From positions 186,001 through 250,000 of the forward strand of contig JUEB01000033.1 of the NCBI GenBank assembly GCA_000802095.1: 64,000 nucleotides of DNA, in the 5' to 3' direction. The translations under genes and the position numbers were made by a program. A model generated the notes under the pieces. It had not been told where the DNA came from, searched no databases, and was given only the letters and a program-made list of their open reading frames with translations. The stretch comes from Peptococcaceae bacterium BICA1-7. GTDB lineage: Bacteria > Bacillota > Desulfotomaculia > Desulfotomaculales > Desulfocucumaceae. This document shows positions 1 to 64,000 of the stretch, piece after piece. The first letter of the stretch is position 1. The number at the start of each line of letters is the position of its first letter.

Positions 1-2486
1 ATACCGGGGACAGCATAGTGGTGGCCCCCTCCCAGACCCTGGCTGACCGGGAGTACCAGCTGCTGCGGACAGCATCACTGAAAATCATCAGGGCACTAAA
101 GGTTGAGGGGGGCTGCAATGTTCAGTTCGCCCTGGACCCATACAGCTTTAATTATTACGTTATTGAGGTCAATCCCCGGGTCAGCCGGTCCAGCGCCCTG
201 GCCTCCAAGGCCACCGGCTATCCCATCGCCAAGATGGCCGCCAAGGTTGCCATAGGCCTTAACCTGGATGAGATAGTAAACCCCGTTACCGGCAAGACCA
301 CGGCCTGCTTCGAGCCAACCCTGGACTACGTGGTGGCTAAAATTCCCCGCTGGCCCTTTGACAAGTTCAGCAGCGCCGACAGGTCCCTGGGCACCCAGAT
401 GAAGGCCACCGGGGAGGTTATGGCCATTGACCGGTCCTTCGAGGGGGCACTCTTAAAGGCTGTGCGGTCCCTGGAAATAGGTGTGGACAGCTTAAGGCTA
501 AAAGGATCGGCCAGTTGGAGCGAGATGGAGCTGGAAAACAGGCTCTCCAGGCCCAATGACGAAAGGCTTTTCGCCATTGCCGAGGCCTTCCGGAGGTTTT
601 GGGCCATGCGTGAGGTTTTTCAGTTAACCAGCATTGATTATTTCTTTCTGGAGAAGATAAAAAATATAGTGGTCACCGAGGGAGAGCTGAAGGCCTGCGG
701 AGGCGGTCCTGAACCCGCCCTGCTGAAAAGGGCCAAGGAAATGGGCATGTCCGACACCCAGGTGGCCCGGCTTACCAAAATCACCCCCGAAGGCATAAGG
801 GATTTAAGAAAAAAGATGAATATCATGCCTGCCTTCAAGGTGGTGGACACCTGTTCGGCCGAATTCGAGTCGTCCACCCCTTATTACTATTCAACCTATG
901 ACTCCCAGGATGAGGTGGTGGTCTCAGACCGCGAAAAGGTCCTGGTGCTGGGATCAGGCCCCATAAGGATAGGCCAGGGAATAGAGTTTGACTACTGCTC
1001 GGTGCACTCGGTATGGGGGCTGAAGGCCGAGGGAGTGGAGTCCATCATTATAAACAACAACCCTGAAACGGTAAGCACCGACTTTGACACCTCCGACAAG
1101 CTTTATTTCGAGCCCCTTACCCTGGAGGATGTGCTGAATGTCATAGACAAGGAAAAGCCCGCAGGCGTGGTTGTGCAGTTTGGCGGCCAGACCGCCATAA
1201 ACCTGGCCGGTGAGCTGTACTCCTGCGGGGTTAACATACTGGGCACCCCGGTGGAGAGCATAGACGCCGCCGAGGATAGGGAAAAATTCGGTGACCTTCT
1301 GCGATTGCTAAATGTTCCCCAGACCGAGGGCAGCACCGCCTTCGATGTTATGGGGGCTCTGAATATAGCCGGCCGGCTTGGCTATCCGGTGTTGGTGCGT
1401 CCCTCTTACGTGCTGGGAGGCCGGGCCATGGAGATAGTGCACAGTGACCAGGAGCTCTTAAAGTACATGGAAACCGCCGTTCAGGTGTCTCCCAAACACC
1501 CGGTGCTGGTCGACAAGTATGTCCGGGGCAAAGAGGTGGAGGTCGATGCCATAGGTGACGGAAAGGAAATATTCATTCCCGGCATAATGGAGCACGTGGA
1601 GCGGGCCGGGGTCCACTCCGGCGACAGCATAGCTGTCTACCCTCCCCAGACCCTTACCGGAGAGGAAATGGAGACCATCGTGGACTATACGGTGCGCATT
1701 GGCAAGGCTCTTAAGGTATGCGGGCTGATCAACATACAGTACGTGGTGGGAGAGGGCGGGATATTCGTCCTGGAAGTCAATCCCAGGGCCTCGCGCACCG
1801 TGCCGGTATTGAGCAAGGTAACCGGAGTCCCCATGGTCCAGGTGGCCACCAGGGCCATGCTGGGCCGCAGCCTGGAGTCTATGGGGTACCGGGGCGGACT
1901 GGGCACTGTGTCCCATCTGGTGACGGTAAAGGCCCCTGTGTTTTCCTTTGAAAAGCTGGGGCTGGTGGAGACCTCCCTGGGGCCTGAGATGAAGTCCACC
2001 GGAGAGGTAATGGGGATAGATCACTCCTTCCCTCTTTCCCTGTATAAGGCCATGATCTCATCGGGCCTTAAGGTAGCCACCGGAGGGGCGCTGCTTATTT
2101 CGCTGGCCGACCGGGACAAGGAGGAGGCCCTGCCAATAATTACCCGCTATCGTGATATTGGTTACAGGCTTTACGCCACCGGGGGCACGGCCAGCAATCT
2201 GACGGCCTCGGGCCTTGCCGTTGAGGAGGCCGAAGACCCGGGTGAGCTGATCAGGTCGGGGGTAATTAACCTGGTCATTAACACACCCACCAGGGGCAAG
2301 GTTCCCGGCAGGCCAGGCTTTGCTATCAGGAGAACTGCATCTGAGTATAGGGTTCCCTGCCTTACCTCCCTGGATACCGCCCAGGCGCTGGCGGTGGTGC
2401 TGGAAAGTCTGGGCCGGGGAGAAAGCCCCGAGCCGGTAAACATGCGTCAGTTTACAGCCTGGAGTTCCCTGGAGAAGGCAATTTAA
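1..2486 (+). CDS. carB: Carbamoyl-phosphate synthase large subunit, 5'-truncated by window edge
   Basis: The reading frame is already open at base 3 ([13 protein letters not shown]), which matches CarB about 240 residues in, so the gene starts outside the window. CarB uses ammonia from the small subunit, bicarbonate and 2 ATP to make carbamoyl phosphate for arginine and pyrimidine synthesis. The rest of the first ATP-grasp half comes first ([21 protein letters not shown]), then the oligomerisation region, then the second ATP-grasp half beginning at [16 protein letters not shown], with its own [20 protein letters not shown]-terminal MGS-like allosteric domain ([18 protein letters not shown], then YATGGTAS) completes it. 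About 827 residues are visible, consistent with a full length near 1070. argF follows after 222 bases, so the two steps supplying citrulline are adjacent. Confidence 0.97.
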
Positions 2487-2509
2487 CCGCTAATACTGCA
2501 GGCTTTTTG

Positions 2510-2675
2510 GCCGGGAGACAGGAGATAGAATACAGGAGACAGAATAATAAGACAGGAGTTCTGCATACCCCCTCTCCAGGGGCGGATATATTTATGTTAA
2601 CCGGCCTGACTTAAAAACAGGCAAATAAGGCATACTTATTCGATCTACTGTCTACTGACTCCTGACAGTAGTGTT
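2510..2675. repeat. Intergenic hairpin repeat, 'GGAGACAGGAG' family
   Basis: The carB-argF gap contains tandem words of the type GGGAGACAGGAGA, TACAGGAGACAG and GACAGGAG (about 2511-2551). Partly complementary words lie further on (CTACTGTCTACTGACTCCTG, about 2644-2667), so the block could fold as an imperfect hairpin. The same words recur after argF, leuB and glmS. No gene is seen here. Confidence 0.6.
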
Positions 2676-2708
2676 ATGCAGAATTAGCAAGTAATAGAGG
2701 TGATCAAT

Positions 2709-3650
2709 TTGAAAATACTGTCTGAAATTCTAAGGGGGAGGGACCTTCTCTCCCTTCATGACTACTCACCCGGGGAAATAGAGCTGATACTGGACACTGC
2801 CGACTATCTCCGGGAGCTTAATAAAAAAAATGTACCTCACCCTTACCTCAAGGGTAAGACCCTGGGGATGATTTTTCAAAAGTCCTCCACCCGCACCAGG
2901 GTTTCCTTCGAGGTGGGCATATACCAGTTGGGGGGAATGGGCCTTTTCCTGAGCAGCTCGGACATACAGCTGGGTCGCGGGGAAACGGTGGCCGATACCG
3001 CCAGGGTGCTATCCCGCTACCTTGACGGAATAATGATACGAACCTTCGCCCAGTCCGATGTTGAGGAACTGGCCAGGCACGCCGAAGCGCCGGTGATCAA
3101 CGGGCTTACCGACCTGCTGCACCCCTGCCAGGTGCTGGCCGACCTGCAGACTATACGCCAGCACAAGGGGAGGCTTAAAGGCCTTAAGCTGGCCTTCGTG
3201 GGAGATGGTAACAATATGGCCCACTCGCTCCTTTTCGGCTGCGCCAAAACAGGAATAAGTATAACCGTGGCCTCACCGGAAAAGTATATGCCCAGACCTG
3301 AAATTGTGACCGCCGCCATTGGTGACGCTGCCGTGACCGGGGCCGAAATAAAGGTTGTCTCCGACCCCGCCGAGGCGGTAAATGGCGCTGATGTGGTGAT
3401 CACCGACGTGTGGGCCAGCATGGGCCAGGAGTCTGAGCAGCTATTAAGGGCTGAGTCCTTTGCCGCTTACCAGGTCAGCGAAGAGCTGGTACGGCACGCC
3501 AAAAAGGATTTTATTTTCCTGCACTGCCTGCCCGCCCACCGTGGCGAGGAGGTTACCGCAGAAATTTTAGACGGACCCCACTCGGTGGTCTGGGATGAGG
3601 CTGAAAACAGGCTGCATGCGCAAAAAGCGGTAATGGCGCTGCTGATGTAG
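2709..3650 (+). CDS. argF: Ornithine carbamoyltransferase
   Basis: Transfers the carbamoyl group from carbamoyl phosphate to ornithine, giving citrulline; cytosolic trimer in the family. Visible signatures are the carbamoyl-phosphate loop SSTRTRVSFE, the HPCQ motif (HPCQVLADLQT), FVGDGNNMAHSL at the start of the ornithine domain, DVWASMGQE, and FLHCLPAHRGEEV with the HCLP substrate cysteine. The TTG at 2709 is preferred (MKILSEILRGRDLLSLHDY, 313 residues) because AGAGGTGA lies just upstream; an in-frame GTG at 2700 overlaps that ribosome site. The length is typical. It lies between carB and argG and probably belongs to the same arginine set, although repeat-bearing gaps separate the genes. 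Confidence 0.96.
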   Translation: MKILSEILRGRDLLSLHDYSPGEIELILDTADYLRELNKKNVPHPYLKGKTLGMIFQKSSTRTRVSFEVGIYQLGGMGLFLSSSDIQLGRGETVADTARVLSRYLDGIMIRTFAQSDVEELARHAEAPVINGLTDLLHPCQVLADLQTIRQHKGRLKGLKLAFVGDGNNMAHSLLFGCAKTGISITVASPEKYMPRPEIVTAAIGDAAVTGAEIKVVSDPAEAVNGADVVITDVWASMGQESEQLLRAESFAAYQVSEELVRHAKKDFIFLHCLPAHRGEEVTAEILDGPHSVVWDEAENRLHAQKAVMALLM

Positions 3651-3664
3651 CTTTGAGGTATTAC

Positions 3665-3980
3665 TTATGGTCGGGAGACAGGAGACAGGAGTTTTGAAAG
3701 CCTGGCTTTGGGGTCTTATAAAGCCACAGAGGACACAGAGATCACAGAGAAAAAACTAACAGGTACTACTATCAGGTCTGTAGTTCGGAATTCTACAATT
3801 TGAGAGCTATTCCAGTAGTTCTCTAGAACATTTAGTAAAATTATTATTAAAACATTCAAGCAGGGCTTAAAAACCTCTGTGTCCTCTGTGTTCTCTGTGG
3901 TTAAAAAAGGACCCAATTTTCATCTTCCTGGGTGGCCGTATTAGGCGGCCCGGGGGTCTGAATTCTGTATTCTGACCGGT
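3665..3980. repeat. Composite inverted intergenic repeat (CCACAGAG / CTCTGTGG arms)
   Basis: After argF, GGGAGACAGGAGACAGGAG leads into AAAGCCACAGAGGACACAGAG (about 3719-3738). About 130 bases later the complement returns (CCTCTGTGTCCTCTGTGTTC, 3870-3889), giving long inverted arms. A GAATTCTGTATTCTGACC word closes the block (3960-3977). The same architecture lies after leuB (21250-21450) and, with one arm, after glmS. Apart from the argG promoter region, the argF-argG gap holds nothing else. An ORF through the right arm is only repeat sequence. Confidence 0.8.
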
Positions 3981-4028
3981 AATTTAAACTGTGAAGCATT
4001 TTTTGCTGTCTTCCTGGTTCTGTTGGGA

Positions 4029-4034
4029 TATAAT
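4029..4034 (+). promoter_or_regulatory. Candidate -10 element upstream of argG
   Basis: TATAAT lies 36 bases before the argG start. The nearest -35-like word, TTGCTG, is about 20 bases upstream, wider than ideal, so only the -10 is convincing. Confidence 0.4.
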
Positions 4035-4069
4035 GTTTTTTGTAAGCTTAATTAAAGGAGACGAGACCG

Positions 4070-5275
4070 ATGAAAAAAATAGTGTTGGCATATTCCGGGG
4101 GGCTGGATACCTCCATTATTATTCCCTGGCTGAAGGAAAGCTACGGCTATGAGGTTATAGCCATGGCCGCCGACCTGGGGCAGGGGGAGGAACTGGAGCC
4201 CCTGGAGGGAAAAGCTATTAAAAGCGGGGCCTTGAAGATTTACATCGAGGATGTGAAAAAGGAATTTGTAGAGGACTACATATATCCCACCCTCAGGGCC
4301 GGGGCGCTCTATGAGGGCAAATACCTGCTGGGCACCTCCATGGCCAGACCCCTTATTGCCAAAAAGCTGGTGGAGATTGCCGAAAAGGAGGGGGCAGTGG
4401 CAGTGGCCCACGGGGCCACCGGCAAGGGCAACGATCAGGTGCGCTTTGAGCTGACCGTAAAGGCCTTAAACCCCGACCTGAGTATAGTGGCCCCCTGGAG
4501 GGAGTGGGACATAAGGTCCAGGGAGGACGCCATCGACTATGCCAGCGCCAGGGACATCCCTGTGCCTGTGACCAAGGAGCGCCCGTACAGCATGGACCGT
4601 AACATCTGGCATTTGAGCCACGAGGGAGGGGACCTGGAAGACCCGGCCCTGGAGTGCCCGGACGATGTGCTGCTGCTGACGGTTTCTCCTGAAAAGGCCC
4701 CGGACAGGCCCACCTACGTGGAGATAGAGTTTGAAAAGGGCATCCCTGTGAAGCTGGAAGGGCAGTCCATAGACCCGGTGGGACTGGTGGAAAGGCTTAA
4801 CTCCGTGGGCGGGGCCAACGGCGTTGGTGTGGTGGACATGGTGGAAAACAGGCTGGTGGGCATGAAGTCCAGGGGTGTTTACGAGACCCCCGGCGGGACC
4901 ATACTGTGGCAGGCCCACAGAGAGCTGGAGCGCCTTACCCTGGACAGGATCACCCTGCACTACAAGGAGCTGGTGGCTGCCCGGTACGCCGAGCTGGTTT
5001 ATGACGGGGTCTGGTTCTCCCCGCTAAGGGAGGCCCTGGACGCCTTTGTGGATGTTACCCAAAAGACGGTAACCGGAAAGGTGCGCATGAAGCTCTACAA
5101 GGGCAACTGCACCCCGGCCGGGGTGACTTCCCCGTACTCCCTCTACAACCAGGAGCTGGCCACCTTCAGCCGGGACGAGATATACAGCCAGAAGGACGCC
5201 GAGGGCTTTATCAATCTCTTCGGCCTGCCGCTTAAGGTAAGAGCGCTGATGGAAAAGCAGTCCGGCCTCAGGTAG
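4070..5275 (+). CDS. argG: Argininosuccinate synthase
   Basis: Condenses citrulline and aspartate using ATP to give argininosuccinate. The N-terminal PP-loop [17 protein letters not shown] marks the N-type ATP pyrophosphatase fold, and [15 protein letters not shown] is the family's nucleotide/citrulline-binding segment. [23 protein letters not shown] and the C-terminal [11 protein letters not shown] region are also typical. It has 401 residues, the normal size. The start has a good ribosome site (AAAGGAGACGAG) eight bases or so before the ATG. A strong hairpin follows the stop. argH, the next pathway step, is 3.9 kb downstream, beyond an inverted block of four unrelated genes. Confidence 0.97.
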
Positions 5276-5290
5276 AATAAACAAAAACCA

Positions 5291-5321
5291 TAAAGCCCGC
5301 CATCGGTTATGGCGGGCTTTA
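5291..5321. terminator. Bidirectional terminator between argG and dsrC
   Basis: The stem AAAGCCCGCCA / TGGCGGGCTTT has a short loop and lies between two convergent genes. Read on the minus strand it ends in GGTTTTTG, a usable T-tract for dsrC. Nearly the same stem is re-used at 5888-5918. Confidence 0.85.
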
Positions 5322-5350
5322 ACATCCGGTGGGCGCAGCAAGGAGAGTAT

Positions 5351-5668
5351 CTACACGCAGCCGGTGGGCCTGGGCAGCCCTGCCAGTTTGCAGGCGCCTT
5401 TTAAAGGGCCGGTGGGGAACAGCTCATAAATATTCTTCAGGCTGTTGCCTGTTTCAATGCAAAGCTTTCGGACCATGGGAGCAAGCTGAAACCTGGTGTA
5501 ATATTCCCTAAGATAGCGGATAACTTTCCAGTGGTCCTCGGAAAGTTCATGGACCCATTCATCAGGGGCACAAAAAGCAGCTACATCCTCATCCCACTGG
5601 TCAGGATCGACCACGAATCCATCCTCATCCAGTACAATATCTCTCCCGTTCACACTGATGGTGGGCAT
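5351..5668 (-). CDS. dsrC: DsrC/TusE-family sulfur relay protein with both C-terminal cysteines
   Basis: A 105-residue protein of the DsrC/DsvC/TusE family. The flexible C-terminal arm CKLAGLPRPTGCV keeps the two cysteines spaced C-x10-C, with the last one penultimate. In dissimilatory sulfite reducers these form the trisulfide that carries sulfite-derived sulfur from DsrAB to the membrane complex DsrMKJOP. TusE proteins of tRNA thiolation normally keep only the last cysteine, so the two-cysteine arm argues for a DsrC role. Other family marks are WDEDVAAFCAPDEWVHELSEDHW and the helix IRYLREYYTRF. It stands alone on the minus strand between two terminators; no dsrAB or tus genes are in the window. 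Confidence 0.93.
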   Translation of the reverse strand: MPTISVNGRDIVLDEDGFVVDPDQWDEDVAAFCAPDEWVHELSEDHWKVIRYLREYYTRFQLAPMVRKLCIETGNSLKNIYELFPTGPLKGACKLAGLPRPTGCV

Positions 5669-5887
5669 TAAGTAAACACCTCTTTTATGATCAGTTTTTC
5701 TGACGCCCTACTTGTGCCGGATACAGATTAGTCAGGTATCGTTGCGCTTTATAGGTGTTATTTTAAATTTTTTCACATGTTTATCGTACCACCTTGCAGA
5801 CGTAATGTTAAATTGGGGTTTCTTATATTGAGCATAATTATAGCTTATAGTTTAGCGCAGACCCTTAAGCAAAATATAGAAAAACAA

Positions 5888-5918
5888 TTAAGCCCGCCAA
5901 CGTTAATGGCGGGCTTAA
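5888..5918 (-). terminator. Terminator after the MTA/SAH deaminase gene
   Basis: The stem TTAAGCCCGCCA / TGGCGGGCTTAA lies 26 bases past the stop of the minus-strand deaminase gene. On that strand it is followed by TTGTTTTTC. It is almost identical to the argG/dsrC terminator. Confidence 0.85.
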
Positions 5919-5943
5919 TGATCCTGTAATATCAGTTATCCAT

Positions 5944-7242
5944 TTATACACAGAGTATTTTCCCGGCGCACTGCCGGGCCTTTTTCATGACCTCTTTTTC
6001 GTCCATGGTGAGCAGCACCCTGTTTTCCATAACTATCCGACCGTCTATGATGGTGGTTTCCACATCGGCGCCGGTGGCTGAATAGGCCAGCAGAGAGGAT
6101 ATGTCATTATGGGGATACAGATGGGGCTTTTCTATGTCTATTATAATAATGTCGGCCTTTTTCCCCTCCTCCAGGGCGCCGGTCTCCCCTTCCAGCCCCA
6201 GCGCCCTGGAGCCCTCTACCGTGGCCATGCGCAGCACCTCGTAGGCCGTTATGGCGGCCGGGTCCCCCAGGTGGTTTTTCTGCAGCCAGGCAGCGGTTTT
6301 TATTTGCTGGAACATGTCCAGGGTGGAGGCGCTGCCCGCCCCGTCGGTGCCAAGGCCGACGGCTATCCCGGCCCTGCGCAGGTCCACCACCGGGGCCACC
6401 CCGCAGCCCAGCTTCATGTTGCTTACCGGGTTGTGCGAAATACCCCCTTTAATACCCCTCAGAATGGAAATATCCTCCACGGTCAGGTGCACCCCGTGGG
6501 CCAGCAGCACCGGGCAGGAGTCAAACAGCCCCAGGCCGGCCAGGTACCCGGTGGGTGACTTGCCGTACATTTCCCCTATCTGGTCCACCTCCTCTGAGGT
6601 TTCGGCCAGGTGAATGTGGACAGCGGCCTTCAGCTCGGCGGCCAGGTCGATTACCAGCCGCATCTTGTCCGGGGGGACGGTGTAGGGGGCGTGGGGGCCC
6701 ACCATGGCGGTAATTCTCCCATCGGCCTGGCCATGCCAGTTTTGAAAAAGTCTGTAGGTATATTTAATTCTCTTGCTCCAGCCTCTTTCATCACGGAAGG
6801 CCAGGCCCTGGCACAGTGAGGCCCTCATACCGGAGCACTGCACTGCGGCGGCCACATCCTCCATAAAGGCATACATGTCGGCAAAGGTGGTGGTTCCGGA
6901 CCTGATCATCTCCGCAGAGGCCAGCATGGTGCCCCAGTATATTTCCTCTCCCCTTATCCGTGCCTCGGCGGGCCATATTTTTTTACTGAGCCAGTCCATT
7001 AGCCTCAGATCGTCTGAATATCCCCTAAAAAGTGCCATGGCCGCGTGGCTGTGGCAGTTGATAAGCCCAGGCATCACCACCCTGCCCCCGGCGTCGATAA
7101 CCTTCTCCACACCTTCCGGCGGGAGGTTTTGACCTATTTTTGATATTCTATCCCCTTCTACAAGGACGTCCTTTTTTAAAATGTCAGGGCTACAGGAGGC
7201 CATTGACAGGACAAGCCCGTTTTTTATTAAAACTTTCTCCAT
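5944..7242 (-). CDS. mtaD: 5-methylthioadenosine/S-adenosylhomocysteine deaminase
   Basis: Zinc amidohydrolase of the MtaD/SsnA/TrzN group, expected to deaminate MTA and SAH to the inosine forms in methionine salvage. The metal site is readable: HSH in NCHSHAAMALFRG, HIHLAETSEE, the histidine in LLAHGVHLTVEDI, and the aspartate in VGLGTDGAGSASTLDM. Further family signatures are GPHAPYTVPP and SHNPVSNMKLGCGVAPV. The C-terminal part (ADIIIIDIEKPHLYP) is the composite sheet domain. At 432 residues it is normal size. Isolated minus-strand gene; other guanine or chlorohydrolase-type deaminases share these motifs, so the exact substrate is inferred. Confidence 0.88.
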   Translation of the reverse strand: MEKVLIKNGLVLSMASCSPDILKKDVLVEGDRISKIGQNLPPEGVEKVIDAGGRVVMPGLINCHSHAAMALFRGYSDDLRLMDWLSKKIWPAEARIRGEEIYWGTMLASAEMIRSGTTTFADMYAFMEDVAAAVQCSGMRASLCQGLAFRDERGWSKRIKYTYRLFQNWHGQADGRITAMVGPHAPYTVPPDKMRLVIDLAAELKAAVHIHLAETSEEVDQIGEMYGKSPTGYLAGLGLFDSCPVLLAHGVHLTVEDISILRGIKGGISHNPVSNMKLGCGVAPVVDLRRAGIAVGLGTDGAGSASTLDMFQQIKTAAWLQKNHLGDPAAITAYEVLRMATVEGSRALGLEGETGALEEGKKADIIIIDIEKPHLYPHNDISSLLAYSATGADVETTIIDGRIVMENRVLLTMDEKEVMKKARQCAGKILCV

Positions 7243-7284
7243 AGCTCAACCACGCCTTTTCTCTTGGTATGACTTCTTTGCATA

Positions 7285-7470
7285 GGAATATTATTGGGAA
7301 TTGGGAATTGGGAGAGAGCAAAAACCATCCCGACCGGGGACATTATCCCCGGGGACATTATCCCGATCGGGGACATTCCTGTCCGTTAAGGAATACCAAT
7401 GCTTCAGCAGGTGTGTCCCCTTTCCGCTTTAGGAATACTCTATCTTCAGCAGGTGTGTCCCCTTTCCGCT
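7285..7470. repeat. Intergenic simple-word repeats upstream of the deaminase gene
   Basis: GGGAATTGGGAATTGGG is followed by three GGGGACATT(A)TCC-type words. Two direct copies of a 27-bp word beginning CTTCAGCAGGTGTGTCCCC follow, at 7402-7428 and 7444-7470. The last copy touches the stop of the hydrolase gene. No coding capacity is seen. Confidence 0.7.
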
Positions 7471-8302
7471 AAACGTGCCTTTCCATCCAGCCCTTCACAA
7501 AGGTGATTACTTCCTGCTTCTTCAGCTCGTTGTGTGTCTCGTGGAAAAGCCCCTTCCAAATTTTAAGGGTGCACTTTCCGGGAACAGTGGCGGCGAACTG
7601 CTTCGAGGCCTCCGGCGAGGTTATCGGGTCGCTGTCACCGTGGAAGATCAAAAGGGGCAGGGGAAACATATAGGCAAAGTCCACCGCCCAGCGGCCGGAG
7701 TCGTATATGCCGGTAAAGAGTTTGAAGGATATTTCATTGAAAACATAGGGGTCATTTATATAGGCGCTGACTACCTCCTGATCATGAGAGAGTCCCGAGG
7801 CATCCAGCTTTATCTTAATAGTTGCGGAAGGTATTATTTTACTAAAAATCCTGGCCAGCAAAACCACAATTCCCGGCGGCTGTCTGGTAAGGCTCAGCCA
7901 GGGGCTGGAGGCCACCACTCCCTGTATTTCGGGCCGGCGGCGCAGTGTGTAGTTAAGGACCAGATTTCCCCCCATGCTGTGGCCGTAAAGAAAGAGGGGA
8001 AGGCCGGGATAGCGCCGGGACGCCTCGTCCAGCAGCAGGGAAATGTCATCCATCATGGCCTCGTAGCTCGGAGTGTGGCCCCGCTTGCCGCCCGACCTGC
8101 CGTGACCCCTCAGGTCAAAGGTCATCAGATTGAGGCCGGACCTGGTCATTTCTGCGGCCATGTGCTCGTAGCGGGCACTGTGCTCCGCGTACCCGTGCAC
8201 CAGGCAAACCACCGCCCGGGGTTTCTTTGTGTCATGGACCCATTCCCGGGCCTGGAGCTGCAGCCCGTCCCTGGTCGTCCACTGAAAAAGTGATAGTTTC
8301 AT
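7469..8302 (-). CDS. Alpha/beta hydrolase, monoacylglycerol lipase/lysophospholipase-like
   Basis: A 277-residue serine hydrolase. Visible are VCLVHGYAEHSARYEH (oxyanion-hole region), FDLRGHGRSGGKRGH, the nucleophile elbow GHSMGGNLV, the acid in FHGDSDPITSPE, and the catalytic histidine in GLFHETHNE. This pattern is typical of the lysophospholipase/monoglyceride lipase branch. The ATG at 8302 was chosen because a GGGGG ribosome site lies just upstream and homologous sequence begins there; a longer in-frame extension would run into the PilZ gene. The PilZ gene lies 46 bases upstream in the same direction, so co-transcription is likely. Substrate unknown. Confidence 0.85.
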   Translation of the reverse strand: MKLSLFQWTTRDGLQLQAREWVHDTKKPRAVVCLVHGYAEHSARYEHMAAEMTRSGLNLMTFDLRGHGRSGGKRGHTPSYEAMMDDISLLLDEASRRYPGLPLFLYGHSMGGNLVLNYTLRRRPEIQGVVASSPWLSLTRQPPGIVVLLARIFSKIIPSATIKIKLDASGLSHDQEVVSAYINDPYVFNEISFKLFTGIYDSGRWAVDFAYMFPLPLLIFHGDSDPITSPEASKQFAATVPGKCTLKIWKGLFHETHNELKKQEVITFVKGWMERHV

Positions 8303-8348
8303 GCAGTACCCCCTTGTTGGCTGAAAGTGCTGCCGGTATGTACGGGGA

Positions 8349-9005
8349 TTAATTAATTGAAGTGGTGGATTTCTTAAAAATATACTGGAATATTTTGTCC
8401 GAGTCGGATATGCCCATATCCAGGAATTCGACACCCAGCCTTTTGGTCTTTGGGGTTATTGGGGTAATTCTCCTGACCTTCGACTTTATGCAAAAATTGT
8501 ATATTCTCTGCCGGTCCAGCTCAAGGACGAACTTTACCAGCACCGTCTGGTCTCTCTCCACGGGAAGCTTGGTGGTAACCTCCATGCCGCCTGCGCTTAT
8601 ATCGACGGCCTGGCCCTTCTCATACACAGGCTCCTGTCCGGCCTCCCGGGGCACAAGAGCCACTTCCACATCCAGAAGCACCTTTAGCCTGACGGAGTTT
8701 CTGCGCTGAACCCTTTTATAGTCTGTGGGGAATTCAAGAACCACCAGCTGTATGTTATCTTTCCTGAAGCCTTTTACCCGGGTGTTAAACTCAATGCTGA
8801 AGGATGGCAGTGAAATAAGCACATAGACTCTCTCCCCCTTGATGAGTGGCATTTGCTTGAGGTTGAGCAGGGGAAGGGCTATCTGTATACCCAGAGAATT
8901 TACATTTTCCAGTGAAGATATAAATTGAAGCTTGTCATCTTCACTTCTTTTTACTATTATTTTCTGACTTTGCTTGAACGTGAAACCAGCCAGTTTCAAC
9001 GCCAT
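8349..9005 (-). CDS. PilZ-domain cyclic-di-GMP receptor, YcgR-like
   Basis: A 218-residue two-domain protein. Residues about 1-95 resemble the YcgR-type N-terminal domain. The PilZ domain follows, with the c-di-GMP-binding arginines in RVQRRNSVR (RxxxR) and the second motif DISAGGMEV (D/NxSxxG). Such proteins act as flagellar brakes or other c-di-GMP effectors; the target here is not shown. The ATG at 9005 is preferred over the one at 9011 because GGAGG sits eight bases before it and only two before the other. A likely operon partner is the downstream hydrolase. It is one of two c-di-GMP signals in the window, the other being the riboswitch remnant near 35850. Confidence 0.9.
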   Translation of the reverse strand: MALKLAGFTFKQSQKIIVKRSEDDKLQFISSLENVNSLGIQIALPLLNLKQMPLIKGERVYVLISLPSFSIEFNTRVKGFRKDNIQLVVLEFPTDYKRVQRRNSVRLKVLLDVEVALVPREAGQEPVYEKGQAVDISAGGMEVTTKLPVERDQTVLVKFVLELDRQRIYNFCIKSKVRRITPITPKTKRLGVEFLDMGISDSDKIFQYIFKKSTTSIN

Positions 9006-9184
9006 GTACATTACCTCCGGCTATGGATTGCCATACAGTATTTCCTTAATATAACAATTCCATGGCAAATAGTATTTTCCTCTAACATGCTATATTTCGA
9101 CAATACTTTTCTTATCCTTCTTTGCTTTTACTATTTTACCTTTCATGGTATTATTTTTTCTAAGCTATATAAGGGGTGTTATTT

Positions 9185-10561
9185 ATGAGCAAGCTCTGGG
9201 GCGGAAGATTTCAGAAGAAAACCAGCCAGCTGGTGGACGATTTTCACTCTTCAATATCCTTTGACTGCAGGCTTTACCGGTATGACATAGAGGGCAGCAT
9301 GGCCCACGCCGAGATGCTGGGCAGGGCGGGGATAATTTCTCCCGGTGAGGCCGGGGCCATAGTGGAGGGCTTAAAAGAGGTGCTGTCCGACATTGAGGGC
9401 GGCCTGGTGGAGTTTTCTGTGGAGGCTGAGGACATTCACATGAACGTGGAACAGATTCTTACCGCCAGGATAGGCACAGTGGCCAAGAAGCTGCACACCG
9501 CCAGGAGCAGGAACGACCAGGTGGCGCTGGATATACGGATGTTCCTCAGGGATGAGATTGATCAGACGGTGCTCTTGGTGGATGGCCTTATCAATACCCT
9601 TCTGGACATGGCCGAGAGGCACCTGGATACTGTGATGCCCGGGTATACCCACCTGCAGAGGGCCCAGCCGGTAACCCTGGCCCACCACCTGATGGCCTAT
9701 GTGCAGATGTTCGGAAGAGACAGAGAAAGGCTTTTGGATGGCCGCCGGAGGGTAAACATAATGCCGCTGGGGGCCGGCGCCCTGGCTGGAACCACCTTTC
9801 CCCTGGACCCGGGGTTTGTGGCCCAAAGGCTGGGCTTTGACGGAGTGGCTCAAAACAGCCTGGATGCGGTTTCAGATCGAGACTTCGCGGTAGAATTCAC
9901 CGCCGCCGCCTCCCTCATAATGGTGCATTTGAGCAGATTCTGCGAGGAGATAATACTGTGGTCCAGCTCGGAGTTTTCCTTTATCGAGCTGGATGATGAA
10001 TTCAGCACCGGCAGCAGCATGATGCCCCAGAAAAAGAATCCGGATGTGGCCGAGCTGATCAGGGGCAAGGCCGGCCGGGTATTCGGGGACCTCACCACCC
10101 TCTTAACCATGCTTAAGGGGCTGCCCCTGGCCTATAACAAGGACATGCAGGAGGACAAGGAGGCGCTCTTTGACGCCCTGGACACCGTCAAGAGGTGCCT
10201 GGGCATTTTCCGGTCCATGCTGGCCACCATCAGAGTGAAGAAGGCCAACATGGCCGGGGCGGCCAGCGGGGGATTCACCAATGCCACCGACCTGGCCGAC
10301 TACCTGGTCAGAAGAGGGGTGCCCTTCAGGGAGGCTCACGAGGTGGTGGGAAAGGCGGTATTCTACTGTGTGAGGGAAGGAAAGTCCCTGGAGCAGCTTG
10401 ACCTTGAGGAATACAGGAACTTCTCACCCCTGGTGGAGGAGGATGTGTACGAACATATATCCATCCATCGCTGCGTGGAGGCCAGGAAAGTGCTGGCCGG
10501 GCCCTCTCCCGAATCGGTCACCGGGGCCATAGAGAGGGCGCGGGCAAAGGGGCGGAATTAG
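9185..10561 (+). CDS. argH: Argininosuccinate lyase
   Basis: Splits argininosuccinate into arginine and fumarate, the last arginine step. Superfamily signatures are TARSRNDQVALDIRMF, HLQRAQPVTLAHHLMAY, and the flexible signature loop GSSMMPQKKNPDVAELIRGK with the catalytic serine. The start MSKLWGGRFQKK is the family's usual N-terminus, and the ATG at 9185 has AAGGGG eight bases upstream; the in-frame GTG at 9176 overlaps that site. Product 458 residues, normal. It is followed by the T-box leader of the ilv/leu cluster. Confidence 0.97.
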   Translation: MSKLWGGRFQKKTSQLVDDFHSSISFDCRLYRYDIEGSMAHAEMLGRAGIISPGEAGAIVEGLKEVLSDIEGGLVEFSVEAEDIHMNVEQILTARIGTVAKKLHTARSRNDQVALDIRMFLRDEIDQTVLLVDGLINTLLDMAERHLDTVMPGYTHLQRAQPVTLAHHLMAYVQMFGRDRERLLDGRRRVNIMPLGAGALAGTTFPLDPGFVAQRLGFDGVAQNSLDAVSDRDFAVEFTAAASLIMVHLSRFCEEIILWSSSEFSFIELDDEFSTGSSMMPQKKNPDVAELIRGKAGRVFGDLTTLLTMLKGLPLAYNKDMQEDKEALFDALDTVKRCLGIFRSMLATIRVKKANMAGAASGGFTNATDLADYLVRRGVPFREAHEVVGKAVFYCVREGKSLEQLDLEEYRNFSPLVEEDVYEHISIHRCVEARKVLAGPSPESVTGAIERARAKGRN

Positions 10562-10579
10562 CGCCAAATATTATTATCT

Positions 10580-10905
10580 TGACACCATCTGGAGGATTCT
10601 GTATACTGTAAAGCATGAAAAAGGCAGTGATGGGGAGCAAGTAGCCACGTGTATTGGCCTTCAGAGAGCCGGGCCAGCTGAAATCCGGCGCCAGCACAGG
10701 TGAAAACATCGCCCCGGAGCCGCAGGCTGAAAGATAGACAGTATCCAGTAGGCTGTGCCGGGTTAGTCACCCGTTACCAAAGCTGTGTCCTGATAGGGAC
10801 ACATAAGAGGCTTTTCGCCGTAAGGCGGAAGGCAATCAGGGTGGTACCGCGTGAGTAACCTCTCGTCCCTGGCAGTTTTATTCGACTGCCGGGCGGGAGG
10901 TTTAA
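10580..10905 (+). ncRNA. T-box leader RNA, probable isoleucine (ATC) specifier
   Basis: The conserved T-box AGGGTGGTACCGCG is at 10838-10851. Upstream, Stem I features are seen: GGGGAGCAAGTAGCC near 10632-10646, AGAGAGCCGGG, and GGTGAAAACATCGCCCCGGA. In this arrangement ATC at 10708-10710 is the best specifier-codon candidate, which would make the leader sense uncharged tRNA-Ile. The T-box can pair with the 5' arm of the terminator that follows. It precedes ilvD and thus plausibly controls the whole branched-chain cluster. The T-box call is firm; the specifier rests on position relative to GGAGC. Confidence 0.93.
10857..10905 (+). terminator. T-box-controlled terminator
   Basis: The stem AACCTCTCGTCC(C)TGGCAG pairs with CTGCCGGGCGGGAGGTT across a TTTTATTCGA loop and is followed by TAATTTATT. 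Its 5' arm overlaps the segment that would pair with the T-box in the antiterminator. Confidence 0.85.
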
Positions 10906-10975
10906 TTTATTATGGACGGCATTCGACTTATGAAAATTCGAATTATCCTGCTAAATTGTATAGTAGAGGGAATCA

Positions 10976-11106
10976 GACTCCGTAGCCAGGGCCCCTGAAA
11001 GGGCCGGGCCGGGAGGCGGTCCGGCTTATGGGTTAATGTTATGGCAAAAACGACCCTGGCGGATTGATTCACTCTATTGAGTCATGTAACGCGGGGTCTT
11101 TTTTAT
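10976..11106 (+). ncRNA. Second structured leader upstream of ilvD, identity uncertain
   Basis: Between the T-box terminator and ilvD lies about 130 bases closed by an outer stem AGACTCCG (10976-10983) with CGGGGTCT (11093-11100), directly followed by a T-run. Inside, GCCAGGG (10985-10991) pairs with CCCTGGC (11056-11062). A CCCCTGAAAGGGG-type hairpin and a GCCGG...CCGGC hairpin lie within. The layout is that of a second attenuator. Tandem T-box plus ppGpp (ykkC-2a) leaders are known before ilv genes, but the expected consensus is not clearly visible. A short ATG reading frame of eight codons inside it has no convincing ribosome site. Confidence 0.45.
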
Positions 11107-11144
11107 TTGAACAAATAGAAAACAATATGAACAGGGGTGATAAT

Positions 11145-12812
11145 ATGCGCAGCGATGCAATCAAGAAGGGTATCGACAAGGCTCCTCACCGTTCTTTGCT
11201 GCGAGCTCTCGGCTACGTGGATCAGGAGCTGGAAAGACCCATGATAGGAGTGGTAAACTCCTTTAATGAAATAGTGCCGGGACATATTCACCTTAAGGAC
11301 ATTACCGAGGCCGTCAAGGCCGGCGTCAGGCTGGCCGGCGGCACTCCGGTGGAGTTTCCGGCCATAGCCGTCTGCGACGGCATCGCCATGAACCACAGCG
11401 GGATGAAGTACTCACTGGCCAGCCGGGAGCTTATAGCCGACTCGGTGGAGGTGATGGCCGAGGCCCACCAGTTTGACGGGCTGGTGCTGGTGACCTCCTG
11501 TGACAAGGTGGTGCCGGGGATGCTTATGGCGGCTGCCAGGCTGGACATTCCGGCCATAGTTGTCAGCGGTGGCCCGATGCTGGCCGGACGTCACGGCGGG
11601 CAGAATGTATCGCTGAGCACTCTGTTCGAGGCGGTGGGAAAGGTAAGGGCCGGAAATATGACCGAGGAGGAGCTTTCCTCTCTGGAAGACGCCACCTGTC
11701 CCGGCTGCGGATCCTGTGCCGGCATGTTTACCGCCAACTCCATGAACTGCCTCACCGAGGTGCTGGGCATGGCCCTGCCGGGCAACGGCACCATCCCGGC
11801 GGTATCGGCAGCCAGGCGCAGGCTGGCCAAACTTACCGGCATGCAGGCTGTGGAGCTGGTTAAATCGGGGATTTGCCCCTCCCAGATACTTACCGAAAAA
11901 GCCTTTGCCAACGGCCTGGCCGTTGATATGGCCCTGGGCTGCTCCACCAATACGGTGCTGCACCTGCCGGCCATTGCCTCGGAGGCGGGGCTCACCATAG
12001 ACCTGGACATGATTAATAAGGTGAGCGAGTCCGCTCCCAACCTCTGCAAGCTTAGCCCCATGGTGGGGGGACACTTCATTCAGGACCTTGACGAGGCCGG
12101 CGGTGTGCCGGCGGTTATGGCCGAGCTGGCCAGGAAAAATTTAATAAACCTGGACCTGCCTACTGTTTCAGGCAGGACTGTGGGGGAGATAATCAAGGGC
12201 CGCGCCATTACAAGGCCCGAGGTAATACGCACTGTTGACAACCCCTACAGCCCCACCGGGGGCATCGCCATACTGCGGGGCAACCTGGCCCCGGAGGGAG
12301 CGGTGGTTAAAAAGGCCGGCGTAGCCCCTGAAATGCTCAGTCACTCGGGGCCGGCCAGGGTTTTCGACTCCGAGGAGGAGGCTGTCACCGCCATCAACGG
12401 AAGAAAGATAAATAAGGGCGATGTGATAGTAATCCGCTACGAGGGGCCCAGGGGAGGCCCCGGCATGAGGGAAATGCTTACTCCCACCGCCACTGTGATG
12501 GGGCTGGGACTTGACAGGGATGTGGCTCTTATTACCGACGGAAGGTTCTCCGGGGCCACCCGGGGGGCGTCCATCGGGCACGTGGCGCCGGAGGCGGCCC
12601 TGGGCGGCCCCATAGCGGCGGTAAGGGAAGGGGATATTATCGATATAGACATCCCCAATAACTCCATCAACGTAAGGCTCACCGACGCCGAGCTGGAGGC
12701 GCGGCTTGGGGAGTGGAAGCAGCCGGAGCCCAGGGTAACCAAAGGCTACCTGGTGCGCTACGCGCGCATGGTAACCTCGGCGGGCAACGGGGCGATACTG
12801 AGGCAGGACTAA
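11145..12812 (+). CDS. ilvD: Dihydroxy-acid dehydratase
   Basis: Iron-sulfur dehydratase converting dihydroxy acids to the 2-keto acids in valine and isoleucine synthesis. Signatures are [33 protein letters not shown], the cluster cysteines in [31 protein letters not shown], and [20 protein letters not shown]. The ATG at 11145 ([19 protein letters not shown], 555 residues) has AGGGGTGA just upstream. An upstream in-frame extension to 11064 would read through the leader RNA and is rejected. First gene of the ilv/leu cluster; ilvB follows after 27 bases. Confidence 0.97.
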
Positions 12813-12839
12813 CGCTAATAGTAGAGAGGGTGGATGAGC

Positions 12840-14498
12840 ATGAAAATGACCGGTGCGCAAATTCTTATACAAGGACTCCTGGACCAGGGGGCGGACACCA
12901 TTTTCGGGTACCCCGGCGGTCAGGTGCTTCCTATTTATGACGCTCTCTATGACGCTAATATAAGGCATATACTGACCAGGCACGAGCAGGGGGCGGTCCA
13001 TGCCGCCGACGGCTATGCCAGGGCTTCAGGAAAGGTGGGTGTGTGCCTGGCCACCTCGGGCCCCGGGGCTACCAACCTGGTTACAGGTATAGCCAACGCC
13101 TACATGGACTCGGTGCCCATGGTGGCCATTACAGGGCAGGTGCCCGTGGGGCTCCTGGGCCGGGACTCCTTCCAGGAGGCAGATATTACGGGCATCACCA
13201 TGCCTGTTACAAAGCACAACTATATAGTGAAAAATATAGATGAGCTGGCCATTACCCTAAAAGAGGCCTTTCATATCGCCTCCACCGGAAGACCGGGCCC
13301 GGTGCTTGTGGATATACCCAGTGACGTGTCCGCCGGGGCGATGGACTATGATGATCCCGGCCCCATCAATCTGCCGGGCTACAGGCCGGTGCTGGAGGGG
13401 ACCGAGGAGCAGCTGAATAAGGCCACGGCGGCCATAATGGCGGCTGAGCGTCCGGTGCTGTATATCGGCGGCGGAGTTGTCAGTGCCGGTGCCCACGAGG
13501 AGCTTAAAAAGATGGCTGAGCTGCTGGTGGCCCCGGTAACCACCACCCTTATGGGATTGGGGGGCTTCCCGGGGGATCACCCGCTTTACCTGGGCATGCT
13601 GGGGATGCACGGCAGCAAGTACGCCAACTATGCGGTGTGCGAGTGTGATTTGCTGATAGCCGTGGGCGCCAGGTTCAGCAACAGGGTGACCGGCAAGATA
13701 AGCGAATTTGCCCCCGAGGCCACCATTATCCATATTGATGTCGACCCGGCCGAAATAGGTAAAAATGTCAGAGTGAACATTCCCATTGTAGGGGATGTAA
13801 AGATTGTTCTGAATCAGCTGCTGCCCAGGCTGGCGGCAAAGCTTCCCGGGGCCTGGAAGGATAAAATAAGCCAATGGAAAAAGGAATATCCCATCAGTTT
13901 TAAAGAAAACGGCAATCTCAAGCCCCAGCAGGTGATCAGTGAGATATACAATGTCACCGGGGGAGCGGCCAGGATAGCCACCGAGGTGGGGCAGCACCAG
14001 ATGTGGGCGGCCCATTACTATACTTACACCCGGCCCCGCTCCTTCATATCGTCGGGGGGACTGGGCACCATGGGCTACGGATTGCCTGCCTCCCTGGGGG
14101 TGCAGGTGGCCTGCCCGGAGGAAACCGTTTTTAATATAGCCGGGGACGGCAGTATCCAGATGAATATACAGGAGCTGGCCACGGCGGTTAACTACGAGCT
14201 GCCGGTGAATATTGCAGTTTTAAACAACGGTTTTTTGGGAATGGTCAGGCAGTGGCAGGAACTCTTTTACAACCACCGCTATTCCTACACCGAGCTGTCC
14301 AACCCGGATTTTGTGAAAGTTGCCGAGGCCTATGGGGCCTCGGGGGTAAGGGTAACCGGTAAATCAGAGCTGAGGCCGGCGCTGGAGGAGGCCGTTCGCA
14401 ACAGCAAGCCTGTAATGCTGGACTTTGTTGTTGAGAGAGAGGAAAATGTCTACCCCATGGTCGCCCCTGGAGCGCCACTGAACAAGATAATTGGATAA
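12840..14498 (+). CDS. ilvB: Acetolactate synthase large subunit, first copy
   Basis: ThDP/FAD enzyme joining pyruvate with pyruvate or 2-oxobutyrate. The catalytic glutamate is in [17 protein letters not shown], after the N-terminal signature [15 protein letters not shown]. The ThDP-binding motif is [19 protein letters not shown]...NN, and the FAD region includes [14 protein letters not shown]. 552 residues from ATG 12840; another ATG lies at 12834, but the ribosome site GAGAGGG is then too close. Compared with the second copy it differs through the middle and C-terminal parts, so this is an old duplication or two different origins, not a recent tandem copy. The small subunit gene follows. 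Confidence 0.95.
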
Positions 14499-14537
14499 AA
14501 TGGGGGATTGGGGATCCCTAATCCCTAATCCCTGGAT
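14498..14537. repeat. Palindromic simple-word repeat between ilvB and ilvN
   Basis: GGGGGATTGGGGATCC is followed by CTAATCCCTAATCCC, giving a hairpin just before the ilvN ribosome site. It is the same style of word as GGGAATTGGGAATTGGG near 7290. Confidence 0.5.
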
Positions 14538-14559
14538 ATAAGGCAGGGAGGTAAATAAG

Positions 14560-15072
14560 ATGAGGCACACCCTAGCGGTACTGGTGGAAAACAACCCCGG
14601 GGTGCTGGCCCGGGTGGCGGGACTTTTTAGCCGGAGGGGCTTTAACATCGACAGTCTGGCTGTGGGGCGGACCGAGAGGCCTGACGTTTCCAGGATGACC
14701 ATAGTGGTGGAGGGAGACGACAGAGTGCTGGAGCAGGTGAGCAAGCAGCTTCACAAGCTGGTGGATGTTATCAAGATAAGCGATATCACTCCGGAAGAGT
14801 ATGTGGACAGGGAGCTGGTGCTGATCAAGGTGCACTGCGAGGCAGTCCACCGGGGTGAGATAATGCAGGTGGCCGATGTTTTTAGGGCCAGGATTGTGGA
14901 CCTGGGAAGAAAGACTATAACGGTGGAGTGCACCGGCAATGACGGCAAGATAAATGCCTTTGAGGAGGCCCTGCGCCCATACGGCATCAAAGAGCTGGTG
15001 CGAACCGGCAAGATAGCCATGATGAGGGGAACACGGTTTACCAGCGTCAGCGGCGTCAGGGACGAGGACTGA
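14560..15072 (+). CDS. ilvN: Acetolactate synthase small (regulatory) subunit
   Basis: A 170-residue regulatory subunit. The N-terminal ACT domain is clear (RHTLAVLVENNPGVLARVAG, then FNIDSLAVGRTE), followed by the C-terminal ALS domain (ELVLIKVHCE to the end). It binds valine or leucine and activates the large subunit in the family. Ribosome site GGGAGG lies before the ATG. It sits between two different large-subunit genes, so it could serve either or both. Confidence 0.95.
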   Translation: MRHTLAVLVENNPGVLARVAGLFSRRGFNIDSLAVGRTERPDVSRMTIVVEGDDRVLEQVSKQLHKLVDVIKISDITPEEYVDRELVLIKVHCEAVHRGEIMQVADVFRARIVDLGRKTITVECTGNDGKINAFEEALRPYGIKELVRTGKIAMMRGTRFTSVSGVRDED

Positions 15073-15121
15073 TGAGATATACCAGTGAGTTTAATATAAT
15101 TATATGTGGAGGAAACCAGCC

Positions 15122-16792
15122 ATGGAGATGACTGTAGCTCAAGCTCTGATTCGTTGCCTGGAGCTGGAAGAGGTGGATATTATATTCGGGTACCCAGGTG
15201 GGGCCATTCTTCCGGTATATGACGCCCTGTGCAAAGCCGCCAGCATCAAGCACGTGCTGGTGCGCCATGAGCAGGGGGCGGTCCACGCAGCTGACGCCTA
15301 TTCAAGAGCCACTGGCAAGGTGGGTGTGATCATGGCCACCTCCGGCCCCGGGGCCACCAACCTGGTCACCGGCATAGCCAATGCCTATATGGACTCTGTC
15401 CCGCTGGTGCTGATTACCGGGCAGGTGCCCACCAGCCAGGTGGGCACGGACGCCTTTCAGGAAGTGGACATTACCGGCATTACAATGCCAATTACAAAGC
15501 ACAACTATCTGGTCAAGGACGCCAAAAAGCTGCCGTCCATTATTAAAAGCGCCTTTCACATAGCCTCCACCGGCAGGCCCGGCCCGGTGCTGATAGACCT
15601 GCCCAAGGATGTGGCCTCGGAAACAATAAAGTTCACCTATCCCGAGAAGGTGAGCCTGCGCGGGTATAAGCCCACCTACACGGGGCACCCGGCCAAGGTG
15701 AAGGAAGCGGCAAAGCTGATGATGAACTCCCAGAGGCCGGTTATATACGCCGGCGGGGGGGTGCTGAATTCCGGCGCTGCCGGAGAGCTCCTTCAACTGG
15801 CCGAAACACTTACCGCCCCGGTGACCAACACCTTTATGGGACTGTCCGGCTTTCCCGGAGAGCACCCTCTTTTCCTGGGCATGCTGGGGCTGCACGGCAC
15901 CAGGTACGCCAACCTGGCGGTAACCAACTGCGACCTGCTGATAGCCCTGGGGGCCCGCTTTGACGACCGGGTCACCGGCAGGCTGGCGGCCTTTGCTCCC
16001 AACGCCGGAGTGGTCCACGTGGACATAGACCCGGCGGAGATAGGGAAAAACGTACAGGTCCATGTTCCCATAGTGGGTGATGTCAAACAGGTGCTTCAGG
16101 CCATTCTGGCCCACCTGAAGAAAAAGGACAGGACCGGGTGGCTGGAGCAGATACAGCAGTGGAAGAAAGAATACCCCCTGACTTACGGCAGCGGCGGGGA
16201 GAAGATGAAGCCCCAGGCCGTTATTGAGGCCATCTACAGGCATACCAGAGGCGAGGCCGTGGTGACCACCGACGTGGGCCAGCACCAGATGTGGGTGGCC
16301 CAGTATTACCGCTTTAAATACCCCGGCACCCTTATATCCTCCGGTGGCCTTGGCACCATGGGATTTGGGCTTCCGGCCGCGGTGGGGGCCCAGATAGGGC
16401 TGCCTGACCGCCTGGTGATGCTTATTACCGGGGACGGCAGCGTGCAGATGAATATTCAGGAACTGGCCACGCTGGTGGAGCAGAAGCTGCCCATAAAAAT
16501 TTTCATAATGAACAATAACTGCCTGGGACTGGTGAGGCAGCTGCAGGAATTTTATTGCGAACGAAGGTATATAGCCACCGAGTTTGGCTTTGTGCCGGAC
16601 TTTGCCAGGCTGGCCGGGGCATACGGAATAGCCGGCTACGATATCGAAACCCTGGAGCAGCTGGATAAAATGCTGCCCGAGATCATCTCAAACCCCGGTG
16701 CGGCCATAGTAAACTGCCGGGTGGATGCCTCTGAAAATGTATCGCCCATGGTGATGGCCGGGCAGGGTATAGATGAGGCCATAGACTGTTAG
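15122..16792 (+). CDS. ilvB: Acetolactate synthase large subunit, second copy
   Basis: A 556-residue ThDP-dependent synthase with FGYPGGAILPVYDALC, catalytic [31 protein letters not shown] and the ThDP motif [19 protein letters not shown]. Its RFDDRVTG segment is the more usual acetohydroxyacid synthase form, whereas the first copy has [11 protein letters not shown] 15122 has GGAGG nine bases upstream; the in-frame ATG at 15104 precedes that site and is rejected. It occupies the place between ilvN and leuA where ilvC often lies in related clusters. One of the two copies may have a distinct role such as catabolic acetolactate formation; the sequence does not settle this. Confidence 0.94.
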   Translation: MEMTVAQALIRCLELEEVDIIFGYPGGAILPVYDALCKAASIKHVLVRHEQGAVHAADAYSRATGKVGVIMATSGPGATNLVTGIANAYMDSVPLVLITGQVPTSQVGTDAFQEVDITGITMPITKHNYLVKDAKKLPSIIKSAFHIASTGRPGPVLIDLPKDVASETIKFTYPEKVSLRGYKPTYTGHPAKVKEAAKLMMNSQRPVIYAGGGVLNSGAAGELLQLAETLTAPVTNTFMGLSGFPGEHPLFLGMLGLHGTRYANLAVTNCDLLIALGARFDDRVTGRLAAFAPNAGVVHVDIDPAEIGKNVQVHVPIVGDVKQVLQAILAHLKKKDRTGWLEQIQQWKKEYPLTYGSGGEKMKPQAVIEAIYRHTRGEAVVTTDVGQHQMWVAQYYRFKYPGTLISSGGLGTMGFGLPAAVGAQIGLPDRLVMLITGDGSVQMNIQELATLVEQKLPIKIFIMNNNCLGLVRQLQEFYCERRYIATEFGFVPDFARLAGAYGIAGYDIETLEQLDKMLPEIISNPGAAIVNCRVDASENVSPMVMAGQGIDEAIDC

Positions 16793-16807
16793 AAAGGAAT
16801 GTGTCCT

Positions 16808-18367
16808 ATGATCGATCCACAAAGGGTTTATATATTCGACACCACCTTAAGGGATGGTGAGCAGTCTCCCGGCGTCAGCCTAAACGCCGAGGAAAAGCTG
16901 CAGATAGCCCGCCAGCTTACCAGGATGGGAGTGGATATCATCGAGGCCGGCTTTCCGGTGGCCTCCCCCGGAGATTTCAGAGCTGTCCAGGCCATCGCCA
17001 GGGAAGTGAGGGGTGTCACCGTGGCCGGGCTGGCCAGGGCTGAAAAAAAAGACATTGACACTGCCTGGGAGGCTATTTCCAAGGCCGATCAGCCCAGGAT
17101 ACACACCTTTTTGGCCACCTCCGACGTGCACATGCAGCATAAGCTGAAAATGAGCCGGGATAAGGTGCTGGAGACCGCCGAGGCTGCGGTCAAATGGGCC
17201 AAAAAATACACCTCCGACGTGGAGTTTTCCGCCGAGGACGCCTCCCGGTCCGACCTGGACTTCCTCTGCCGGGTGATTGAGGTGGCCATAGGGGCCGGGG
17301 CCACGGTTATAAACATACCCGATACCGTGGGCTACGCCATTCCCTCGGAATTTGCCCGCTTTATAAGCGATATACGAAGCAGGGTCCAGGGCATAGAGAA
17401 GGTTATTCTAAGCGTCCACTGCCATGACGACCTGGGGCTGGCGGTATCCAACTCCCTGGCGGCGGTGGCGGCCGGGGCCAGCCAGGTGGAGGGAGCCATA
17501 AACGGAATTGGTGAAAGGGCGGGCAACGCCTCACTGGAAGAGGTTATCATGGCCCTGCACACCCGCAGGGACCAGTTTGGCAAACACACCAGAATTAAAA
17601 CAGATGAAATATACAGAACCAGCCGGCTGGTTTCCAACCTTACCGGTATGGTGATACAGCCCAACAAGGCGGTGGTGGGCAAGAACGCCTTCGCCCACGA
17701 GTCCGGCATTCACCAGGACGGTGTGCTGAAGGAAAGAACCACCTACGAGATTATGAATCCCGAGCTGGTGGGCTTAAGTCACGGCAACCTGGTGCTGGGC
17801 AAGCACTCGGGGAGGCATGCCTTTAAAAACCGGCTGGAGGAGCTGGGCTACCAGCTCAGTCCCGCAGAGCTGAACAATGCCTTCCAGAGATTCAAGGAGC
17901 TGGCCGACAGGAAAAGAGAGATTACCGACCATGATCTGGAGGCCATTGTCGAGGATGAGATCAGGGCAGTGGAGCCGGTATATGACCTTGAGTACATACA
18001 TATTTCCAGCGGGTCCACAGTGCTTCCCACCGCCACGGTGGCACTTTTAAGGGGAGACGACAGGCTGCAGGAGGCCTCCTGCGGGAACGGCCCGGTGGAC
18101 GCTATCTGCAGGGCTATTGACAGATGCACCGGCATAAACTGCAAGCTGTCCAGCTGGGAGATCCAGGCGGTCACCTCAGGCACCGACGCCCTGGGCGAGG
18201 TGACCTTAAAGATAACCAGCGACGGTAAAAAGAATTATGTGGGCCGTGGTGTCAGCACCGACATACTGGAGGCCAGCGCCAAGGCCTATGTAAACGGAGT
18301 AAATAAGCTTATCTGGGATTCCAATAATGGTATAGGAACTAACCCTCAATCCCACTCTTCAAGTTAA
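16808..18367 (+). CDS. leuA: 2-isopropylmalate synthase
   Basis: Condenses acetyl-CoA with 2-ketoisovalerate, the committed step to leucine. The HMGL-like TIM barrel shows [16 protein letters not shown], the metal-site [16 protein letters not shown], and the linker signature [13 protein letters not shown]. The C-terminal LeuA allosteric domain (from about residue 390, [19 protein letters not shown]) is complete, so leucine feedback is expected. ATG 16808 (519 residues) has AAAGGA nine bases upstream; the ATG at 16799 abuts that site. It starts 15 bases after ilvB2 and is co-transcribed. Confidence 0.96.
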
Positions 18368-18399
18368 CGGCTAAATGACAAATAACGAGGTGAACACAA

Positions 18400-19662
18400 A
18401 TGGGAATGACCATCACAGAGAAGATACTGGCCGCCCATGCCGGCAGGGACCGGGTGGAGCCGGGCGAGCTGGTTAACGTCAGGGTTGACCTGGCCCTGGG
18501 CAATGATATAACCGCCCCGGTGGCTATAAAGGAGTTTGAAAAAATAGGGGTGGACCGGGTGTTTGACCGGGAACGCATCGCCCTGGTGCCCGACCACTTT
18601 GTGCCCAATAAGGACATAAAGTCCGCCGAGCAGGCCAAAATGCTGCGGGGATTTGCCAGAAAGCACGGCATCACCAACTATTTCGAGGTGGGGCAGATGG
18701 GCATTGAGCACTGCCTGCTCCCTGAGCAGGGACTGGTGGGGCCCGGGGACCTGGTCATCGGGGCTGACTCCCACACCTGCACCTACGGCGGGCTGGGGGC
18801 TTTTTCCACCGGGGTGGGCAGCACCGACCTGGCGGCCGCCATGGCCCTTGGGGAGACCTGGCTCAAAGTGCCGGAGTCCATTAAATTCATCTACCACGGG
18901 GAAATGCCGCAGTGGCTCACCGGCAAGGACCTGATTCTTTATACCATCGGCAAGATAGGGGTGGACGGGGCCCTCTACATGGCCATGGAGTTTACCGGGC
19001 CGGCTGTGGAGAAAATGTCGGTGGACGGTCGGCTCACCATGGCTAACATGGCGGTGGAGGCCGGGGCCAAAAACGGCATAGTGCCCCCGGATGAAATAAC
19101 CCGCAAGTATGTGGAGGGAAGGGCCAAAAGGCCATACACCTTCCACGCCAGCGACCCTGATGCGGCGTACGCCCAGGTGCATGAATTTGACGTAAGCAAG
19201 CTGGAGCCCGCCGTGGCCATGCCCCACCTGCCGGAAAATGTGAAGCCGGTCAGCGAGGCCGCCGGAATAGGCATAGACCAGGCGGTGATAGGCTCCTGCA
19301 CCAACGGCCGCATGGATGACCTCCGGGAGGCCGCCAGGGTGCTGAAGGGCAAAAAGGTAAACAGCAATGTAAGGCTTATTATTATACCGGGCACCCAGGA
19401 GATATACCGGCAGGCCATGCGTGAAGGGCTGTTCGAGATATTCCTGGACTCCGGGGCCGCCATCAGCACCCCTACCTGCGGGCCCTGCCTGGGCGGTTAC
19501 ATGGGCATACTGGCCGAGGGAGAAAGGTCCATTTCCACCACCAACAGGAACTTTGTGGGCAGGATGGGCCATACCGGCAGCGAGGTTTATTTAAGCAGCC
19601 CGTCGGTGGCGGCGGCCTCGGCCATACTGGGCCGCATAGCGGCCCCCTGGGAGGTGATGTAG
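18400..19662 (+). CDS. leuC: 3-isopropylmalate dehydratase large subunit (LeuC, HacA-type)
   Basis: Aconitase-family [4Fe-4S] isomerase subunit, 420 residues, matching the shorter archaeal/clostridial type. Cluster cysteines appear in [11 protein letters not shown] and [13 protein letters not shown]; the substrate region is [20 protein letters not shown]. Ribosome site GAGGTGA before the ATG. leuD begins one base after the stop, as expected for a two-chain enzyme. Confidence 0.96.
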
Positions 19663-19663
19663 C

Positions 19664-20158
19664 GTGGAATTAAAGGGAAGAGCCTGGAAATTCGGGCATG
19701 ACGTGGATACCGACGCCATTATTCCGGCCCGCTATCTGAACACCTCCGACCCCCGGGAGCTGGCCTCCCACTGCATGGAGGACGCCGACCCTGACTTTCC
19801 CAATAAGGTTGCAGCCGGGGATATGATTGTGGCCGGTAAGAACTTTGGCTGCGGCAGCTCCAGGGAGCACGCCCCCATAGCCATCAAGGAGGCAGGGGTG
19901 TCCTGTGTTATAGCCAAAACCTACGCCAGGATTTTTTACAGAAACGCCTTTAACATTGGCCTTTTAATATTCGAGTCGGAAGAGGCATCGGAAAGGATTG
20001 ACGAGGGTGATCAGGTATTGGTGGATGTAGACGCCGGAGTGATCAAAAACCTCACCAAGAAAGAGGAGTATAAGGCTACCCAGGTGCCGCCCTTTATGCA
20101 GCAGATAATCGCGGCCGGAGGACTTATAAACTACGTGGCAGAAAGGATAAAAGGCTAA
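19664..20158 (+). CDS. leuD: 3-isopropylmalate dehydratase small subunit
   Basis: Small swivel-domain subunit, 164 residues, with [16 protein letters not shown] and the active-site [18 protein letters not shown]. It starts with GTG, and GGAGGTGATG of the leuC 3' end serves as ribosome site, implying coupling. Its TAA overlaps the leuB ATG by one base. Confidence 0.96.
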
Positions 20159-21240
20159 TGGGAAGCTACAGAATAGCGGTGCTGCCCGGCGACGGGATTG
20201 GGCCTGAAATAATAGGGCAGGCCCTCAAGGCCCTGAAGTCGGTGGAGAAAAAGTTCGGGCACCAGTTCAAATATACCGAGGGATTAATTGGAGGGTCAGG
20301 CTACGACGCCAAAGGACACCCCCTTCCCCAGGAAACTCTTGAGCTCTGTCATGCCAGCGACGCCATACTGTTTGGCGCGGTGGGAGGCCCCAAGTGGGAC
20401 AGCCTGCCGGTGCACCTGCGTCCCGAGGCAGGCGCGCTGCTGCCACTGCGCAAGGAACTGGGCCTTTATGCCAATATCAGGCCGGTTCAGGTATTTCCGG
20501 CCCTCATTAATGCCTCCACCTTGAAGCCCGAAGTGATTGAAGGGCTGGACATTATGGTAATAAGAGAGCTGACCGGAGGTCTCTACTTCGGGGAGAAAGG
20601 CAGGGAGACTCTGCAGGAGGGCGGCATAAGGGTTTATGATACCATGGAATACAAAACTTACGAAATTGAGCGTATCGCCCGGCTGGCCTTCCAGATGGCC
20701 CAAAAGAGGCGGAAAAAGCTGACCTCTGTGGATAAGGCCAACGTGCTGGAAACCTCCCGCCACTGGCGCGAGGTGGTTAACGCCATGGCCCCGGAATTCC
20801 CCGACGTTGAACTGGACCACATGTACATAGACAACTGTTCCATGCAGCTGGTGAGATACCCCCGCCATTTTGACGTGATAGTAACGGAAAACACCTTTGG
20901 TGATATAATAAGCGACCAGGCTTCCCAGCTGAGTGGCTCCCTGGGAATGCTGGCCTCGGCCAGCATAGGGGGAAAGATAGGACTGTACGAGCCTATCCAC
21001 GGATCAGCTCCCGATATCGCCGGGATGAATAAAGCCAACCCCATCGCCACCATACTATCGGCGGCCATGCTGCTCAAATATTCCTTTAACCTGGATGCCG
21101 AGTGCGAGGCCATTGAAAAGGCCGTCACCGGTGTGCTGGACATGGGCTTCCGCACCCCCGACCTGATGGAGGACGGAAAGAAGCTGGTTAATACCGATGA
21201 GATGGGAGACATGGTGGCGGAGCAAATACTTAAGGGATAG
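20158..21240 (+). CDS. leuB: 3-isopropylmalate dehydrogenase
   Basis: NAD-dependent oxidative decarboxylase, 360 residues. Family marks are [12 protein letters not shown], the substrate arginine/tyrosine region [14 protein letters not shown], the metal aspartates in [20 protein letters not shown], and the NAD loop [20 protein letters not shown]. It overlaps leuD (TAATG), a sign of translational coupling. Last gene of the tight ilv-leu run; a repeat block and cimA follow. Confidence 0.97.
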
Positions 21241-21242
21241 AC

Positions 21243-21455
21243 ATCTCTGTCAGGAGACAGGAGTTTTGAAAGCCTGGCTGTGAGGTCTTTATAAAGCCAC
21301 AGAGGTCACAGAGAATTTGCTAAATGCATTACTCTTAGGTCTGAAACCTATATAAAAAGTAGGAGTTTGCCTTTTCCAATTCATATAATATTAAACACTC
21401 TTAAAGCATTCAGGCAGGGCTTAAAACCTCTGTGTCCTCTGTGGCAAATAAAGAC
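21243..21455. repeat. Inverted intergenic repeat after leuB (second full copy)
   Basis: GTCAGGAGACAGGAGTTTTG leads to AAAGCCACAGAGGTCACAGAG (about 21293-21313). The complementary arm AAAACCTCTGTGTCCTCTGTGG returns at about 21423-21444. AGGAGTTTTGAAAGCCTGGCT and CAGGGCTTAAAA match the copy after argF (3665-3980). The arms could form a long stem between leuB and cimA. Confidence 0.8.
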
Positions 21456-21497
21456 CCGAGATTATTCTCTGCTAATAATATAATTGGAGCGATATTT

Positions 21498-23090
21498 ATG
21501 CGTTCGGTGGAAATATACGATACCACTCTCCGGGACGGCTCCCAGGGGGAAGGAATATCCTTTTCCATGGAAGACAAGGTTAAGATTGCCTTAAAGCTAG
21601 ACAGGATGGGCTTTCACTATATTGAGGGGGGCTGGCCGGGGTCCAATCCCAAGGATATGGACTTCTTTAAAAAGATTGCCGGAGAGTCCTTAAAGAATGC
21701 CAAAGTGACTGCCTTTGGCAGCACCCGCCGCCCCGGCATAGCCGCCGGTGAGGACGCCAACCTCAACAGCATACTGGAATCAGGGGTGCAGGTGGCGGCC
21801 ATAGTGGGCAAGACCTGGGACTTTCACGTCACCCACGCCCTGAAGACCACCCTGGAGGAGAACCTGGCCATGATCAGGGATTCGGCGGCCTACCTGAAAG
21901 GGAAGGGGCTGAAGGTGATTTATGATGCCGAGCACTTCTTTGACGGGCTGAAGGCCAATCCTGAATATGCCCTGGCCACCCTGGCGGCGGCGGTGGAGGG
22001 AGGGGTGTCCACCCTGGTTTTATGCGACACCAACGGGGGGCAGCTGCCCCAGGACATCCGGGATGCTGTGGCCATGACAGTGAAAAGGTTCGGGGTGCCG
22101 GTGGGTATACACTGCCATAACGATGTGGATATGGCTGTGGCCAGCACCATCATGGCTGTCCAGGCCGGGGCGGCCCAGGTGCAGGGTACGGTAAACGGGT
22201 ACGGGGAGCGTTGCGGAAACGCCAACCTGTGCTCGGTGATACCCGGCTTAAGCTTCAAGCTGGGCCTGGAGACCATCCCCGGGGAGAACATGAAGAGGCT
22301 TACCGAGCTCTCCCGCTATGTCAGCGAGGTGGCCAACAAAAATCCGGTGGCCAGCCAGCCCTTTGTGGGCAGCAGCGCCTTCGCCCATAAGGGGGGCATT
22401 CACGCCAGCGCCATTTTGAAGTCATCACTGACTTATGAGCACATGGACCCGGAGCTTTTAGGCAACCGCCGCAGGATACTGGTTTCCGAGCTGTCCGGGG
22501 TGTCCAATCTGCTGTATAAGTGTAAGGAAATGAACCTGGACCTGGCGCTGCAGAAGGGAGAAAACCGGGAGCTGCTGGAAAAGATAAAGGAAATGGAAAA
22601 TGAGGGGTACCAGTTCGAGGGGGCGGAGGGGTCTTTCGAGCTTCTGCTGAGAAAGCTCAAAACGGGCTACCGGGAGCCCTTCAGGCTGGAAAACCTAAGG
22701 ATAATTATAGAGATGAGCGAGGATAAGCCCACCAATTCCCAGACGGTAATCAAAATGTCAGTGGGAGACAAGGTGGTGCATACCGCCGCCGAGGGCAACG
22801 GCCCGGTGAACGCCCTGGACAACGCCCTCAGAAAGGCCCTGGATGAGTTTTATCCCTGCATCAGAAGCATGCACCTAACTGACTACAAGGTGCGTGTTCT
22901 GGAGGAAAAGGACGGCACCGGCGCCCTGGTCAGGGTGCTTATAGAGAGCGGTGACGGAAAGAGAACCTGGGGCACGGTGGGGGTGTCGGAGAATATAATA
23001 GAGGCCAGCTGGCAGGCACTGGTGGACAGCATAGCCTTCGGCCTCCTGAAAAATCAGGACCCTCCCCGGGAAGAAAAGGAGCAGGTTTGA
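21498..23090 (+). CDS. cimA: (R)-citramalate synthase
   Basis: HMGL-like enzyme of the CimA group, which condenses pyruvate and acetyl-CoA to citramalate, giving a threonine-independent route to 2-oxobutyrate and isoleucine with LeuCD and LeuB. It shows YDTTLRDGSQGEGISFSMEDK, GIHCHNDVDMAVASTIM and AHKGGIHASAILKS, plus the C-terminal regulatory domain (from about residue 400). The Ser-Gln-Gly-Glu-Gly version of the first motif separates it from LeuA. ATG 21498 (530 residues) has TTGGAGCG upstream; the longer frame to 21432 runs into the repeat. Adjacent to leuCDB, whose products it needs. Homocitrate-type activity is less likely. Confidence 0.92.
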   Translation: MRSVEIYDTTLRDGSQGEGISFSMEDKVKIALKLDRMGFHYIEGGWPGSNPKDMDFFKKIAGESLKNAKVTAFGSTRRPGIAAGEDANLNSILESGVQVAAIVGKTWDFHVTHALKTTLEENLAMIRDSAAYLKGKGLKVIYDAEHFFDGLKANPEYALATLAAAVEGGVSTLVLCDTNGGQLPQDIRDAVAMTVKRFGVPVGIHCHNDVDMAVASTIMAVQAGAAQVQGTVNGYGERCGNANLCSVIPGLSFKLGLETIPGENMKRLTELSRYVSEVANKNPVASQPFVGSSAFAHKGGIHASAILKSSLTYEHMDPELLGNRRRILVSELSGVSNLLYKCKEMNLDLALQKGENRELLEKIKEMENEGYQFEGAEGSFELLLRKLKTGYREPFRLENLRIIIEMSEDKPTNSQTVIKMSVGDKVVHTAAEGNGPVNALDNALRKALDEFYPCIRSMHLTDYKVRVLEEKDGTGALVRVLIESGDGKRTWGTVGVSENIIEASWQALVDSIAFGLLKNQDPPREEKEQV

Positions 23091-23140
23091 AAACGCCGCG
23101 GCGATTTCCAAACCTTTCTTTTTAAACAGAAAAACCATAG

Positions 23141-23146
23141 TATAAT
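23141..23146 (+). promoter_or_regulatory. Candidate -10 upstream of cdaA
   Basis: TATAAT lies about 70 bases before cdaA in an AT-rich gap after cimA. No clear -35 at standard distance (TTCTTT about 19 bases upstream is the best). Confidence 0.4.
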
Positions 23147-23212
23147 GAATAGGTGTAAAAAAAAATGAAACATTTTTTATACTGCATTCGTCTCTAAAAG
23201 AGGGTGATAGAG

Positions 23213-24037
23213 TTGCTGGACTGGTTAAAGAGTATAAATTTCAACCCGCTGGATTTTTTCAGCCTCACCAGTATAATTGACATAGTAATTGTGGCCTTTG
23301 TGCTGTACAGGCTTATGCTTCTTATCCGGGGCACCAGGGCGGTCCAGCTATTAAAGGGCCTGGCCGTGCTGGTGGTGGCCACGGCCGCCAGCAGCCTGCT
23401 GCAGCTTTACACCCTGCAGTGGATTTTAAAGCAGGCTATGACCGCGCTGGTGGTGGCCCTGCCTATAGTGTTCCAGCCAGAGCTCCGCAGAGCTCTGGAA
23501 AAGCTGGGAGGGGGAAGATTTTTATCCCGCCAGTTCGGCAGCTCCGGTGAGGCCGACATAGAGGCAATGGTGTCGGAGATAGTAAGGGCGGTCAGAATAC
23601 TGTCCAAGGACCGGACCGGGGCGCTGATCATTCTGGAGAGGGCCACCGGGCTGGAAGAGTACATCGATACCGGCATAAAGGTGGCCGGAAAGGTTTCCGG
23701 CGAGCTTTTGGTCAATATATTCATACCCCGCACCCCTCTGCACGACGGGGCGGTAATAATAAGGGGGGACAGGATAATGGCGGCGGCCTGTGTGCTTCCC
23801 CTTACCCAGGGACATGTGAGCAAATCGCTGGGCACCAGGCACCGGGCGGGCATAGGCATTACCGAGGAGTCCGACGCCATTTCCGTTATAGTGTCCGAGG
23901 AAACAGGAACCATCTCCCTGGCGGTGGAGGGAGTGCTTTCCGGCGGCCTGGATGACAGGGCGCTGGCCGACAGACTGATCGGGGCGCTGCAGCCTGAAAA
24001 ACAGAGCAACCTGGCCGCCCTGTGGACAAGGAGGTGA
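23213..24037 (+). CDS. cdaA: Diadenylate cyclase CdaA (c-di-AMP synthase)
   Basis: Makes cyclic di-AMP from two ATP at the membrane. The first roughly 80 residues hold three hydrophobic segments (SIIDIVIVAFVLYRLMLLI onward). The DAC domain follows with its catalytic DGA in LHDGAVIIRGDRI and the RHR motif in GTRHRAGIGITEESDA. 274 residues from TTG 23213, which has AGAGGGTGA just upstream; GTG 23204 is the alternative. It is followed four bases later by the YbbR gene, the usual cdaA-cdaR-glmM order in Firmicutes, linking c-di-AMP to cell-wall precursor supply. Confidence 0.95.
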   Translation: MLDWLKSINFNPLDFFSLTSIIDIVIVAFVLYRLMLLIRGTRAVQLLKGLAVLVVATAASSLLQLYTLQWILKQAMTALVVALPIVFQPELRRALEKLGGGRFLSRQFGSSGEADIEAMVSEIVRAVRILSKDRTGALIILERATGLEEYIDTGIKVAGKVSGELLVNIFIPRTPLHDGAVIIRGDRIMAAACVLPLTQGHVSKSLGTRHRAGIGITEESDAISVIVSEETGTISLAVEGVLSGGLDDRALADRLIGALQPEKQSNLAALWTRR

Positions 24038-24041
24038 CATT

Positions 24042-25004
24042 ATGGGCGGCAGCGATTGGAAAAATATGTCATTAAGAATACTGTCGGTGTTCCTGGCCCT
24101 GCTGCTCTGGCTGTATGTCACCAATGAGCAGAACCCTGTCCACAGCCAGATAATAAGCTTGAGCTTAAGCCATAGAGGCCTGCCCCAGAATATGTCGATA
24201 AGCGGAAGCATTCCCCAGAGTGTCAGCATAAGGGTCCAGGGCACCAGGGTGCAGATAGCGGCCCTCACCCCTGATGACTTTAAGGCAGTGCTGGACCTTT
24301 CGGGCCTGGGGGAGGGAGAGCACCCGGTTCCGGTGAAGTTGGAATTCCCTCCGGGGATACAGATAGCCCAGATAAACCCCAACAAGATTCCCGTGACGCT
24401 GGAAAGCATAGTGGAGCAGCAGGTTCCGGTGACCGTCTCACTGAAGGGAACACCCTTAAGGGGCTTCTATGTGCTTAGCCCGGTTGTGTCCCCCCAGACT
24501 GTTGCGGTAAGTGGACCCAGGAGCAAGGTGGGCGCCATTTCCCAGCTCAGTGTTGCCATTGATGTGGAGGGGATCAATAGTGATCTGGAAAAAATACTGC
24601 CGGTAGCTGCCCCTCAGAGCGGTGTCAGTATTTATCCCCAGTCGGTAAAGGTCACTGTGCCGGTGTCCCAGCTGCCCACCAAATCTGTTACGGTCAGCGC
24701 CGGGACGATAGGTTCTCCGGCCGACGGCTACGAGGTGGACAGTATTACCACCTCCCCCGAAGAGGTTCTGGTGACAGCCCCCGCCGAGATACTGGCCCAG
24801 TTGAGGTTGGTGGAGGCTGAAAAGGTCGATATAAGCGGGGCCGCCAGTGATGTGATAGTGAGAACGGCAGTGGTCCTGCCCACCAATGCCCTGGAGGTAA
24901 GGCCTTTGGCGGTGGAAACCACAGTCCGCCTGAAGAAGATTGAAGCACCATCACCCCCCGCCGAGGGTGACTCCGGGGCATCCCAGAGCACTGCGGGGGA
25001 GTAG
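24042..25004 (+). CDS. cdaR: YbbR-domain protein, CdaA regulator CdaR
   Basis: A 320-residue protein with one N-terminal membrane segment (ILSVFLALLLWLYVTNEQNP) and several extracytoplasmic YbbR repeats, each about 80 residues (for example VTVSLKGTPLRGFYVLSPVV...PQTVAVSGPRS and a later EVLVTAPAEIL). CdaR binds and modulates CdaA in Bacillus and Listeria. The short proline/serine-rich tail (EAPSPPAEGDSGASQS) is probably disordered. It directly follows cdaA and precedes glmM. Confidence 0.92.
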   Translation: MGGSDWKNMSLRILSVFLALLLWLYVTNEQNPVHSQIISLSLSHRGLPQNMSISGSIPQSVSIRVQGTRVQIAALTPDDFKAVLDLSGLGEGEHPVPVKLEFPPGIQIAQINPNKIPVTLESIVEQQVPVTVSLKGTPLRGFYVLSPVVSPQTVAVSGPRSKVGAISQLSVAIDVEGINSDLEKILPVAAPQSGVSIYPQSVKVTVPVSQLPTKSVTVSAGTIGSPADGYEVDSITTSPEEVLVTAPAEILAQLRLVEAEKVDISGAASDVIVRTAVVLPTNALEVRPLAVETTVRLKKIEAPSPPAEGDSGASQSTAGE

Positions 25005-25094
25005 GCAAAAAGCATTTCCAGTTATTTAAAGCCGTTGCCTTTAACCATAAAGGGCCGGCCAACATATATTTATTAAAAGCTTATACTGATATAC

Positions 25095-25137
25095 TTTTCT
25101 GTCGGAATCCAGAATACAGAATTCAGAATAAGTGGGA
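25095..25137. repeat. 'CAGAATTCAGAAT' word repeat
   Basis: GTCGGAATCCAGAATACAGAATTCAGAATAAG lies between ybbR and glmM. The same vocabulary occurs at 3957-3978 and in an inverted pair at 26622-26762. Confidence 0.6.
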
Positions 25138-25194
25138 TCACTGGTTGCTGTCAGGCATACTTAAATAAGGTAATATGACAGGATATGATTGAAA

Positions 25195-25223
25195 TTGACT
25201 TGGCAGGGGCCTGAAGTTATAAT
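25195..25223 (+). promoter_or_regulatory. Sigma-A-type promoter for glmM
   Basis: TTGACT (25195-25200), a 17-base spacer, and TATAAT (25218-25223), ending about 50 bases before glmM. This is near consensus and suggests glmM can be expressed apart from cdaA-ybbR. Confidence 0.8.
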
Positions 25224-25273
25224 AATCTTGGCTTGTCCGGAGCAAAGCAGCTTTTTTGGAGGATACACAAAAA

Positions 25274-26608
25274 ATGGGTGTAATGTTCGGAACTGATGGA
25301 GTGCGTGGAGTGGCCAACAGGGATTTGACTCCCGACCTGGCCCTTAAGATTGGCCGGGCCGGGGCCAGTGTTCTGGCAGGAGGAAAGCCCGGGGCCCGCA
25401 TAGTGGTGGGCAGGGATACCCGTATTTCTGGTGACATGCTGGAAGGGGCGCTGGCCGCAGGAATCTGTTCGGCAGGGGTGGATGTTCTTAATGTGGGGGT
25501 TCTTCCCACCCCGGCGGTGGCCTTCCTTACCAGGGAGCTGGAAGCCTCTGGGGGAGTGGTCATTTCGGCCTCCCACAACCCGGTGGAAGACAACGGGATA
25601 AAATATTTCGGCCCCAGCGGCTACAAGCTTCCGGACGAAACCGAGGAGAAAATAGAGGGGCTGGTCAGACAGCCCTCAGACCTGCCTTCACCCATAGGGG
25701 AGGCGGTGGGACGGGTGATCGATATTCCGGACGCCGGCAGAAAATACGCCGACTTTCTTAAAAAGGCCGTACCAGTGGACCTCACCGGACTTACCATAGT
25801 GGTGGACTGCGCCAACGGCGCGTCCTACCGGGTGGCCCCTATGGTGCTGGAAGAGCTGGGCGCCACGGTTATATCAGTTTTTAACCGGCCTGACGGACTT
25901 AATATAAACAGGGGCTGCGGCTCCACCCACCTGGAAGCGCTGAAGGAAAAAGTTCTTCAGTCCGGGGCCGACCTGGGCCTGGCCTTCGACGGAGACGCCG
26001 ACAGGGTGCTGGCCGTTGACTCCGGGGGCGGAATGGTGGACGGGGACCAGATAATGGTAATCTGTGCCCGACACCTCAAGGAAAAGGGAGCCCTGGCCAA
26101 AAACACCGTGGTGGCCACAGTGATGAGCAATATGGGGCTGCATCTGGCCTTACGGGAGAGCAATGTCAATGTGCTGGAAACAAAGGTGGGAGACCGCTAC
26201 GTGCTGGAGGAGTGCCAGCGCTGCGGGGCCACCTTCGGGGGAGAGCAGAGCGGACACATACTATTTCTTGACCATAATACTACCGGAGACGGCATTCTTA
26301 CAGCCTTAAACCTGCTGGCCGTGATCAGGGAGCGGGGAAAGCCGCTGTCCCAGCTGGCCGCCCAGATGGAGAGGCTGCCCCAGATACTGGAGAACGTCCG
26401 GGTGGAGGAGAAGGCCAGGGTTATGGAAAGCCCGGCCCTTGCCGACGCTGTCAGGGCCGCCGAGGAAAGGCTGGCCGGGCAGGGCAGGGTGCTCATCCGG
26501 CCCTCGGGCACCGAGCCCCTGGTCAGAGTAATGGCCGAGGGCAGGGACATGGCCCAGCTGCGTCAACTGGTGGAGGAACTGGTTGCGGTGGTTAAAAAAT
26601 TAGCTTAA
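25274..26608 (+). CDS. glmM: Phosphoglucosamine mutase
   Basis: Interconverts glucosamine-6-phosphate and glucosamine-1-phosphate for UDP-GlcNAc synthesis. The start [15 protein letters not shown] is typical, the phosphoserine loop is [17 protein letters not shown], the Mg loop [11 protein letters not shown], the sugar loop GGEQSGHI, and the C-terminal phosphate loop [12 protein letters not shown]. 444 residues. ATG 25274 has TTGGAGGA ten bases upstream. glmS, which makes its substrate, follows after the ribozyme region. Confidence 0.97.
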
Positions 26609-26619
26609 AGGTAATACCT

Positions 26620-26765
26620 CCGGTCGGAATACAGAACCCAGAATTCAGAATTCAGAAGTTTTTTGCACGCCAGGCTTCCAGGCTTGATTATCAAATCACA
26701 AGACCAAAAGTAATACCCGGATATTCTGGATTCTGACTCCTGAATTCTGAATTCCGACAGAATAA
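26620..26765. repeat. Inverted 'CAGAATTCAGAA' repeat after glmM
   Basis: GTCGGAATACAGAACCCAG and CAGAATTCAGAATTCAGAAG (26623-26658) are answered by ATTCTGGATTCTGACTCCTG and AATTCTGAATTCCGAC (26721-26758). The arms would form a long imperfect stem around CCAGGCTTCCAGGC. This may act as the glmM terminator-like hairpin, though no T-run follows. Confidence 0.7.
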
Positions 26766-26883
26766 TACTGCAGTATTAGCATTAGAGGAAGGTATTTATC
26801 ATATATAGGTTGAATAGTTAGTAGTGAAAGTAGAACATTAGTGCGGGGGGTGATGCCCGGGGGATTGATCCGACAACTGAATT

Positions 26884-27118
26884 AAAGCGCCAGAGCCCGC
26901 TTAGAAGTTAGATGTTAGATGTTAGAAGCAATTGGCATAAAGCCAATTGCAACAAGAATCCAACTTCCAGCTTCCAATTTCCAACTTCCAGGTGCGGCTG
27001 ACGAGGGGGGAGTTTATCGAAATTTCGGCGGGTGCTCCCCGGTGAGCCACCATCGTTAGAGACATTACAAATCCGGCGGGTAACCGCCGGGACAAAAATG
27101 TCCTCAGTGGCTTATAGG
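26884..27118 (+). ncRNA. glmS ribozyme with a repeat insertion in the P1 loop
   Basis: The cleavage region AAAGCGCCAGAGC (26884-26896) matches the glmS consensus, with cleavage expected just before G26887. The core continues at GCGGCTGACGAGG (26994-27006), TTATCGAAATTTCGGCGGGTG (27014-27034) and TCCCCGGTGAGCCACC, then the P3/P4 part with GGCGGGTAACCGCC and GACAAAAATGTCCTCAGTGGC. GlcN6P-dependent self-cleavage lowers glmS expression in Firmicutes. P1 (GCCCGC/GCGGC) is capped by about 92 extra bases at 26901-26992 that form their own long hairpin. P1 length varies naturally, so activity may survive. Confidence 0.92.
26901..26992. repeat. Hairpin-forming repeat inserted in the ribozyme P1 loop
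   Basis: The left arm is made of TTAGAAGTTAGATG-type words (26901-26928) and the right arm of CCAACTTCCAGC and CCAATTTCCAACTTCCAG words (26960-26991). The centre is CAATTGGCATAAAGCCAATTG. The arms are about three-quarters complementary. It resembles the other simple-word intergenic repeats in style but uses different words. Confidence 0.75.
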
Positions 27119-27136
27119 CATAGCCTTGCGTTTTTT

Positions 27137-27170
27137 AGCCGCGGCAATGATACTGCCCGCGGCTTTTCCT
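27137..27170 (+). terminator. Intrinsic terminator between ribozyme and glmS
   Basis: AGCCGCGG (27137-27144) pairs with CCGCGGCT (27157-27164), followed by TTTCCTTTT. It lies after the ribozyme and 110 bases before the glmS start, so it would attenuate glmS transcription unless antagonised. Confidence 0.7.
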
Positions 27171-27280
27171 TTTGGCCGGAAATTAAGGCCGCTTAACACT
27201 GTTAAATTAAATATCAGCAGGGAACCGCCCGGGCTTTTGCGGGCCATGACCAAAAAAGGGATAACAGGAGGCTTTAAAAA

Positions 27281-29110
27281 ATGTGCGGAATAGTTGGATA
27301 TATAGGCTCGGGGCTGGCTGCCCCAAAGCTGCTGGACGGACTGAAGAAGCTTGAGTATAGGGGCTATGACTCTTCAGGAATAGCTCTTCTGGAAGACAGC
27401 CGGCTGAAGGTCTATAAAAAGGTGGGCAAGCTGGATGCCCTCAAAAATGAGGTGGCCTCCCGGGATTTTTACGCCACCTCCGGGGTGGGGCACACCCGCT
27501 GGGCCACCCATGGCCGCCCCTCGGACCAGAACGCCCATCCCCACGTGGACTGCCAGGGCAGGTTTGCCGTGGTCCACAACGGCATTATCGAAAATTACCT
27601 GACCTTAAGGGAGTGGCTTATCTCCAAGGGGCACAAATTCCGGTCAGAAACCGATACCGAAGTGCTTCCGCACCTTTTGGAGGAGTTTTACGAGGGTGAC
27701 CTGGTGGAGACAGTCATACAGATGACCAAAAAGCTGGAGGGCTCCTACGCCATGGTGATACTATCCCTGGATGAGCCCGACCGCATAGTGGCAGCCCGCC
27801 AGGACAGCCCCCTGGTGGTGGGCCTGGGCATTGGAGAAAATTTTGTGGCCTCGGACATACCGGCGCTGCTCTGCCACACCCGGAACACATATATTCTGGA
27901 GGACGGTGAAATAGCCGATATTACCGCCGGGGAAGTAATAGTCACCGACCAGTACGGCCGGCTGGTGGAAAAGAATGTATTCGAGGTCAAGTGGGAGGCC
28001 TCCCAGGCCGAGAAGGGCGGCTACGACCACTTTATGTTGAAGGAGATACACGAGCAGCCCCGGGCGCTCAGGGATACCTTAAGCGGGCGCATCGACCCCG
28101 AGGGGGGCTGGGTAAACCTAAGCGAAATAAAAATGACACCGGAGCAGATCGGCAAAATAAACAAAATCTTTATAACCGCCTGCGGCACCGCCTACCACGC
28201 CGGGCTGGTGGGCAAACACATCATCGAAAAGCTGGCCCGGATACCGGTGGAAATAGACATTGCCTCGGAATTTCGCTACCGTGACCCCCTGGTGGATGTA
28301 AATTCCCTGGTCATAGTGGTCAGTCAGTCAGGTGAAACCGCCGACACCCTGGCCGCCCTTAGGGAGTCCAGGAGAAGGGGCGCCAAGGTAATAGCGGTAA
28401 CAAACGTGGTGGACAGCTCCATAGCCCGGGAGGCCGACTATGTGATATACACCTGGGCCGGCCCCGAAATAGCCGTGGCCTCCACCAAGGCCTACACCAC
28501 TCAGCTCACCTGCATGTACCTCATCGGCCTCTTCCTGGCCCAGGCCAGGGACACCATCGCCGAGTCCGAGAGGGTGGCCATCATAAAAGAGCTCAAAAAG
28601 CTGGGCGACAAGGTCAGCGTAATACTGAACAACTGCGCCGTCATAGACCAGTTCGTGGACATCTACAAAGATGCCCCCAATGCCTTCTTCATAGGCCGGG
28701 GCCTGGACCAGACCGTGGCCATGGAAGGAGCACTGAAGCTAAAAGAGATCTCCTACATCCACGCCGAGTCCTACGCCGCCGGAGAGCTAAAGCACGGCAC
28801 CCTGGCCCTTATCGTCGAGGGAGTCCCCGTCATAGCCCTGGCCACCCAGCAGAACCTCTTCGAAAAAATGGTCAGCAACATCAAAGAAGTCAAAGCCCGT
28901 GACGCCACGGTAATGGCCGTGGCCATGGCCGGGATAGAGGAAATAGAAAAAGTAGTGGACCACGTGCTGCATATCCCCAATACGCACCCTCTATTAGCGC
29001 CGGTGCTTTCGGTGGTGCCGCTGCAGATACTGGCCTACCGGATGGCGGTGGCCCGGGGTTGTGATGTGGATCAGCCGAGGAATTTGGCTAAGTCGGTTAC
29101 TGTGGAATAG
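27281..29110 (+). CDS. glmS: Glutamine-fructose-6-phosphate aminotransferase (isomerising)
   Basis: Makes glucosamine-6-phosphate from fructose-6-phosphate and glutamine. The N-terminal glutaminase domain starts with catalytic Cys after the Met (MCGIVGYIG) and shows HTRWATHGRPSDQNAHPH. Two SIS domains follow, with CGTAYHAG, SQSGETADT and AGELKHGTLALI, and the usual C-terminus LAKSVTVE. 609 residues, complete. Ribosome site AACAGGAGG before the ATG. The last third is duplicated almost unchanged at 30450-31163. Confidence 0.97.
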   Translation: MCGIVGYIGSGLAAPKLLDGLKKLEYRGYDSSGIALLEDSRLKVYKKVGKLDALKNEVASRDFYATSGVGHTRWATHGRPSDQNAHPHVDCQGRFAVVHNGIIENYLTLREWLISKGHKFRSETDTEVLPHLLEEFYEGDLVETVIQMTKKLEGSYAMVILSLDEPDRIVAARQDSPLVVGLGIGENFVASDIPALLCHTRNTYILEDGEIADITAGEVIVTDQYGRLVEKNVFEVKWEASQAEKGGYDHFMLKEIHEQPRALRDTLSGRIDPEGGWVNLSEIKMTPEQIGKINKIFITACGTAYHAGLVGKHIIEKLARIPVEIDIASEFRYRDPLVDVNSLVIVVSQSGETADTLAALRESRRRGAKVIAVTNVVDSSIAREADYVIYTWAGPEIAVASTKAYTTQLTCMYLIGLFLAQARDTIAESERVAIIKELKKLGDKVSVILNNCAVIDQFVDIYKDAPNAFFIGRGLDQTVAMEGALKLKEISYIHAESYAAGELKHGTLALIVEGVPVIALATQQNLFEKMVSNIKEVKARDATVMAVAMAGIEEIEKVVDHVLHIPNTHPLLAPVLSVVPLQILAYRMAVARGCDVDQPRNLAKSVTVE

Positions 29111-29134
29111 TGATGGCTATGGGGTATTCCTCTC

Positions 29135-29245
29135 CTCGGTCGGGAGACAGGAGACAGTATACAGGAGACAGGAGTTTGAATGACCGGCCCTGAGGTCTTT
29201 TTAAAGCCACAGAGAACACAGAGGGCACAGAGAAAATCTTAATAT
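29135..29245. repeat. Intergenic repeat after glmS (GGAGACAGGAG + CCACAGAG arm)
   Basis: GTCGGGAGACAGGAGACAG, TACAGGAGACAGGAGTTTG and AAAGCCACAGAGAACACAGAG follow in the same order as after argF and leuB. The complementary CTCTGTGG arm is missing here, so this copy is half-length. Confidence 0.75.
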
Positions 29246-29256
29246 TTCTGTAATGA

Positions 29257-29306
29257 GACCACCTGATTTCGGATTTGATAGTCCGGGCGGGTGGTTTATT
29301 TTTCCT
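29257..29306 (+). terminator. Probable glmS terminator, 'ACCACC...GGGCGGGTGGT' family
   Basis: GACCACC (29257-29263) pairs with GGTGGT (29290-29295) and is followed by TTATTTTTCC. The right part TAGTCCGGGCGGGTGGTT recurs at 56628 and 59704, and a relative lies at 37680. Confidence 0.7.
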
Positions 29307-29624
29307 TCCGTGGGAGGAATTTGTCGTTAAGGAAAGAAAAATATGGATGGAGAATGAATAATTTTTATTTCAACTTACATTAAACATATTTATCAAAAAG
29401 AAATGTTTCCATGACGTGGGGCTTGTAGGTGGGAATTTTATGAAGGCAGCAAATCAGCGCACCCATAAACCCGGATTATCGACCCAGTGATTCGTATATA
29501 AAATGGCACCTTAGGAAGTCTTCAGGGGGCCGGGGAGGTACCAGGTCGGTTATTAGCATCATTATTGTGAGGAAGAAAGACAATACATTAATCATGGAGA
29601 ACCTTGCTAAGGTGGTGATTGCCA
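29307..29624. other. Gap before the KilA-N gene
   Basis: About 300 bases of lower GC content with no ORF of note. It marks the left edge of the accessory island. The ribosome site AGGTGGTGA for the next gene is at its end. Confidence 0.6.
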
Positions 29625-30446
29625 ATGGCAAAGATCAATGTGATGAATAAGGAAATATCATTTTATGCTGTTAATGAGGATGATTATATCTGCATTACCG
29701 ATATCGCCAGATATAAAGATGAAGAGCGCACTGATTATATTATCCAAAACTGGCTCCGAAATAGAAACACAATAGAATTTCTGGGAATTTGGGAACAGCT
29801 CAACAATCCTGATTTTAAACCCATCGAATTCGAGGGGTTTAGAAAACAGGCCGGATTGAATAGTTTTGTGCTTACCGCAAAAAAATGGACAGAAAAAACC
29901 AACGCTATTGGGATAATTTCTAAGTCGGGCCGTTATGGCGGAACATATGCCCATAAAGATATTGCCTTTGAATTTGCCTCCTGGATATCCGTGGAATTTA
30001 AACTTTATCTTATAAAAGAGTTTCAGCGGCTCAAAGATGAAGAAAGGAAACAGCTTGGCTGGGATATTAGGAGAAATCTGACCAAAATAAACTACCGTAT
30101 TCACACCGAAGCCATTAAGGAAAACCTCATCCCGGCAGAGCTGAGTAAGTCCCAGATTAGCATTATTTACGCATCTGAGGCGGATATATTAAATATGGCA
30201 CTTTTCGGCATGACGGCTGCCCAGTGGCGGGATAGAAACCCCGATAAAAAAGGTAATATCAGGGACTATGCTGATGTTTCACAGTTGGTGTGTCTTGCAA
30301 ATCTCGAAAATCTTAATGCCATTTTTATCAATGAAGGACTGTCACAAGAAACTCGACTTGAAAGACTTAATAAAATTGCCATACAGCAAATGAAAATTTT
30401 AACCGATAGTTCAAGAATTAAAAGGCTGGAGGGCAAAAACAATTAG
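29625..30446 (+). CDS. KilA-N domain protein
   Basis: 273 residues. The central part carries the KilA-N pattern RYGGTYAHKDIAFEFASWIS followed by VEFKLYLIKEFQRLKDEE, known from phage and plasmid DNA-binding proteins. The C-terminal half (IIYASEADILNMALFGMTAAQWR, then ADVSQLVCLANLENLNA) resembles the conserved tail of bacterial KilA-N proteins. ATG 29625 has AGGTGGTGA upstream. Base composition is more AT-rich than glmS. It is wedged between complete glmS and the duplicated glmS fragment, four bases from the latter, so it probably arrived with a mobile element. Function beyond DNA binding unknown. Confidence 0.85.
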   Translation: MAKINVMNKEISFYAVNEDDYICITDIARYKDEERTDYIIQNWLRNRNTIEFLGIWEQLNNPDFKPIEFEGFRKQAGLNSFVLTAKKWTEKTNAIGIISKSGRYGGTYAHKDIAFEFASWISVEFKLYLIKEFQRLKDEERKQLGWDIRRNLTKINYRIHTEAIKENLIPAELSKSQISIIYASEADILNMALFGMTAAQWRDRNPDKKGNIRDYADVSQLVCLANLENLNAIFINEGLSQETRLERLNKIAIQQMKILTDSSRIKRLEGKNN

Positions 30447-30449
30447 TGA

Positions 30450-31163
30450 GTGGAAGGCGTGGCAGACAGCTCCATAGCCTGGGAGGCCGACTATGTAATC
30501 TACACCTGGGCCTGCCCCGAAATAGCCGTGGCCTCCACCAAGGCCTACACCACCCAGCTCACCTGCATGTACCTCATCGGCCTCTTCCTGGCCCAGGCCA
30601 GGGACACCATCGCCGAGTCCGAGAGGGTGGCCATCATAAAAGAGCTCAAAAAGCTGGGCGACAAGGTCAGCGTAATACTGAACAACTGCGCCGTCATAGA
30701 CCAGTTCGTGGACATCTACAAAGATGCCCCCAATGCCTTCTTCATAGGCCGGGGCCTGGACCAGACCGTGGCCATGGAAGGAGCACTGAAGCTAAAAGAG
30801 ATCTCCTACATCCACGCCGAGTCCTACGCCGCCGGAGAGCTAAAGCACTGCACCCTGGCCCTGATCGTCGAGGGATTCCCCGTCATAGCCCTGGCCACCC
30901 AGCAGAACCTCTTCGAAAAGATGGTCAGCAATATCAAGGAAGTGAAAGCCCGGGACGCCACCGTAATGGCCGTGGCCATGGCCGGGATAGAGGAAATAGA
31001 AAAAGTAGTGGACCACGTGCTGCATATTCCCAATACGCATCCTTTATTGGCACCGGTGCTTACGGTGGTGCCGTTGCAGATACTGGCCTACCGCATGGCG
31101 GTGGTCAGGGGGTGTGATGTGGATCAGTCGAGGAATTTGGCTAAGAGTGTGACGGTGGAGTAG
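30450..31163 (+). pseudogene. Duplicated 3' third of glmS (second SIS domain)
   Basis: The frame is open for 237 codons and repeats the last about 234 residues of GlmS. DNA is almost identical over the first 400 bases, then differs more towards the 3' end (for example CTTTCGGTGG versus CTTACGGTGG, and a different last codon set). It lacks the glutaminase and first SIS domains. Several changes hit conserved sites: AGPEIA becomes ACPEIA, KHGTLA becomes KHCTLA, GVPVIA becomes GFPVIA. No convincing ribosome site precedes it. It is best read as a non-functional remnant of duplication or of element insertion at glmS. Confidence 0.9.
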
Positions 31164-31246
31164 TATAGTAATAGTGAACTAAAAACACACAACAACAAAG
31201 AAGAGAAAGAAGTTTTATTCTAATTAGTATAATATAGAAAAGACTG

Positions 31247-31281
31247 AAGGGTTTCGTTTATTTAAACGGAACCCTTTTGGG
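31247..31281 (+). terminator. Terminator after the glmS fragment
   Basis: AAGGGTTTCGTTTA (31247-31260) is complementary to TAAACGGAACCCTT (31263-31276), followed by TTGGG; the T-run is short. Confidence 0.6.
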
Positions 31282-31416
31282 TTATAGTTTTTTTATTATT
31301 AATTGTTGTGGTATACTAAAATAGCTAGGAATATTGTTACTTCGGTTATTAAATTTACTGTACATAAATATATATGTTTTTGTCATGTTTAATAGAACAT
31401 TGTAGGAGTGAATCTT

Positions 31417-32667
31417 ATGATAACTCTCATAGAAGCTTTAAACTACCGCTGTTTAAAATATATTAGACAGCCTCTTGGCCCACTTCATGTTTTAATAGGG
31501 CCAAATGCAAGTGGTAAAACCACTTTTTTGGATGTGATATCCTTTCTTGGCCGATTGGTCTCTGATGGACTAGATGCTGCTATTAGTGATAGAACTCAAA
31601 ATTTTCAAGATCTTGTTTGGGGACGTACTGAAGCCAGTTTTGAATTGGCTATTGAAGCTAGTATACCTATAGATCGTCGCAAATTATTTAATCAAAAATT
31701 TGATACGGTTAGATATGAAATTAAGTTAGGTATTGATAATGGAGAAATTGCTATTTTATCTGAAAGGGCCATATTAAAGGAGAATAGGCCAATTCAATAT
31801 GTTCAAAAAAGCCTGTTTCCATCCATAGTAGAATCACCACCCACTATTTTATCGCAAAAAGGAAAAAAGGAAAGCAGGACTGTAATTAATAAAGTCTACG
31901 GCGGAAATGATAACTACTACTCTGAAGTTTATTCAGAATCAGGGAAAGGTTGGGCCCCAGCTTTTAAACTTGGTCCCAGAAAATCTGCTCTTGGTAATTT
32001 ACCTGAAGATGAATCAAAATTTCCGGTAACCACATGGCTTAAGGGGTTATTAGCTGAGGGTGTACAACAATTTGTGCTTAATAGTATGCTTATAAGAAAG
32101 GCAAGTCCTCCTGGTCAAATTCGTGGATTTAAACCGGATGGATCTAACCTGCCGTGGGTAGTAGCCCGACTACAAGAAAGGGCTCCAGAAAGGTTTAAAG
32201 ATTGGATTTTTCATTTACAAACTGCTCTTCCTGATTTGCTTGATATAAAGACAATAGAACGGGAAGACGACAAACACCGATATCTTCTTATTTGTTATCG
32301 TGGCGGGTTAGAGGTTCCTTCTTGGATGGTTTCGGATGGAACATTACGATTATTAGCGCTAACACTACCCGCATATTTACTTGATTTTAAAGGTGTATAT
32401 CTTATTGAGGAGCCTGAAAATGGTATTCACCCTAGAGCTGTGGAAACAATGTATCAATCACTATCGTCAGTATATAGCGCTCAAATTCTTTTAGCTACAC
32501 ACTCTCCTGTTATTCTTAGCCTAGCTGAAGTTCAAAAAATATTGTGTTTCGCTAAGACAGTTGAAGGTTATACAGATATAGTTCTTGGGAACGAACACCC
32601 GGCACTAAGGGAATGGTGTGGTGAAACAAACTTGGGAGTGCTTTTTGCCGGGGGGGTGCTCGGATGA
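31417..32667 (+). CDS. AAA/ABC-type ATPase of a putative two-gene defence module
   Basis: 416 residues in AT-rich DNA. Walker A is GPNASGKTTF near residue 30; a degenerate ABC signature is VSDGTLRLLALTLPAYLL; Walker B is GVYLIEEPENGIHPRAVE; the switch histidine is in LATHSPVIL. The long middle (about 60-280) is the arm region of COG4637/AAA_21-like ATPases, the group that includes OLD-type and PARIS AriA-type nucleoside triphosphatases. It has no fused TOPRIM domain; the next gene may supply it. ATG 31417 has GGAG eight bases upstream. It overlaps the next gene by four bases (ATGA), indicating coupled translation and a shared complex. Function inferred. Confidence 0.85.
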   Translation: MITLIEALNYRCLKYIRQPLGPLHVLIGPNASGKTTFLDVISFLGRLVSDGLDAAISDRTQNFQDLVWGRTEASFELAIEASIPIDRRKLFNQKFDTVRYEIKLGIDNGEIAILSERAILKENRPIQYVQKSLFPSIVESPPTILSQKGKKESRTVINKVYGGNDNYYSEVYSESGKGWAPAFKLGPRKSALGNLPEDESKFPVTTWLKGLLAEGVQQFVLNSMLIRKASPPGQIRGFKPDGSNLPWVVARLQERAPERFKDWIFHLQTALPDLLDIKTIEREDDKHRYLLICYRGGLEVPSWMVSDGTLRLLALTLPAYLLDFKGVYLIEEPENGIHPRAVETMYQSLSSVYSAQILLATHSPVILSLAEVQKILCFAKTVEGYTDIVLGNEHPALREWCGETNLGVLFAGGVLG

Positions 32668-33305
32668 TAGATATGAGGGTAAAAAAGGACTTGGTAGTGC
32701 TTGTCGCTGATAAAAATATGGAATACGCGGTAAAGGGTCTGTTGTGTCGAGACCATTCTTTTGGAATAAGAAAAATTATGTATGATTGTTATGTTCACCC
32801 TGAACATGATCCTGGTTGTTTATTGCGCAGTCATGATTTTCTGCGGCCTTTTTCAAAAATCTATTCTTATGCATTGGTTATTCTTGACCATGATGGGTGC
32901 GGGCATGATTATAAGTCTAGAGAATCATTGGAATTAGAGCTCGAAACTCGGTTGTTTGAATGTGGTTGGGAGGGGCGAGCTTCAGCGGTTATTATAGAGC
33001 CAGAATTAGATATATGGGTATGGAGTAATTCACCTCATGTAGAATCTGTTTTAGGATGGGCTGGTAAGGTTCCAAACCTTAAATCGTGGTTGATCAGTAA
33101 TGGATATGCCAATGAAAAGAGCATTAAACCCAATAGGCCAAAAGAAGCTTTTGAACATGCATTGAGGATAGTTTCAAAAGCTCGTTCATCTTCTATATAC
33201 TCTCAACTAGCTAGGATAGTTAGTACAGAAAAATGTTCGGATAGTGCCTTTTCAAAATTAAAAACCGTTCTTAAAGATTGGTTCCCTTTGGAAAATGTAG
33301 AATAA
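32664..33305 (+). CDS. TOPRIM/DUF4276-like partner of the ATPase
   Basis: 213 residues. The fold-type signals are an N-terminal strand DLVVLVADKNMEYAVKGLL, a strand ending in acidic residues YALVILDHDGCGHD, and VIIEPELDIWVWS. This spacing is like DUF4276/TOPRIM-type nucleases, but the usual first Glu is replaced by an Asp. I recall close relatives labelled as the MAD4 component of methylation-associated defence, which I cannot verify here. It is translationally coupled to the ATPase. The pair would fit a sensor ATPase plus nuclease effector, as in OLD, Gabija or PARIS systems. No methyltransferase of that system is adjacent. Confidence 0.7.
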   Translation: MIDMRVKKDLVVLVADKNMEYAVKGLLCRDHSFGIRKIMYDCYVHPEHDPGCLLRSHDFLRPFSKIYSYALVILDHDGCGHDYKSRESLELELETRLFECGWEGRASAVIIEPELDIWVWSNSPHVESVLGWAGKVPNLKSWLISNGYANEKSIKPNRPKEAFEHALRIVSKARSSSIYSQLARIVSTEKCSDSAFSKLKTVLKDWFPLENVE

Positions 33306-33402
33306 TAAAATTTTTAGAGGAGTCTGTAAAACACAATAAAATAGGGTCTGTCAGAGACCGTTTCAGATTTTGTGTAAACTCCATGTTCTATGCAGATCCC
33401 TG

Positions 33403-33835
33403 TCATGCAGCCATGTCTTTAGCTGACTTGTATCCATGAATCCTTCGTGGATAGTTGTTCATCCAGTCCTCTATCCGCTGGTGTCTCTGTGATTAAGTTT
33501 GCCTATATCTGTTCCTTTTGGTATGAAGCGTCGAATCATTTTGTTGGCATTTTCATTCGCTCCCCGCTCCCAAGAGCTGTATGGATGTGCGTAGTAGAGT
33601 TTAAACCGCTGCTGCCCAATAAGGACCTTTCTAACTCCTGCCAGTTCCTCCCGTTATCCACTGTGATTGTCTTGAACTCCTCGTATAACCTCTCCCCTTT
33701 TCCTCTCCAGCCCATCCAGCACCTTTTGTACTGATTCCTGCTTCTTGTCCGGCATCTTCCGTATGATCTCTTTCCGGCTGCTCCGCTCAGTGAGCACCAG
33801 CAGCGCAGCTCGGCTTCCTCCTTAGGCAAGTAGGG
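33403..33835 (-). pseudogene. IS30-family transposase remnant, several frameshifts
   Basis: Reading the minus strand across three frames gives a degenerate IS30-type integrase core: a piece with DKKQESVQKVLDGL, then TITVDNG, then YYAHPYSSWERGANENANK followed by IPKGTDIGKLNHRDTS, then QRIEDWMNNYPRRIHGYKSA ending at a stop near 33403. The DNG...WERG.NEN pattern is diagnostic. At least three frame changes and a missing N-terminus show it is dead. The flank at 33350 (GGTCTGTCAGAGACC) is a short palindrome and may be an old end; the other end is not recognised. Confidence 0.8.
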
Positions 33836-33864
33836 ACGTTTCTTGACTTTCCAGGTAAATTATG

Positions 33865-34320
33865 TTAATTTTTTTCTCTATCTTTTTTAGCCGTTTTCTG
33901 GTCTTCGGGTGAGACATCATTACTGGCAAATGCCGTCTTATTATGAGCAGTTCCGTATTTTTTTCCCAACTCTATAAGGCTGGTGTGCATTGACTGAATC
34001 CATTCAGAAATAACTTCATTAGAATACCCGTATTCTTTTAAGCCCTGGATCAACCTGATCAGGGCTTGATTATTTTTATCAATGGCAAACTGGCCGATAT
34101 CTGGAGGAATCCGATCTATTGGTATGTCATCAGAGAAAAAGCTAGAAAGGGTTACGCCTAAAGCACGGCAGATTTTCTCCATTACATCAATGCCAGGATG
34201 TTTTTGGTTGGATTCAATGGCACTAATAAAAGATTGAGAGATGCCTGCTTTTTTTGCTAACTGGTTTTTACTGAGATTAGCTTCTTCTCTCAGTTTTTTT
34301 ATTTTTGCGGCAACGTCCAT
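33865..34320 (-). CDS. XRE-family transcriptional regulator
   Basis: 151 residues. The N-terminal helix-turn-helix is canonical (LREEANLSKNQLAKKAGISQ, then SFISAIESNQKHPGIDVMEKIC). The rest (about 70-151) is helical with a charged tail (EDQKTAKKDREKN) and no recognised sensor domain. ATG 34320 has TGAGGA upstream; a longer frame runs through the operator and is rejected. It faces another XRE gene across a palindromic operator, a repressor/antirepressor layout seen in prophages and integrative elements. Confidence 0.88.
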   Translation of the reverse strand: MDVAAKIKKLREEANLSKNQLAKKAGISQSFISAIESNQKHPGIDVMEKICRALGVTLSSFFSDDIPIDRIPPDIGQFAIDKNNQALIRLIQGLKEYGYSNEVISEWIQSMHTSLIELGKKYGTAHNKTAFASNDVSPEDQKTAKKDREKN

Positions 34321-34344
34321 TTTATCATTCCTCAATGCATTATC

Positions 34345-34424
34345 ACTATAGAGATTATAGCACAAAAATATTTTAATAAAATTAGCTCTATAGTATTGAC
34401 CGGTTAGCACTATAGAGCTAATAT
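34345..34424. promoter_or_regulatory. Divergent promoter-operator between two XRE genes
   Basis: A perfect 14-bp inverted repeat, ATTAGCTCTATAGT (34381-34394) and ACTATAGAGCTAAT (34409-34422), is separated by 14 bases. It overlaps a good rightward promoter: TTGACC (34396-34401), 17 bases, TAATAT (34419-34424). A third half-site ACTATAGAG lies at 34345-34353, next to a minus-strand TATAAT (34354-34359). Both promoters would be covered by one repressor. Confidence 0.85.
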
Positions 34425-34448
34425 GGTTATATATTGGAGGTGAGTCAT

Positions 34449-34661
34449 GTGAGACTTAAAGAAATACGTGAGGGGCGAGGTCTTAGTCAACTGAAATTGG
34501 GCGAAATGTCCGGGGTATCACAATCGTTTATAAACTACATTGAAGCTGAAAAAAAACAACCCACATTAAGAACACTTAATAAATTAGCGTCTGCGCTGGG
34601 TGTGCCAGTTTCTTACTTACTCGATGAATCCCAGGTTAAAGTGGAAAGAGATATGCGTTAA
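34449..34661 (+). CDS. Small XRE-family regulator
   Basis: 70 residues, essentially a lone helix-turn-helix domain: LKEIREGRGLSQLKLGEMSG then VSQSFINYIEAEKKQPTLRT and LASALGVPVSYLL. GTG 34449 is five bases after GGAGGTGA; the ATG two bases earlier is out of frame. It probably works with or against the divergent XRE protein at the shared operator. The next gene follows after 28 bases and is likely co-transcribed. Confidence 0.85.
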   Translation: MRLKEIREGRGLSQLKLGEMSGVSQSFINYIEAEKKQPTLRTLNKLASALGVPVSYLLDESQVKVERDMR

Positions 34662-34689
34662 TGATAAGGAGAATATGGAGGCATTTTTG

Positions 34690-34998
34690 ATGTCCAATAA
34701 GTGGGGTTCCGCATCCCGCCCAACCTACAAGCAGGACTTTTTCCGGCTTGTGGACGCCAGGGTGGAGGTGGCGGGGAGGATCATGCCCGGCTGTGACAGG
34801 AAGGAGTATCAGTCCTATAGCGCCAGGCACTCCAGGCTGTTTGAGGAGATATGCCGCAGGCTGGGGGAGGGGGACAGTGGGCTTTTGGCGGAGTTTGATT
34901 TTGCCGCCGAGGTCCTGGCGGCCTTTGACGTCGATAATGCTTATATCCAGGGTTTTGCCGACGGGATGGTTTTTATGGGGCTGTTTAAGAAGGTGTAG
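34690..34998 (+). CDS. Small conserved protein, DUF6809-like; source of dispersed fragments
   Basis: 102 residues: SRPTYKQDFFRLVDARVEVA, then ARHSRLFEEICRRLGEGDSG and a C-terminal DNAYIQGFADGMVFMGLF. The last segment resembles the C-terminal helix of DUF6809-type proteins common in Clostridia; function unknown. ATG 34690 follows GGAGG by eight bases, and the truncated paralogue at 41117 starts at the equivalent ATG, supporting it over the ATG at 34675. Parts of its 5' half recur at 35785, 41117 and 44767. GC-rich codon use, unlike the AT-rich XRE genes before it. Confidence 0.7.
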   Translation: MSNKWGSASRPTYKQDFFRLVDARVEVAGRIMPGCDRKEYQSYSARHSRLFEEICRRLGEGDSGLLAEFDFAAEVLAAFDVDNAYIQGFADGMVFMGLFKKV

Positions 34999-35042
34999 GC
35001 ATATACTGTTTGGGCAAGCAACTATTACCTCCGTTAAATACA

Positions 35043-35071
35043 GAAAGCCGCCACATTTTTGTGACGGCTTC
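35043..35071. terminator. Hairpin between convergent small-protein and toxin genes
   Basis: GAAAGCCGCCACA pairs with TGTGACGGCTTC around TTTT. No long T-run on the plus strand; on the minus strand TCTGTATTT follows. Confidence 0.5.
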
Positions 35072-35084
35072 AAATAGTATTGCT

Positions 35085-35406
35085 CTAGTTTTCAGACAGA
35101 TCCTCTGCAAAAAGAATAGACAGATAATCCCTCATGCCATTTAAGACACGATATACTGAAACGAATTCCCCCTCAATCTTGTAAAAGATGAGATACATTC
35201 CACAGATAAGAAAGCGATAATCCGTTTTCATGTTAATTCTTGAGTTGAGTGACACTCCCATTTGAGGAAAGAGCCAGCTTTTCTACCTTGGAATATATAT
35301 CGTTCCCCATTATTTCGGCTGCCGCGGGATTGTCCCCGGCAATATAAGCCATTATCTCCTTAACATCGGCAATTGCCACAGGGTTGATTCGGATTTTGAA
35401 TTTCAC
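35085..35406 (-). pseudogene. RelE/ParE-family toxin, frameshifted
   Basis: GTG at 35406 starts two bases after the antitoxin stop. It reads KFKIRINPVAIADVKEIMAY and continues to VEKLALS. Near 35272 the frame must change to continue as FPQMGVSLNSRINMKTDYRF, then LIFYKIEGEFVSVYRVLNGM and RDYLSILF to a stop at 35085. The joined product would be about 107 residues, the RelE/ParE size, with the typical VYRVLNG motif. A single-base deletion (or a sequencing error) in the GCTCTTTCC stretch explains it. Normally the toxin cleaves mRNA or blocks gyrase. Confidence 0.8.
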
Positions 35407-35408
35407 AC

Positions 35409-35663
35409 TCAGACCTCCAATGCTTTCTTGAGATCATCAAGTGATTTCCATTCCTCTCCTGTTTTAATAGTATTCTCTGCCTCGGAGAGCCTGGACAGCA
35501 GCTTGATTACAGCCTGCTGCTTTTCGTACTCCTGAATATCCAAAATAACATAGCGGCCTCTGCCGTTTTTAGTCAAAAATACAGGCTCGCCAAACTGACA
35601 AGAACGGAGAACCTCGTTATAGTTTCTTAAATCTGAAACCGGTTTAATATTTGGCATTTTCAC
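35409..35663 (-). CDS. Phd/YefM-family antitoxin
   Basis: 84 residues with the Phd/YefM N-terminal DNA-binding pattern: PVSDLRNYNEVLRSC, then GEPVFLTKNGRGRYVILDIQ and EYEKQQ. The C-terminal tail (SEAENTIKTGEEWKSLDDLK) is the toxin-binding part. A TTTGGAGGTG ribosome site precedes it. It is intact while its toxin is frameshifted, so the pair is probably inactive as an addiction module but may still repress its promoter. Confidence 0.88.
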   Translation of the reverse strand: MKMPNIKPVSDLRNYNEVLRSCQFGEPVFLTKNGRGRYVILDIQEYEKQQAVIKLLSRLSEAENTIKTGEEWKSLDDLKKALEV

Positions 35664-35703
35664 ACCTCCAAAGCTTGCTGCTATTATTATATGTTAATAC
35701 TTA

Positions 35704-35826
35704 GTAAAATAAAACATCAAATTTACAGCAGACTACGTACTCAAAGGGGACTATGTGGTCTGGCTCTTAAATTGTTTGCCGGCTTAGACGCCAGGGTGGA
35801 GGTGGCGGGGAGGATCATGCCCGGCT
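35704..35826 (+). repeat. Dispersed repeat with small-protein gene fragment, copy 1
   Basis: It begins GTAAAATAAAACATCAAATT and continues CTCAAAGGGGACTATGTGGT and CTGGCTCTTAAATTG. Its last 42 bases match the 5' half of the gene at 34690 (GACGCCAGGGTGGAGGTGG). A second copy with the same boundaries is at 44682-44838. This copy ends inside a riboswitch remnant. Confidence 0.85.
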
Positions 35827-35890
35827 TAGCGAAAGCTAAGGACGCAAAGCCAGGGGTCTAAAGCAGATTGCCATGACAGCCGGTTGCAGC
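35823..35890 (+). ncRNA. 5'-truncated cyclic-di-GMP-I (GEMM) riboswitch
   Basis: The GAAA-tetraloop hairpin CTTAGCGAAAGCTAAG is followed directly by the diagnostic GGACGCAAAGCC and then AGGGGTCTAAAG and CATGACAGCCGGTTGC, as in GEMM-I aptamers. The 5' strand that should carry GGNAAAC just before the hairpin is absent; the dispersed repeat ends there (GCCCGGCT). So half of the helix and the ligand-binding pocket are missing. A terminator follows before a secreted-peptide gene. Ligand binding is unlikely in this form. Confidence 0.8.
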
Positions 35891-35905
35891 CTGAAGTTTT
35901 TAAAG

Positions 35906-35943
35906 GGATACCCTCGGTTTTTAAAGGGGTATTTTTATTTTTT
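35906..35943 (+). terminator. Terminator of the c-di-GMP leader
   Basis: ATACCC (35908-35913) pairs with GGGTAT (35927-35932) and is followed by TTTTATTTTTT. It would be the expression platform of the original riboswitch. Confidence 0.65.
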
Positions 35944-35962
35944 AAACAAGGGAGTGATTTTA

Positions 35963-36121
35963 TTGAAAATCATAAAAAATGTATCTATGAAAAGAGCTAT
36001 CGTTTTAATTGTGTTTATGTTACTGTTTTCAACAGCAGCATATGCTGTTGATCATACTTCTCATTACGACCTTATTGGAGGATCTTATCCATATACTGAT
36101 ATGAAAGGAGACGAAAAATGA
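35963..36121 (+). CDS. Small secreted peptide
   Basis: 52 residues from TTG 35963, with GGGAGTGA upstream. A classic signal peptide (KRAIVLIVFMLLFSTAAYA) ends at AYA and would release a mature peptide of about 24 residues (VDHTSHYDLIGGSYPYTD and a short tail). No family recognised. It overlaps the next lipoprotein by four bases (ATGA). Its leader carried a c-di-GMP riboswitch, suggesting a surface or lifestyle-switch role. It could also be the truncated front of a longer protein. Confidence 0.6.
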   Translation: MKIIKNVSMKRAIVLIVFMLLFSTAAYAVDHTSHYDLIGGSYPYTDMKGDEK

Positions 36122-36816
36122 AAAAAATTATATTGCTGATAGTATTCCTGGTGTCAATTGGCGTACTGGGTTGTAGTAGATATAATTCAACCTCCAAGCC
36201 CCATGCAATTCTTTTAAAGGATTACTCAAGCATTGAGGAATTGGCCAAAGACACCCCCCTGGTAATTACTGGCAAGGTTGCTGGAAACAGTGAAAAATTT
36301 GATTATAAACATGTAACTTTTATTAAAACAAAAATTAGCATAGAAAATATATATAGATCCGGTTATGGATTGAAAGAAGGCGACAACATTACGCTGCTAC
36401 AAACAGAAATGGAGGAAGATCCAGTCGTCGATAAAAGTGATAAGTTACTTCTTTTCCTTAGGAAGTATGAGGGTCCCGTAATAGATGATGCCTACATGAT
36501 TATAGGTTTGGAGAAGGGGCATTTTTTTCTAAAAGATAACAAAATATATTCAAAGGCGGCGGAACAATCTTTTATTTCACTGACAGAAAAAGATAAGAAA
36601 AATATTGTTACCTCCGGCCTTACTGTGCAGGAATTGAATGATGAATTGGAAAAAGTAAAATATACACCTAATATAAGGCCAAAAGTGACAGATGAAGAGA
36701 GGGAAAAGTGGCGCCAACAAGCAAAAGATATGACTGAAATGACAAACGAGCAGCGCCAAGAATTTACTGAACAGATAAGGAAAACGCATGAAACGGAAAA
36801 ATTAGATCCTAAATAA
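36118..36816 (+). CDS. Lipoprotein of unknown function
   Basis: 232 residues. Signal peptide with lipobox (IVFLVSIGVLGCSRY) gives a membrane-anchored lipoprotein. The middle part (LAKDTPLVITGKVAGNSEK, then DKSDKLLLFLRKYEGP) is a beta-rich domain seen in uncharacterised Firmicutes lipoproteins. The C-terminal 60 residues are charged and helical (DEEREKWRQQAKDMTEMTNE). Coupled by ATGA overlap to the secreted peptide. AT-rich. No function assigned. Confidence 0.75.
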   Translation: MKKIILLIVFLVSIGVLGCSRYNSTSKPHAILLKDYSSIEELAKDTPLVITGKVAGNSEKFDYKHVTFIKTKISIENIYRSGYGLKEGDNITLLQTEMEEDPVVDKSDKLLLFLRKYEGPVIDDAYMIIGLEKGHFFLKDNKIYSKAAEQSFISLTEKDKKNIVTSGLTVQELNDELEKVKYTPNIRPKVTDEEREKWRQQAKDMTEMTNEQRQEFTEQIRKTHETEKLDPK

Positions 36817-36894
36817 CCTGCCGTTAGATGAAGTTTCAGTATAAGGCATATCTGAACCTGAAGAGATGAAGGAGTCATTGAGGGAGAGGATTAT

Positions 36895-37113
36895 TTGAGC
36901 TTGAAAAATAAATTATGTATAAATTTAATTATAATTATTCTTTTATTTGCTCTAACCGGATGTAATTCTGAGACTGCCAATAGTCCACCGCAAAAAGAAA
37001 GTAAAAAAGACTCAATAATTATATCCCCAACGACCAATATGCTTTCTACGGATGATCTTACCATGATTGGAAAAACCTCAGAGGGGATTAAGGGGTCAGG
37101 CCTGAATACTTGA
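36895..37113 (+). CDS. Short lipoprotein, probably truncated
   Basis: 72 residues with signal and lipobox (LIIIILLFALTGCNSE), then a polar stretch ending abruptly after TTNMLSTDDLTMIGKTSEG. The end falls in the word GGGGTCAGGCCTGAATACTT, which recurs at 45903, so the original 3' part seems lost. TTG starts at 36895 or 36901 are both possible; GAGAGGA lies before them. Confidence 0.5.
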   Translation: MSLKNKLCINLIIIILLFALTGCNSETANSPPQKESKKDSIIISPTTNMLSTDDLTMIGKTSEGIKGSGLNT

Positions 37114-37159
37114 CATAATGCATGACAAATAGAAATTAGGTTCTTGATTTGTATCCGTA

Positions 37160-37408
37160 AAATAATCCCCACCTTGAAAAAGGTGGGGCAGCACTTTTGG
37201 GTCTTATGCAAGGGGTGAGCAGAAAAAGAAAAGTGATATTGATTTTCTGATCGAATACCCTTCTGGCACTTTGACACTGTTTTCCCTTGTCAAAATGAAT
37301 GGTGACCTGAAAAAAGCCCTCAAAAAAAAGGTTCAGGTCATAACACTAAAGACACTATCACCCTACATCAAAGATCAGGTTTTGAAAGATAAGCGGGTGA
37401 TCATGTGA
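37160..37408 (+). pseudogene. MNT-type nucleotidyltransferase (MntA) remnant
   Basis: The canonical minimal nucleotidyltransferase motif is readable from 37196: FGSYARGEQKKKSDIDFLIE, then YPSGTLTLFSLVKM and KVQVITLKTLSPYIKDQVLK to TGA at 37406. The upstream helix IIPTLKKVG is in a different frame, so one frameshift near 37190 separates it. In HEPN/MNT systems MntA AMPylates and neutralises the HEPN RNase. The pair with the next gene is clear. Confidence 0.8.
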
Positions 37409-37666
37409 AGGATGATATGACTTTTTAAAAGCATATCCTGGAAAGCATAAATGCTATTGAAAAATATATCCAGGGTATTTCTAAGCAGGATTTCAAGGCT
37501 TCTCCGTAAAAATTTCTCCTCTGTGCCCTGGCGACAATTGGCTGGGATGAGAGATATTCTGATTCACCACTACTTTGGTGTAGATTACGATATAGTTTGG
37601 GAAACCTGCATAAAAGATTTACCTGATGTGAAGCAGTATTTGGAAGATATTCTTAGGGGCTGTTAA
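37405..37666 (+). pseudogene. HEPN toxin (HepT/DUF86) remnant
   Basis: GTG 37405 overlaps the MntA stop. KDDMTF is followed by a frameshift in the CTTTTT run, then [20 protein letters not shown] in another frame. After an internal loss, the C-terminal part reads [20 protein letters not shown] with the RNase motif R-x4-H-x-Y, then [20 protein letters not shown]. Two frame changes and a missing central helix show decay. It formed a HEPN/MNT toxin-antitoxin pair with the preceding gene. Confidence 0.8.
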
Positions 37667-37679
37667 TAAATGCTATACA

Positions 37680-37723
37680 AAACCACCTATTTTGGGATTT
37701 AGATACCCGGCGGGTGGTTTATT
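37680..37723. terminator. 'AACCACC...GGTGGTT' terminator
   Basis: AACCACC (37681-37687) pairs with GGTGGTT (37713-37719), then TATTAG. It is related to the hairpins at 29257 and 56604. Confidence 0.65.
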
Positions 37724-37758
37724 AGTGACCAATAAGCAACTTGAAAAGTGTTAACAAA

Positions 37759-37791
37759 TACTGGAATCAGGCCTGCATTCCGGGGTATAAT
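37759..37791 (+). promoter_or_regulatory. Promoter with MerR-like dyad, methyltransferase 1
   Basis: TGGAAT (37762-37767), an 18-base spacer and TATAAT (37786-37791). The spacer is framed by TACTGGAAT and ATTCCGGGGTA, a dyad. The same layout precedes the second methyltransferase at 40292-40324. Confidence 0.55.
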
Positions 37792-37885
37792 TGTAGGAGA
37801 ATATTTGGGGGTGGGTCTTGCAAATTGATGTTCATGGCCCAACTGGTCATGAACATAATGAATACCGTGGGAAAGGGGTAATGAG

Positions 37886-38497
37886 ATGACAATTGAAGAG
37901 CGTTACAGAGAAAGATACAAATCAGGGGACACTCCCTGGGACCTCGGCCAGGCAGATTTCAATCTTATCGAAGTTGTGACCGAGAAACCTATTCTGAGCT
38001 GCAAAGTCTTAGATATTGGCTGTGGAACCGGAGACAATTCCATATGGCTTGCCCAGAACCGCTTTCAGGTTATTGGTACGGATACCTCGGACATTGCTCT
38101 GGAGAAGGCAAGAGAAAAAGCTTCTAAAGCCAACGTTGAATGTAATTTCATGCTTGTTGATTTTCTTAAGAACAAAATTGAAGGTGCTCCTTTGGGTTTT
38201 GTATTTGACAGAGGCTGTTTTCATTCATTCAGTTTTGAAAATGATCGAAGATTGTTTGCTCAAAATATCGCTGCTCACCTGGAAGAAGCTGGCCTGTGGC
38301 TAACAATCGCTGGCAATGCTGATGAGCATCGCCAAAGTCCAGGTCCACCTCAACGGACTGCAGGAGACATAGTCTTGGCAGTGGAGCCCTATTTTGAGGT
38401 TCTTTCACTTACATCCAGCCATTTCGGATCTAATCGTCCAAATCCACCCAGAGCCTGGAGGTGCCTGATGAAGAAACGAACCGCCACGGGGAAGTGA
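37886..38497 (+). CDS. Class I SAM-dependent methyltransferase
   Basis: 203 residues. YKSGDTPWDLGQADFNLIEV at the N-terminus is typical of the thiopurine/thiol methyltransferase-like group. The SAM-binding motif I is VLDIGCGTGDNSIWLA, with acidic motif II VIGTDTSDIALEKA and motif DRGCFHSF. Substrate unknown; small-molecule thiols, metalloids or halides are typical of the group. ATG 37886 has AAAGGGG upstream. Its promoter is shared in form with the methyltransferase at 40369. Confidence 0.85.
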   Translation: MTIEERYRERYKSGDTPWDLGQADFNLIEVVTEKPILSCKVLDIGCGTGDNSIWLAQNRFQVIGTDTSDIALEKAREKASKANVECNFMLVDFLKNKIEGAPLGFVFDRGCFHSFSFENDRRLFAQNIAAHLEEAGLWLTIAGNADEHRQSPGPPQRTAGDIVLAVEPYFEVLSLTSSHFGSNRPNPPRAWRCLMKKRTATGK

Positions 38498-38570
38498 GAA
38501 TTATAAGAGGCCGACGAGTTTGGAAATAAAAAAGACAGCCGCAGGAGCTGCCTTGATGAGACTTTGGAAG

Positions 38571-38918
38571 TTACGCCTTATGGCTAGTAATAGAATTTAA
38601 CAAAAGGTTGGTTGATGAAATTATTAATGCTATGGCAAAGGCCGGCCAGAACCCCGGAATATGAATGCCGCCCACAAGCAGGTCCGCCAGCATCAACATC
38701 CAGGTGTTTATAACCAGCGTAAAAATTCCCAATGTAAGAAAGTTCAAAGGCAGGGCAATCAATATTAAAAACGGACGGATAAACAGGTTGATTACCGTCA
38801 AAACTGCCCCCGCCAGTACGCAGGCAAAAAAACTATCCAGCCTGACGGCGGGAAAAACCAGGGTCGCCGCGTAAAAGGCAGCAGTATTTATAAAAAATTG
38901 CAGGACAATTCTTTTCAT
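38571..38918 (-). CDS. YvlD/phage-holin-4 family membrane protein
   Basis: 115 residues with four hydrophobic segments (FFINTAAFYAATLVFPAV; CVLAGAVLTVINLFIRPFLI; LPLNFLTLGIFTLVINTWML; FWPAFAIALIISSTNLLL). The NLFIRPFLILIALPLNFLTLG motif is typical of PF04020 proteins such as Bacillus YvlD, part of the envelope-stress yvlABCD operon. Despite the name it is not a phage lysis gene. ATG 38918 chosen on AGGA spacing. Last gene of a four-gene minus-strand operon. Confidence 0.85.
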   Translation of the reverse strand: MKRIVLQFFINTAAFYAATLVFPAVRLDSFFACVLAGAVLTVINLFIRPFLILIALPLNFLTLGIFTLVINTWMLMLADLLVGGIHIPGFWPAFAIALIISSTNLLLNSITSHKA

Positions 38919-38934
38919 ATCCGAATCCTTTTCC

Positions 38935-39264
38935 TCAGTATAAATCAATGGTTAATTCAAAATCTCCTGTATTCACCTCAACCGCCCGCCAGCTTCCCAT
39001 ACGGCGCAGTTCGTCGATGGCTTCCCTGCACAGGGCCACGGCCCGGAGGGGCTGGAAACCGGCGAGAAACGATTTATGAGTGCGGCTTAAGTGCGGCTGG
39101 CTGAGGGCTTTCCCACGAAAAACCCCGGCAGTTTTCTCCCACAGCCAGGCCAGGTCGGCGACGGCTTCCAGGGTCACGTCCAGTACGGGTAAGAAGATTG
39201 GTATGGTAAACCCTTTTCCATTTTTCCTTATTCGCACAAAAACAAAGTAACTGCGGCGTGGCAT
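38935..39264 (-). CDS. Hypothetical protein in YvlD-type operon
   Basis: 109 residues, no family recognised. N-terminal MPRRSYFVFVRIRKNGKGFT and a helical middle; the end (GSWRAVEVNTGDFELTIDLY) is acidic beta-like. It starts one base after the stop of the SHOCT-like gene and ends 16 bases before yvlD, so it is part of that operon. Confidence 0.6.
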   Translation of the reverse strand: MPRRSYFVFVRIRKNGKGFTIPIFLPVLDVTLEAVADLAWLWEKTAGVFRGKALSQPHLSRTHKSFLAGFQPLRAVALCREAIDELRRMGSWRAVEVNTGDFELTIDLY

Positions 39265-39265
39265 G

Positions 39266-39676
39266 CTAGTCCACATAGACCTCCACCCTTACTCTTCCTT
39301 CTTCCTGGTCCTCAACGTCGATATCGACCAATTTTTCATCTACCAGGCCCTGGTCGATAATCTGCATCAATTCTTCCAGGTTCATACTGGTAAGATCTAT
39401 CCCTTTCTTTTGCATCTCCAGGTGTGCGTCTTCCGGGATAAACTTCATGCCGAAGACGGCCACCTTGGAAAAAGCCTTCATCAGTTTCAAGGGAATGTTG
39501 ATATTTACTTTCTTTGTTTTGTCCCCGCTCACGCGTACCCGGAGAAACCTGTCAGGGCCGGTGTAGGACGGCTTTACCTCCGTCTCTTCAAGCGCTTTCA
39601 GCAAATCCATACCCTCGGCAGGAGTAATTTTCCCCTCCTGGATCATTTCCAAAATTTTAATTTTTTCGCTGCTCAT
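39266..39676 (-). CDS. SHOCT-like/YvlB-LiaX N-terminal domain protein
   Basis: 136 residues. The start EKIKILEMIQEGKITPAEGM is the SHOCT-like oligomerisation motif found at the front of YvlB and LiaX proteins. A basic strand region (FLRVRVSGDKTKKVNINIP) and an acidic tail (DVEDQEEGRVRVEVYVD) follow. AAGGAG ribosome site. The operon with DUF2089 and YvlD suggests an antimicrobial-peptide or envelope-stress response. Confidence 0.75.
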   Translation of the reverse strand: MSSEKIKILEMIQEGKITPAEGMDLLKALEETEVKPSYTGPDRFLRVRVSGDKTKKVNINIPLKLMKAFSKVAVFGMKFIPEDAHLEMQKKGIDLTSMNLEELMQIIDQGLVDEKLVDIDVEDQEEGRVRVEVYVD

Positions 39677-39709
39677 TTTGATTTAACTCCTTCCAATCAT
39701 TGCAGTGGT

Positions 39710-40102
39710 CTACTTGCCGGCTTTTTTAAGCTGCCGAACAGCATCCTGGGGAGTGATTTCCCCTTTCTCCAGGGATAGCAGTATTTTTTGCCGATTTTCC
39801 TTGTCTTCCTGGAGGTCGACCTTTTCCGCCCGGTAGCCCAAGGCCTGAATAACCCCCTCCAGGCGGTTTCTGACCGTGGGATAGGAAATACCCAGTTCTT
39901 TTTCTACGTCCTTTATGCTCCCCCGGCATTTAATAAATACTTCTATAAACTCCACCTGCTCGTTTGGGAGACGGCAGAATTTGCATGTTTCAAATTCACC
40001 TTCCAGCTTTGACTGACAGTGCGTACAGCTCAGTTTGCTCACCAGCATTTCGTGGCCGCAGACGGGGCAGCGGCCCGGATACCTGTATTTGATTAAAATC
40101 AC
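39710..40102 (-). CDS. DUF2089 zinc-ribbon/HTH regulator
   Basis: A zinc ribbon with two CxxC pairs (CPVCGHEMLVSKLSCTHC) and a third pair (CKFC) precedes a helix-turn-helix (SIKDVEKELGISYPTVRNRL). A short SHOCT-like helix (ILLSLEKGEITPQDAVRQL) ends it, matching the N-terminus of the next protein. DUF2089 proteins are predicted regulators of yvl-like operons. The start is unclear: an ideal AGGAGG lies inside the GTG at 40102, an ATG at 40153 has no ribosome site, and ATC at 40093 has perfect spacing, so a non-standard start is possible. Confidence 0.8.
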   Translation of the reverse strand: MILIKYRYPGRCPVCGHEMLVSKLSCTHCQSKLEGEFETCKFCRLPNEQVEFIEVFIKCRGSIKDVEKELGISYPTVRNRLEGVIQALGYRAEKVDLQEDKENRQKILLSLEKGEITPQDAVRQLKKAGK

Positions 40103-40291
40103 CTCCTGACAGTATTTTGAATGAGTTTTATATTCTTTAGAATAATTTAGCATGGCACATTAAATATGTCAATGCAATGATTAAAAATATTAATATACAA
40201 ATTAATTTAATGAATATAATATTAAAAAATATTAAATGGGTTCAATGCGGTGCCTGGCACCACTCGCCTTTAATTTGTACGGGTGAACAAA

Positions 40292-40324
40292 TACTGGAAG
40301 ACATATTGAATTCCGGAGTATAAT
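40292..40324 (+). promoter_or_regulatory. Promoter with MerR-like dyad, methyltransferase 2
   Basis: TGGAAG (40295-40300), 18 bases, TATAAT (40319-40324). The flanks AACAAATACTGGAAG and AATTCCGGAGTATAATT match those at 37754-37792. Confidence 0.55.
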
Positions 40325-40368
40325 TTAGATGCCAGGTGTGATGAAATACAGCATAGGAGGGTTTGATT

Positions 40369-41078
40369 ATGGGTGAGCCGCCATGGGTATATAATGAAAT
40401 GCGACAAATAGGCACCGACTACTTTGACTTTGAAGAGGTGCGAAAATATGACAGCCGAATGCAAAAAATAAGGGACGTGCACAAGGAAGTAAAACATATA
40501 CTGGAGATTATAGATGCAGGCCCTGGTCAAAACATATTGGAATTCGGCGCCGGCACCGGGGAATTCGCCATAGCCGCCGCCGCAAAATGCAGCAAGGTAT
40601 ACGCCCTGGATATTTCAGCGGTTATGCTTGATTATGCCAGGCAAAAGGCAGAGTCGCTAGGGTTGAATAATATAATTTTTCAACAGGCCGGGTTTCTTAC
40701 TATCAACACCAGGAGATGCCGCTGGATGCTGTGGTTACCCAGTTAGCCCTTCATCACTTGCCCGACTTCTGGAAATTTGTTGCCCTGCGTAACATTTATG
40801 GATTCTTGAAAACTGGTGGAAAACTGTATTTACGGGATGTGGTTTTTGATTCCGGGGTGGAAAACTACAATGAGTATTTTAGCGGCTGGCGGGATTCTGT
40901 GTTGAAGATGGCCGGTGAGGAGTTTGCCGCCAGTATTGACAGGCACATAAGAGATGAATACTCAACTCTGGACTGGGTGATGGAAGGCATGATTACCAGG
41001 GCCGGTTTTGAGCTAAATGAGGTATATCAGCCGGGATATTGCAATAAAGCCTATCTTTGCGTGAAATCAGTTAAATAA
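40369..41078 (+). pseudogene. SAM-dependent methyltransferase with one frameshift
   Basis: The first frame gives GEPPWVYNEMRQIGTDYFDF and the SAM motif ILEFGAGTGEFAIAAAA, VYALDISAVMLDYARQKA, up to FQQAGFLT near 40700. The continuation YQHQEMPLDAVVTQLALHHL, then FLKTGGKLYLRDVVFDS to the stop at 41078 is in the next frame, so one base is missing near 40700. The joined product would be about 236 residues, the normal size for the UbiE/Coq5-type fold. It may be a real pseudogene or a sequencing error. ATG 40369 has GGAGG eight bases upstream. Confidence 0.85.
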
Positions 41079-41116
41079 GGTCAATCAGTACGGTGAGTTA
41101 AAATGGAGTCTATTTA

Positions 41117-41195
41117 ATGTCCATAAAAGGGGGTTCCCGATCCCGCTTTACATTTAAGAAGGATTTTTCCAGGCTGGTGGATGCCAGGGTGGAGA
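41117..41195 (+). pseudogene. Truncated paralogue of the small protein at 34690
   Basis: ATG 41117 begins SIKGGSRSRFTFKKDFSRLV and continues DARVEKV, matching the N-terminus of the 34690 product residue for residue at most positions. It then runs into a terminator hairpin and ends. About the first 26 codons are preserved. Confidence 0.75.
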
Positions 41196-41196
41196 A

Positions 41197-41237
41197 GGTC
41201 CTGAACCGCCCAATGGGAGGTTCGGGACCTTTTTTAT
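41197..41237 (+). terminator. Strong terminator
   Basis: GGTCCTGAACCGCCC pairs with GGAGGTTCGGGACC around AATG, followed by TTTTTTATT. Confidence 0.85.
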
Positions 41238-41330
41238 TACCAGAAACTATGCTATGTGGATAACTTAAAAGCCTGCTATGTGGCTGGCCTAGAAAAACAA
41301 CCTCATATGTCAACGGGTTCTCCGGCTGAA

Positions 41331-41497
41331 CCGGCTCTATAACTCGTGGCCAACGGAATACCGACCGCCCTCGAAAGGCCCGTCCTGGGCCTCTCGGGCT
41401 TCCGCAGCGTCCTGCTGCGGATCGGTATTCCATAAGCCATCTTCGTTAAGAGCCGGTAACAGCCTGCGAAAGGTTAACACAAGGGGCTGTTTTTCCT
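41331..41497 (+). ncRNA. Candidate structured RNA: Y-shaped element plus terminator
   Basis: Outer arms of about 35 bases (41331-41364 and 41422-41456) are nearly complementary, including CCGGCTCT/AGAGCCGG and GGAATACCGA/TCGGTATTCC. They enclose two hairpins with identical GTCCT loops: AGGCCC-GTCCT-GGGCCT (41376-41392) and TCCGCAGC-GTCCT-GCTGCGGA (41401-41421). A terminator-like stem ACAGCC...GGCTGT with a T-run follows (41459-41497). No protein is coded. I do not recognise a known RNA family. A mobile hairpin element is an alternative. Confidence 0.5.
41459..41497 (+). terminator. Terminator after the Y-shaped element
   Basis: AACAGCC pairs with GGCTGTT and the right arm runs into TTTTT; loop about 20 bases. 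Confidence 0.6.
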
Positions 41498-41661
41498 GCC
41501 TCTATGAATGTCGCTATTGGGTCGACTGGAGGGCGATTTTGTTCGGAACGGAGCAATGGGATATAGATTTAACCACTGGTAAAAATCTGGTATTATAGGA
41601 AAAGAGTTGTTTTGGAAAGTGTCCAGGGAAGGGAATTAATGTATTTAGGAGGTCTATTTCC

Positions 41662-43848
41662 TTGAAAAAAAACAGTAGTGGAAATAATAGCACATTCTCC
41701 TGCCGGATAACCCGGAAGAATTTTTTATTTTTCCTTTTTGTTCTTCTGGCAGCCCTAACAGCAAGCGGATGCTCCGGTTCCCCAGACTCTTCCGCCTCCC
41801 CGGCAGAGCCGGCGTCAAAGACTTCCTTCATATCACAGTTTGGTAAATATGAGGAGGCGCCGGTCAATGTCACCCCGGCCATTAAGCCATACGCTGTGGC
41901 CGGTGACCTGAGCAACATAACCAATAAAAATATGTTTGATTTTTCGGAAGCCGCCCGAAGTCTTTTGATTAAAAACTGTTTTGTGGTGGTTCCCGGCGAG
42001 CACAGAGAGTTTTTCATGCTTTATGAAACAAACAGCTATGAACCGGTGCCCAGCTTTATTACCACTGATTCCATGCTCCATAACTATCATTTGTTTTTCA
42101 GCCACCTGTTGAGGGTGGTGGAAACAGAAAAACTGGCCCCCGGGCTGAGGGAGCTTAATACGGCGATGCTGTCGGAGGCGCAAAAGCAGTACGACGGCCT
42201 TAAGGGTACCGGATGGGAGAATGCCGCCAAAAGGAATGTTGGGTTTTTTTCAGTGGGCGCAAGTATACTTGAGCCTGGCGCTGCTGTCCCGCAGACAGTT
42301 GAAGGCGAGGTAAAAAAAGAACTGGACCTTATTGAAAAGCACCAGGGTGTAGCCATATCACCGGTTATGAACACCGGTGGAAGCCTGGATGACTTAAATG
42401 CTCTAAAAGAAGATTATTCGCAGTACATACCCCGGGGTCATTATGAAAGGACAGAGCAGCTAAAAGCGTATTTTAAGGCTATGATGTGGTATGGAAGGCA
42501 GACCTTCAGGCTGAAAAACGAGGATGAAATAAAATCCGCCGTACTTATTACCATAGCTCTGGAGAGGGATCAAAACAGGCAGGGATGGGAAAAAATATAT
42601 GATCCCACCGCTTTTTTCGCGGGCAAAAGTGACGACATAACCTTTATTCAGTTCAAAGACCTGCTTGACAAAATATACGGCTCCGGGGCCGATCTTCAGA
42701 CGGTGTTGACGGACTCGCAAAAATGGGCCACCTTCCTGGAGGAGGCCGGGAAGCTGGACCCTCCGGCCATCAATTCCATGCCTGTTTTTGATCAAAACAT
42801 ACAGCCCGACCGTGAAAGGGAAATAAAGGGGTTCCGGTTTATGGGACAGCGTTTTACCATTGACGCTTCCATTTTCCAGCGGCTGGTTTACCGTGAGGTA
42901 GAGGAAAACAGCCAGGGCCAGAGGAGAATGCTGCCCAGGGGACTGGATATTCCCGCCGCCATGGGGTCAAAAGAGGCCTATGCCATTCTCAAGTCAATGG
43001 GAGAAACCGATTACCGGGACTACCCGGAAAATATGGCTAAAATGAGAGGGTACATCAAGTCTCTTGGCAAAGAGACCTGGACTCAGAACCTCTATTGGGG
43101 ATGGATGTATTCGCTGCTGCCTTTAACCGTTGAAAAACCGGAAGGATACCCATCTTTTATGCGCAGCCCGGCGTGGGATAGGAAAGATCTCAACACCTTC
43201 CTGGGCAGCTGGACAGAGTTAAAGCACGATACAGTGCTTTACGCAAAACAGGTATACGCCGAGTGCGGCGGCGGGGGGGACGTTGATGACCGCGGCTATG
43301 TGGAGCCCAGCCCGGTAGTATACGCCAGGCTTGCCTCGCTGACCGGGATGACCAGGGAGGGCCTTAAAGCACGGGATCTGTTAAACCCAAGGGACGAAGA
43401 AAGCCTCTGCAGGATGGAAAAACTGGCCCTTTACCTGAAGACAATCTCTGAAAAGGAATTAAACAATATTCCGTTATCTGACGAGGAATATCAGTTAATC
43501 CGTTCATACGGCGGCAGTTTGGAACATTTCTGGCTGGAGGCCCTGCGGGACGAGGGGATTGACCACCGGTCGGCAGCTTTCGACCGGCCGGCGGCACTGG
43601 TGACCGATGTGGCCACAGATATCGGCGGTGGCCGGGTTTTACAGGAGGCTACCGGAAAAATATACGAGATATATGCCGTGGTTCCGGTTGACGGCAAATT
43701 AAGGATTGCCAAGGGTGGGGTATATTCATATTATGAATTTCCCGGCCCGCTTGCCGACCGCTTAACCGACACAAAATGGCACAGCATGTTGGATAATGGG
43801 GAGTTGCCGGACTTGCCGGAATGGACAAGGGCTTTTATGGCGCAATGA
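41662..43848 (+). CDS. DUF3160-domain lipoprotein
   Basis: 728 residues, mostly one DUF3160 domain. Signal peptide with lipobox (FLFVLLAALTASGCSGS) and a serine/proline-rich linker place it on the outer membrane face. Family-like segments are SFITTDSMLHNYHLFFSHLL, FRFMGQRFTIDASIFQRLVY, LYWGWMYSLLPL and the C-terminal HSMLDNGELPDLPEWTRAFM. The function of DUF3160 is unknown. TTG 41662 is eight bases after AGGAGG. It overlaps the next gene by four bases, so they form an operon. Confidence 0.88.
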   Translation: MKKNSSGNNSTFSCRITRKNFLFFLFVLLAALTASGCSGSPDSSASPAEPASKTSFISQFGKYEEAPVNVTPAIKPYAVAGDLSNITNKNMFDFSEAARSLLIKNCFVVVPGEHREFFMLYETNSYEPVPSFITTDSMLHNYHLFFSHLLRVVETEKLAPGLRELNTAMLSEAQKQYDGLKGTGWENAAKRNVGFFSVGASILEPGAAVPQTVEGEVKKELDLIEKHQGVAISPVMNTGGSLDDLNALKEDYSQYIPRGHYERTEQLKAYFKAMMWYGRQTFRLKNEDEIKSAVLITIALERDQNRQGWEKIYDPTAFFAGKSDDITFIQFKDLLDKIYGSGADLQTVLTDSQKWATFLEEAGKLDPPAINSMPVFDQNIQPDREREIKGFRFMGQRFTIDASIFQRLVYREVEENSQGQRRMLPRGLDIPAAMGSKEAYAILKSMGETDYRDYPENMAKMRGYIKSLGKETWTQNLYWGWMYSLLPLTVEKPEGYPSFMRSPAWDRKDLNTFLGSWTELKHDTVLYAKQVYAECGGGGDVDDRGYVEPSPVVYARLASLTGMTREGLKARDLLNPRDEESLCRMEKLALYLKTISEKELNNIPLSDEEYQLIRSYGGSLEHFWLEALRDEGIDHRSAAFDRPAALVTDVATDIGGGRVLQEATGKIYEIYAVVPVDGKLRIAKGGVYSYYEFPGPLADRLTDTKWHSMLDNGELPDLPEWTRAFMAQ

Positions 43849-44627
43849 ATAAAAGATTAGTGGCTTTAGGGGTGATTGCCGCCGGGGCTCTTTTAATCTT
43901 TTTGCTTTACCCGGCAGTCAAGTGGGTCGTTGCAACCGGCCCAAAAGATTTTCCGGCTTTTAAAAAAGAAAAACTCAAACTTCCGGTAAAGAATGAGTCT
44001 TTATATCTAACGGTTATGGATAACAACACAAGTCCCTCCGGTGGAGAGGAATACCGCGCGGCCAATGACAAAGCCATGTTTTTCAGGGTTGGTGACCGCC
44101 GGTACTTACTTAATATACCGGAGCCTCTGCCGGAATACCGGCTGGAAAAAGTACGGAGCTTTGATATTGACAAGAACGGCCTGCATGAGAGCTACTCTTT
44201 ACAGGATGGGGTTTTAAAGGTAAATTTCGATACAAAAACAATATGGCAATCTCCTGAAAGCTGGTGGGTGGATGACTTCTTTTTAGGCGATGCCGATAAT
44301 GACGGCATTTACAATTTAAACCTGCTGGTGTGGAAGGCAGGGAGCTTCGGCTCCCGCCGCCCATTCTGGATTACCGGGGAAGACAAAAGCATAAAAAATC
44401 ACCTTTTTATATATATTCCGGCTGAAGGCTCTTTTAAGCCAATATGGCAGTCTTCAAACCTCGACTGCCCCAATTACGGGTCAGTACTTGAAGATATCGA
44501 TGATGACGGTAAAAATGAGCTTATTGTCAGCGAGGGAGATTACTCCATTCCCGGGGAAAGACGTGTCAGTGTATGGCGGTGGAACGGCTGGGGATTTTCC
44601 AGGATTCCTGTTAATCCGACATGGTGA
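43845..44627 (+). CDS. Membrane-anchored protein with FG-GAP/VCBS-like repeats
   Basis: 260 residues from the ATG overlapping the DUF3160 stop (ATGA). One N-terminal membrane segment (LVALGVIAAGALLIFLLYPA). The outside part has calcium-loop-like repeats DADNDGIYNLNLLVWKAG and DIDDDGKNELIVSEG, and a related FDIDKNGLHESYSL, as in FG-GAP/VCBS beta-propeller blades. Probably works with the DUF3160 lipoprotein on the cell surface. Function unknown. Confidence 0.75.
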   Translation: MNKRLVALGVIAAGALLIFLLYPAVKWVVATGPKDFPAFKKEKLKLPVKNESLYLTVMDNNTSPSGGEEYRAANDKAMFFRVGDRRYLLNIPEPLPEYRLEKVRSFDIDKNGLHESYSLQDGVLKVNFDTKTIWQSPESWWVDDFFLGDADNDGIYNLNLLVWKAGSFGSRRPFWITGEDKSIKNHLFIYIPAEGSFKPIWQSSNLDCPNYGSVLEDIDDDGKNELIVSEGDYSIPGERRVSVWRWNGWGFSRIPVNPTW

Positions 44628-44681
44628 GGTGGTCCTCCAGGGGGCAATCGGTACCGGGTACCTAACATACTCTAATAATTC

Positions 44682-44838
44682 GTAAAATAAAACATCAAAT
44701 TTTACAGCAAACTGCGTTGCAAAGACTTCCTCCTGTACTCAAAGGGGACTATGGGGTCTGGCTCTTAAAATGTTTGCCGGCTTAGACGCTCGGGTGGAGG
44801 TGGCGGGGAGGATTATGCCCGGCTGTGACAGGAAGGAA
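44682..44838 (+). repeat. Dispersed repeat with small-protein gene fragment, copy 2
   Basis: Same left end (GTAAAATAAAACATC) and body as 35704-35826, with an extra GCAAAGACTTCCTCCT segment. The coding fragment (GGTGGAGGTGGCGGGGAGGA, then TTATGCCCGGCTGTGACAGG) extends further into the 34690-gene sequence than copy 1 does. Confidence 0.85.
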
Positions 44839-44988
44839 ATATGACGCGCGGCTGGGCGGACTTGTCTCTTCGACATTACTCCAGTATACTAACGGTATGC
44901 CCAAGGGTATATTATGTGTAATATTGTTTGGCATAGCTTAATGTTCAAAACCGCAAGGTAACCCTATTGAAATTAAGGAGCAATATAA

Positions 44989-45636
44989 ATGCATAACGGA
45001 CATTTCCTCAGAAACGAACGGCAGATTGGGAAATATGCGTCTATAATTGTATTCCTTTTGTTAGTGGTTTATGCTGTCACTTTGACTAAAGGGTTATTGT
45101 CGCTGACATCACAGCAAGAGCCGATTCGGGACCCATTTTTTTCAATTCTGGAAATAATTATATTAATAATGGCCCCTTTGATGGTTGTATTAATGGCAGC
45201 AGTTCATTCATATGCTGCAAAGGATGTTAAAATATACAGCTTAACGGCACTTATTTTTATGAGCCTTCTGGCAGGTATCACGTCTAGTGTTCATTTTGTG
45301 GTGTTGTTTGTTAGCAGGCAAATCGAAGCCATCTCGGAAATATCGATGAAAGTTTTTTTTTCATTTACCTGGCCATCCGTAATATATGCTTTGGATATAC
45401 TTGCGTGGGATTTGTTTTTCGGCCTGTCCATGATCTTCGCCGCGGCAGTTTTTAAAGGTGGTAAGCTGGAGAAATCGGTCAGGATTTCTATGCTTATAAG
45501 TGGGTGGCTATGCATTGCGGGGCTGATTGGTCCGGTTGCCAATATGCAGCTTCGCATGATTGGAGTAGTTGGTTACGTGCCTGTATTTGCTGTTGTATGT
45601 CTGTTATTGTTCAGGGTATTTAGCAGGCCCAAATAA
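44989..45636 (+). CDS. Hypothetical six-helix membrane protein
   Basis: 215 residues with about six hydrophobic helices (YASIIVFLLLVVYAVTLTKG; ILEIIILIMAPLMVVLMAAV; SLTALIFMSLLAGITSSVHF; a segment around SVIYALDILAWDLFFGLSMI; SMLISGWLCIAGLIGPVANM; MIGVVGYVPVFAVVCLLLFR). No family recognised with certainty. AAGGAGC ribosome site upstream. Followed by a terminator, so probably a single-gene unit. Confidence 0.75.
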   Translation: MHNGHFLRNERQIGKYASIIVFLLLVVYAVTLTKGLLSLTSQQEPIRDPFFSILEIIILIMAPLMVVLMAAVHSYAAKDVKIYSLTALIFMSLLAGITSSVHFVVLFVSRQIEAISEISMKVFFSFTWPSVIYALDILAWDLFFGLSMIFAAAVFKGGKLEKSVRISMLISGWLCIAGLIGPVANMQLRMIGVVGYVPVFAVVCLLLFRVFSRPK

Positions 45637-46021
45637 TTTTTCAATCTACATTATACGAAAACATCCCACTTTACTTATCCTGCAGGATACCTTTTGGGCA
45701 TTGTTTAACCGGGATAAATGGTGCAGGCACTTAACTTTTTTAACTTATTTGAAGTTAGCCTCGCAAAAACCTATTAAAAGAAAGTAAAGAAGGCATTTTA
45801 TGAGCCTTCTTTCTTTTCGCGCAGAGTGGCGGCAGGAAATTGTTGTTATAGGAAAATTAGGGGCGGTTCTTGAATTGAATACCTGGCATCAATATAGGGA
45901 TAAAGGGGTCAGACCTGAATACTTAGAAGGGAACGCCGACAGACATAAACCTCCGTTAGAAAGTTGTGCTATTATCACTGTTTATCGTCATCAACCACAA
46001 GATTGTCGAAAACAATAGATG
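45637..46021. other. Gap with terminator and word repeat
   Basis: Apart from the terminator at 45785 and AAAGGGGTCAGACCTGAATA (about 45902), which recurs in form at 37090, nothing is seen. A 72-codon ORF here has no ribosome site and crosses the terminator. Confidence 0.5.
45785..45818 (+). terminator. 'AAAGAAGGC...GCCTTCTTT' terminator
   Basis: AAAGAAGGC (45786-45794) pairs with GCCTTCTTT (45804-45812), then CTTTTC. Same stem at 49561 and 60582. Confidence 0.85.
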
Positions 46022-46156
46022 CTAAAAAAACAATCCGCTGGAAAGAAAAGCTATTAGGGGATAGTATCCTATTTTAATAACAGGTGCTGAAAAAATTAAT
46101 AATGCACTTATGCCACGTATAATCCAGGAGATTATCTTTTTATTTCTTTTCTTCAT
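46022..46156 (-). CDS. Possible small membrane peptide
   Basis: 44 codons: a basic start (MKKRNKKIISW) and one hydrophobic helix (GISALLIFSAPVIKIGYYPL). A GGGG ribosome-like stretch lies eight bases upstream. No homologue recognised; may be chance. Confidence 0.25.
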   Translation of the reverse strand: MKKRNKKIISWIIRGISALLIFSAPVIKIGYYPLIAFLSSGLFF

Positions 46157-46301
46157 TTTTAAAGCCCCGCTATCATAACAATTAAAAGCATAGTTCCTTA
46201 TCGTCGAAAGCATATAACTTTCCAAATTGTAGTTTCTGAATACTGTTACTATCCTTAAGAATTATTCGGCCCATACTGGATACATAAATTTGATTGCTAA
46301 A

Positions 46302-46742
46302 TCACTGTTTCTTTGGCAGTCCCTTGATTGAGTCAGCCATTGTATAGCGGTCGGCGCACAGCAAGTTCTTTACTTCGTTCTGTAATACCTTTGTGTCCAT
46401 AGGCTCATGGGTGCCCATAACAATTGAGATTTCTGGGTAAGCCGCCCTGATGACCTCCTCATACTTTTTCTTAAAGGGACAAAGGGCTGTCATGCAAAAA
46501 GAAAAGTGCAGGGCGTCAATTCTGAAATCGGCAACAGATCGCACCCTCCGCAGTATTTTTTCAGGGGCTCCTACGGTGGGGCAGCCGGAACAATTAATTA
46601 TTCCCACCAGGTCCAGCTTTTCATCAGCAGGATAGTCCTTAAAAAAACCCTTTCTTTTTCTCATATCTCCCAAACAGACAACAGAGGCGCAATCCAGGTC
46701 CTGGGTGCAGTTGGAGCAGGTTATAATGCCTATTCTGGCCAT
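46302..46742 (-). CDS. CGGC-domain cysteine-rich protein
   Basis: 146 residues with many paired cysteines: TCSNCTQDLDC at the N-terminus, INCSGCPTVGAPEK, and SFCMTALCPFKKKYEEV. This is the CGGC domain layout (PF08821-like), predicted to bind metal or a cluster. Function unknown. It is the third gene of the sigma/anti-sigma operon, starting two bases after the anti-sigma stop, so it may be part of the sensing system or a target. Confidence 0.75.
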   Translation of the reverse strand: MARIGIITCSNCTQDLDCASVVCLGDMRKRKGFFKDYPADEKLDLVGIINCSGCPTVGAPEKILRRVRSVADFRIDALHFSFCMTALCPFKKKYEEVIRAAYPEISIVMGTHEPMDTKVLQNEVKNLLCADRYTMADSIKGLPKKQ

Positions 46743-46744
46743 AT

Positions 46745-46975
46745 TTACACTTCCTTTGCAGATTTTTTTTCAGATATTATAATTTTGGAATAGTCCCGTG
46801 GCAGGGGAGGTGCCTTAACAGATTTAATTATGCGCAAGGTATGGGCCAGGGTGTCAAATTCCTTTTGGCAGGCTATGCAGTTTTTTAAATGTCTCTCAAT
46901 CCGCTTGGCAAGAAACGGCTCCAACTCTTTCTCCATGTATAGGAACAGTTTGTAACAGACGTGTTCACAATTCAA
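46745..46975 (-). CDS. Soluble zinc-binding anti-sigma factor
   Basis: 76 residues with the ZAS motif HLKNCIAC (H-x3-C-x2-C) near residue 30, preceded by an early CEHVC. No membrane helix, unlike most anti-sigma factors of this class, so it is cytosolic like RsrA. It overlaps the sigma gene by four bases, which supports the partnership. Cysteine/zinc release on thiol stress is the known mechanism in relatives; here inferred. Confidence 0.8.
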   Translation of the reverse strand: MNCEHVCYKLFLYMEKELEPFLAKRIERHLKNCIACQKEFDTLAHTLRIIKSVKAPPLPRDYSKIIISEKKSAKEV

Positions 46976-47556
46976 CGGTTATATGCCCCCTCACAGTAAC
47001 AAACATAGTCCTTAACCAGTTCAATGCAGCCTGATTTGATCAGATGGTCTCTAAAAGCCAGCCTGGCCCGGTGGAGGCGGGATTTCACAGTATTTACCGG
47101 AATCCCCAGAATGTCGCTTATTTCCCCGTAGCTTAATCCGTTCATGTCCCGCAGTACAAGAACTACCTTATACTCCGGACGGGGAAGATGGTGTTCAAGA
47201 ATGTGCAGGATACACCACTGTATTTCTCTTCTTACAACTATTCTCTCAGGGTTTTCCGAGGTGTCACAGATCTTCATCTCCCCCAGGGCTATTGATTCAT
47301 GTCTCTGTTCTTTTCTTTTTTTACCAAGATATATATTGGTGGCAATGCGACTTAGCCAGGTTCGCACGCTGGCCTCATGCCTGAATCTCTCCAGATTCTC
47401 AAAGGCCTTGAGAAAAGTTTCCTGGGTGATATCATCGGCTTCATGAGAATTTCCGCATAAATAGTAGGAAAGTTTATAAATGTTTTGCTGATTTTCCCTT
47501 ACCAGCTCTTCCCATGAAGGGAGTAACTGCTTTCTTTGTTTCAGGCATATCACCAC
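46972..47556 (-). CDS. ECF-type RNA polymerase sigma factor
   Basis: 194 residues. Region 2 is clear (YKLSYYLCGNSHEADDITQE, TFLKAFENLERFRHEASVRT, WLSRIATNIYL) and region 4 too (LVLRDMNGLSYGEISDILGI, VNTVKSRLHRARLAF). The C-terminal extension holds extra cysteines (ELVKDYVCYCEGAYNR). The start is uncertain (tandem GTG at 47556/47553). It is followed by its overlapping anti-sigma gene and by a CGGC protein. An ECF-like promoter precedes it, suggesting autoregulation. Confidence 0.9.
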   Translation of the reverse strand: MVICLKQRKQLLPSWEELVRENQQNIYKLSYYLCGNSHEADDITQETFLKAFENLERFRHEASVRTWLSRIATNIYLGKKRKEQRHESIALGEMKICDTSENPERIVVRREIQWCILHILEHHLPRPEYKVVLVLRDMNGLSYGEISDILGIPVNTVKSRLHRARLAFRDHLIKSGCIELVKDYVCYCEGAYNR

Positions 47557-47576
47557 CTAGCTTCTTTTTAACCCTA

Positions 47577-47605
47577 TAGATTCAGAAATGAAAAAAAAGT
47601 TTCTC
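47577..47605 (-). promoter_or_regulatory. Candidate ECF-type promoter of the sigma operon
   Basis: On the minus strand GAGAAAC (47605-47599), an 18-base T-rich spacer, then TCTA (47580-47577), about 20 bases before the start. It resembles SigW-type TGAAAC/CGTA boxes loosely. Confidence 0.3.
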
Positions 47606-47749
47606 ATTTTCCGGCGGTTTGGAAAATAGTTTTTCTCCAGGATGTGGAAGGGTACAGCCTAAGGGATGGATTTTTGTTATTTAAGGATAATTCCGACCTG
47701 CCTTTTGCATATAGTGTATCAACAAAAATAATAGAAAGAGGTAATACGG

Positions 47750-48340
47750 TTGAGCAATGATAATAATACTGACGCTATGAGGCCTGTCATTGCAGAGCAG
47801 GTACCGCGTCCGCCCCAAAAATGTGACGGTCAATTCTATACCGTAAAGGCTTCAAATACACTCTTTAGCATTGCGCAAAGTTTTGGAGTTACAGTTCAGC
47901 AGATTGTTGCTGCCAACCCACAGATTGTAGATCCCGACATCATCTATGTGGGTCAGGAGATTTGCATCCCCACCGATGCACCCACACCCACGCCTGCACC
48001 AAATGGTCAATTACGCGTCCTTACACTTAGATTTCTGACAGAAACGGGCCAACCGCTACCCACGGTTGACGGGGCTGTCCAGCTTAATGCCCGTGTTATT
48101 GTTCGGGCCACATTCACCCGCCCGGTTTCACGAGCCTTCTTTTTTTTGGAACCAACCGGCACAGAAACTTGTGAACTTGTTAAACTGATTGGAGTTGACT
48201 GCCCCAGTGCAGTTACCGGGGTTGCTGAGGTACTTTGGCAGGTGCCTGCAGGCACCCTTGGCCGTGTTTTTGTTGTTGCATGCATTGACAGCATCTGTGC
48301 CAAGTCTGATGAGGTCCTGGTTGTCCGTAATAATAGCTAA
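47750..48340 (+). CDS. LysM-domain protein
   Basis: 196 residues from TTG 47750 with AAGAGGT upstream. A single LysM domain (FYTVKASNTLFSIAQSFGVT, then NPQIVDPDIIYVGQEICIP) lies at about residues 28-75. A TPTPAP linker and a C-terminal beta domain of unknown type (about 90-196) follow. No signal peptide, as is common for spore-coat or spore-cortex associated LysM proteins. A 70-bp copy of its 3' end lies at 54964. Confidence 0.85.
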   Translation: MSNDNNTDAMRPVIAEQVPRPPQKCDGQFYTVKASNTLFSIAQSFGVTVQQIVAANPQIVDPDIIYVGQEICIPTDAPTPTPAPNGQLRVLTLRFLTETGQPLPTVDGAVQLNARVIVRATFTRPVSRAFFFLEPTGTETCELVKLIGVDCPSAVTGVAEVLWQVPAGTLGRVFVVACIDSICAKSDEVLVVRNNS

Positions 48341-48661
48341 GGGTTAATCAGGTACCGGTTATGGTCCGACACTGACGGCTGTATTAAAGAAAGAAGGCCA
48401 TACCGGGATAAAATTGCACAAAGGGCGGATGTTCGAGCAATGGACACACTGTTTCTTAAATAAACAGCTTGTATGGGAACCAAAACCAGAAAATCATAGC
48501 CGTGCCGGCATACAAAAGATTGGTAAGCCTTTGTCAATGTTTTAAAAAAGTATTTAACAGACAGTGCCCGTCCTCATTGGAAGGACTATTTCCGGTATTG
48601 GGTACAGCTTTTGCATAAGAAGTGAAAGAGGCCTATATTACTGGAAAAGGAGAGGGCTATC
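48341..48661. other. Gap with possible coding remnant
   Basis: An open stretch without a start codon reads GPTLTAVLKKEGHTGIKLHK, then MFEQWTHCFLNKQLVWEPKP up to a TAA near 48544. It looks like a gene fragment of unknown family. The enoyl-CoA hydratase ribosome site AAAGGAG is at the end. Confidence 0.35.
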
Positions 48662-49513
48662 ATGGTGTACGAGCAAATAAAATATGAGGTTTCTGATGGT
48701 ATTCTAACAATTACATTAAACCGTCCGGAACGGCTAAATTCTTTTACTGCCCGAATGCGTGATGAACTGATTTACGCCATTGACCAGGCAGATGCTGATG
48801 ACAGTGTGAGGGTAATTATTTTTACAGGGGAGGGGCGTGCCTTTTGTGCAGGATCCGACCTGGAACATGGAGGAAGCACTTTTGATTACAGTAGTATTTC
48901 TATCGAAAACCACAGGGATGAAGGAGGCACGCTGTCATTAAGGCTTTTTGAGTCAAAAAAACCTTTAATAGCCGCTATAAACGGCCCGGCTGTAGGCGTA
49001 GGCATTACCATGACCTTGCCCATGGATATTCGAATTGCCTCGGACAATGCTAAAATGGGTTTTGTATTTGTCCGCCGTGGCATTGTAGCTGAAGCCTGCA
49101 GTGGGTGGTTTCTGCCCCGTTTGGTGGGAATGAGCCAGGCGCTGGAGTGGGTTTGTACTGGCCGGGTCTTTTCCGCAGAAGAGGCACTGGCGGGGCGCCT
49201 GATAAGCCGGATGCTTCCTGCCAGTGAACTGATGACAACGGCAAGGTCAATAGCCCGAGAGATTGCTCAAAATACCGCGCCAGTATCGGTGGCACTTTCG
49301 AGACAGTTGCTGTGGCGGATGCAGGGCGCCGACCACCCTATGGAATCTCACCGGGTGGAGTCCAGGATGATGTATTGGCTGGGGCAGCAGGCGGATGCCC
49401 AGGAAGGGATAACCTCCTTCCTGGAAAAGCGGCCTCCGAAGTATGCCCTGAAACCCAGTACAGACATGCCTCCTTTTTATCCATGGTGGCCTGACCGGTC
49501 ATTTATTAAATAG
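48662..49513 (+). CDS. Enoyl-CoA hydratase/isomerase family protein
   Basis: 283 residues of the crotonase fold. Oxyanion-hole segments are AFCAGSDLEHGG and AAINGPAVGVGITMTLPMDI; KMGFVFVRRGIVAEACSGWF follows. The usual hydratase Glu at the first catalytic position is not obvious (FVRRGIVAEACS), so the exact reaction on the acyl-CoA is open. C-terminal part helical (LEKRPPKYALKPSTDMPPFY). Stand-alone gene with its own ribosome site and a terminator at 49560. No beta-oxidation partners nearby. Confidence 0.85.
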   Translation: MVYEQIKYEVSDGILTITLNRPERLNSFTARMRDELIYAIDQADADDSVRVIIFTGEGRAFCAGSDLEHGGSTFDYSSISIENHRDEGGTLSLRLFESKKPLIAAINGPAVGVGITMTLPMDIRIASDNAKMGFVFVRRGIVAEACSGWFLPRLVGMSQALEWVCTGRVFSAEEALAGRLISRMLPASELMTTARSIAREIAQNTAPVSVALSRQLLWRMQGADHPMESHRVESRMMYWLGQQADAQEGITSFLEKRPPKYALKPSTDMPPFYPWWPDRSFIK

Positions 49514-49559
49514 ATAGTAAAGGCATTTAAATTTTTTTACATACCCCAATTCATTTAAG

Positions 49560-49592
49560 GAAAGAAGGCCATATATCAGCCTTCTTTTTTCT
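49560..49592 (+). terminator. 'AAAGAAGGC...GCCTTCTTT' terminator
   Basis: AAAGAAGGC (49561-49569) and GCCTTCTTT (49579-49587) followed by TTTCTTG; ends the hydratase unit. Confidence 0.88.
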
Positions 49593-49851
49593 TGTCTTCC
49601 GGGGAGGTTTCGAACCGCCCCGTGACATACGTGGTGAAGGACTTGCCAAGTCCTGAGGGTCGGCGCAGCCGGGCAAGTTGAAGGCCTTGTTGGATTTCCA
49701 ATATCAAAAATATGTTAGCGAGATAGGGTCTGGACCACGTTAGTTCCCCGACAAATAAAGGGATTCAAAAGCGGTGTGACAAATATAAAAATAATTAATA
49801 AGAAAAGCCTGTAAAGACAAGTAAAAGAGCATTTACATAAAGCTTGGGGAG
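49593..49851. other. Gap with small hairpins before topB
   Basis: CGGGGAGGTTTCGAACCGCC (about 49600-49619) continuing to CCG is self-complementary, and GGACTTGCCAAGTCC (about 49638-49652) is another hairpin. Not a tRNA. Otherwise nothing seen. Confidence 0.4.
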
Positions 49852-51993
49852 ATGTTAAAAATAAAAGTACTTATCATTGCTGAGAAGCCCTCAGTGGCCC
49901 GGGATCTGGCGAAGGTGCTGGGGCACTTTAACAACAGGGAGGGATACTTAGAAAACAACGACTATGTTGTGACCTGGGCCGTGGGCCATCTGGTTACCCT
50001 GGCTGAGCCGGAAGACTATGATGCGAAATATAAAAGGTGGCTTATGCAAAATCTTCCTGTTATTCCGGAAAGATTCAGGCTAAAGGCCATACAGAGAACT
50101 GTAAAACAATTGAAAGTTATTAGAGAAGTCACCGGGCGGCAGGATATAGATTACCTCATCAACGCCTGTGACGCTGGCCGGGAAGGGGAGCTTATTTTTC
50201 GGTATATTTATCGCATAACCGGATGTAAGAAACCTTTCAAAAGGCTATGGCTATCCGAGACAACACCGGAAGCGGTGAAGAAGGCATTTGCATCACTACT
50301 GTCCGGAGAAAAAATAGAAAGGCTGGCGTATGCTGCGGAGGCCAGGAGCCGGGCTGACTGGCTAATTGGTTTAAATGCTACAAGGGCTTTCACTGTAAAG
50401 CACAACACCCTATTGTCAGTTGGCAGGGTCCAGACACCGACACTTGCCCTGATCGTAAACAGGGAACGAGAAATAACCAATTTTAAATCGGTGCCGTACT
50501 GGGAACTATACGCTACATTCCTGAAGACTGACGGAGCAACTTACCAGGGAAAATGGTTTAAAGAAGATGAAGAACGCTTTGTCTCTCAGGAGGCTGCGGC
50601 TGAAATAGCTAACAGGGTTCAGGACAAAAATGGGGTTGTGACACTGCTGGAGGAAAAAAAAGAGTCAGAGCCGCCACCCATGCTGTTCAACCTTAATGAC
50701 CTCCAGAAGGAGGCAAACAGGAAGTACAGCATGACCGCCTCAAGAACCCTGGAGGTTGCCCAGGATCTGTACGAAAAGAAGAAGCTCTTAACGTATCCGA
50801 GGACTGACAGCAGGCATATGACTACCGAACTGGCCAATACCATAAAAAAAAGGCTGCAGGCATTAAATGCCATTCTGGATTATAGTCCGTTTGCGGCCAC
50901 GGCGATAAACGCCGGTGTTCCGGGAAAGCGATATGTCGATAACGGTAAAGTAAGTGACCATACAGCTCTATTGCCCACCGACACAAGGCCCGATTTTAGT
51001 AAATTAAGCCTGGAGGAAAGAAACATTTATGACCTGGTGGCAAGAAGGTTTCTGGCCATATTTTTTCCAGCCACACAATACAAAAAGACACGTGTAATCA
51101 CTGAGGCAGACGGGGAAACATTCATAACCACCGGCAGAGTGGAACAAAAAGCTGGCTGGAAGGCTGTTTATGCAACTATTCAAGAAAAAGAAAAGCCGGA
51201 AGATGACCAAAGTATTGAGCAGGCTGAAACAAAACTACCTAAGATTATCCGGGGAGAAAAAGTAAGTATCGGGAGCTCGGAAATTAAGGAGAAGAAAACC
51301 AAGCCGCAAAAAAGATATACTGAGGCCACGTTACTGGCTGCCATGGAGGGCGCCGGAAGGTATCTTGAAAATACTGAGCTGAAAGAGGCAATGAAAGGCC
51401 ACGGCCTGGGAACGCCGGCGACACGGGCGGCTACTATCGAAAGGCTGTTACACGTGGGCTACATAGAGAGGAAAAACAAAGCATTGCTGCCAACGGAAAA
51501 AGGAATTTCCCTGATTGATCTGGTCCCGGAAGAAATAAAAAGCCCTGAGATGACCGGCAGGTGGGAGAAGACCCTGGCGGATATTGAAGAAGGAAAGGCA
51601 GATCCCAAGGAATTCATGGCTGGCATAATAGGGCTGACTCGTCAAATTATAAACCTGGTAAAGAATCAAAATCCCTCAGAACAGGCCGGATTAGCGTTGC
51701 TGGGGGATCGTGAAGAGATAGGCAAATGTCCTTATTGCGGTAGACCTGTAGCCGAAAATAAAAAGGGGTACGGCTGCGTCGGCTATAGAGATGGCTGTAG
51801 CTTTGTTATCTGGAAGGAAATAGCGCAGAAGACAATAACCGCCAACCAGGCCGGGGAGCTGTTGAAAAACGGAAGAACAGAAGTAATAAAAGGCTTCAAG
51901 GCCAGGGATAAACAGAAAGAATTTGACGCCTCCCTGGTTTTAAACGGTGAAGGCAAAGTGGTATTCGACTTTAAAAACAGGGGTAAAAACTAA
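49852..51993 (+). CDS. topB: DNA topoisomerase III
   Basis: Type IA topoisomerase, 713 residues, relaxing and decatenating DNA. The TOPRIM domain at the start has IIAEKPSVARDLAKVLG and the acidic DACDAGREGELIFRYIY. The catalytic tyrosine is in LLTYPRTDSRHMT (about residue 320). SVGRVQTPTLALIV and HGLGTPATRAATIERL are also typical. A C-terminal zinc-ribbon-like unit CPYCGRPV...GYGCVGYRDGCSFVIWK ends it. Stand-alone TopB genes like this often ride on plasmids or integrative elements, but no conjugation genes are near. Confidence 0.95.
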   Translation: MLKIKVLIIAEKPSVARDLAKVLGHFNNREGYLENNDYVVTWAVGHLVTLAEPEDYDAKYKRWLMQNLPVIPERFRLKAIQRTVKQLKVIREVTGRQDIDYLINACDAGREGELIFRYIYRITGCKKPFKRLWLSETTPEAVKKAFASLLSGEKIERLAYAAEARSRADWLIGLNATRAFTVKHNTLLSVGRVQTPTLALIVNREREITNFKSVPYWELYATFLKTDGATYQGKWFKEDEERFVSQEAAAEIANRVQDKNGVVTLLEEKKESEPPPMLFNLNDLQKEANRKYSMTASRTLEVAQDLYEKKKLLTYPRTDSRHMTTELANTIKKRLQALNAILDYSPFAATAINAGVPGKRYVDNGKVSDHTALLPTDTRPDFSKLSLEERNIYDLVARRFLAIFFPATQYKKTRVITEADGETFITTGRVEQKAGWKAVYATIQEKEKPEDDQSIEQAETKLPKIIRGEKVSIGSSEIKEKKTKPQKRYTEATLLAAMEGAGRYLENTELKEAMKGHGLGTPATRAATIERLLHVGYIERKNKALLPTEKGISLIDLVPEEIKSPEMTGRWEKTLADIEEGKADPKEFMAGIIGLTRQIINLVKNQNPSEQAGLALLGDREEIGKCPYCGRPVAENKKGYGCVGYRDGCSFVIWKEIAQKTITANQAGELLKNGRTEVIKGFKARDKQKEFDASLVLNGEGKVVFDFKNRGKN

Positions 51994-52296
51994 TGGCTTT
52001 ACGGACACTCCAGGTCTGTAAATAAACTGGTGATCAATGGTGCCAGGCTCTTAAACTGTGCCTGGTTTTTAGCATGTCCAGGCTTATCCTTATATGGGTT
52101 TTAAAAAAGTTTTCCCTAAAAAAGGTACTTTTGCCGGTGGCCGTATACCAACAAAAATTATAGCCTCCATATTGAAGTCCCTCTTTTCAATGTGTTTATT
52201 TACTTAGAAATTACCATTGACCGGGTTTTTTATAATCATTCTTGCTGAGGAATATAATTTTTTCATGCGCTAACAATAAAAACAAGGGTAAAAGGA
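51994..52296. other. Gap without genes
   Basis: A GGTGCCAGGCTCTTAAACTG / GTGCCTGG word near 52038 could form a small hairpin after topB. A short ORF is not supported. Confidence 0.4.
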
Positions 52297-53265
52297 GTGG
52301 ATGGAGATTACACACGCTTTTGGCTAAAATTATTTATGTGGGGTTGGGTCGTGAAGGTATGTCTGGGAGTACTTGTATACATATTAATAATTGTTTTATC
52401 CCCAGTCTATTTAAGGTCTGTTAACAATGTAAAGCCGGACCGGGTAGATATCCTGGAGAGTTGTCAACTGCCGGCCGATGAAAAAGAAACATTTATAATC
52501 TTTCTCTCAGGCATTAATTCCCGCTGTGATGGAACTGTATATAACTATATGGGATTTGAACACATACGCCGCCAACTTGCCAGGGTGGGGCTGTCCTATA
52601 TGGATGAACACTTTTTGATGTATAGTTATACCGGGGGAAAAGTGAAAGGCGGCTGTTGGATTCCAAATCCGTATAAGCCCCTGGACACCGGACAGCCTAT
52701 TCAGTTGAGTGTTATGCAGCTGAGGGAAATGATTGAGGAATTTTCCAGTTATCATCCCCGGGCCAAATTTTTACTGGTAGGCCATAGCCTGGGTGGGAGG
52801 ATTGCCTTTGATTATGTTACCATGTATCAATCGGGAAGGGCAGGGCAAGGGCCAATTAAGGGGCTGATTACACTCAACTCCCCGCTGACAGGGACTCCAT
52901 ATACTCAGGTTGTATTCATGGCAGCCGTCAAGCCTATCTGGGGTGCTCCTGCAGTGAGGCAACTGGCGGCAGAGTACCAGTTGCGAAACGAGACAGGCAT
53001 TCAAAAAAACAAGATCAATGCTGCTCGCAGGCTGACTTCTGAAGGTGTTTACCTGGCTACCTTTGGAACCAGACAGGATATTATTGTTCCTCCCATTTCT
53101 GCCTGTCTTACAGATAAACAGGGCCATCCCCTCACCAAAGGGCAAATAGTATCCGTCAGTGGATTTCCCGGCAATTTTTACGAACTGCTAGGGCATCGCC
53201 AGATATTAAAGCATGAACAAGTGGCTAAATCCATAATTTATATTTATACAAATCCCGAGGTGTAG
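52297..53265 (+). CDS. Membrane-anchored alpha/beta hydrolase (lipase/esterase-like)
   Basis: 322 residues. An N-terminal membrane helix (KVCLGVLVYILIIVLSPVYL) is followed by a hydrolase domain with the nucleophile elbow LLVGHSLGGRIAFDYV and GLITLNSPLTGTPY, as in PGAP1/lipase-type esterases. The catalytic acid and histidine are probably in ATFGTRQDIIVPP and near LLGHRQILKHEQ. GTG 52297 overlaps the AAAGGAG site, so the start could be further in. Function unknown. Confidence 0.75.
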   Translation: MDGDYTRFWLKLFMWGWVVKVCLGVLVYILIIVLSPVYLRSVNNVKPDRVDILESCQLPADEKETFIIFLSGINSRCDGTVYNYMGFEHIRRQLARVGLSYMDEHFLMYSYTGGKVKGGCWIPNPYKPLDTGQPIQLSVMQLREMIEEFSSYHPRAKFLLVGHSLGGRIAFDYVTMYQSGRAGQGPIKGLITLNSPLTGTPYTQVVFMAAVKPIWGAPAVRQLAAEYQLRNETGIQKNKINAARRLTSEGVYLATFGTRQDIIVPPISACLTDKQGHPLTKGQIVSVSGFPGNFYELLGHRQILKHEQVAKSIIYIYTNPEV

Positions 53266-53280
53266 ATTCCTTCGAATGAT

Positions 53281-53745
53281 TTATATGGAGGGAGGGTCAA
53301 ACAGCCAGTTTTTACTTTTTTTATACTGAATAATACCGCTCATTTGGGCCATGTCGTCCTTTATAATGTCGCTCAGCAGATTTCTCACATTATTATCAGA
53401 TACATTGGAAAGCGCTGTCATTTCATTTAATAGCCCGTGTTTTACTATTTCCCGGACACACCTGCTTATCTGATGATCGTCTATTTTTCCGCGCTGGTAA
53501 AACGAAGGAGTTTCCAGTCCCTTTTCCTTCAACATATTTTGTATTCTTTCCACGTGGGGAATGAGCACTTTATCTATTCCATAGGATAGCATTGCCTTTA
53601 AGCTGGCGTCTTCAGCCTTATCAAGATAAAAATCCATCATTGGCAGCCCCACTATCTTATAGTGTGCCACATTCCATAAGGCGCTGGCCGAATTCCAATT
53701 TAAATCAACCGGAGAGCTCCCCATGACCATGTCCTTAATATTCAC
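53281..53745 (-). CDS. DUF3231-type spore-related protein
   Basis: 154 residues, helical, ferritin-like pattern. Segments such as ALWNVAHYKIVGLPMMDFYL, LIPHVERIQNMLKEKGLETP and MTALSNVSDNNVRNLLSDII resemble DUF3231/CotF-like proteins of sporeformers. GTG start with AAGGGGTGAG upstream. Convergent with the hydrolase gene. Role inferred only from family resemblance. Confidence 0.6.
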   Translation of the reverse strand: MNIKDMVMGSSPVDLNWNSASALWNVAHYKIVGLPMMDFYLDKAEDASLKAMLSYGIDKVLIPHVERIQNMLKEKGLETPSFYQRGKIDDHQISRCVREIVKHGLLNEMTALSNVSDNNVRNLLSDIIKDDMAQMSGIIQYKKSKNWLFDPPSI

Positions 53746-53934
53746 TTTATACTCACCCCTTAAGTTATATCACCACCCTTATTATGAGCCCTTATGTAAA
53801 TGTCTATCCGAAATGTGCTGGCCTTCTAAGAACCCTGATTATTAAGGATTATGTAAAATATTGTCAGCAATGCTGTCCTTAAGTCTACACATTCTGCCGT
53901 CTGCCGTCCCCAGACTCAGAATAATGAATAGCTT

Positions 53935-54852
53935 TTAGTTTTTTACATGTGCCAGTTCGCTCAGTCTTCTTTCCATGGTTTCTACAAATCTTTGAGCCTC
54001 TCTTCTTACATGGTCAGCCAACAGTTCCGGTATGACGCTGAGCAGTTCACAATCAGCAATTAGCTGGGTGGCTGTTGCTTTGAAATCCCTGATTTGTATG
54101 GCTACATTAAGGCTGTCCCTGGTAAATCTTCTAATGATCGGGTAGATTTGAAAATTAGGTTCAAACATTGATTTCAAGTCCAGTGCTTCCATCCTTTTTT
54201 GATCAAATAGCTGACTAAATGCACCAGCCTGATCGATAAACTGCCTTTCTGACGGATCCAATAGATGCAAAATAAATTTGGCGTGATCGGCCATAATTCT
54301 GTGCCAGAAGGTCTGGTCGCGTATTATGGTTAGTGCCAGTGGTTCTCTTCTGCCTGTTTGCAAGGCATTTAGCCTGCCAATAAAAGCAATAGCCTCTCGT
54401 CTAACGTGGTCAATCAATAAAGGGAAGTTGTAGCCGCCTATTTTGGCAGGCCCGCAGGTTATTATGCGATCCAGGACCATAGTTTTAAAGCAGGCAAAAG
54501 ACATTGTTAAATCGATGCTGGCCTGGTTTAAAGCCCTGACGCACTGTTCTGAAGGGGCGTTGGCCACAGCTCTGGCCTGGCTTAATAGATTGGAGTACAA
54601 TTCTTCATATCTCTGTGCCTCGTTTATAAGGTCCAGATTGATACAGGCAAAGCCCAGCCGCATGAATAAAGCGTGCTCCATCATGATCCTGAGCCAGAAC
54701 AGATTATTGTCTATCGAGTCCCTTATAAAATCGCCAAAAACCATAGGCACGGCCTCATTGCTGGGGCATGTAAAACTGCAGCAGTCCTGTTGTACACAGT
54801 CAGGCTGACAGAAGCCTGATGAAAACTGTGCGGATACATTAAGGGATGACAT
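53935..54852 (-). CDS. DUF2935 protein
   Basis: 305 residues made of two similar ferritin-like four-helix halves: FWLRIMMEHALFMRLG with DHVRREAIAFIGRLNAL, and FWHRIMADHAKFILHLL with DHVRREAQRFVETM. The paired H/E residues suggest a di-metal site. The N-terminus is cysteine-rich (CQPDCVQQDCCSFTC), a likely extra metal or disulfide segment. DUF2935 is common in spore-forming Firmicutes. ATG 54852 has AGGAGGTGAG eight bases upstream. Confidence 0.85.
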   Translation of the reverse strand: MSSLNVSAQFSSGFCQPDCVQQDCCSFTCPSNEAVPMVFGDFIRDSIDNNLFWLRIMMEHALFMRLGFACINLDLINEAQRYEELYSNLLSQARAVANAPSEQCVRALNQASIDLTMSFACFKTMVLDRIITCGPAKIGGYNFPLLIDHVRREAIAFIGRLNALQTGRREPLALTIIRDQTFWHRIMADHAKFILHLLDPSERQFIDQAGAFSQLFDQKRMEALDLKSMFEPNFQIYPIIRRFTRDSLNVAIQIRDFKATATQLIADCELLSVIPELLADHVRREAQRFVETMERRLSELAHVKN

Positions 54853-54963
54853 AGACCTCACCTCCTATTAGCAATATATTCCAAAATATTATAGGTGTGA
54901 TAATTACGGATACTCTGGTACTGTTCTTTTGACAATAAAATTTTCACAGAAGCCACATTAGAA

Positions 54964-55034
54964 ATGCATTGACAGCATCTGTGCCAAGTCTGATGATGTC
55001 CTCCGTTGTCCGTTAATAGTTAAGGGTTAATCAG
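54964..55034 (+). repeat. Copy of the 3' end of the LysM gene
   Basis: ATGCATTGACAGCATCTGTG and CCAAGTCTGATGATGTCCTC through TAAGGGTTAATCAG repeats 48279-48352 with a few changes and small gaps. It includes the stop region and some flanking bases. Confidence 0.85.
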
Positions 55035-55279
55035 CCGGGCGACACTACTATTTTTTCAGTCGCAAATATAGCACACCACAGGGCTTTTCTGGTAAAATGT
55101 ATATGGTTTCAAGTGGAAGAGGGTTGATTAAGAGAATCAATTCTAAATGCGAAAGATTTGTCATATACCTGCGGTGCTTATTATGACAAGACAATACTGA
55201 AATGGTTTAAAACCGGGGAAGGGGTCCGTTTGGCTGGACTTAGGGCGTCCCCAGAGATAATAAAACACTGGAGGGTAAT
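55035..55279. other. Gap with possible coding remnant
   Basis: An open stretch ending at the next gene's start reads AKDLSYTCGAYYDKTILKWF, then KTGEGVRLAGLRASPEIIKH. It has no start codon and may be the tail of a lost gene. Confidence 0.3.
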
Positions 55280-55672
55280 ATGAAACGGATAATAGTATTA
55301 GCTGCATTACTTATTCTATTAATTGCCGGATGCTCTTCTCAAACGGAAGCACCTAAAAAGACCTATACGGAGCAGGATATTCGTAACGCTGTGACAGAAT
55401 TGATCAACGGCATAAATAATGGGGATGTTGATGTTGTTAAAAAATACGTGGGTGTTGCCGGCCCTGTGGCCGAAACGTTAATTGAAAAACTAAAGAACAA
55501 CGTTAAACTTTCTAATGTACGGGACATTAATATCCAGGGTACCAGTGCCCAGGCAACTGTTACGGTGGAGGTTGTTCCATTGAAAATTAACAAGGATATT
55601 ACTTTGGATTTCAATTTAACAGACGCTCTATTGCTGGATAGCCCGTTGGGGTTGTTGTCGCTTCTACTTTAG
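55280..55672 (+). CDS. Small lipoprotein
   Basis: 130 residues. Signal peptide and lipobox (VLAALLILLIAGCSSQ). The rest (TYTEQDIRNAVTELINGINN, GDVDVVKKYVGVAG, TVTVEVVPLKINKDITLDF) looks like an NTF2-like or DUF4878-like cystatin-sized domain. GGAGGG ribosome site. An EFR1-type ferredoxin gene follows after 21 bases. Confidence 0.75.
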   Translation: MKRIIVLAALLILLIAGCSSQTEAPKKTYTEQDIRNAVTELINGINNGDVDVVKKYVGVAGPVAETLIEKLKNNVKLSNVRDINIQGTSAQATVTVEVVPLKINKDITLDFNLTDALLLDSPLGLLSLLL

Positions 55673-55693
55673 TATTTTTATAGGGGGTTTTTA

Positions 55694-56512
55694 ATGGATA
55701 AAAGGATAAATACAATGTATTTTAGCCCTACGGGCACAACTGAAAAAATTGTATCTGGTATAGCAAAGATGATTGCAGAGAACTTTGATAGAGAGATAAC
55801 TATTAATAATATTGATTTTACATTACCTGAAAATAGAAAGGAAATAGTATCTTTTTCAGGTGAAGATGTTGTTATTATAGGAGTTCCAGTTTATGCAGGC
55901 AGAGTTCCCAATGTATTGCTTAAGTATTTAAATTCCATTGCAGGTAATGGCGCCTTAGCAGTTCCTGTAGTTGTTTATGGAAACAGAAATTATGACGATG
56001 CTTTAATAGAATTGAAAGATATTCTCGAATTAAACGGTTTTAAAATTATCGCTGGCGGGGCATTTATCGGAGAACACTCTTTTTCCAAAATTCTGGCCAA
56101 AGACAGGCCGGATGAAAAAGATATGGCTGTAGTAAAGGATTTTGCCATTCAGATATATGTTAAAATGACAACTAAGTATAATATTCAGCCTTTATTTATA
56201 AAAGGCAATAGACCTTATGGAAAATATTATATGCCCAAAAATGAAAAGGGTATCCCTGTTGATATTAGAAGGGTTGCACCAAAAACTACTGGTGATTGTA
56301 TTGATTGTAAACTTTGTGCAAACATTTGTCCCATGGGTTCCATTGATTATGAAGATGTATCTAAATTAAATGGGATATGTATTAAGTGCTGTGCTTGTGT
56401 GAAAAAATGCCCTGCCCAAGCAAAGTTTTATGATGATAAGGATTATTTAAGACATAAACTTGAATTAGAGGTTGGTTTTGCTGATCGAAGAGAGCCGGAA
56501 TTGTTTTTATAA
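55694..56512 (+). CDS. EFR1-type ferredoxin (flavodoxin plus 2[4Fe-4S])
   Basis: 272 residues. A flavodoxin-like domain at the N-terminus has the FMN phosphate loop MYFSPTGTTEKIVSGIA and VIIGVPVYAGRVPNVLLKYL. After a linker, two [4Fe-4S] motifs follow: CIDCKLCANICPMGS and CIKCCACVKKCPAQA (CxxCxxCxxxCP). This domain pair is the EFR1 family of small electron carriers. Redox partner unknown. AT-rich codon use compared with neighbours. Confidence 0.9.
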   Translation: MDKRINTMYFSPTGTTEKIVSGIAKMIAENFDREITINNIDFTLPENRKEIVSFSGEDVVIIGVPVYAGRVPNVLLKYLNSIAGNGALAVPVVVYGNRNYDDALIELKDILELNGFKIIAGGAFIGEHSFSKILAKDRPDEKDMAVVKDFAIQIYVKMTTKYNIQPLFIKGNRPYGKYYMPKNEKGIPVDIRRVAPKTTGDCIDCKLCANICPMGSIDYEDVSKLNGICIKCCACVKKCPAQAKFYDDKDYLRHKLELEVGFADRREPELFL

Positions 56513-56603
56513 AAGTCTGTTCGGAAGCTATGGCCTACCTATCCAGGCCGTGGGACAGGAGATATAGAGCAGGGCACAGAGAAGAGTTGAGGAGAAGTAA
56601 TAT

Positions 56604-56650
56604 TAAAACCACCCGTTTCCGGATGTAGTCCGGGCGGGTGGTTAATTTTT
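56604..56650. terminator. 'AACCACCCG...CGGGTGGTT' bidirectional terminator
   Basis: AAAACCACCCG and CGGGTGGTTAATTTTT; lies between the ferredoxin gene and the convergent deacetylase gene. The right part repeats TAGTCCGGGCGGGTGGTT of 29279 and 59704. Just before it is a GGGACAGGAGATATAGAGCA word. Confidence 0.75.
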
Positions 56651-56651
56651 C

Positions 56652-57731
56652 CTAATACACAACAAGCTTTTTACCGTTAAGCCTGTTATTGTCAATATCA
56701 GCTTCTTTACCTTTTGGTATTGTAACGGTATCCGGATTGCCATCGCTTATATACTGCTCATTTCTTGAAAGATTCTGGAGCCACCAGTCCAAATCGGCTT
56801 GCACCGGCTTTATGCCCGTAGCTCTTACCCTGTGTATGGATAGAGGATTGAATTTTTTGCTCACAGGTGAAACCGTAGGGTCCCATCCTACTTCCATGAT
56901 GGCGGAATTCTGGTACTGCACACCCTGATAATTCCCTTTTATAACGAACTCCTGCAAATCCTTGGAGGGCTGTCCGAAAGGAAGGGAGAAAGCAAAAATT
57001 TTGTAGTCAGGTATCAACTCGTACATTCTTTTTTGCTCACCGCCTATTTCCTTTTGGATTTCCCCGGCACTCCTGGCTTCATTCAGATGGATGTGGGTCA
57101 TGGTATGGTTTCCTATCTCAAATCCTTCATCAATTAAATATTTCAATCGCTCTGGAACAGTGCCATCACCATCAAAAACTTTTAGTCCCAGATTAACGAA
57201 GAAGGTGCCTTCAAGGCCAAAATCAGGATGGGTTTTATTAAATTCTTCCATAATTCCCACGGCGGATTCTTTATTGGCAACCAGTTTTTCCCCGTCAGGC
57301 ACCAGGTTAAATTGTCCCGGGGTCCCGTCATCAAAGGTAAATACCATGGGTATGCACCCGGCCGGCACCAAAATGTTGTTGTTTAATAGATCATTCAGGC
57401 TTATCAGGCGGTATCCTTTATCGTATAATGCCTGGAGAAGTTTTCTAAAGTCGTTGAAGGTGGTTGTATATTGGCCGTCGTCATATTTTGAAGGAGTGAA
57501 AGAGGATACAAAATTGTGAAACATAACAACCATTATTTTACCATTTTCGTTAGGGGTAACTTTTGATAAATCAATATTTGGTTGAGTAACTGATGGTTCA
57601 ACAGCAGTAACATTCTTATCCTGATTTTGATTCTGATCTGCCTTTGAATCCTGGGGGCTCCCAGAACAACCGGAAAGAAAAATTGATGCAGAAATTAATA
57701 TGGCCAATGATGATTTTAAAAATTTTGTCAT
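56652..57731 (-). CDS. Polysaccharide deacetylase lipoprotein
   Basis: 359 residues. Lipobox LISASIFLSGCSGS, a Q/N-rich linker, then a NodB-type fold: MVMFHNFVSSF, VFTFDDGTPGQ (motif 1, TFDDG), EIGNHTMTHIHLNE (motif 2, HxxxH), and SLPFGQPSKDL (motif 3, P-x-G). The C-terminal part extends to PDTVTIPKGKEADIDNNRLN. Predicted to deacetylate peptidoglycan or exopolysaccharide outside the cell. ATG 57731 has GGAG nine bases upstream; 57758 is the alternative. Confidence 0.88.
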   Translation of the reverse strand: MTKFLKSSLAILISASIFLSGCSGSPQDSKADQNQNQDKNVTAVEPSVTQPNIDLSKVTPNENGKIMVVMFHNFVSSFTPSKYDDGQYTTTFNDFRKLLQALYDKGYRLISLNDLLNNNILVPAGCIPMVFTFDDGTPGQFNLVPDGEKLVANKESAVGIMEEFNKTHPDFGLEGTFFVNLGLKVFDGDGTVPERLKYLIDEGFEIGNHTMTHIHLNEARSAGEIQKEIGGEQKRMYELIPDYKIFAFSLPFGQPSKDLQEFVIKGNYQGVQYQNSAIMEVGWDPTVSPVSKKFNPLSIHRVRATGIKPVQADLDWWLQNLSRNEQYISDGNPDTVTIPKGKEADIDNNRLNGKKLVVY

Positions 57732-57968
57732 TTGTATATACTCCATATCTGCTTCCAAATAAATTCTGATGGATTAAATTATACCTATATATGAGTAAAT
57801 CAACAATAATACAAATTATACCTTTAATCTCATATCAAGCAATTGGTGCCAAATTAAACCAGAGGAAATCAAAGCCTTTAAGACATCACAAACAACACCA
57901 GAAATTTTCATCCCACAGGAATTTATCCGCACCAAAGTGAAATACCATTATATGTAAGGTGGTGGGTA

Positions 57969-59435
57969 ATGAAAATTGTCTTTAGTAAGAATCGTGAATT
58001 CATTGGAATATTTACAGCTTTTCTGGTGCTGTTTCTATTATTGCGGGTACCTTTTCCCGGCTCCCTAAGCAGTGTGGGCGTTGGGCTTCTGGCGGTTCTG
58101 GGCGGGATGCTGGTGATCTGGCTCAGTGAAGCGGTGGGTTATTCAGTAAGCTCTTTTTTCCTAATCGGCCTGATGACCCTTGTCATTGGGAACTGTAAGG
58201 ACCCCGCCACAAATCAGACCATCGGAACTAAGGAAGCCCTTTCCATGGCCCTCAGCGGCTTTGGTTCCGAGGCCTGGATTCTGGTAACTGCTGCTCTGAT
58301 TCTGGCGGCGGCTTTTATGGAAACAGGGCTTGGAGAAAGGCTGGCTTATGGCGTACTGCTTGTGGCCGGGCCAAATCCGGGCAGGATCCTGGCGGGAGTA
58401 CTTGTCCTGGCATTCATTCTGTGCATTTTTATCCCGTCCCAGGTGGCCAATGCAGCCTTACTGAGCGCCGTTTGCGTGGGAATTATTGAAGTGTACAATA
58501 TTTCCAGGAAAGATAATTTTGCCAAATCACTCCTTCTCCTGGTGGCTTTCGGGACCGGAATCGCCGGAATGGGGATTCAAACCTCCGGAGCTCCCACCAT
58601 CCAAACCGCCAACTACCTGTCCGAGGCCGGCTATTCCGTTACCTGGCTACAGTGGGCTGCCTACGGGTTCCCCTTTGCCGTAGCCTCGGGGGCCGTGCTT
58701 CTCTTTTTGATCCGGAGGTTTTTTCCCACGGACTTAAAGAAGCTTCCCGGTGGAAGACAGGTGATCCATCAGAAACTGAACCAACTGGGGCCGGTGAAAA
58801 AAGTGGAAATCAAACTGGGCGTGATTTTGCTAATAACAACTATTCTCTGGTCAACCGGGCAAAAATTACACCCCCTGGACAGCAGCACGGTGGCCGTACT
58901 GGCCGTAATGGCCCTCTTTTCGCCAGGAATCCGGATTTCCACCTGGGAGCGCATAGTGGGAAAGATTAACTGGGGTACACTGTTGCTCTTCGGGGCGGCC
59001 ATTTCCCTGGGGCAGTGGCTTTTAAAAAGCGGGGCGGCAGATTGGGTGGCCCTGCAAACCATTGACGTCCTCAACCTGAAATACTTTCCACCGTCTGTCC
59101 TTACAGGGGCGGCTGTGGTTTTGTTTTCTATAATGTCCCTCACCTTCTCGGCCAGGGCAGCCGCAGTGGCCGCCCTGGTTCCGGCAGCCATCGGCTTTGC
59201 TGAAGGACTTTCCGCCCGGGGAGGCAATGTTTTGGGAATGAGCCTGATTTTGTATTACGCCATCCAGTTTTCGGTTCTATTGCCGGTGAACACTCCCATG
59301 TCCATGATCGCCTACGCTACGGAAACGTTTACGGCCAAAGACATGCTCAAAATAGGCGTTCCCCTCCTGTTCAGCCTGTTCTTGCTGACACTGCTTTTCG
59401 CCGTCACCTACTGGCGCTGGATCGGGATAATATAG
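57969..59435 (+). CDS. SLC13/DASS-family anion transporter
   Basis: 488 residues with about 12 hydrophobic helices. The two-fold pattern and segments such as SEAVGYSVSSFFLIGLMTLV, FIPSQVANAALLSAVCVGII, GIQTSGAPTIQTANYL and INWGTLLLFGAAISLGQWLL fit the DASS sodium:dicarboxylate/sulfate symporter family. The second SNT-like motif appears as LPVNTPMSMIAYATE. Substrate could be a dicarboxylate, sulfate or a sulfonate; no neighbour settles it. Ribosome site AAGGTGGTG. Confidence 0.85.
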   Translation: MKIVFSKNREFIGIFTAFLVLFLLLRVPFPGSLSSVGVGLLAVLGGMLVIWLSEAVGYSVSSFFLIGLMTLVIGNCKDPATNQTIGTKEALSMALSGFGSEAWILVTAALILAAAFMETGLGERLAYGVLLVAGPNPGRILAGVLVLAFILCIFIPSQVANAALLSAVCVGIIEVYNISRKDNFAKSLLLLVAFGTGIAGMGIQTSGAPTIQTANYLSEAGYSVTWLQWAAYGFPFAVASGAVLLFLIRRFFPTDLKKLPGGRQVIHQKLNQLGPVKKVEIKLGVILLITTILWSTGQKLHPLDSSTVAVLAVMALFSPGIRISTWERIVGKINWGTLLLFGAAISLGQWLLKSGAADWVALQTIDVLNLKYFPPSVLTGAAVVLFSIMSLTFSARAAAVAALVPAAIGFAEGLSARGGNVLGMSLILYYAIQFSVLLPVNTPMSMIAYATETFTAKDMLKIGVPLLFSLFLLTLLFAVTYWRWIGII

Positions 59436-59839
59436 ACGGAGAAATTCAGCTGTGGCCTGACTGACCATGGCCCCTCCCCTGCCCCCACCAGTATCCAGAA
59501 TCCAATTTCGCAGGCGATGATAATACCGACGGCCATTTTGCACAGACCACTTGATAGTACAGGAGTATACAAATGGCGCCAGACCCTTTTTGCTATTTTT
59601 TACTCATTATCCGGCCTTTTTTAGGTGTCGGCGCCACCGGTGAGGAGCCACTTACTTCCCCTGAAAAGTGGGGAAGGGGGGCAGAACGTCTTTCAAGTGT
59701 ACAGTCCGGGCGGGTGGTTTTGCTGTGCCTGGTGAATATAAATTTTTCATACGCTAAGAATAACAAGGGAAAAAGCTGGGGCTGAAACTATCCGCTTAAA
59801 GTAATGAGGATCCAGTAGCGGGCAGATGGAGGTGTTTTA
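59436..59839. other. Gap with hairpins and a terminator half
   Basis: CTTCCCCTGAAAAGTGGGGAAG (about 59656-59677) is a perfect-arm hairpin. GTCCGGGCGGGTGGTTTTG (about 59704-59722) is the right arm of the terminator family without its left arm. A GGTGAATATAAATTTTTCAT word near 59730 resembles one at 52250. No gene supported. Confidence 0.5.
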
Positions 59840-60553
59840 TTGAATCCCTATCTCGAAGTGTTAATCAGATCCATTGGGGCTTTTTTTGGAGTGGTGCTGA
59901 TTACAAGGATTATTGGTAAAACCCAGATAGCACAGCTAAATGTAACTGATTTTGTCAATGCCATAGTTATAGGTTCTATTGCTTCCATATTAGCAACAGA
60001 CACCAGCGAAAACGTTTGGTATTATGCCCTGGGATTATTGGTTTTTGGGTCACTGACATACGGAACTGAATACTTTTCCCTAAAATACCGTCCAGCCAGA
60101 AAACTATTAGAAGGAGAGCCAACTGTTGTTATTCACAATGGTAAAATTCTGGAGAGTAATATGAAAAAACTGACCTATAATATGGATGACCTCACAATGC
60201 AGTTAAGGGAAAAGAACATATTCAATTTATCTGATGTGGAATTTGCTATACTGGAGACTAATGGTAATCTCAGTGTACTCCCTAAAAGCACAAAGCAGCC
60301 TGTGACTTTGGAGGACATATATCTTCCAGGCAAGTATAAAGGCTTATCAGCAGAGCTCATTGTAGATGGAGTAATTATAGAAAAAAATCTTAAGGAAAAT
60401 AATCTTAACAGAGATTGGCTATATCAGCAACTAAGAAATCAAAACATAGAAGATATAAGCAAAGTATCATTTGCCAGCCTTGATACAGATGGTAATCTAT
60501 ATGTTGATGTAAAGGAGGATAACCTTCAATCACCAAGAGATATAACAGATTAA
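59840..60553 (+). CDS. YetF/DUF421 membrane protein
   Basis: 237 residues. Two or three N-terminal helices (LIRSIGAFFGVVLITRIIGK; FVNAIVIGSIASILATDTSE; YYALGLLVFGSLTYGTEYF) are followed by paired YetF cytosolic repeats: VVIHNGKILESNMKKLTYNM, DDLTMQLREKNIFNLSDVEF and, in the second half, LIVDGVIIEKNLKENNLNRD, WLYQQLRNQNIEDISKVSFA. TTG 59840 has GGAGGT six bases before it. YetF-like proteins are linked to sporulation and membrane stress; function unclear. Confidence 0.88.
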   Translation: MNPYLEVLIRSIGAFFGVVLITRIIGKTQIAQLNVTDFVNAIVIGSIASILATDTSENVWYYALGLLVFGSLTYGTEYFSLKYRPARKLLEGEPTVVIHNGKILESNMKKLTYNMDDLTMQLREKNIFNLSDVEFAILETNGNLSVLPKSTKQPVTLEDIYLPGKYKGLSAELIVDGVIIEKNLKENNLNRDWLYQQLRNQNIEDISKVSFASLDTDGNLYVDVKEDNLQSPRDITD

Positions 60554-60579
60554 GAATAGAATGAATTAATACTCTAAAA

Positions 60580-60612
60580 AGAAAGAAGGCTGAAGTGAGC
60601 CTTCTTTCTTTC
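60580..60612. terminator. 'AAAGAAGGC...GCCTTCTTT' terminator
   Basis: AAAGAAGGC (60582-60590) and GCCTTCTTT (60599-60607), then CTTTCC. It serves the YetF gene and possibly the convergent small gene. Confidence 0.85.
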
Positions 60613-60634
60613 CTGAAAAAAATAACAGTCTCTT

Positions 60635-60883
60635 CTAGCCATTTACAATTTCTACTGTGCCCCCTACTTTTTTGATTTGATCGATGAGGCTGCTCACGCC
60701 GTGAGCATTCCCTATAGCGGGAATTCTCACAATCAGACATATACCGCTGGGGCTGGTAACTTCTATAAGGTTTAGCAGATTAATAACTGCACCGGCCGGG
60801 ATAAAAATTCTAATCAGTGTTCCCGGGAGTTGTGGGCAGGGGCCACCATGATTAGGAAAAATAGGGCTGTTTGTTGCACCCAT
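60635..60883 (-). CDS. Small conserved-looking protein
   Basis: 82 residues with an excellent ribosome site (AAGGAGG nine bases before the ATG). N-terminal NSPIFPNHGGPCPQLPG, then a beta-like hydrophobic part TLIRIFIPAGAVINLLNLIE and VTSPSGICLIVRIPA, and an end GVSSLIDQIKKVGGTVEIVN. No family recognised. The HGGPCPQLPG start suggests a small spore- or surface-associated protein, a guess only. Confidence 0.6.
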   Translation of the reverse strand: MGATNSPIFPNHGGPCPQLPGTLIRIFIPAGAVINLLNLIEVTSPSGICLIVRIPAIGNAHGVSSLIDQIKKVGGTVEIVNG

Positions 60884-61170
60884 TATAAAAAACCTCCTTC
60901 ATTTTTTGGTACATAATATAGAAATGGAGGAAAAATTGTTACAATATGGTTAAAATAACCAGTGACATTTTTAAATATACTTAAATTATTCCCGCTGACT
61001 CTTCTTGCCTGTCCCAAAAAATATTGTGTCAGGGGGTCTGTTAATTCAAAAGGTAATTCTTTTGATGTTATTTATGGTTGGATTGTAATATCAAATAAAG
61101 GCATTGTATAATTAGCAAAGATTATACGTATTTATTGTTTATCATAAAATATTGGAGGTTTTTAGCGGAT

Positions 61171-61896
61171 ATGGTGCCGGAGGGAGTTGAGATAAAGCAG
61201 CAAACCCTCGGAATTAAAGAGGGATTGGTGGCGGGAATACCTGTGGTAATTGGATATTTCCCGGTAGCCATGGCCTTTGGCCTGCTTTCCAGATCAGTTG
61301 ATATCTCACTGGTTGACAGTTGTTTGTTTTCTCTGGTTGTCTTTGCCGGGGCCAGTCAGTTTATGGCCCTGGACCTTATTAAGGCCGGCATCGCCGCGGG
61401 GGATATAGTGCTGGCCACTTTTCTTCTTAATTTGCGGCATTTGATGATGAGCGCCTCCCTGGCTGTACGGCTTAAAGAAATAAAAAGAGGCTGGCTGCTT
61501 TTTATTGCCTTTGGCATTACTGATGAAAGCTTTTCGGTGGCCTCTTTGAAAAGTGGAAAACTAAGCGTGCGGTTTTTGCTTGCCTTGCAGGGCATAGCTT
61601 ATGTCGCCTGGGCAGGCGGCACTTTCGTAGGCTATCTGATAGGAACGGCGCTGCCGGCAGCGGTTCAGAGCAGCCTGGGGATAGGTCTTTATGCAATGTT
61701 TACCGCCATACTGGTTCCTGAGATAAAGAAGTCTTACAGTGTTCTTTTTTTGGCGGCGTTTTCAGGAAGTATATATGTATTCATTGACTATTTCAGACTT
61801 CTCCCGTCCGGCTGGAGCCTTATTGTGGCAATAGTGGCCGCGTCAGCGGCGGGCCTTTTGTTTGTAAAGGATGAGGGCAGGGAGGACCGGATATGA
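61171..61896 (+). CDS. azlC: AzlC-family branched-chain amino acid exporter subunit
   Basis: 241 residues with about seven hydrophobic helices. GIPVVIGYFPVAMAFGLLSR, SLVVFAGASQFMALDLI and LNLRHLMMSASLAVRLKE are AzlC signatures. With AzlD it exports branched-chain amino acids and analogues. ATG 61171 is about 12 bases after TTGGAGG. It overlaps azlD (ATGA). Fits the large ilv/leu cluster elsewhere in the window. Confidence 0.92.
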   Translation: MVPEGVEIKQQTLGIKEGLVAGIPVVIGYFPVAMAFGLLSRSVDISLVDSCLFSLVVFAGASQFMALDLIKAGIAAGDIVLATFLLNLRHLMMSASLAVRLKEIKRGWLLFIAFGITDESFSVASLKSGKLSVRFLLALQGIAYVAWAGGTFVGYLIGTALPAAVQSSLGIGLYAMFTAILVPEIKKSYSVLFLAAFSGSIYVFIDYFRLLPSGWSLIVAIVAASAAGLLFVKDEGREDRI

Positions 61897-62198
61897 AAAG
61901 CTACTTACCGTTAATAGTAGGCATGATGGCGGTTACCTATCTGCCAAGGCTACTGCCCCTGATTGCATTATCGGAACGGCCTCTAAATCCTTTACTGAGG
62001 AGATTTTTTCTTTATATACCCTATACAGCACTGGGGGCCTTAATTATACGCGGGGCCATGGAGGCGGAGCCGGAAATGGCTGTGGCAACACTTGCCGGGA
62101 TAGGGGTAGCGGCGGCTTTCTCATGGATCAGGGGGGGGCTGGTTACATCGGTGGCGGCCTCTATCATTGCTGCATTCCTTATTTTATATTATTTGTAG
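61893..62198 (+). CDS. azlD: AzlD-family branched-chain amino acid exporter subunit
   Basis: 101 residues, four hydrophobic segments; YLPRLLPLIALSERPLNPLL and FFLYIPYTALGALII are AzlD marks. It starts inside the azlC stop, so both are made together. Its usual partner is AzlC. Confidence 0.92.
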   Translation: MKSYLPLIVGMMAVTYLPRLLPLIALSERPLNPLLRRFFLYIPYTALGALIIRGAMEAEPEMAVATLAGIGVAAAFSWIRGGLVTSVAASIIAAFLILYYL

Positions 62199-62272
62199 TG
62201 TTTCAGTCCCCATGCCAGGGGCTATAATAAGGAATAATAGTTAAGATCCTTACAAGATAAAGGAGCGGCAGC

Positions 62273-62839
62273 ATGAAAGCTTTAGTCCTGAATGCTTTTC
62301 CGGCATCGGAAAAGCATTCAGAAGCAGAGAGCATTTTGAAGTCTCTATTAATAAAGAAAGGCTGGCAGTATGATATTTATACTTTGAGGGACATGGAGAT
62401 AAAGCCCTGTGCCAGCTGCGGAAACTGTGCCGTCAGGACTCCCGGCCAGTGCTCCCGGGGAGATGGGATGAAAGATATACTGGCCGGTTGGGTTCGTAGC
62501 GGGCTGGTGATTTTTCTGACTCCCATCAGTTTTGGTGGTTACCATTCGGAACTGAAAAAGGTGATAGACCGCATACTGCCTCTAAAAAACGCTTACTTTA
62601 CGGTTTACCGGGGGGAGCTTCACCATGAGAACCGTTATAAGCCCATGCCTTCTCTTCTTGCCATAGGCACGCTTGGAGAGGAGAACGGGGAGGAGCGGGA
62701 AGACTTTCGGTATCTCACGGAGCGGAATGCCGTTAATATGCTAATAGAAGACCGCTATGCAGTCGCTGTGATTACGGAAAATGACGGCCCCGCTGATATG
62801 GAAGATCACATAGCGAAAGCATTAGAGGAGGTGGGTTGA
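62273..62839 (+). CDS. Flavodoxin-fold NAD(P)H:FMN oxidoreductase
   Basis: 188 residues of the iron-sulfur flavoprotein/WrbA-like group. Start KALVLNAFPASEKHSEAESI is the FMN phosphate loop; CASCGNCAVRTPGQC is a tight cysteine motif, a possible [4Fe-4S] site as in Isf proteins; VIFLTPISFGGYHSELKKVI is the FMN-ring loop. AAAGGAG ribosome site. It pairs with the next gene, which starts one base after its stop. Confidence 0.85.
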   Translation: MKALVLNAFPASEKHSEAESILKSLLIKKGWQYDIYTLRDMEIKPCASCGNCAVRTPGQCSRGDGMKDILAGWVRSGLVIFLTPISFGGYHSELKKVIDRILPLKNAYFTVYRGELHHENRYKPMPSLLAIGTLGEENGEEREDFRYLTERNAVNMLIEDRYAVAVITENDGPADMEDHIAKALEEVG

Positions 62840-62840
62840 A

Positions 62841-63509
62841 ATGAAGATAGTTTCACTGGCGGGAAGCAACCGGGGGGAGAAAGGCACTTCCGCATCCCTG
62901 GTCAACTACCTGGCTCAGCGGCTTCTCAAGCACGGAGTATCTGTTGCAAGCCACTATTCTATCCATATGTATAGACAGCCCCACCGGATTGATGCATTTT
63001 TGAATGAATTGAAGGAAAGTGAACTCCTCATTATATCAGCCCCCATTTATGTGGATCTTCTTCCGTCCCCATTAATTCATGTGCTGGAAGAGATCAGGGA
63101 CAGGATGGGACCAAAGGGCCTGGAAGGAAGGAAGCTGTTGGCCATTATACATTCCGGCTACCCGGAGCCTCAGCAGCGGAGGCCTAGCCTCGGGATGTGC
63201 CGTTGCTTTGGCCGTGAGATGAGCATGGAGTGGTGGGGGGGATTAAGTTTTGGAGGCACTTCCCCCATCAGTGGACAGCCTTTGGAGGCCATGGGGGGTA
63301 TGACAAAAGGAATCCGGTCAGTACTGGACCAGACGGCGGAAAAAGCGGTTAAGGGCGGTCTTACGGGAGTGGAAGCTTTAGTTTTACAGGATCGCTCTAC
63401 AATACCAGTCCCCCCCTGGATGGTCAGGCTGATGATGAATGCTATGATCCGGAAGGATGCCAGAAAGGGTGGAGTCAAAGACTTAAGGGCAAGGCCCTTT
63501 GGGGTTTGA
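62841..63509 (+). CDS. Flavin-dependent NAD(P)H oxidoreductase-like protein
   Basis: 222 residues. SLAGSNRGEKGTSASLVNYL is the FMN loop, LIISAPIYVDLLPSPLIHVL the second, and LLAIIHSGYPEPQQ the third, as in NADPH-dependent FMN reductase-fold proteins. The C-terminal half is longer than usual and basic (RLMMNAMIRKDARKGGVKDL). GAGGTGG ribosome site within the previous gene's end. Partner or duplicate function with the preceding protein is likely. Confidence 0.8.
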   Translation: MKIVSLAGSNRGEKGTSASLVNYLAQRLLKHGVSVASHYSIHMYRQPHRIDAFLNELKESELLIISAPIYVDLLPSPLIHVLEEIRDRMGPKGLEGRKLLAIIHSGYPEPQQRRPSLGMCRCFGREMSMEWWGGLSFGGTSPISGQPLEAMGGMTKGIRSVLDQTAEKAVKGGLTGVEALVLQDRSTIPVPPWMVRLMMNAMIRKDARKGGVKDLRARPFGV

Positions 63510-63648
63510 CACACCAGTGTTCTTCTTTTTTTCATTGCCCTGATTAGGGTATTTTATTATGAATCATCCGACTTATGTGAAAGGGAAGGAATTTTAGGGA
63601 AGGGCCTCGAATTCTCGAATTGTAGAATTAACTTTTTTAGCTATTATT

Positions 63649-63671
63649 TACCCCTTTAAAGGGGTAGTTTT
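63649..63671. terminator. Short palindromic terminator
   Basis: TACCCCTTTAAAGGGGTA (63649-63666) followed by GTTTTA, after the oxidoreductase pair. The T-run is short. Confidence 0.55.
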
Positions 63672-63749
63672 ATGCCTGGCAGGGTTTGAGCCAGATCCGC
63701 ACTCACCCCTTTACGGGGCGGGAGGACATTACTGGCAAAGGAGCCAATT

Positions 63750-64000
63750 ATGAGTGAAAATAGCTGCTTCAAACCTGATAACGAAAAAAATATTTCCAAT
63801 AATACCATTTATTTTGCCGGCAGGCTCTTAAAGGAGCAGGGCAGTTTAAACTGGGTTCCCGACTGGCTTGTGGAAACGCCGGGCATTAGCGGGGCGGCCC
63901 TGGGCATTAATTGGGGGCAGCAGTGTAAAGTCTATTTTGCCGGGCAGGATAAAAACGGCGGTCTGGATTCCCTGGAAATAGCCCCCGACATTCTCCGGTG
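63750..64000 (+). CDS. Start of an unrecognised protein, cut by window edge
   Basis: ATG 63750 has AAAGGAG about seven bases upstream. 83 codons are open to the window end: CFKPDNEKNISNNTIYFAGR, then LNWVPDWLVETPGISGAALG and DGGL-like text near the end (KNGGLDSLEIAPDIL). No family recognised from this part; possibly the N-terminus of a signalling protein. Confidence 0.55.
   Translation, partial: MSENSCFKPDNEKNISNNTIYFAGRLLKEQGSLNWVPDWLVETPGISGAALGINWGQQCKVYFAGQDKNGGLDSLEIAPDILR

Follow-up and report, generated by a model that had tools for sequence, protein, structure and literature searches.

The window analysed here is a stretch of 64,000 nucleotides from Peptococcaceae bacterium BICA1-7, and the locus of interest lies in it between a methyltransferase gene and a gene encoding a DUF3160 protein. 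The former is divided between two overlapping frames: 40363-40746, which has Pfam methyltransferase matches above the cut-off, and 40716-41078, whose matches are weak and below it. A broken methyltransferase had already been recognised upstream in the original prediction, and we read the split gene (40363-41078) as a pseudogene or an assembly error. It is followed on the plus strand by a probable intrinsic terminator (41197-41235), identified by eye as a hairpin (41197-41229) and a T-run (41230-41235), the 36 nt preceding the T-run folding at a minimum free energy of -26.5 kcal/mol; the terminator scan missed it because its loop is too long for that scan. On the other side, the gene at 41662-43848, assigned to DUF3160 by Pfam, has a lipoprotein-like start as judged by eye, in agreement with the lipoprotein gene announced there, and the nearest records to its product include several from Pelotomaculum (about 70% identity), alongside MAGs with other labels. 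Across the window, the only structured RNAs above their Rfam gathering scores are a T-box leader (10618-10873), a glmS ribozyme (26875-27113) and a c-di-GMP-I riboswitch (35809-35891), and Rfam has no match between 39000 and 44000.

The space between the two genes holds a dispersed repeat, which starts directly behind the probable terminator and runs from 41242 to 41545 (minus strand in RNA orientation), these limits being approximate and drawn from the similarity of left and/or right ends between the window copy and copies L009, L022, L014, L104 and L012. Its right end is hairpin-like (41522-41540, plus strand, TCGACTGGAGGGCGATTTT), the hairpin being perfect in L009 and L012. In its middle lies a twin-hairpin core (41317-41471, minus strand). 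The Y-shape first described there, with outer arms of about 35 bases enclosing two hairpins, was recovered by folding, with arms at 41324-41364 and 41422-41464; the anatomy of the Y had been rightly described, and the unit as a whole extends further than had been seen. When 41320-41520 is folded, the plus strand reaches -95.7 kcal/mol (z -6.6) and the minus strand -104.9 kcal/mol (z -8.2), and none of 200 dinucleotide shuffles is as good on either strand. The pentaloop shared by both hairpins, about 27 nt apart, indeed reads GTCCT on the plus strand (41382-41386 and 41409-41413); on the minus strand, the better-supported RNA strand, both loops are AGGAC pentaloops that keep GGA. In this orientation, the 5' arm of the outer stem (41422-41464) is supported by the folds and the covariation analysis described below, and its 3' arm (41324-41364) by the folds, part of it being covered by covarying helices 1 and 2. 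Hairpin 1, the first in 5' to 3' order (41401-41421), has an 8-bp stem that corresponds to covarying helix 3 and the loop at 41409-41413, and hairpin 2 (41367-41399), with a GA bulge in its stem and the loop at 41382-41386, corresponds to covarying helices 4 and 5. The region was rightly called non-coding, as the Y-structure is overlapped by no ORF of 60 aa or more except a mechanical 107-aa frame on the minus strand.

The element had been thought to stand alone, which is not the case: 22 places in its own genome (4.75 Mb, 33 contigs) match it, window copy included, with 13 of these matches stopping short of one or both query ends and some being fragments. The copies adjoin unrelated genes, as judged by eye, and multiple homologous copies in unrelated contexts are what a dispersed repeat looks like. 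Four subtypes, A, B, T and D, have a common core and differ outside it. Subtype A comprises the window copy, L009, and L022, L012 and L104, whose interior is altered or missing; subtype B has seven copies in the genome. In the same genus, G002 carries three copies and G001 at least 18, the majority of which hardly differ from one another, and in the same family G005 and G007 carry six and nine; DNA searches of the other 36 of 41 genomes (the own genome being counted among the 41) gave no copies. Three side observations can be recorded here. L012 (12547-12690) and L104 (about 2500-2620) have the same unrelated interior between type A ends, as if cargo had been exchanged. A T-type copy appears to contain the start of a group II intron (matches to Rfam group-II-D1D4-2 and Intron_gpII) in L026 (about 4133-6000), which would be a mobile-in-mobile insertion. 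Another dispersed repeat, present in the window at 3722-3947, 21298-21445 and 29191-29223 and common to L019, also adjoins T-type elements.

The original prediction recognised no RNA family in the element, and this was wrong in substance, although Rfam thresholds miss the relationship. The family in question is TwoAYGGAY (RF01731), listed in 2010 and still of unknown function in a 2014 paper which proposed CsrA binding from its motif. The RF01731 model does not report the window copy at its gathering score (43 bits), nor up to an E-value of 1 in 39000-44000 or in a search of the whole genome. A covariance model, R1, was built from 18 RF01731 matches in 16 genomes; 17 of these are above the RF01731 cut-off and three are copies of other subtypes from the own genome, while subtypes A and B are not represented among them. 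With this model, the window copy scores 94.3 bits (E-value 4e-21) at 41317-41471 on the minus strand, or 94.2 bits with filters off. Furthermore, most T copies are RF01731 matches above the cut-off, and five of the six own-genome copies above it are 75-76% identical to the window copy. The two thus have the same twin-hairpin core with GGA loops, homology being established through R1 and BLAST, whereas TwoAYGGAY has AYGGAY hexaloops and the window copy two AGGAC pentaloops. The window copy is thus homologous to RF01731 but divergent; it is not a formal member, either by the Rfam threshold or by exact AYGGAY loops. In the order, RF01731 matches occur in 27 of 113 genomes, with at least 22 copies in four of the 27 and matches above the cut-off in 21; of 398 genomes sampled across the phylum, 74 have R1 matches. 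Two other RNA classes were considered: a HEARO/IscB guide RNA was dropped, there being no such Rfam match, and for DUF3800 RNAs the literature searches gave nothing usable.

Signs of mobility come from subtype B and from relatives in genomes G017 and G013. These copies have inverted repeats close to CAGNNTGNNGACAAA, and their outer sides usually carry the same stem-loop, followed in many cases by a T-run, which makes it an intrinsic terminator by eye. Of 35 copies put into the comparison, 25 passed the end criteria, and in 22 of these the two flanks resemble each other more closely than 99% of cross-copy pairs do (median score 18, cross-copy mean 6.4). The folding energies of the flanking 35-40-mers are -14.0 and -15.4 kcal/mol, compared to -7.3 for random stretches. 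The duplicated terminator hairpins have diverged in the flanks of L146, L152 and L139, with changes in L152 that are compensatory and keep the stem, as seen by eye; this suggests that both duplicated hairpins stay useful and are kept as hairpins. The pattern CAGNNTGTNGACAAA has 102 matches in G017, against one for the reversed control, and seven against none in the own genome; it has no match in G001, despite at least 18 copies there, nor in G005 or G007.

Matching ends are found on transposase genes. Among 39 PF13751 transposase loci, nine match a wider TIR pattern with at most one mismatch, the control pattern occurring once in 118 kb. Five of them have the pattern beside the transposase (L175, L181, L266, L267 and L268), L175 and L181 being the same element type in G016; the match in L185 comes from the small element, of which that locus contains a copy, and one imperfect match each was found in L274, L285 and L287. 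In L267, both TIR ends are present, each with the same 21-bp hairpin on its outer side, and a 539-aa frame matches PF13751 and PF05598. We take PF13751 together with DUF772 (PF05598) to be the mark of the IS1182 family. The core was absent from the five IS1182-type transposase loci searched, and PF13751 has no match in the own genome, where the helper of subtype B is either missing, lost or of another kind. L024 and L015 were considered as autonomous elements, in which an ORF would lie between the core and one end, and were discarded: their distant pieces look like unrelated repeats, and the ORFs, judged from their translations, like ordinary host genes.

Insertion at the foot of terminator hairpins has been described, in the sources covered here, for IS1272/TnSha1 of the IS1182 family. 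Subtype B and the G017 and G013 copies resemble it in targeting terminator hairpins and in sharing TIRs with transposase genes that bear PF13751 and DUF772. For TnSha1, the same sources report a partial deletion of the hairpin, whereas the whole hairpin is duplicated in the IS1182-like subtype described here. Copied in this way, one hairpin per side, insertion would be nearly harmless.

The subtype of the window copy is built differently. IS1182-type TIRs are absent from subtype A: none of the 41 own-genome matches to CAGNNTGNTGACAAAG, at up to one mismatch, is near the window copy (C33:227320), and subtypes T and D and the G001 copies also lack an IS1182-like inverted repeat. At the left ends of A, T, D and G001 copies, at least five T lie within 22 nt upstream in 17 of 21 cases, compared to 53 of 960 random positions; this count took the 21 copies with a recognisable left end and left out 11 further copies without the motif, and the T-run could partly be the element's own. 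No target duplication was found for the window copy. Its empty site was not found either, because a search of six relatives, run without a positive control, turned up no ortholog of the downstream DUF3160 gene. As the window copy shows neither, its mobility rests on the dispersed homologous copies. The original prediction had set a MITE with terminal target duplications against its RNA reading; such duplications are present in the sister subtypes, and the window copy shows none.

Copies from other genomes bring further end types. A duplicated hairpin is seen by eye in three of 40 (L307, L310 and L326), and the rest end in other ways: L320 and L340, for example, have perfect CACTGAAAAAG ends, and direct repeats lie outside the element in L339 (12 bp) and L302 (23 bp, imperfect). 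In L315, L316, L339, L341, L320, L340 and L302, the core sits inside elements with other inverted repeats, near CACTGCAAAAA or CACTGAAAAAG, and other transposase families may mobilise it. With several end types around one core, and type A ends around another interior, the core thus behaves like a cargo, for which the IS1182-like chassis is one of several; that it is the cargo of mobile elements is very probable.

We then consider whether the core is constrained as a structure. In alignment A2, of 45 distinct copies, 91.1% of 894 cells are paired, compared to 63.5% after shuffling, 19 of 20 pairs have changed on both sides, and the covariation score is 0.705 against 0.217; none of 500 shuffles is as good on any of five measures. 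For alignment A3, we took 20 distinct copies that R1 had found in other genomes of the phylum and that lay outside its training set. This alignment gives 91.7% paired cells against 55.8% and a covariation score of 0.873 against 0.221, and the 21 pairs with change on both sides are reached by 7 of 500 shuffles. Because both alignments were fitted to the model, they are biased towards its structure; sliding controls drop to 26-59% paired. An alignment-free count over 45 distinct forms of hairpin 1 finds Watson-Crick pairing in 317 of 360 cells, with almost all stem sequences changed; for hairpin 2, the figure is 195 of 264 cells over 44 forms. Both loop regions retain GGA in 41 of 45 distinct copies in A2 and 20 of 20 in A3; with the alignment-free picker, it is found in 44 of 45 forms of hairpin 1 and in 34 of 44 forms of hairpin 2, the latter figure being low partly because the picker misplaces this weaker hairpin. 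The compensatory changes that the original prediction proposed to look for among homologues are therefore present. Its proposal of a structured non-coding RNA with protein-bound loops is supported by this covariation, whose main measures no shuffle reached, and by GGA loops of the type that CsrA would bind.

As to the strand, of 86 copies 83 fold more stably as the minus strand, as do 28 of 29 groups. G.U pairs outnumber A.C in A2 (40 against 13, p 0.0003) and, as a weak signal, in A3 (9 against 4, p 0.27), counts that are not independent events, and the hairpins alone, with 17 against 10 (p 0.25), leave the strand undecided by that count. The core is thus probably a minus-strand RNA. The consensus promoter scan, which was uninformative, gave no minus-strand promoter.

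The main alternative is that the element acts purely as DNA: the Y-shape would be the palindrome of a MITE, template-switch repair would keep its repeats perfect and thereby generate the covariation, and there would be no RNA function. The changes in the stems would fit, being almost all Watson-Crick swaps, and several subtypes resemble MITEs in having TIRs. For a diverged RNA, few pairs are G.U, namely 40 of 814 standard pairs in A2 (about 5%) and 9 of 408 in A3 (about 2%); such a scarcity is also expected from palindrome repair at the DNA level, and tells more than any other point against a pure RNA reading. Palindrome repair nevertheless leaves unexplained the conserved GGA loops, the strand-asymmetric folding, the excess of G.U over A.C in A2 and the presence of one core inside different end types, and we hold this alternative to be unlikely. 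The MITE nature adds to the RNA reading and does not replace it: the element has the look of a mobile one, while its core remains under structural constraint. Known bacterial MITEs such as BOX, RUP and SPRITE are, in the descriptions considered, likewise small repeats that form stem-loops, some of them terminator-like; here, unlike in these, the core forms an RNA family that covaries, is conserved over a wide range and occurs with several different ends.

If the core is an RNA, it could alternatively be a non-coding RNA gene that serves the host and was captured by repeats, its mobility being incidental. The wide distribution in the phylum and the strong constraint on the core would both agree with this. 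A copy number ranging among relatives from 0 to at least 22, and type A ends with a different interior in L012 and L104, speak against it, and we find a host gene still less likely than a purely DNA-level element.

The terminator-like stem with a T-run, noted in the original prediction, is present on the plus strand at 41460-41493. It pairs CAGCC (41460-41464), which doubles as the base of the outer stem, with GGCTG (41484-41488), followed by TTTTT (41489-41493). This alternative stem is kept in all three type A copies that hold that stretch, with a G.T pair in two of the three; the T-run is restricted to subtype A, being missing from type B copies, and the stem is absent from the output of the terminator scan, which also missed the terminator upstream of the repeat. 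It would not terminate the minus-strand RNA. That the element regulates or attenuates the downstream DUF3160 gene from the plus strand, as might be imagined from the competition of this stem for the base of the outer stem and from a promoter-like site found on the plus strand by the consensus scan (41569-41596), is highly improbable, since that site lies downstream of the element, type B lacks the T-run, the copies sit beside unrelated genes and the plus strand folds worse than the minus strand.

A partner for a minus-strand RNA is suggested by its loops. The conserved motif of the core, a hairpin whose loop A(N)GGAY is closed by C-G, equals CsrA sites as published in the papers covered, and the C-AGGAC-G loop of the window copy equals the repeated element of CsrB. 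In these papers, CsrB loops are described as CAGGA(U/A/C)G repeats, RsmE as binding an ANGGAN hexaloop, and the CsrA dimer as having two RNA-binding surfaces. Such a two-surfaced dimer would suit the spacing of the twin loops in the window copy. Several loop GGAs per RNA, as expected of a CsrA-binding RNA, are found in the copies of A2 and A3 counted above. Like RNAs of the CsrB/RsmZ type, as described there, the core has hairpin loops of the CAGGA(U/A/C)G or ANGGAN kind and more than one site per RNA; it differs from them in having two sites only, in its long, stable stems and in its place inside a repeated mobile element. Its stems, of 8-9 bp, are also longer than those reported for most CsrA SELEX ligands.

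The own genome has csrA. The gene is present in 22 of 27 RF01731-positive genomes, compared to 40 of 86 negative ones (p 0.0017), a difference that is no longer significant when counted by genus (15 of 20 against 19 of 35, p 0.16). With the better genomes only, the figures are 18 of 20 and 31 of 60 (p 0.003). No csrA match was found in five RF01731-positive genomes, including G051 (95% complete), G086 (91%) and G094 (97%, with 9% contamination). CsrA is a tentative candidate for the partner of the core RNA, with a little less than an even chance of being the right one.

All these results lead us to the following reading, to which we give a probability of about 0.7: the segment 41242-41545 is a non-autonomous, dispersed mobile repeat, whose cargo is a structured core, likely a minus-strand RNA, homologous to TwoAYGGAY and with two GGA loops of CsrA type. 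Under this reading, small elements would be moved by transposases acting in trans; for subtype B, and for the related copies of G017 and G013, these would be of an IS1182-like type. By inserting into or beside terminators, the elements could accumulate without breaking genes. When transcribed, the core would present two GGA loops, each a CsrA-type site, and one CsrA dimer could bridge both hairpins. The element might in that case serve as a small decoy for CsrA; or it might recruit CsrA to transcripts of its own, or to those reading through it, and so protect or regulate them.

A bolder version can be imagined, in which a selfish family spreads by inserting at terminator hairpins and copying them, while it carries a CsrB-like twin decoy. 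Each genome would then have a variable number of CsrA sponges, transposition would tune CsrA regulation in the host, and several unrelated transposases would move the core. We regard this full picture as rather doubtful. The parts of the mobile repeat with its RNA-like cargo are of known kinds, namely RF01731, IS1182-type elements and CsrA sites, and their combination was not found in the literature searched. No link between TwoAYGGAY and mobile elements was found in that literature either.

The view of the core as a mobile cargo would explain why the distribution of TwoAYGGAY is patchy and multicopy, and it makes the proposal of CsrA binding directly testable. In Gram-positive bacteria, where FliW is, according to the sources considered, the best-known antagonist of CsrA, transposons would be a source of new copies of a regulatory RNA if this RNA does bind CsrA.
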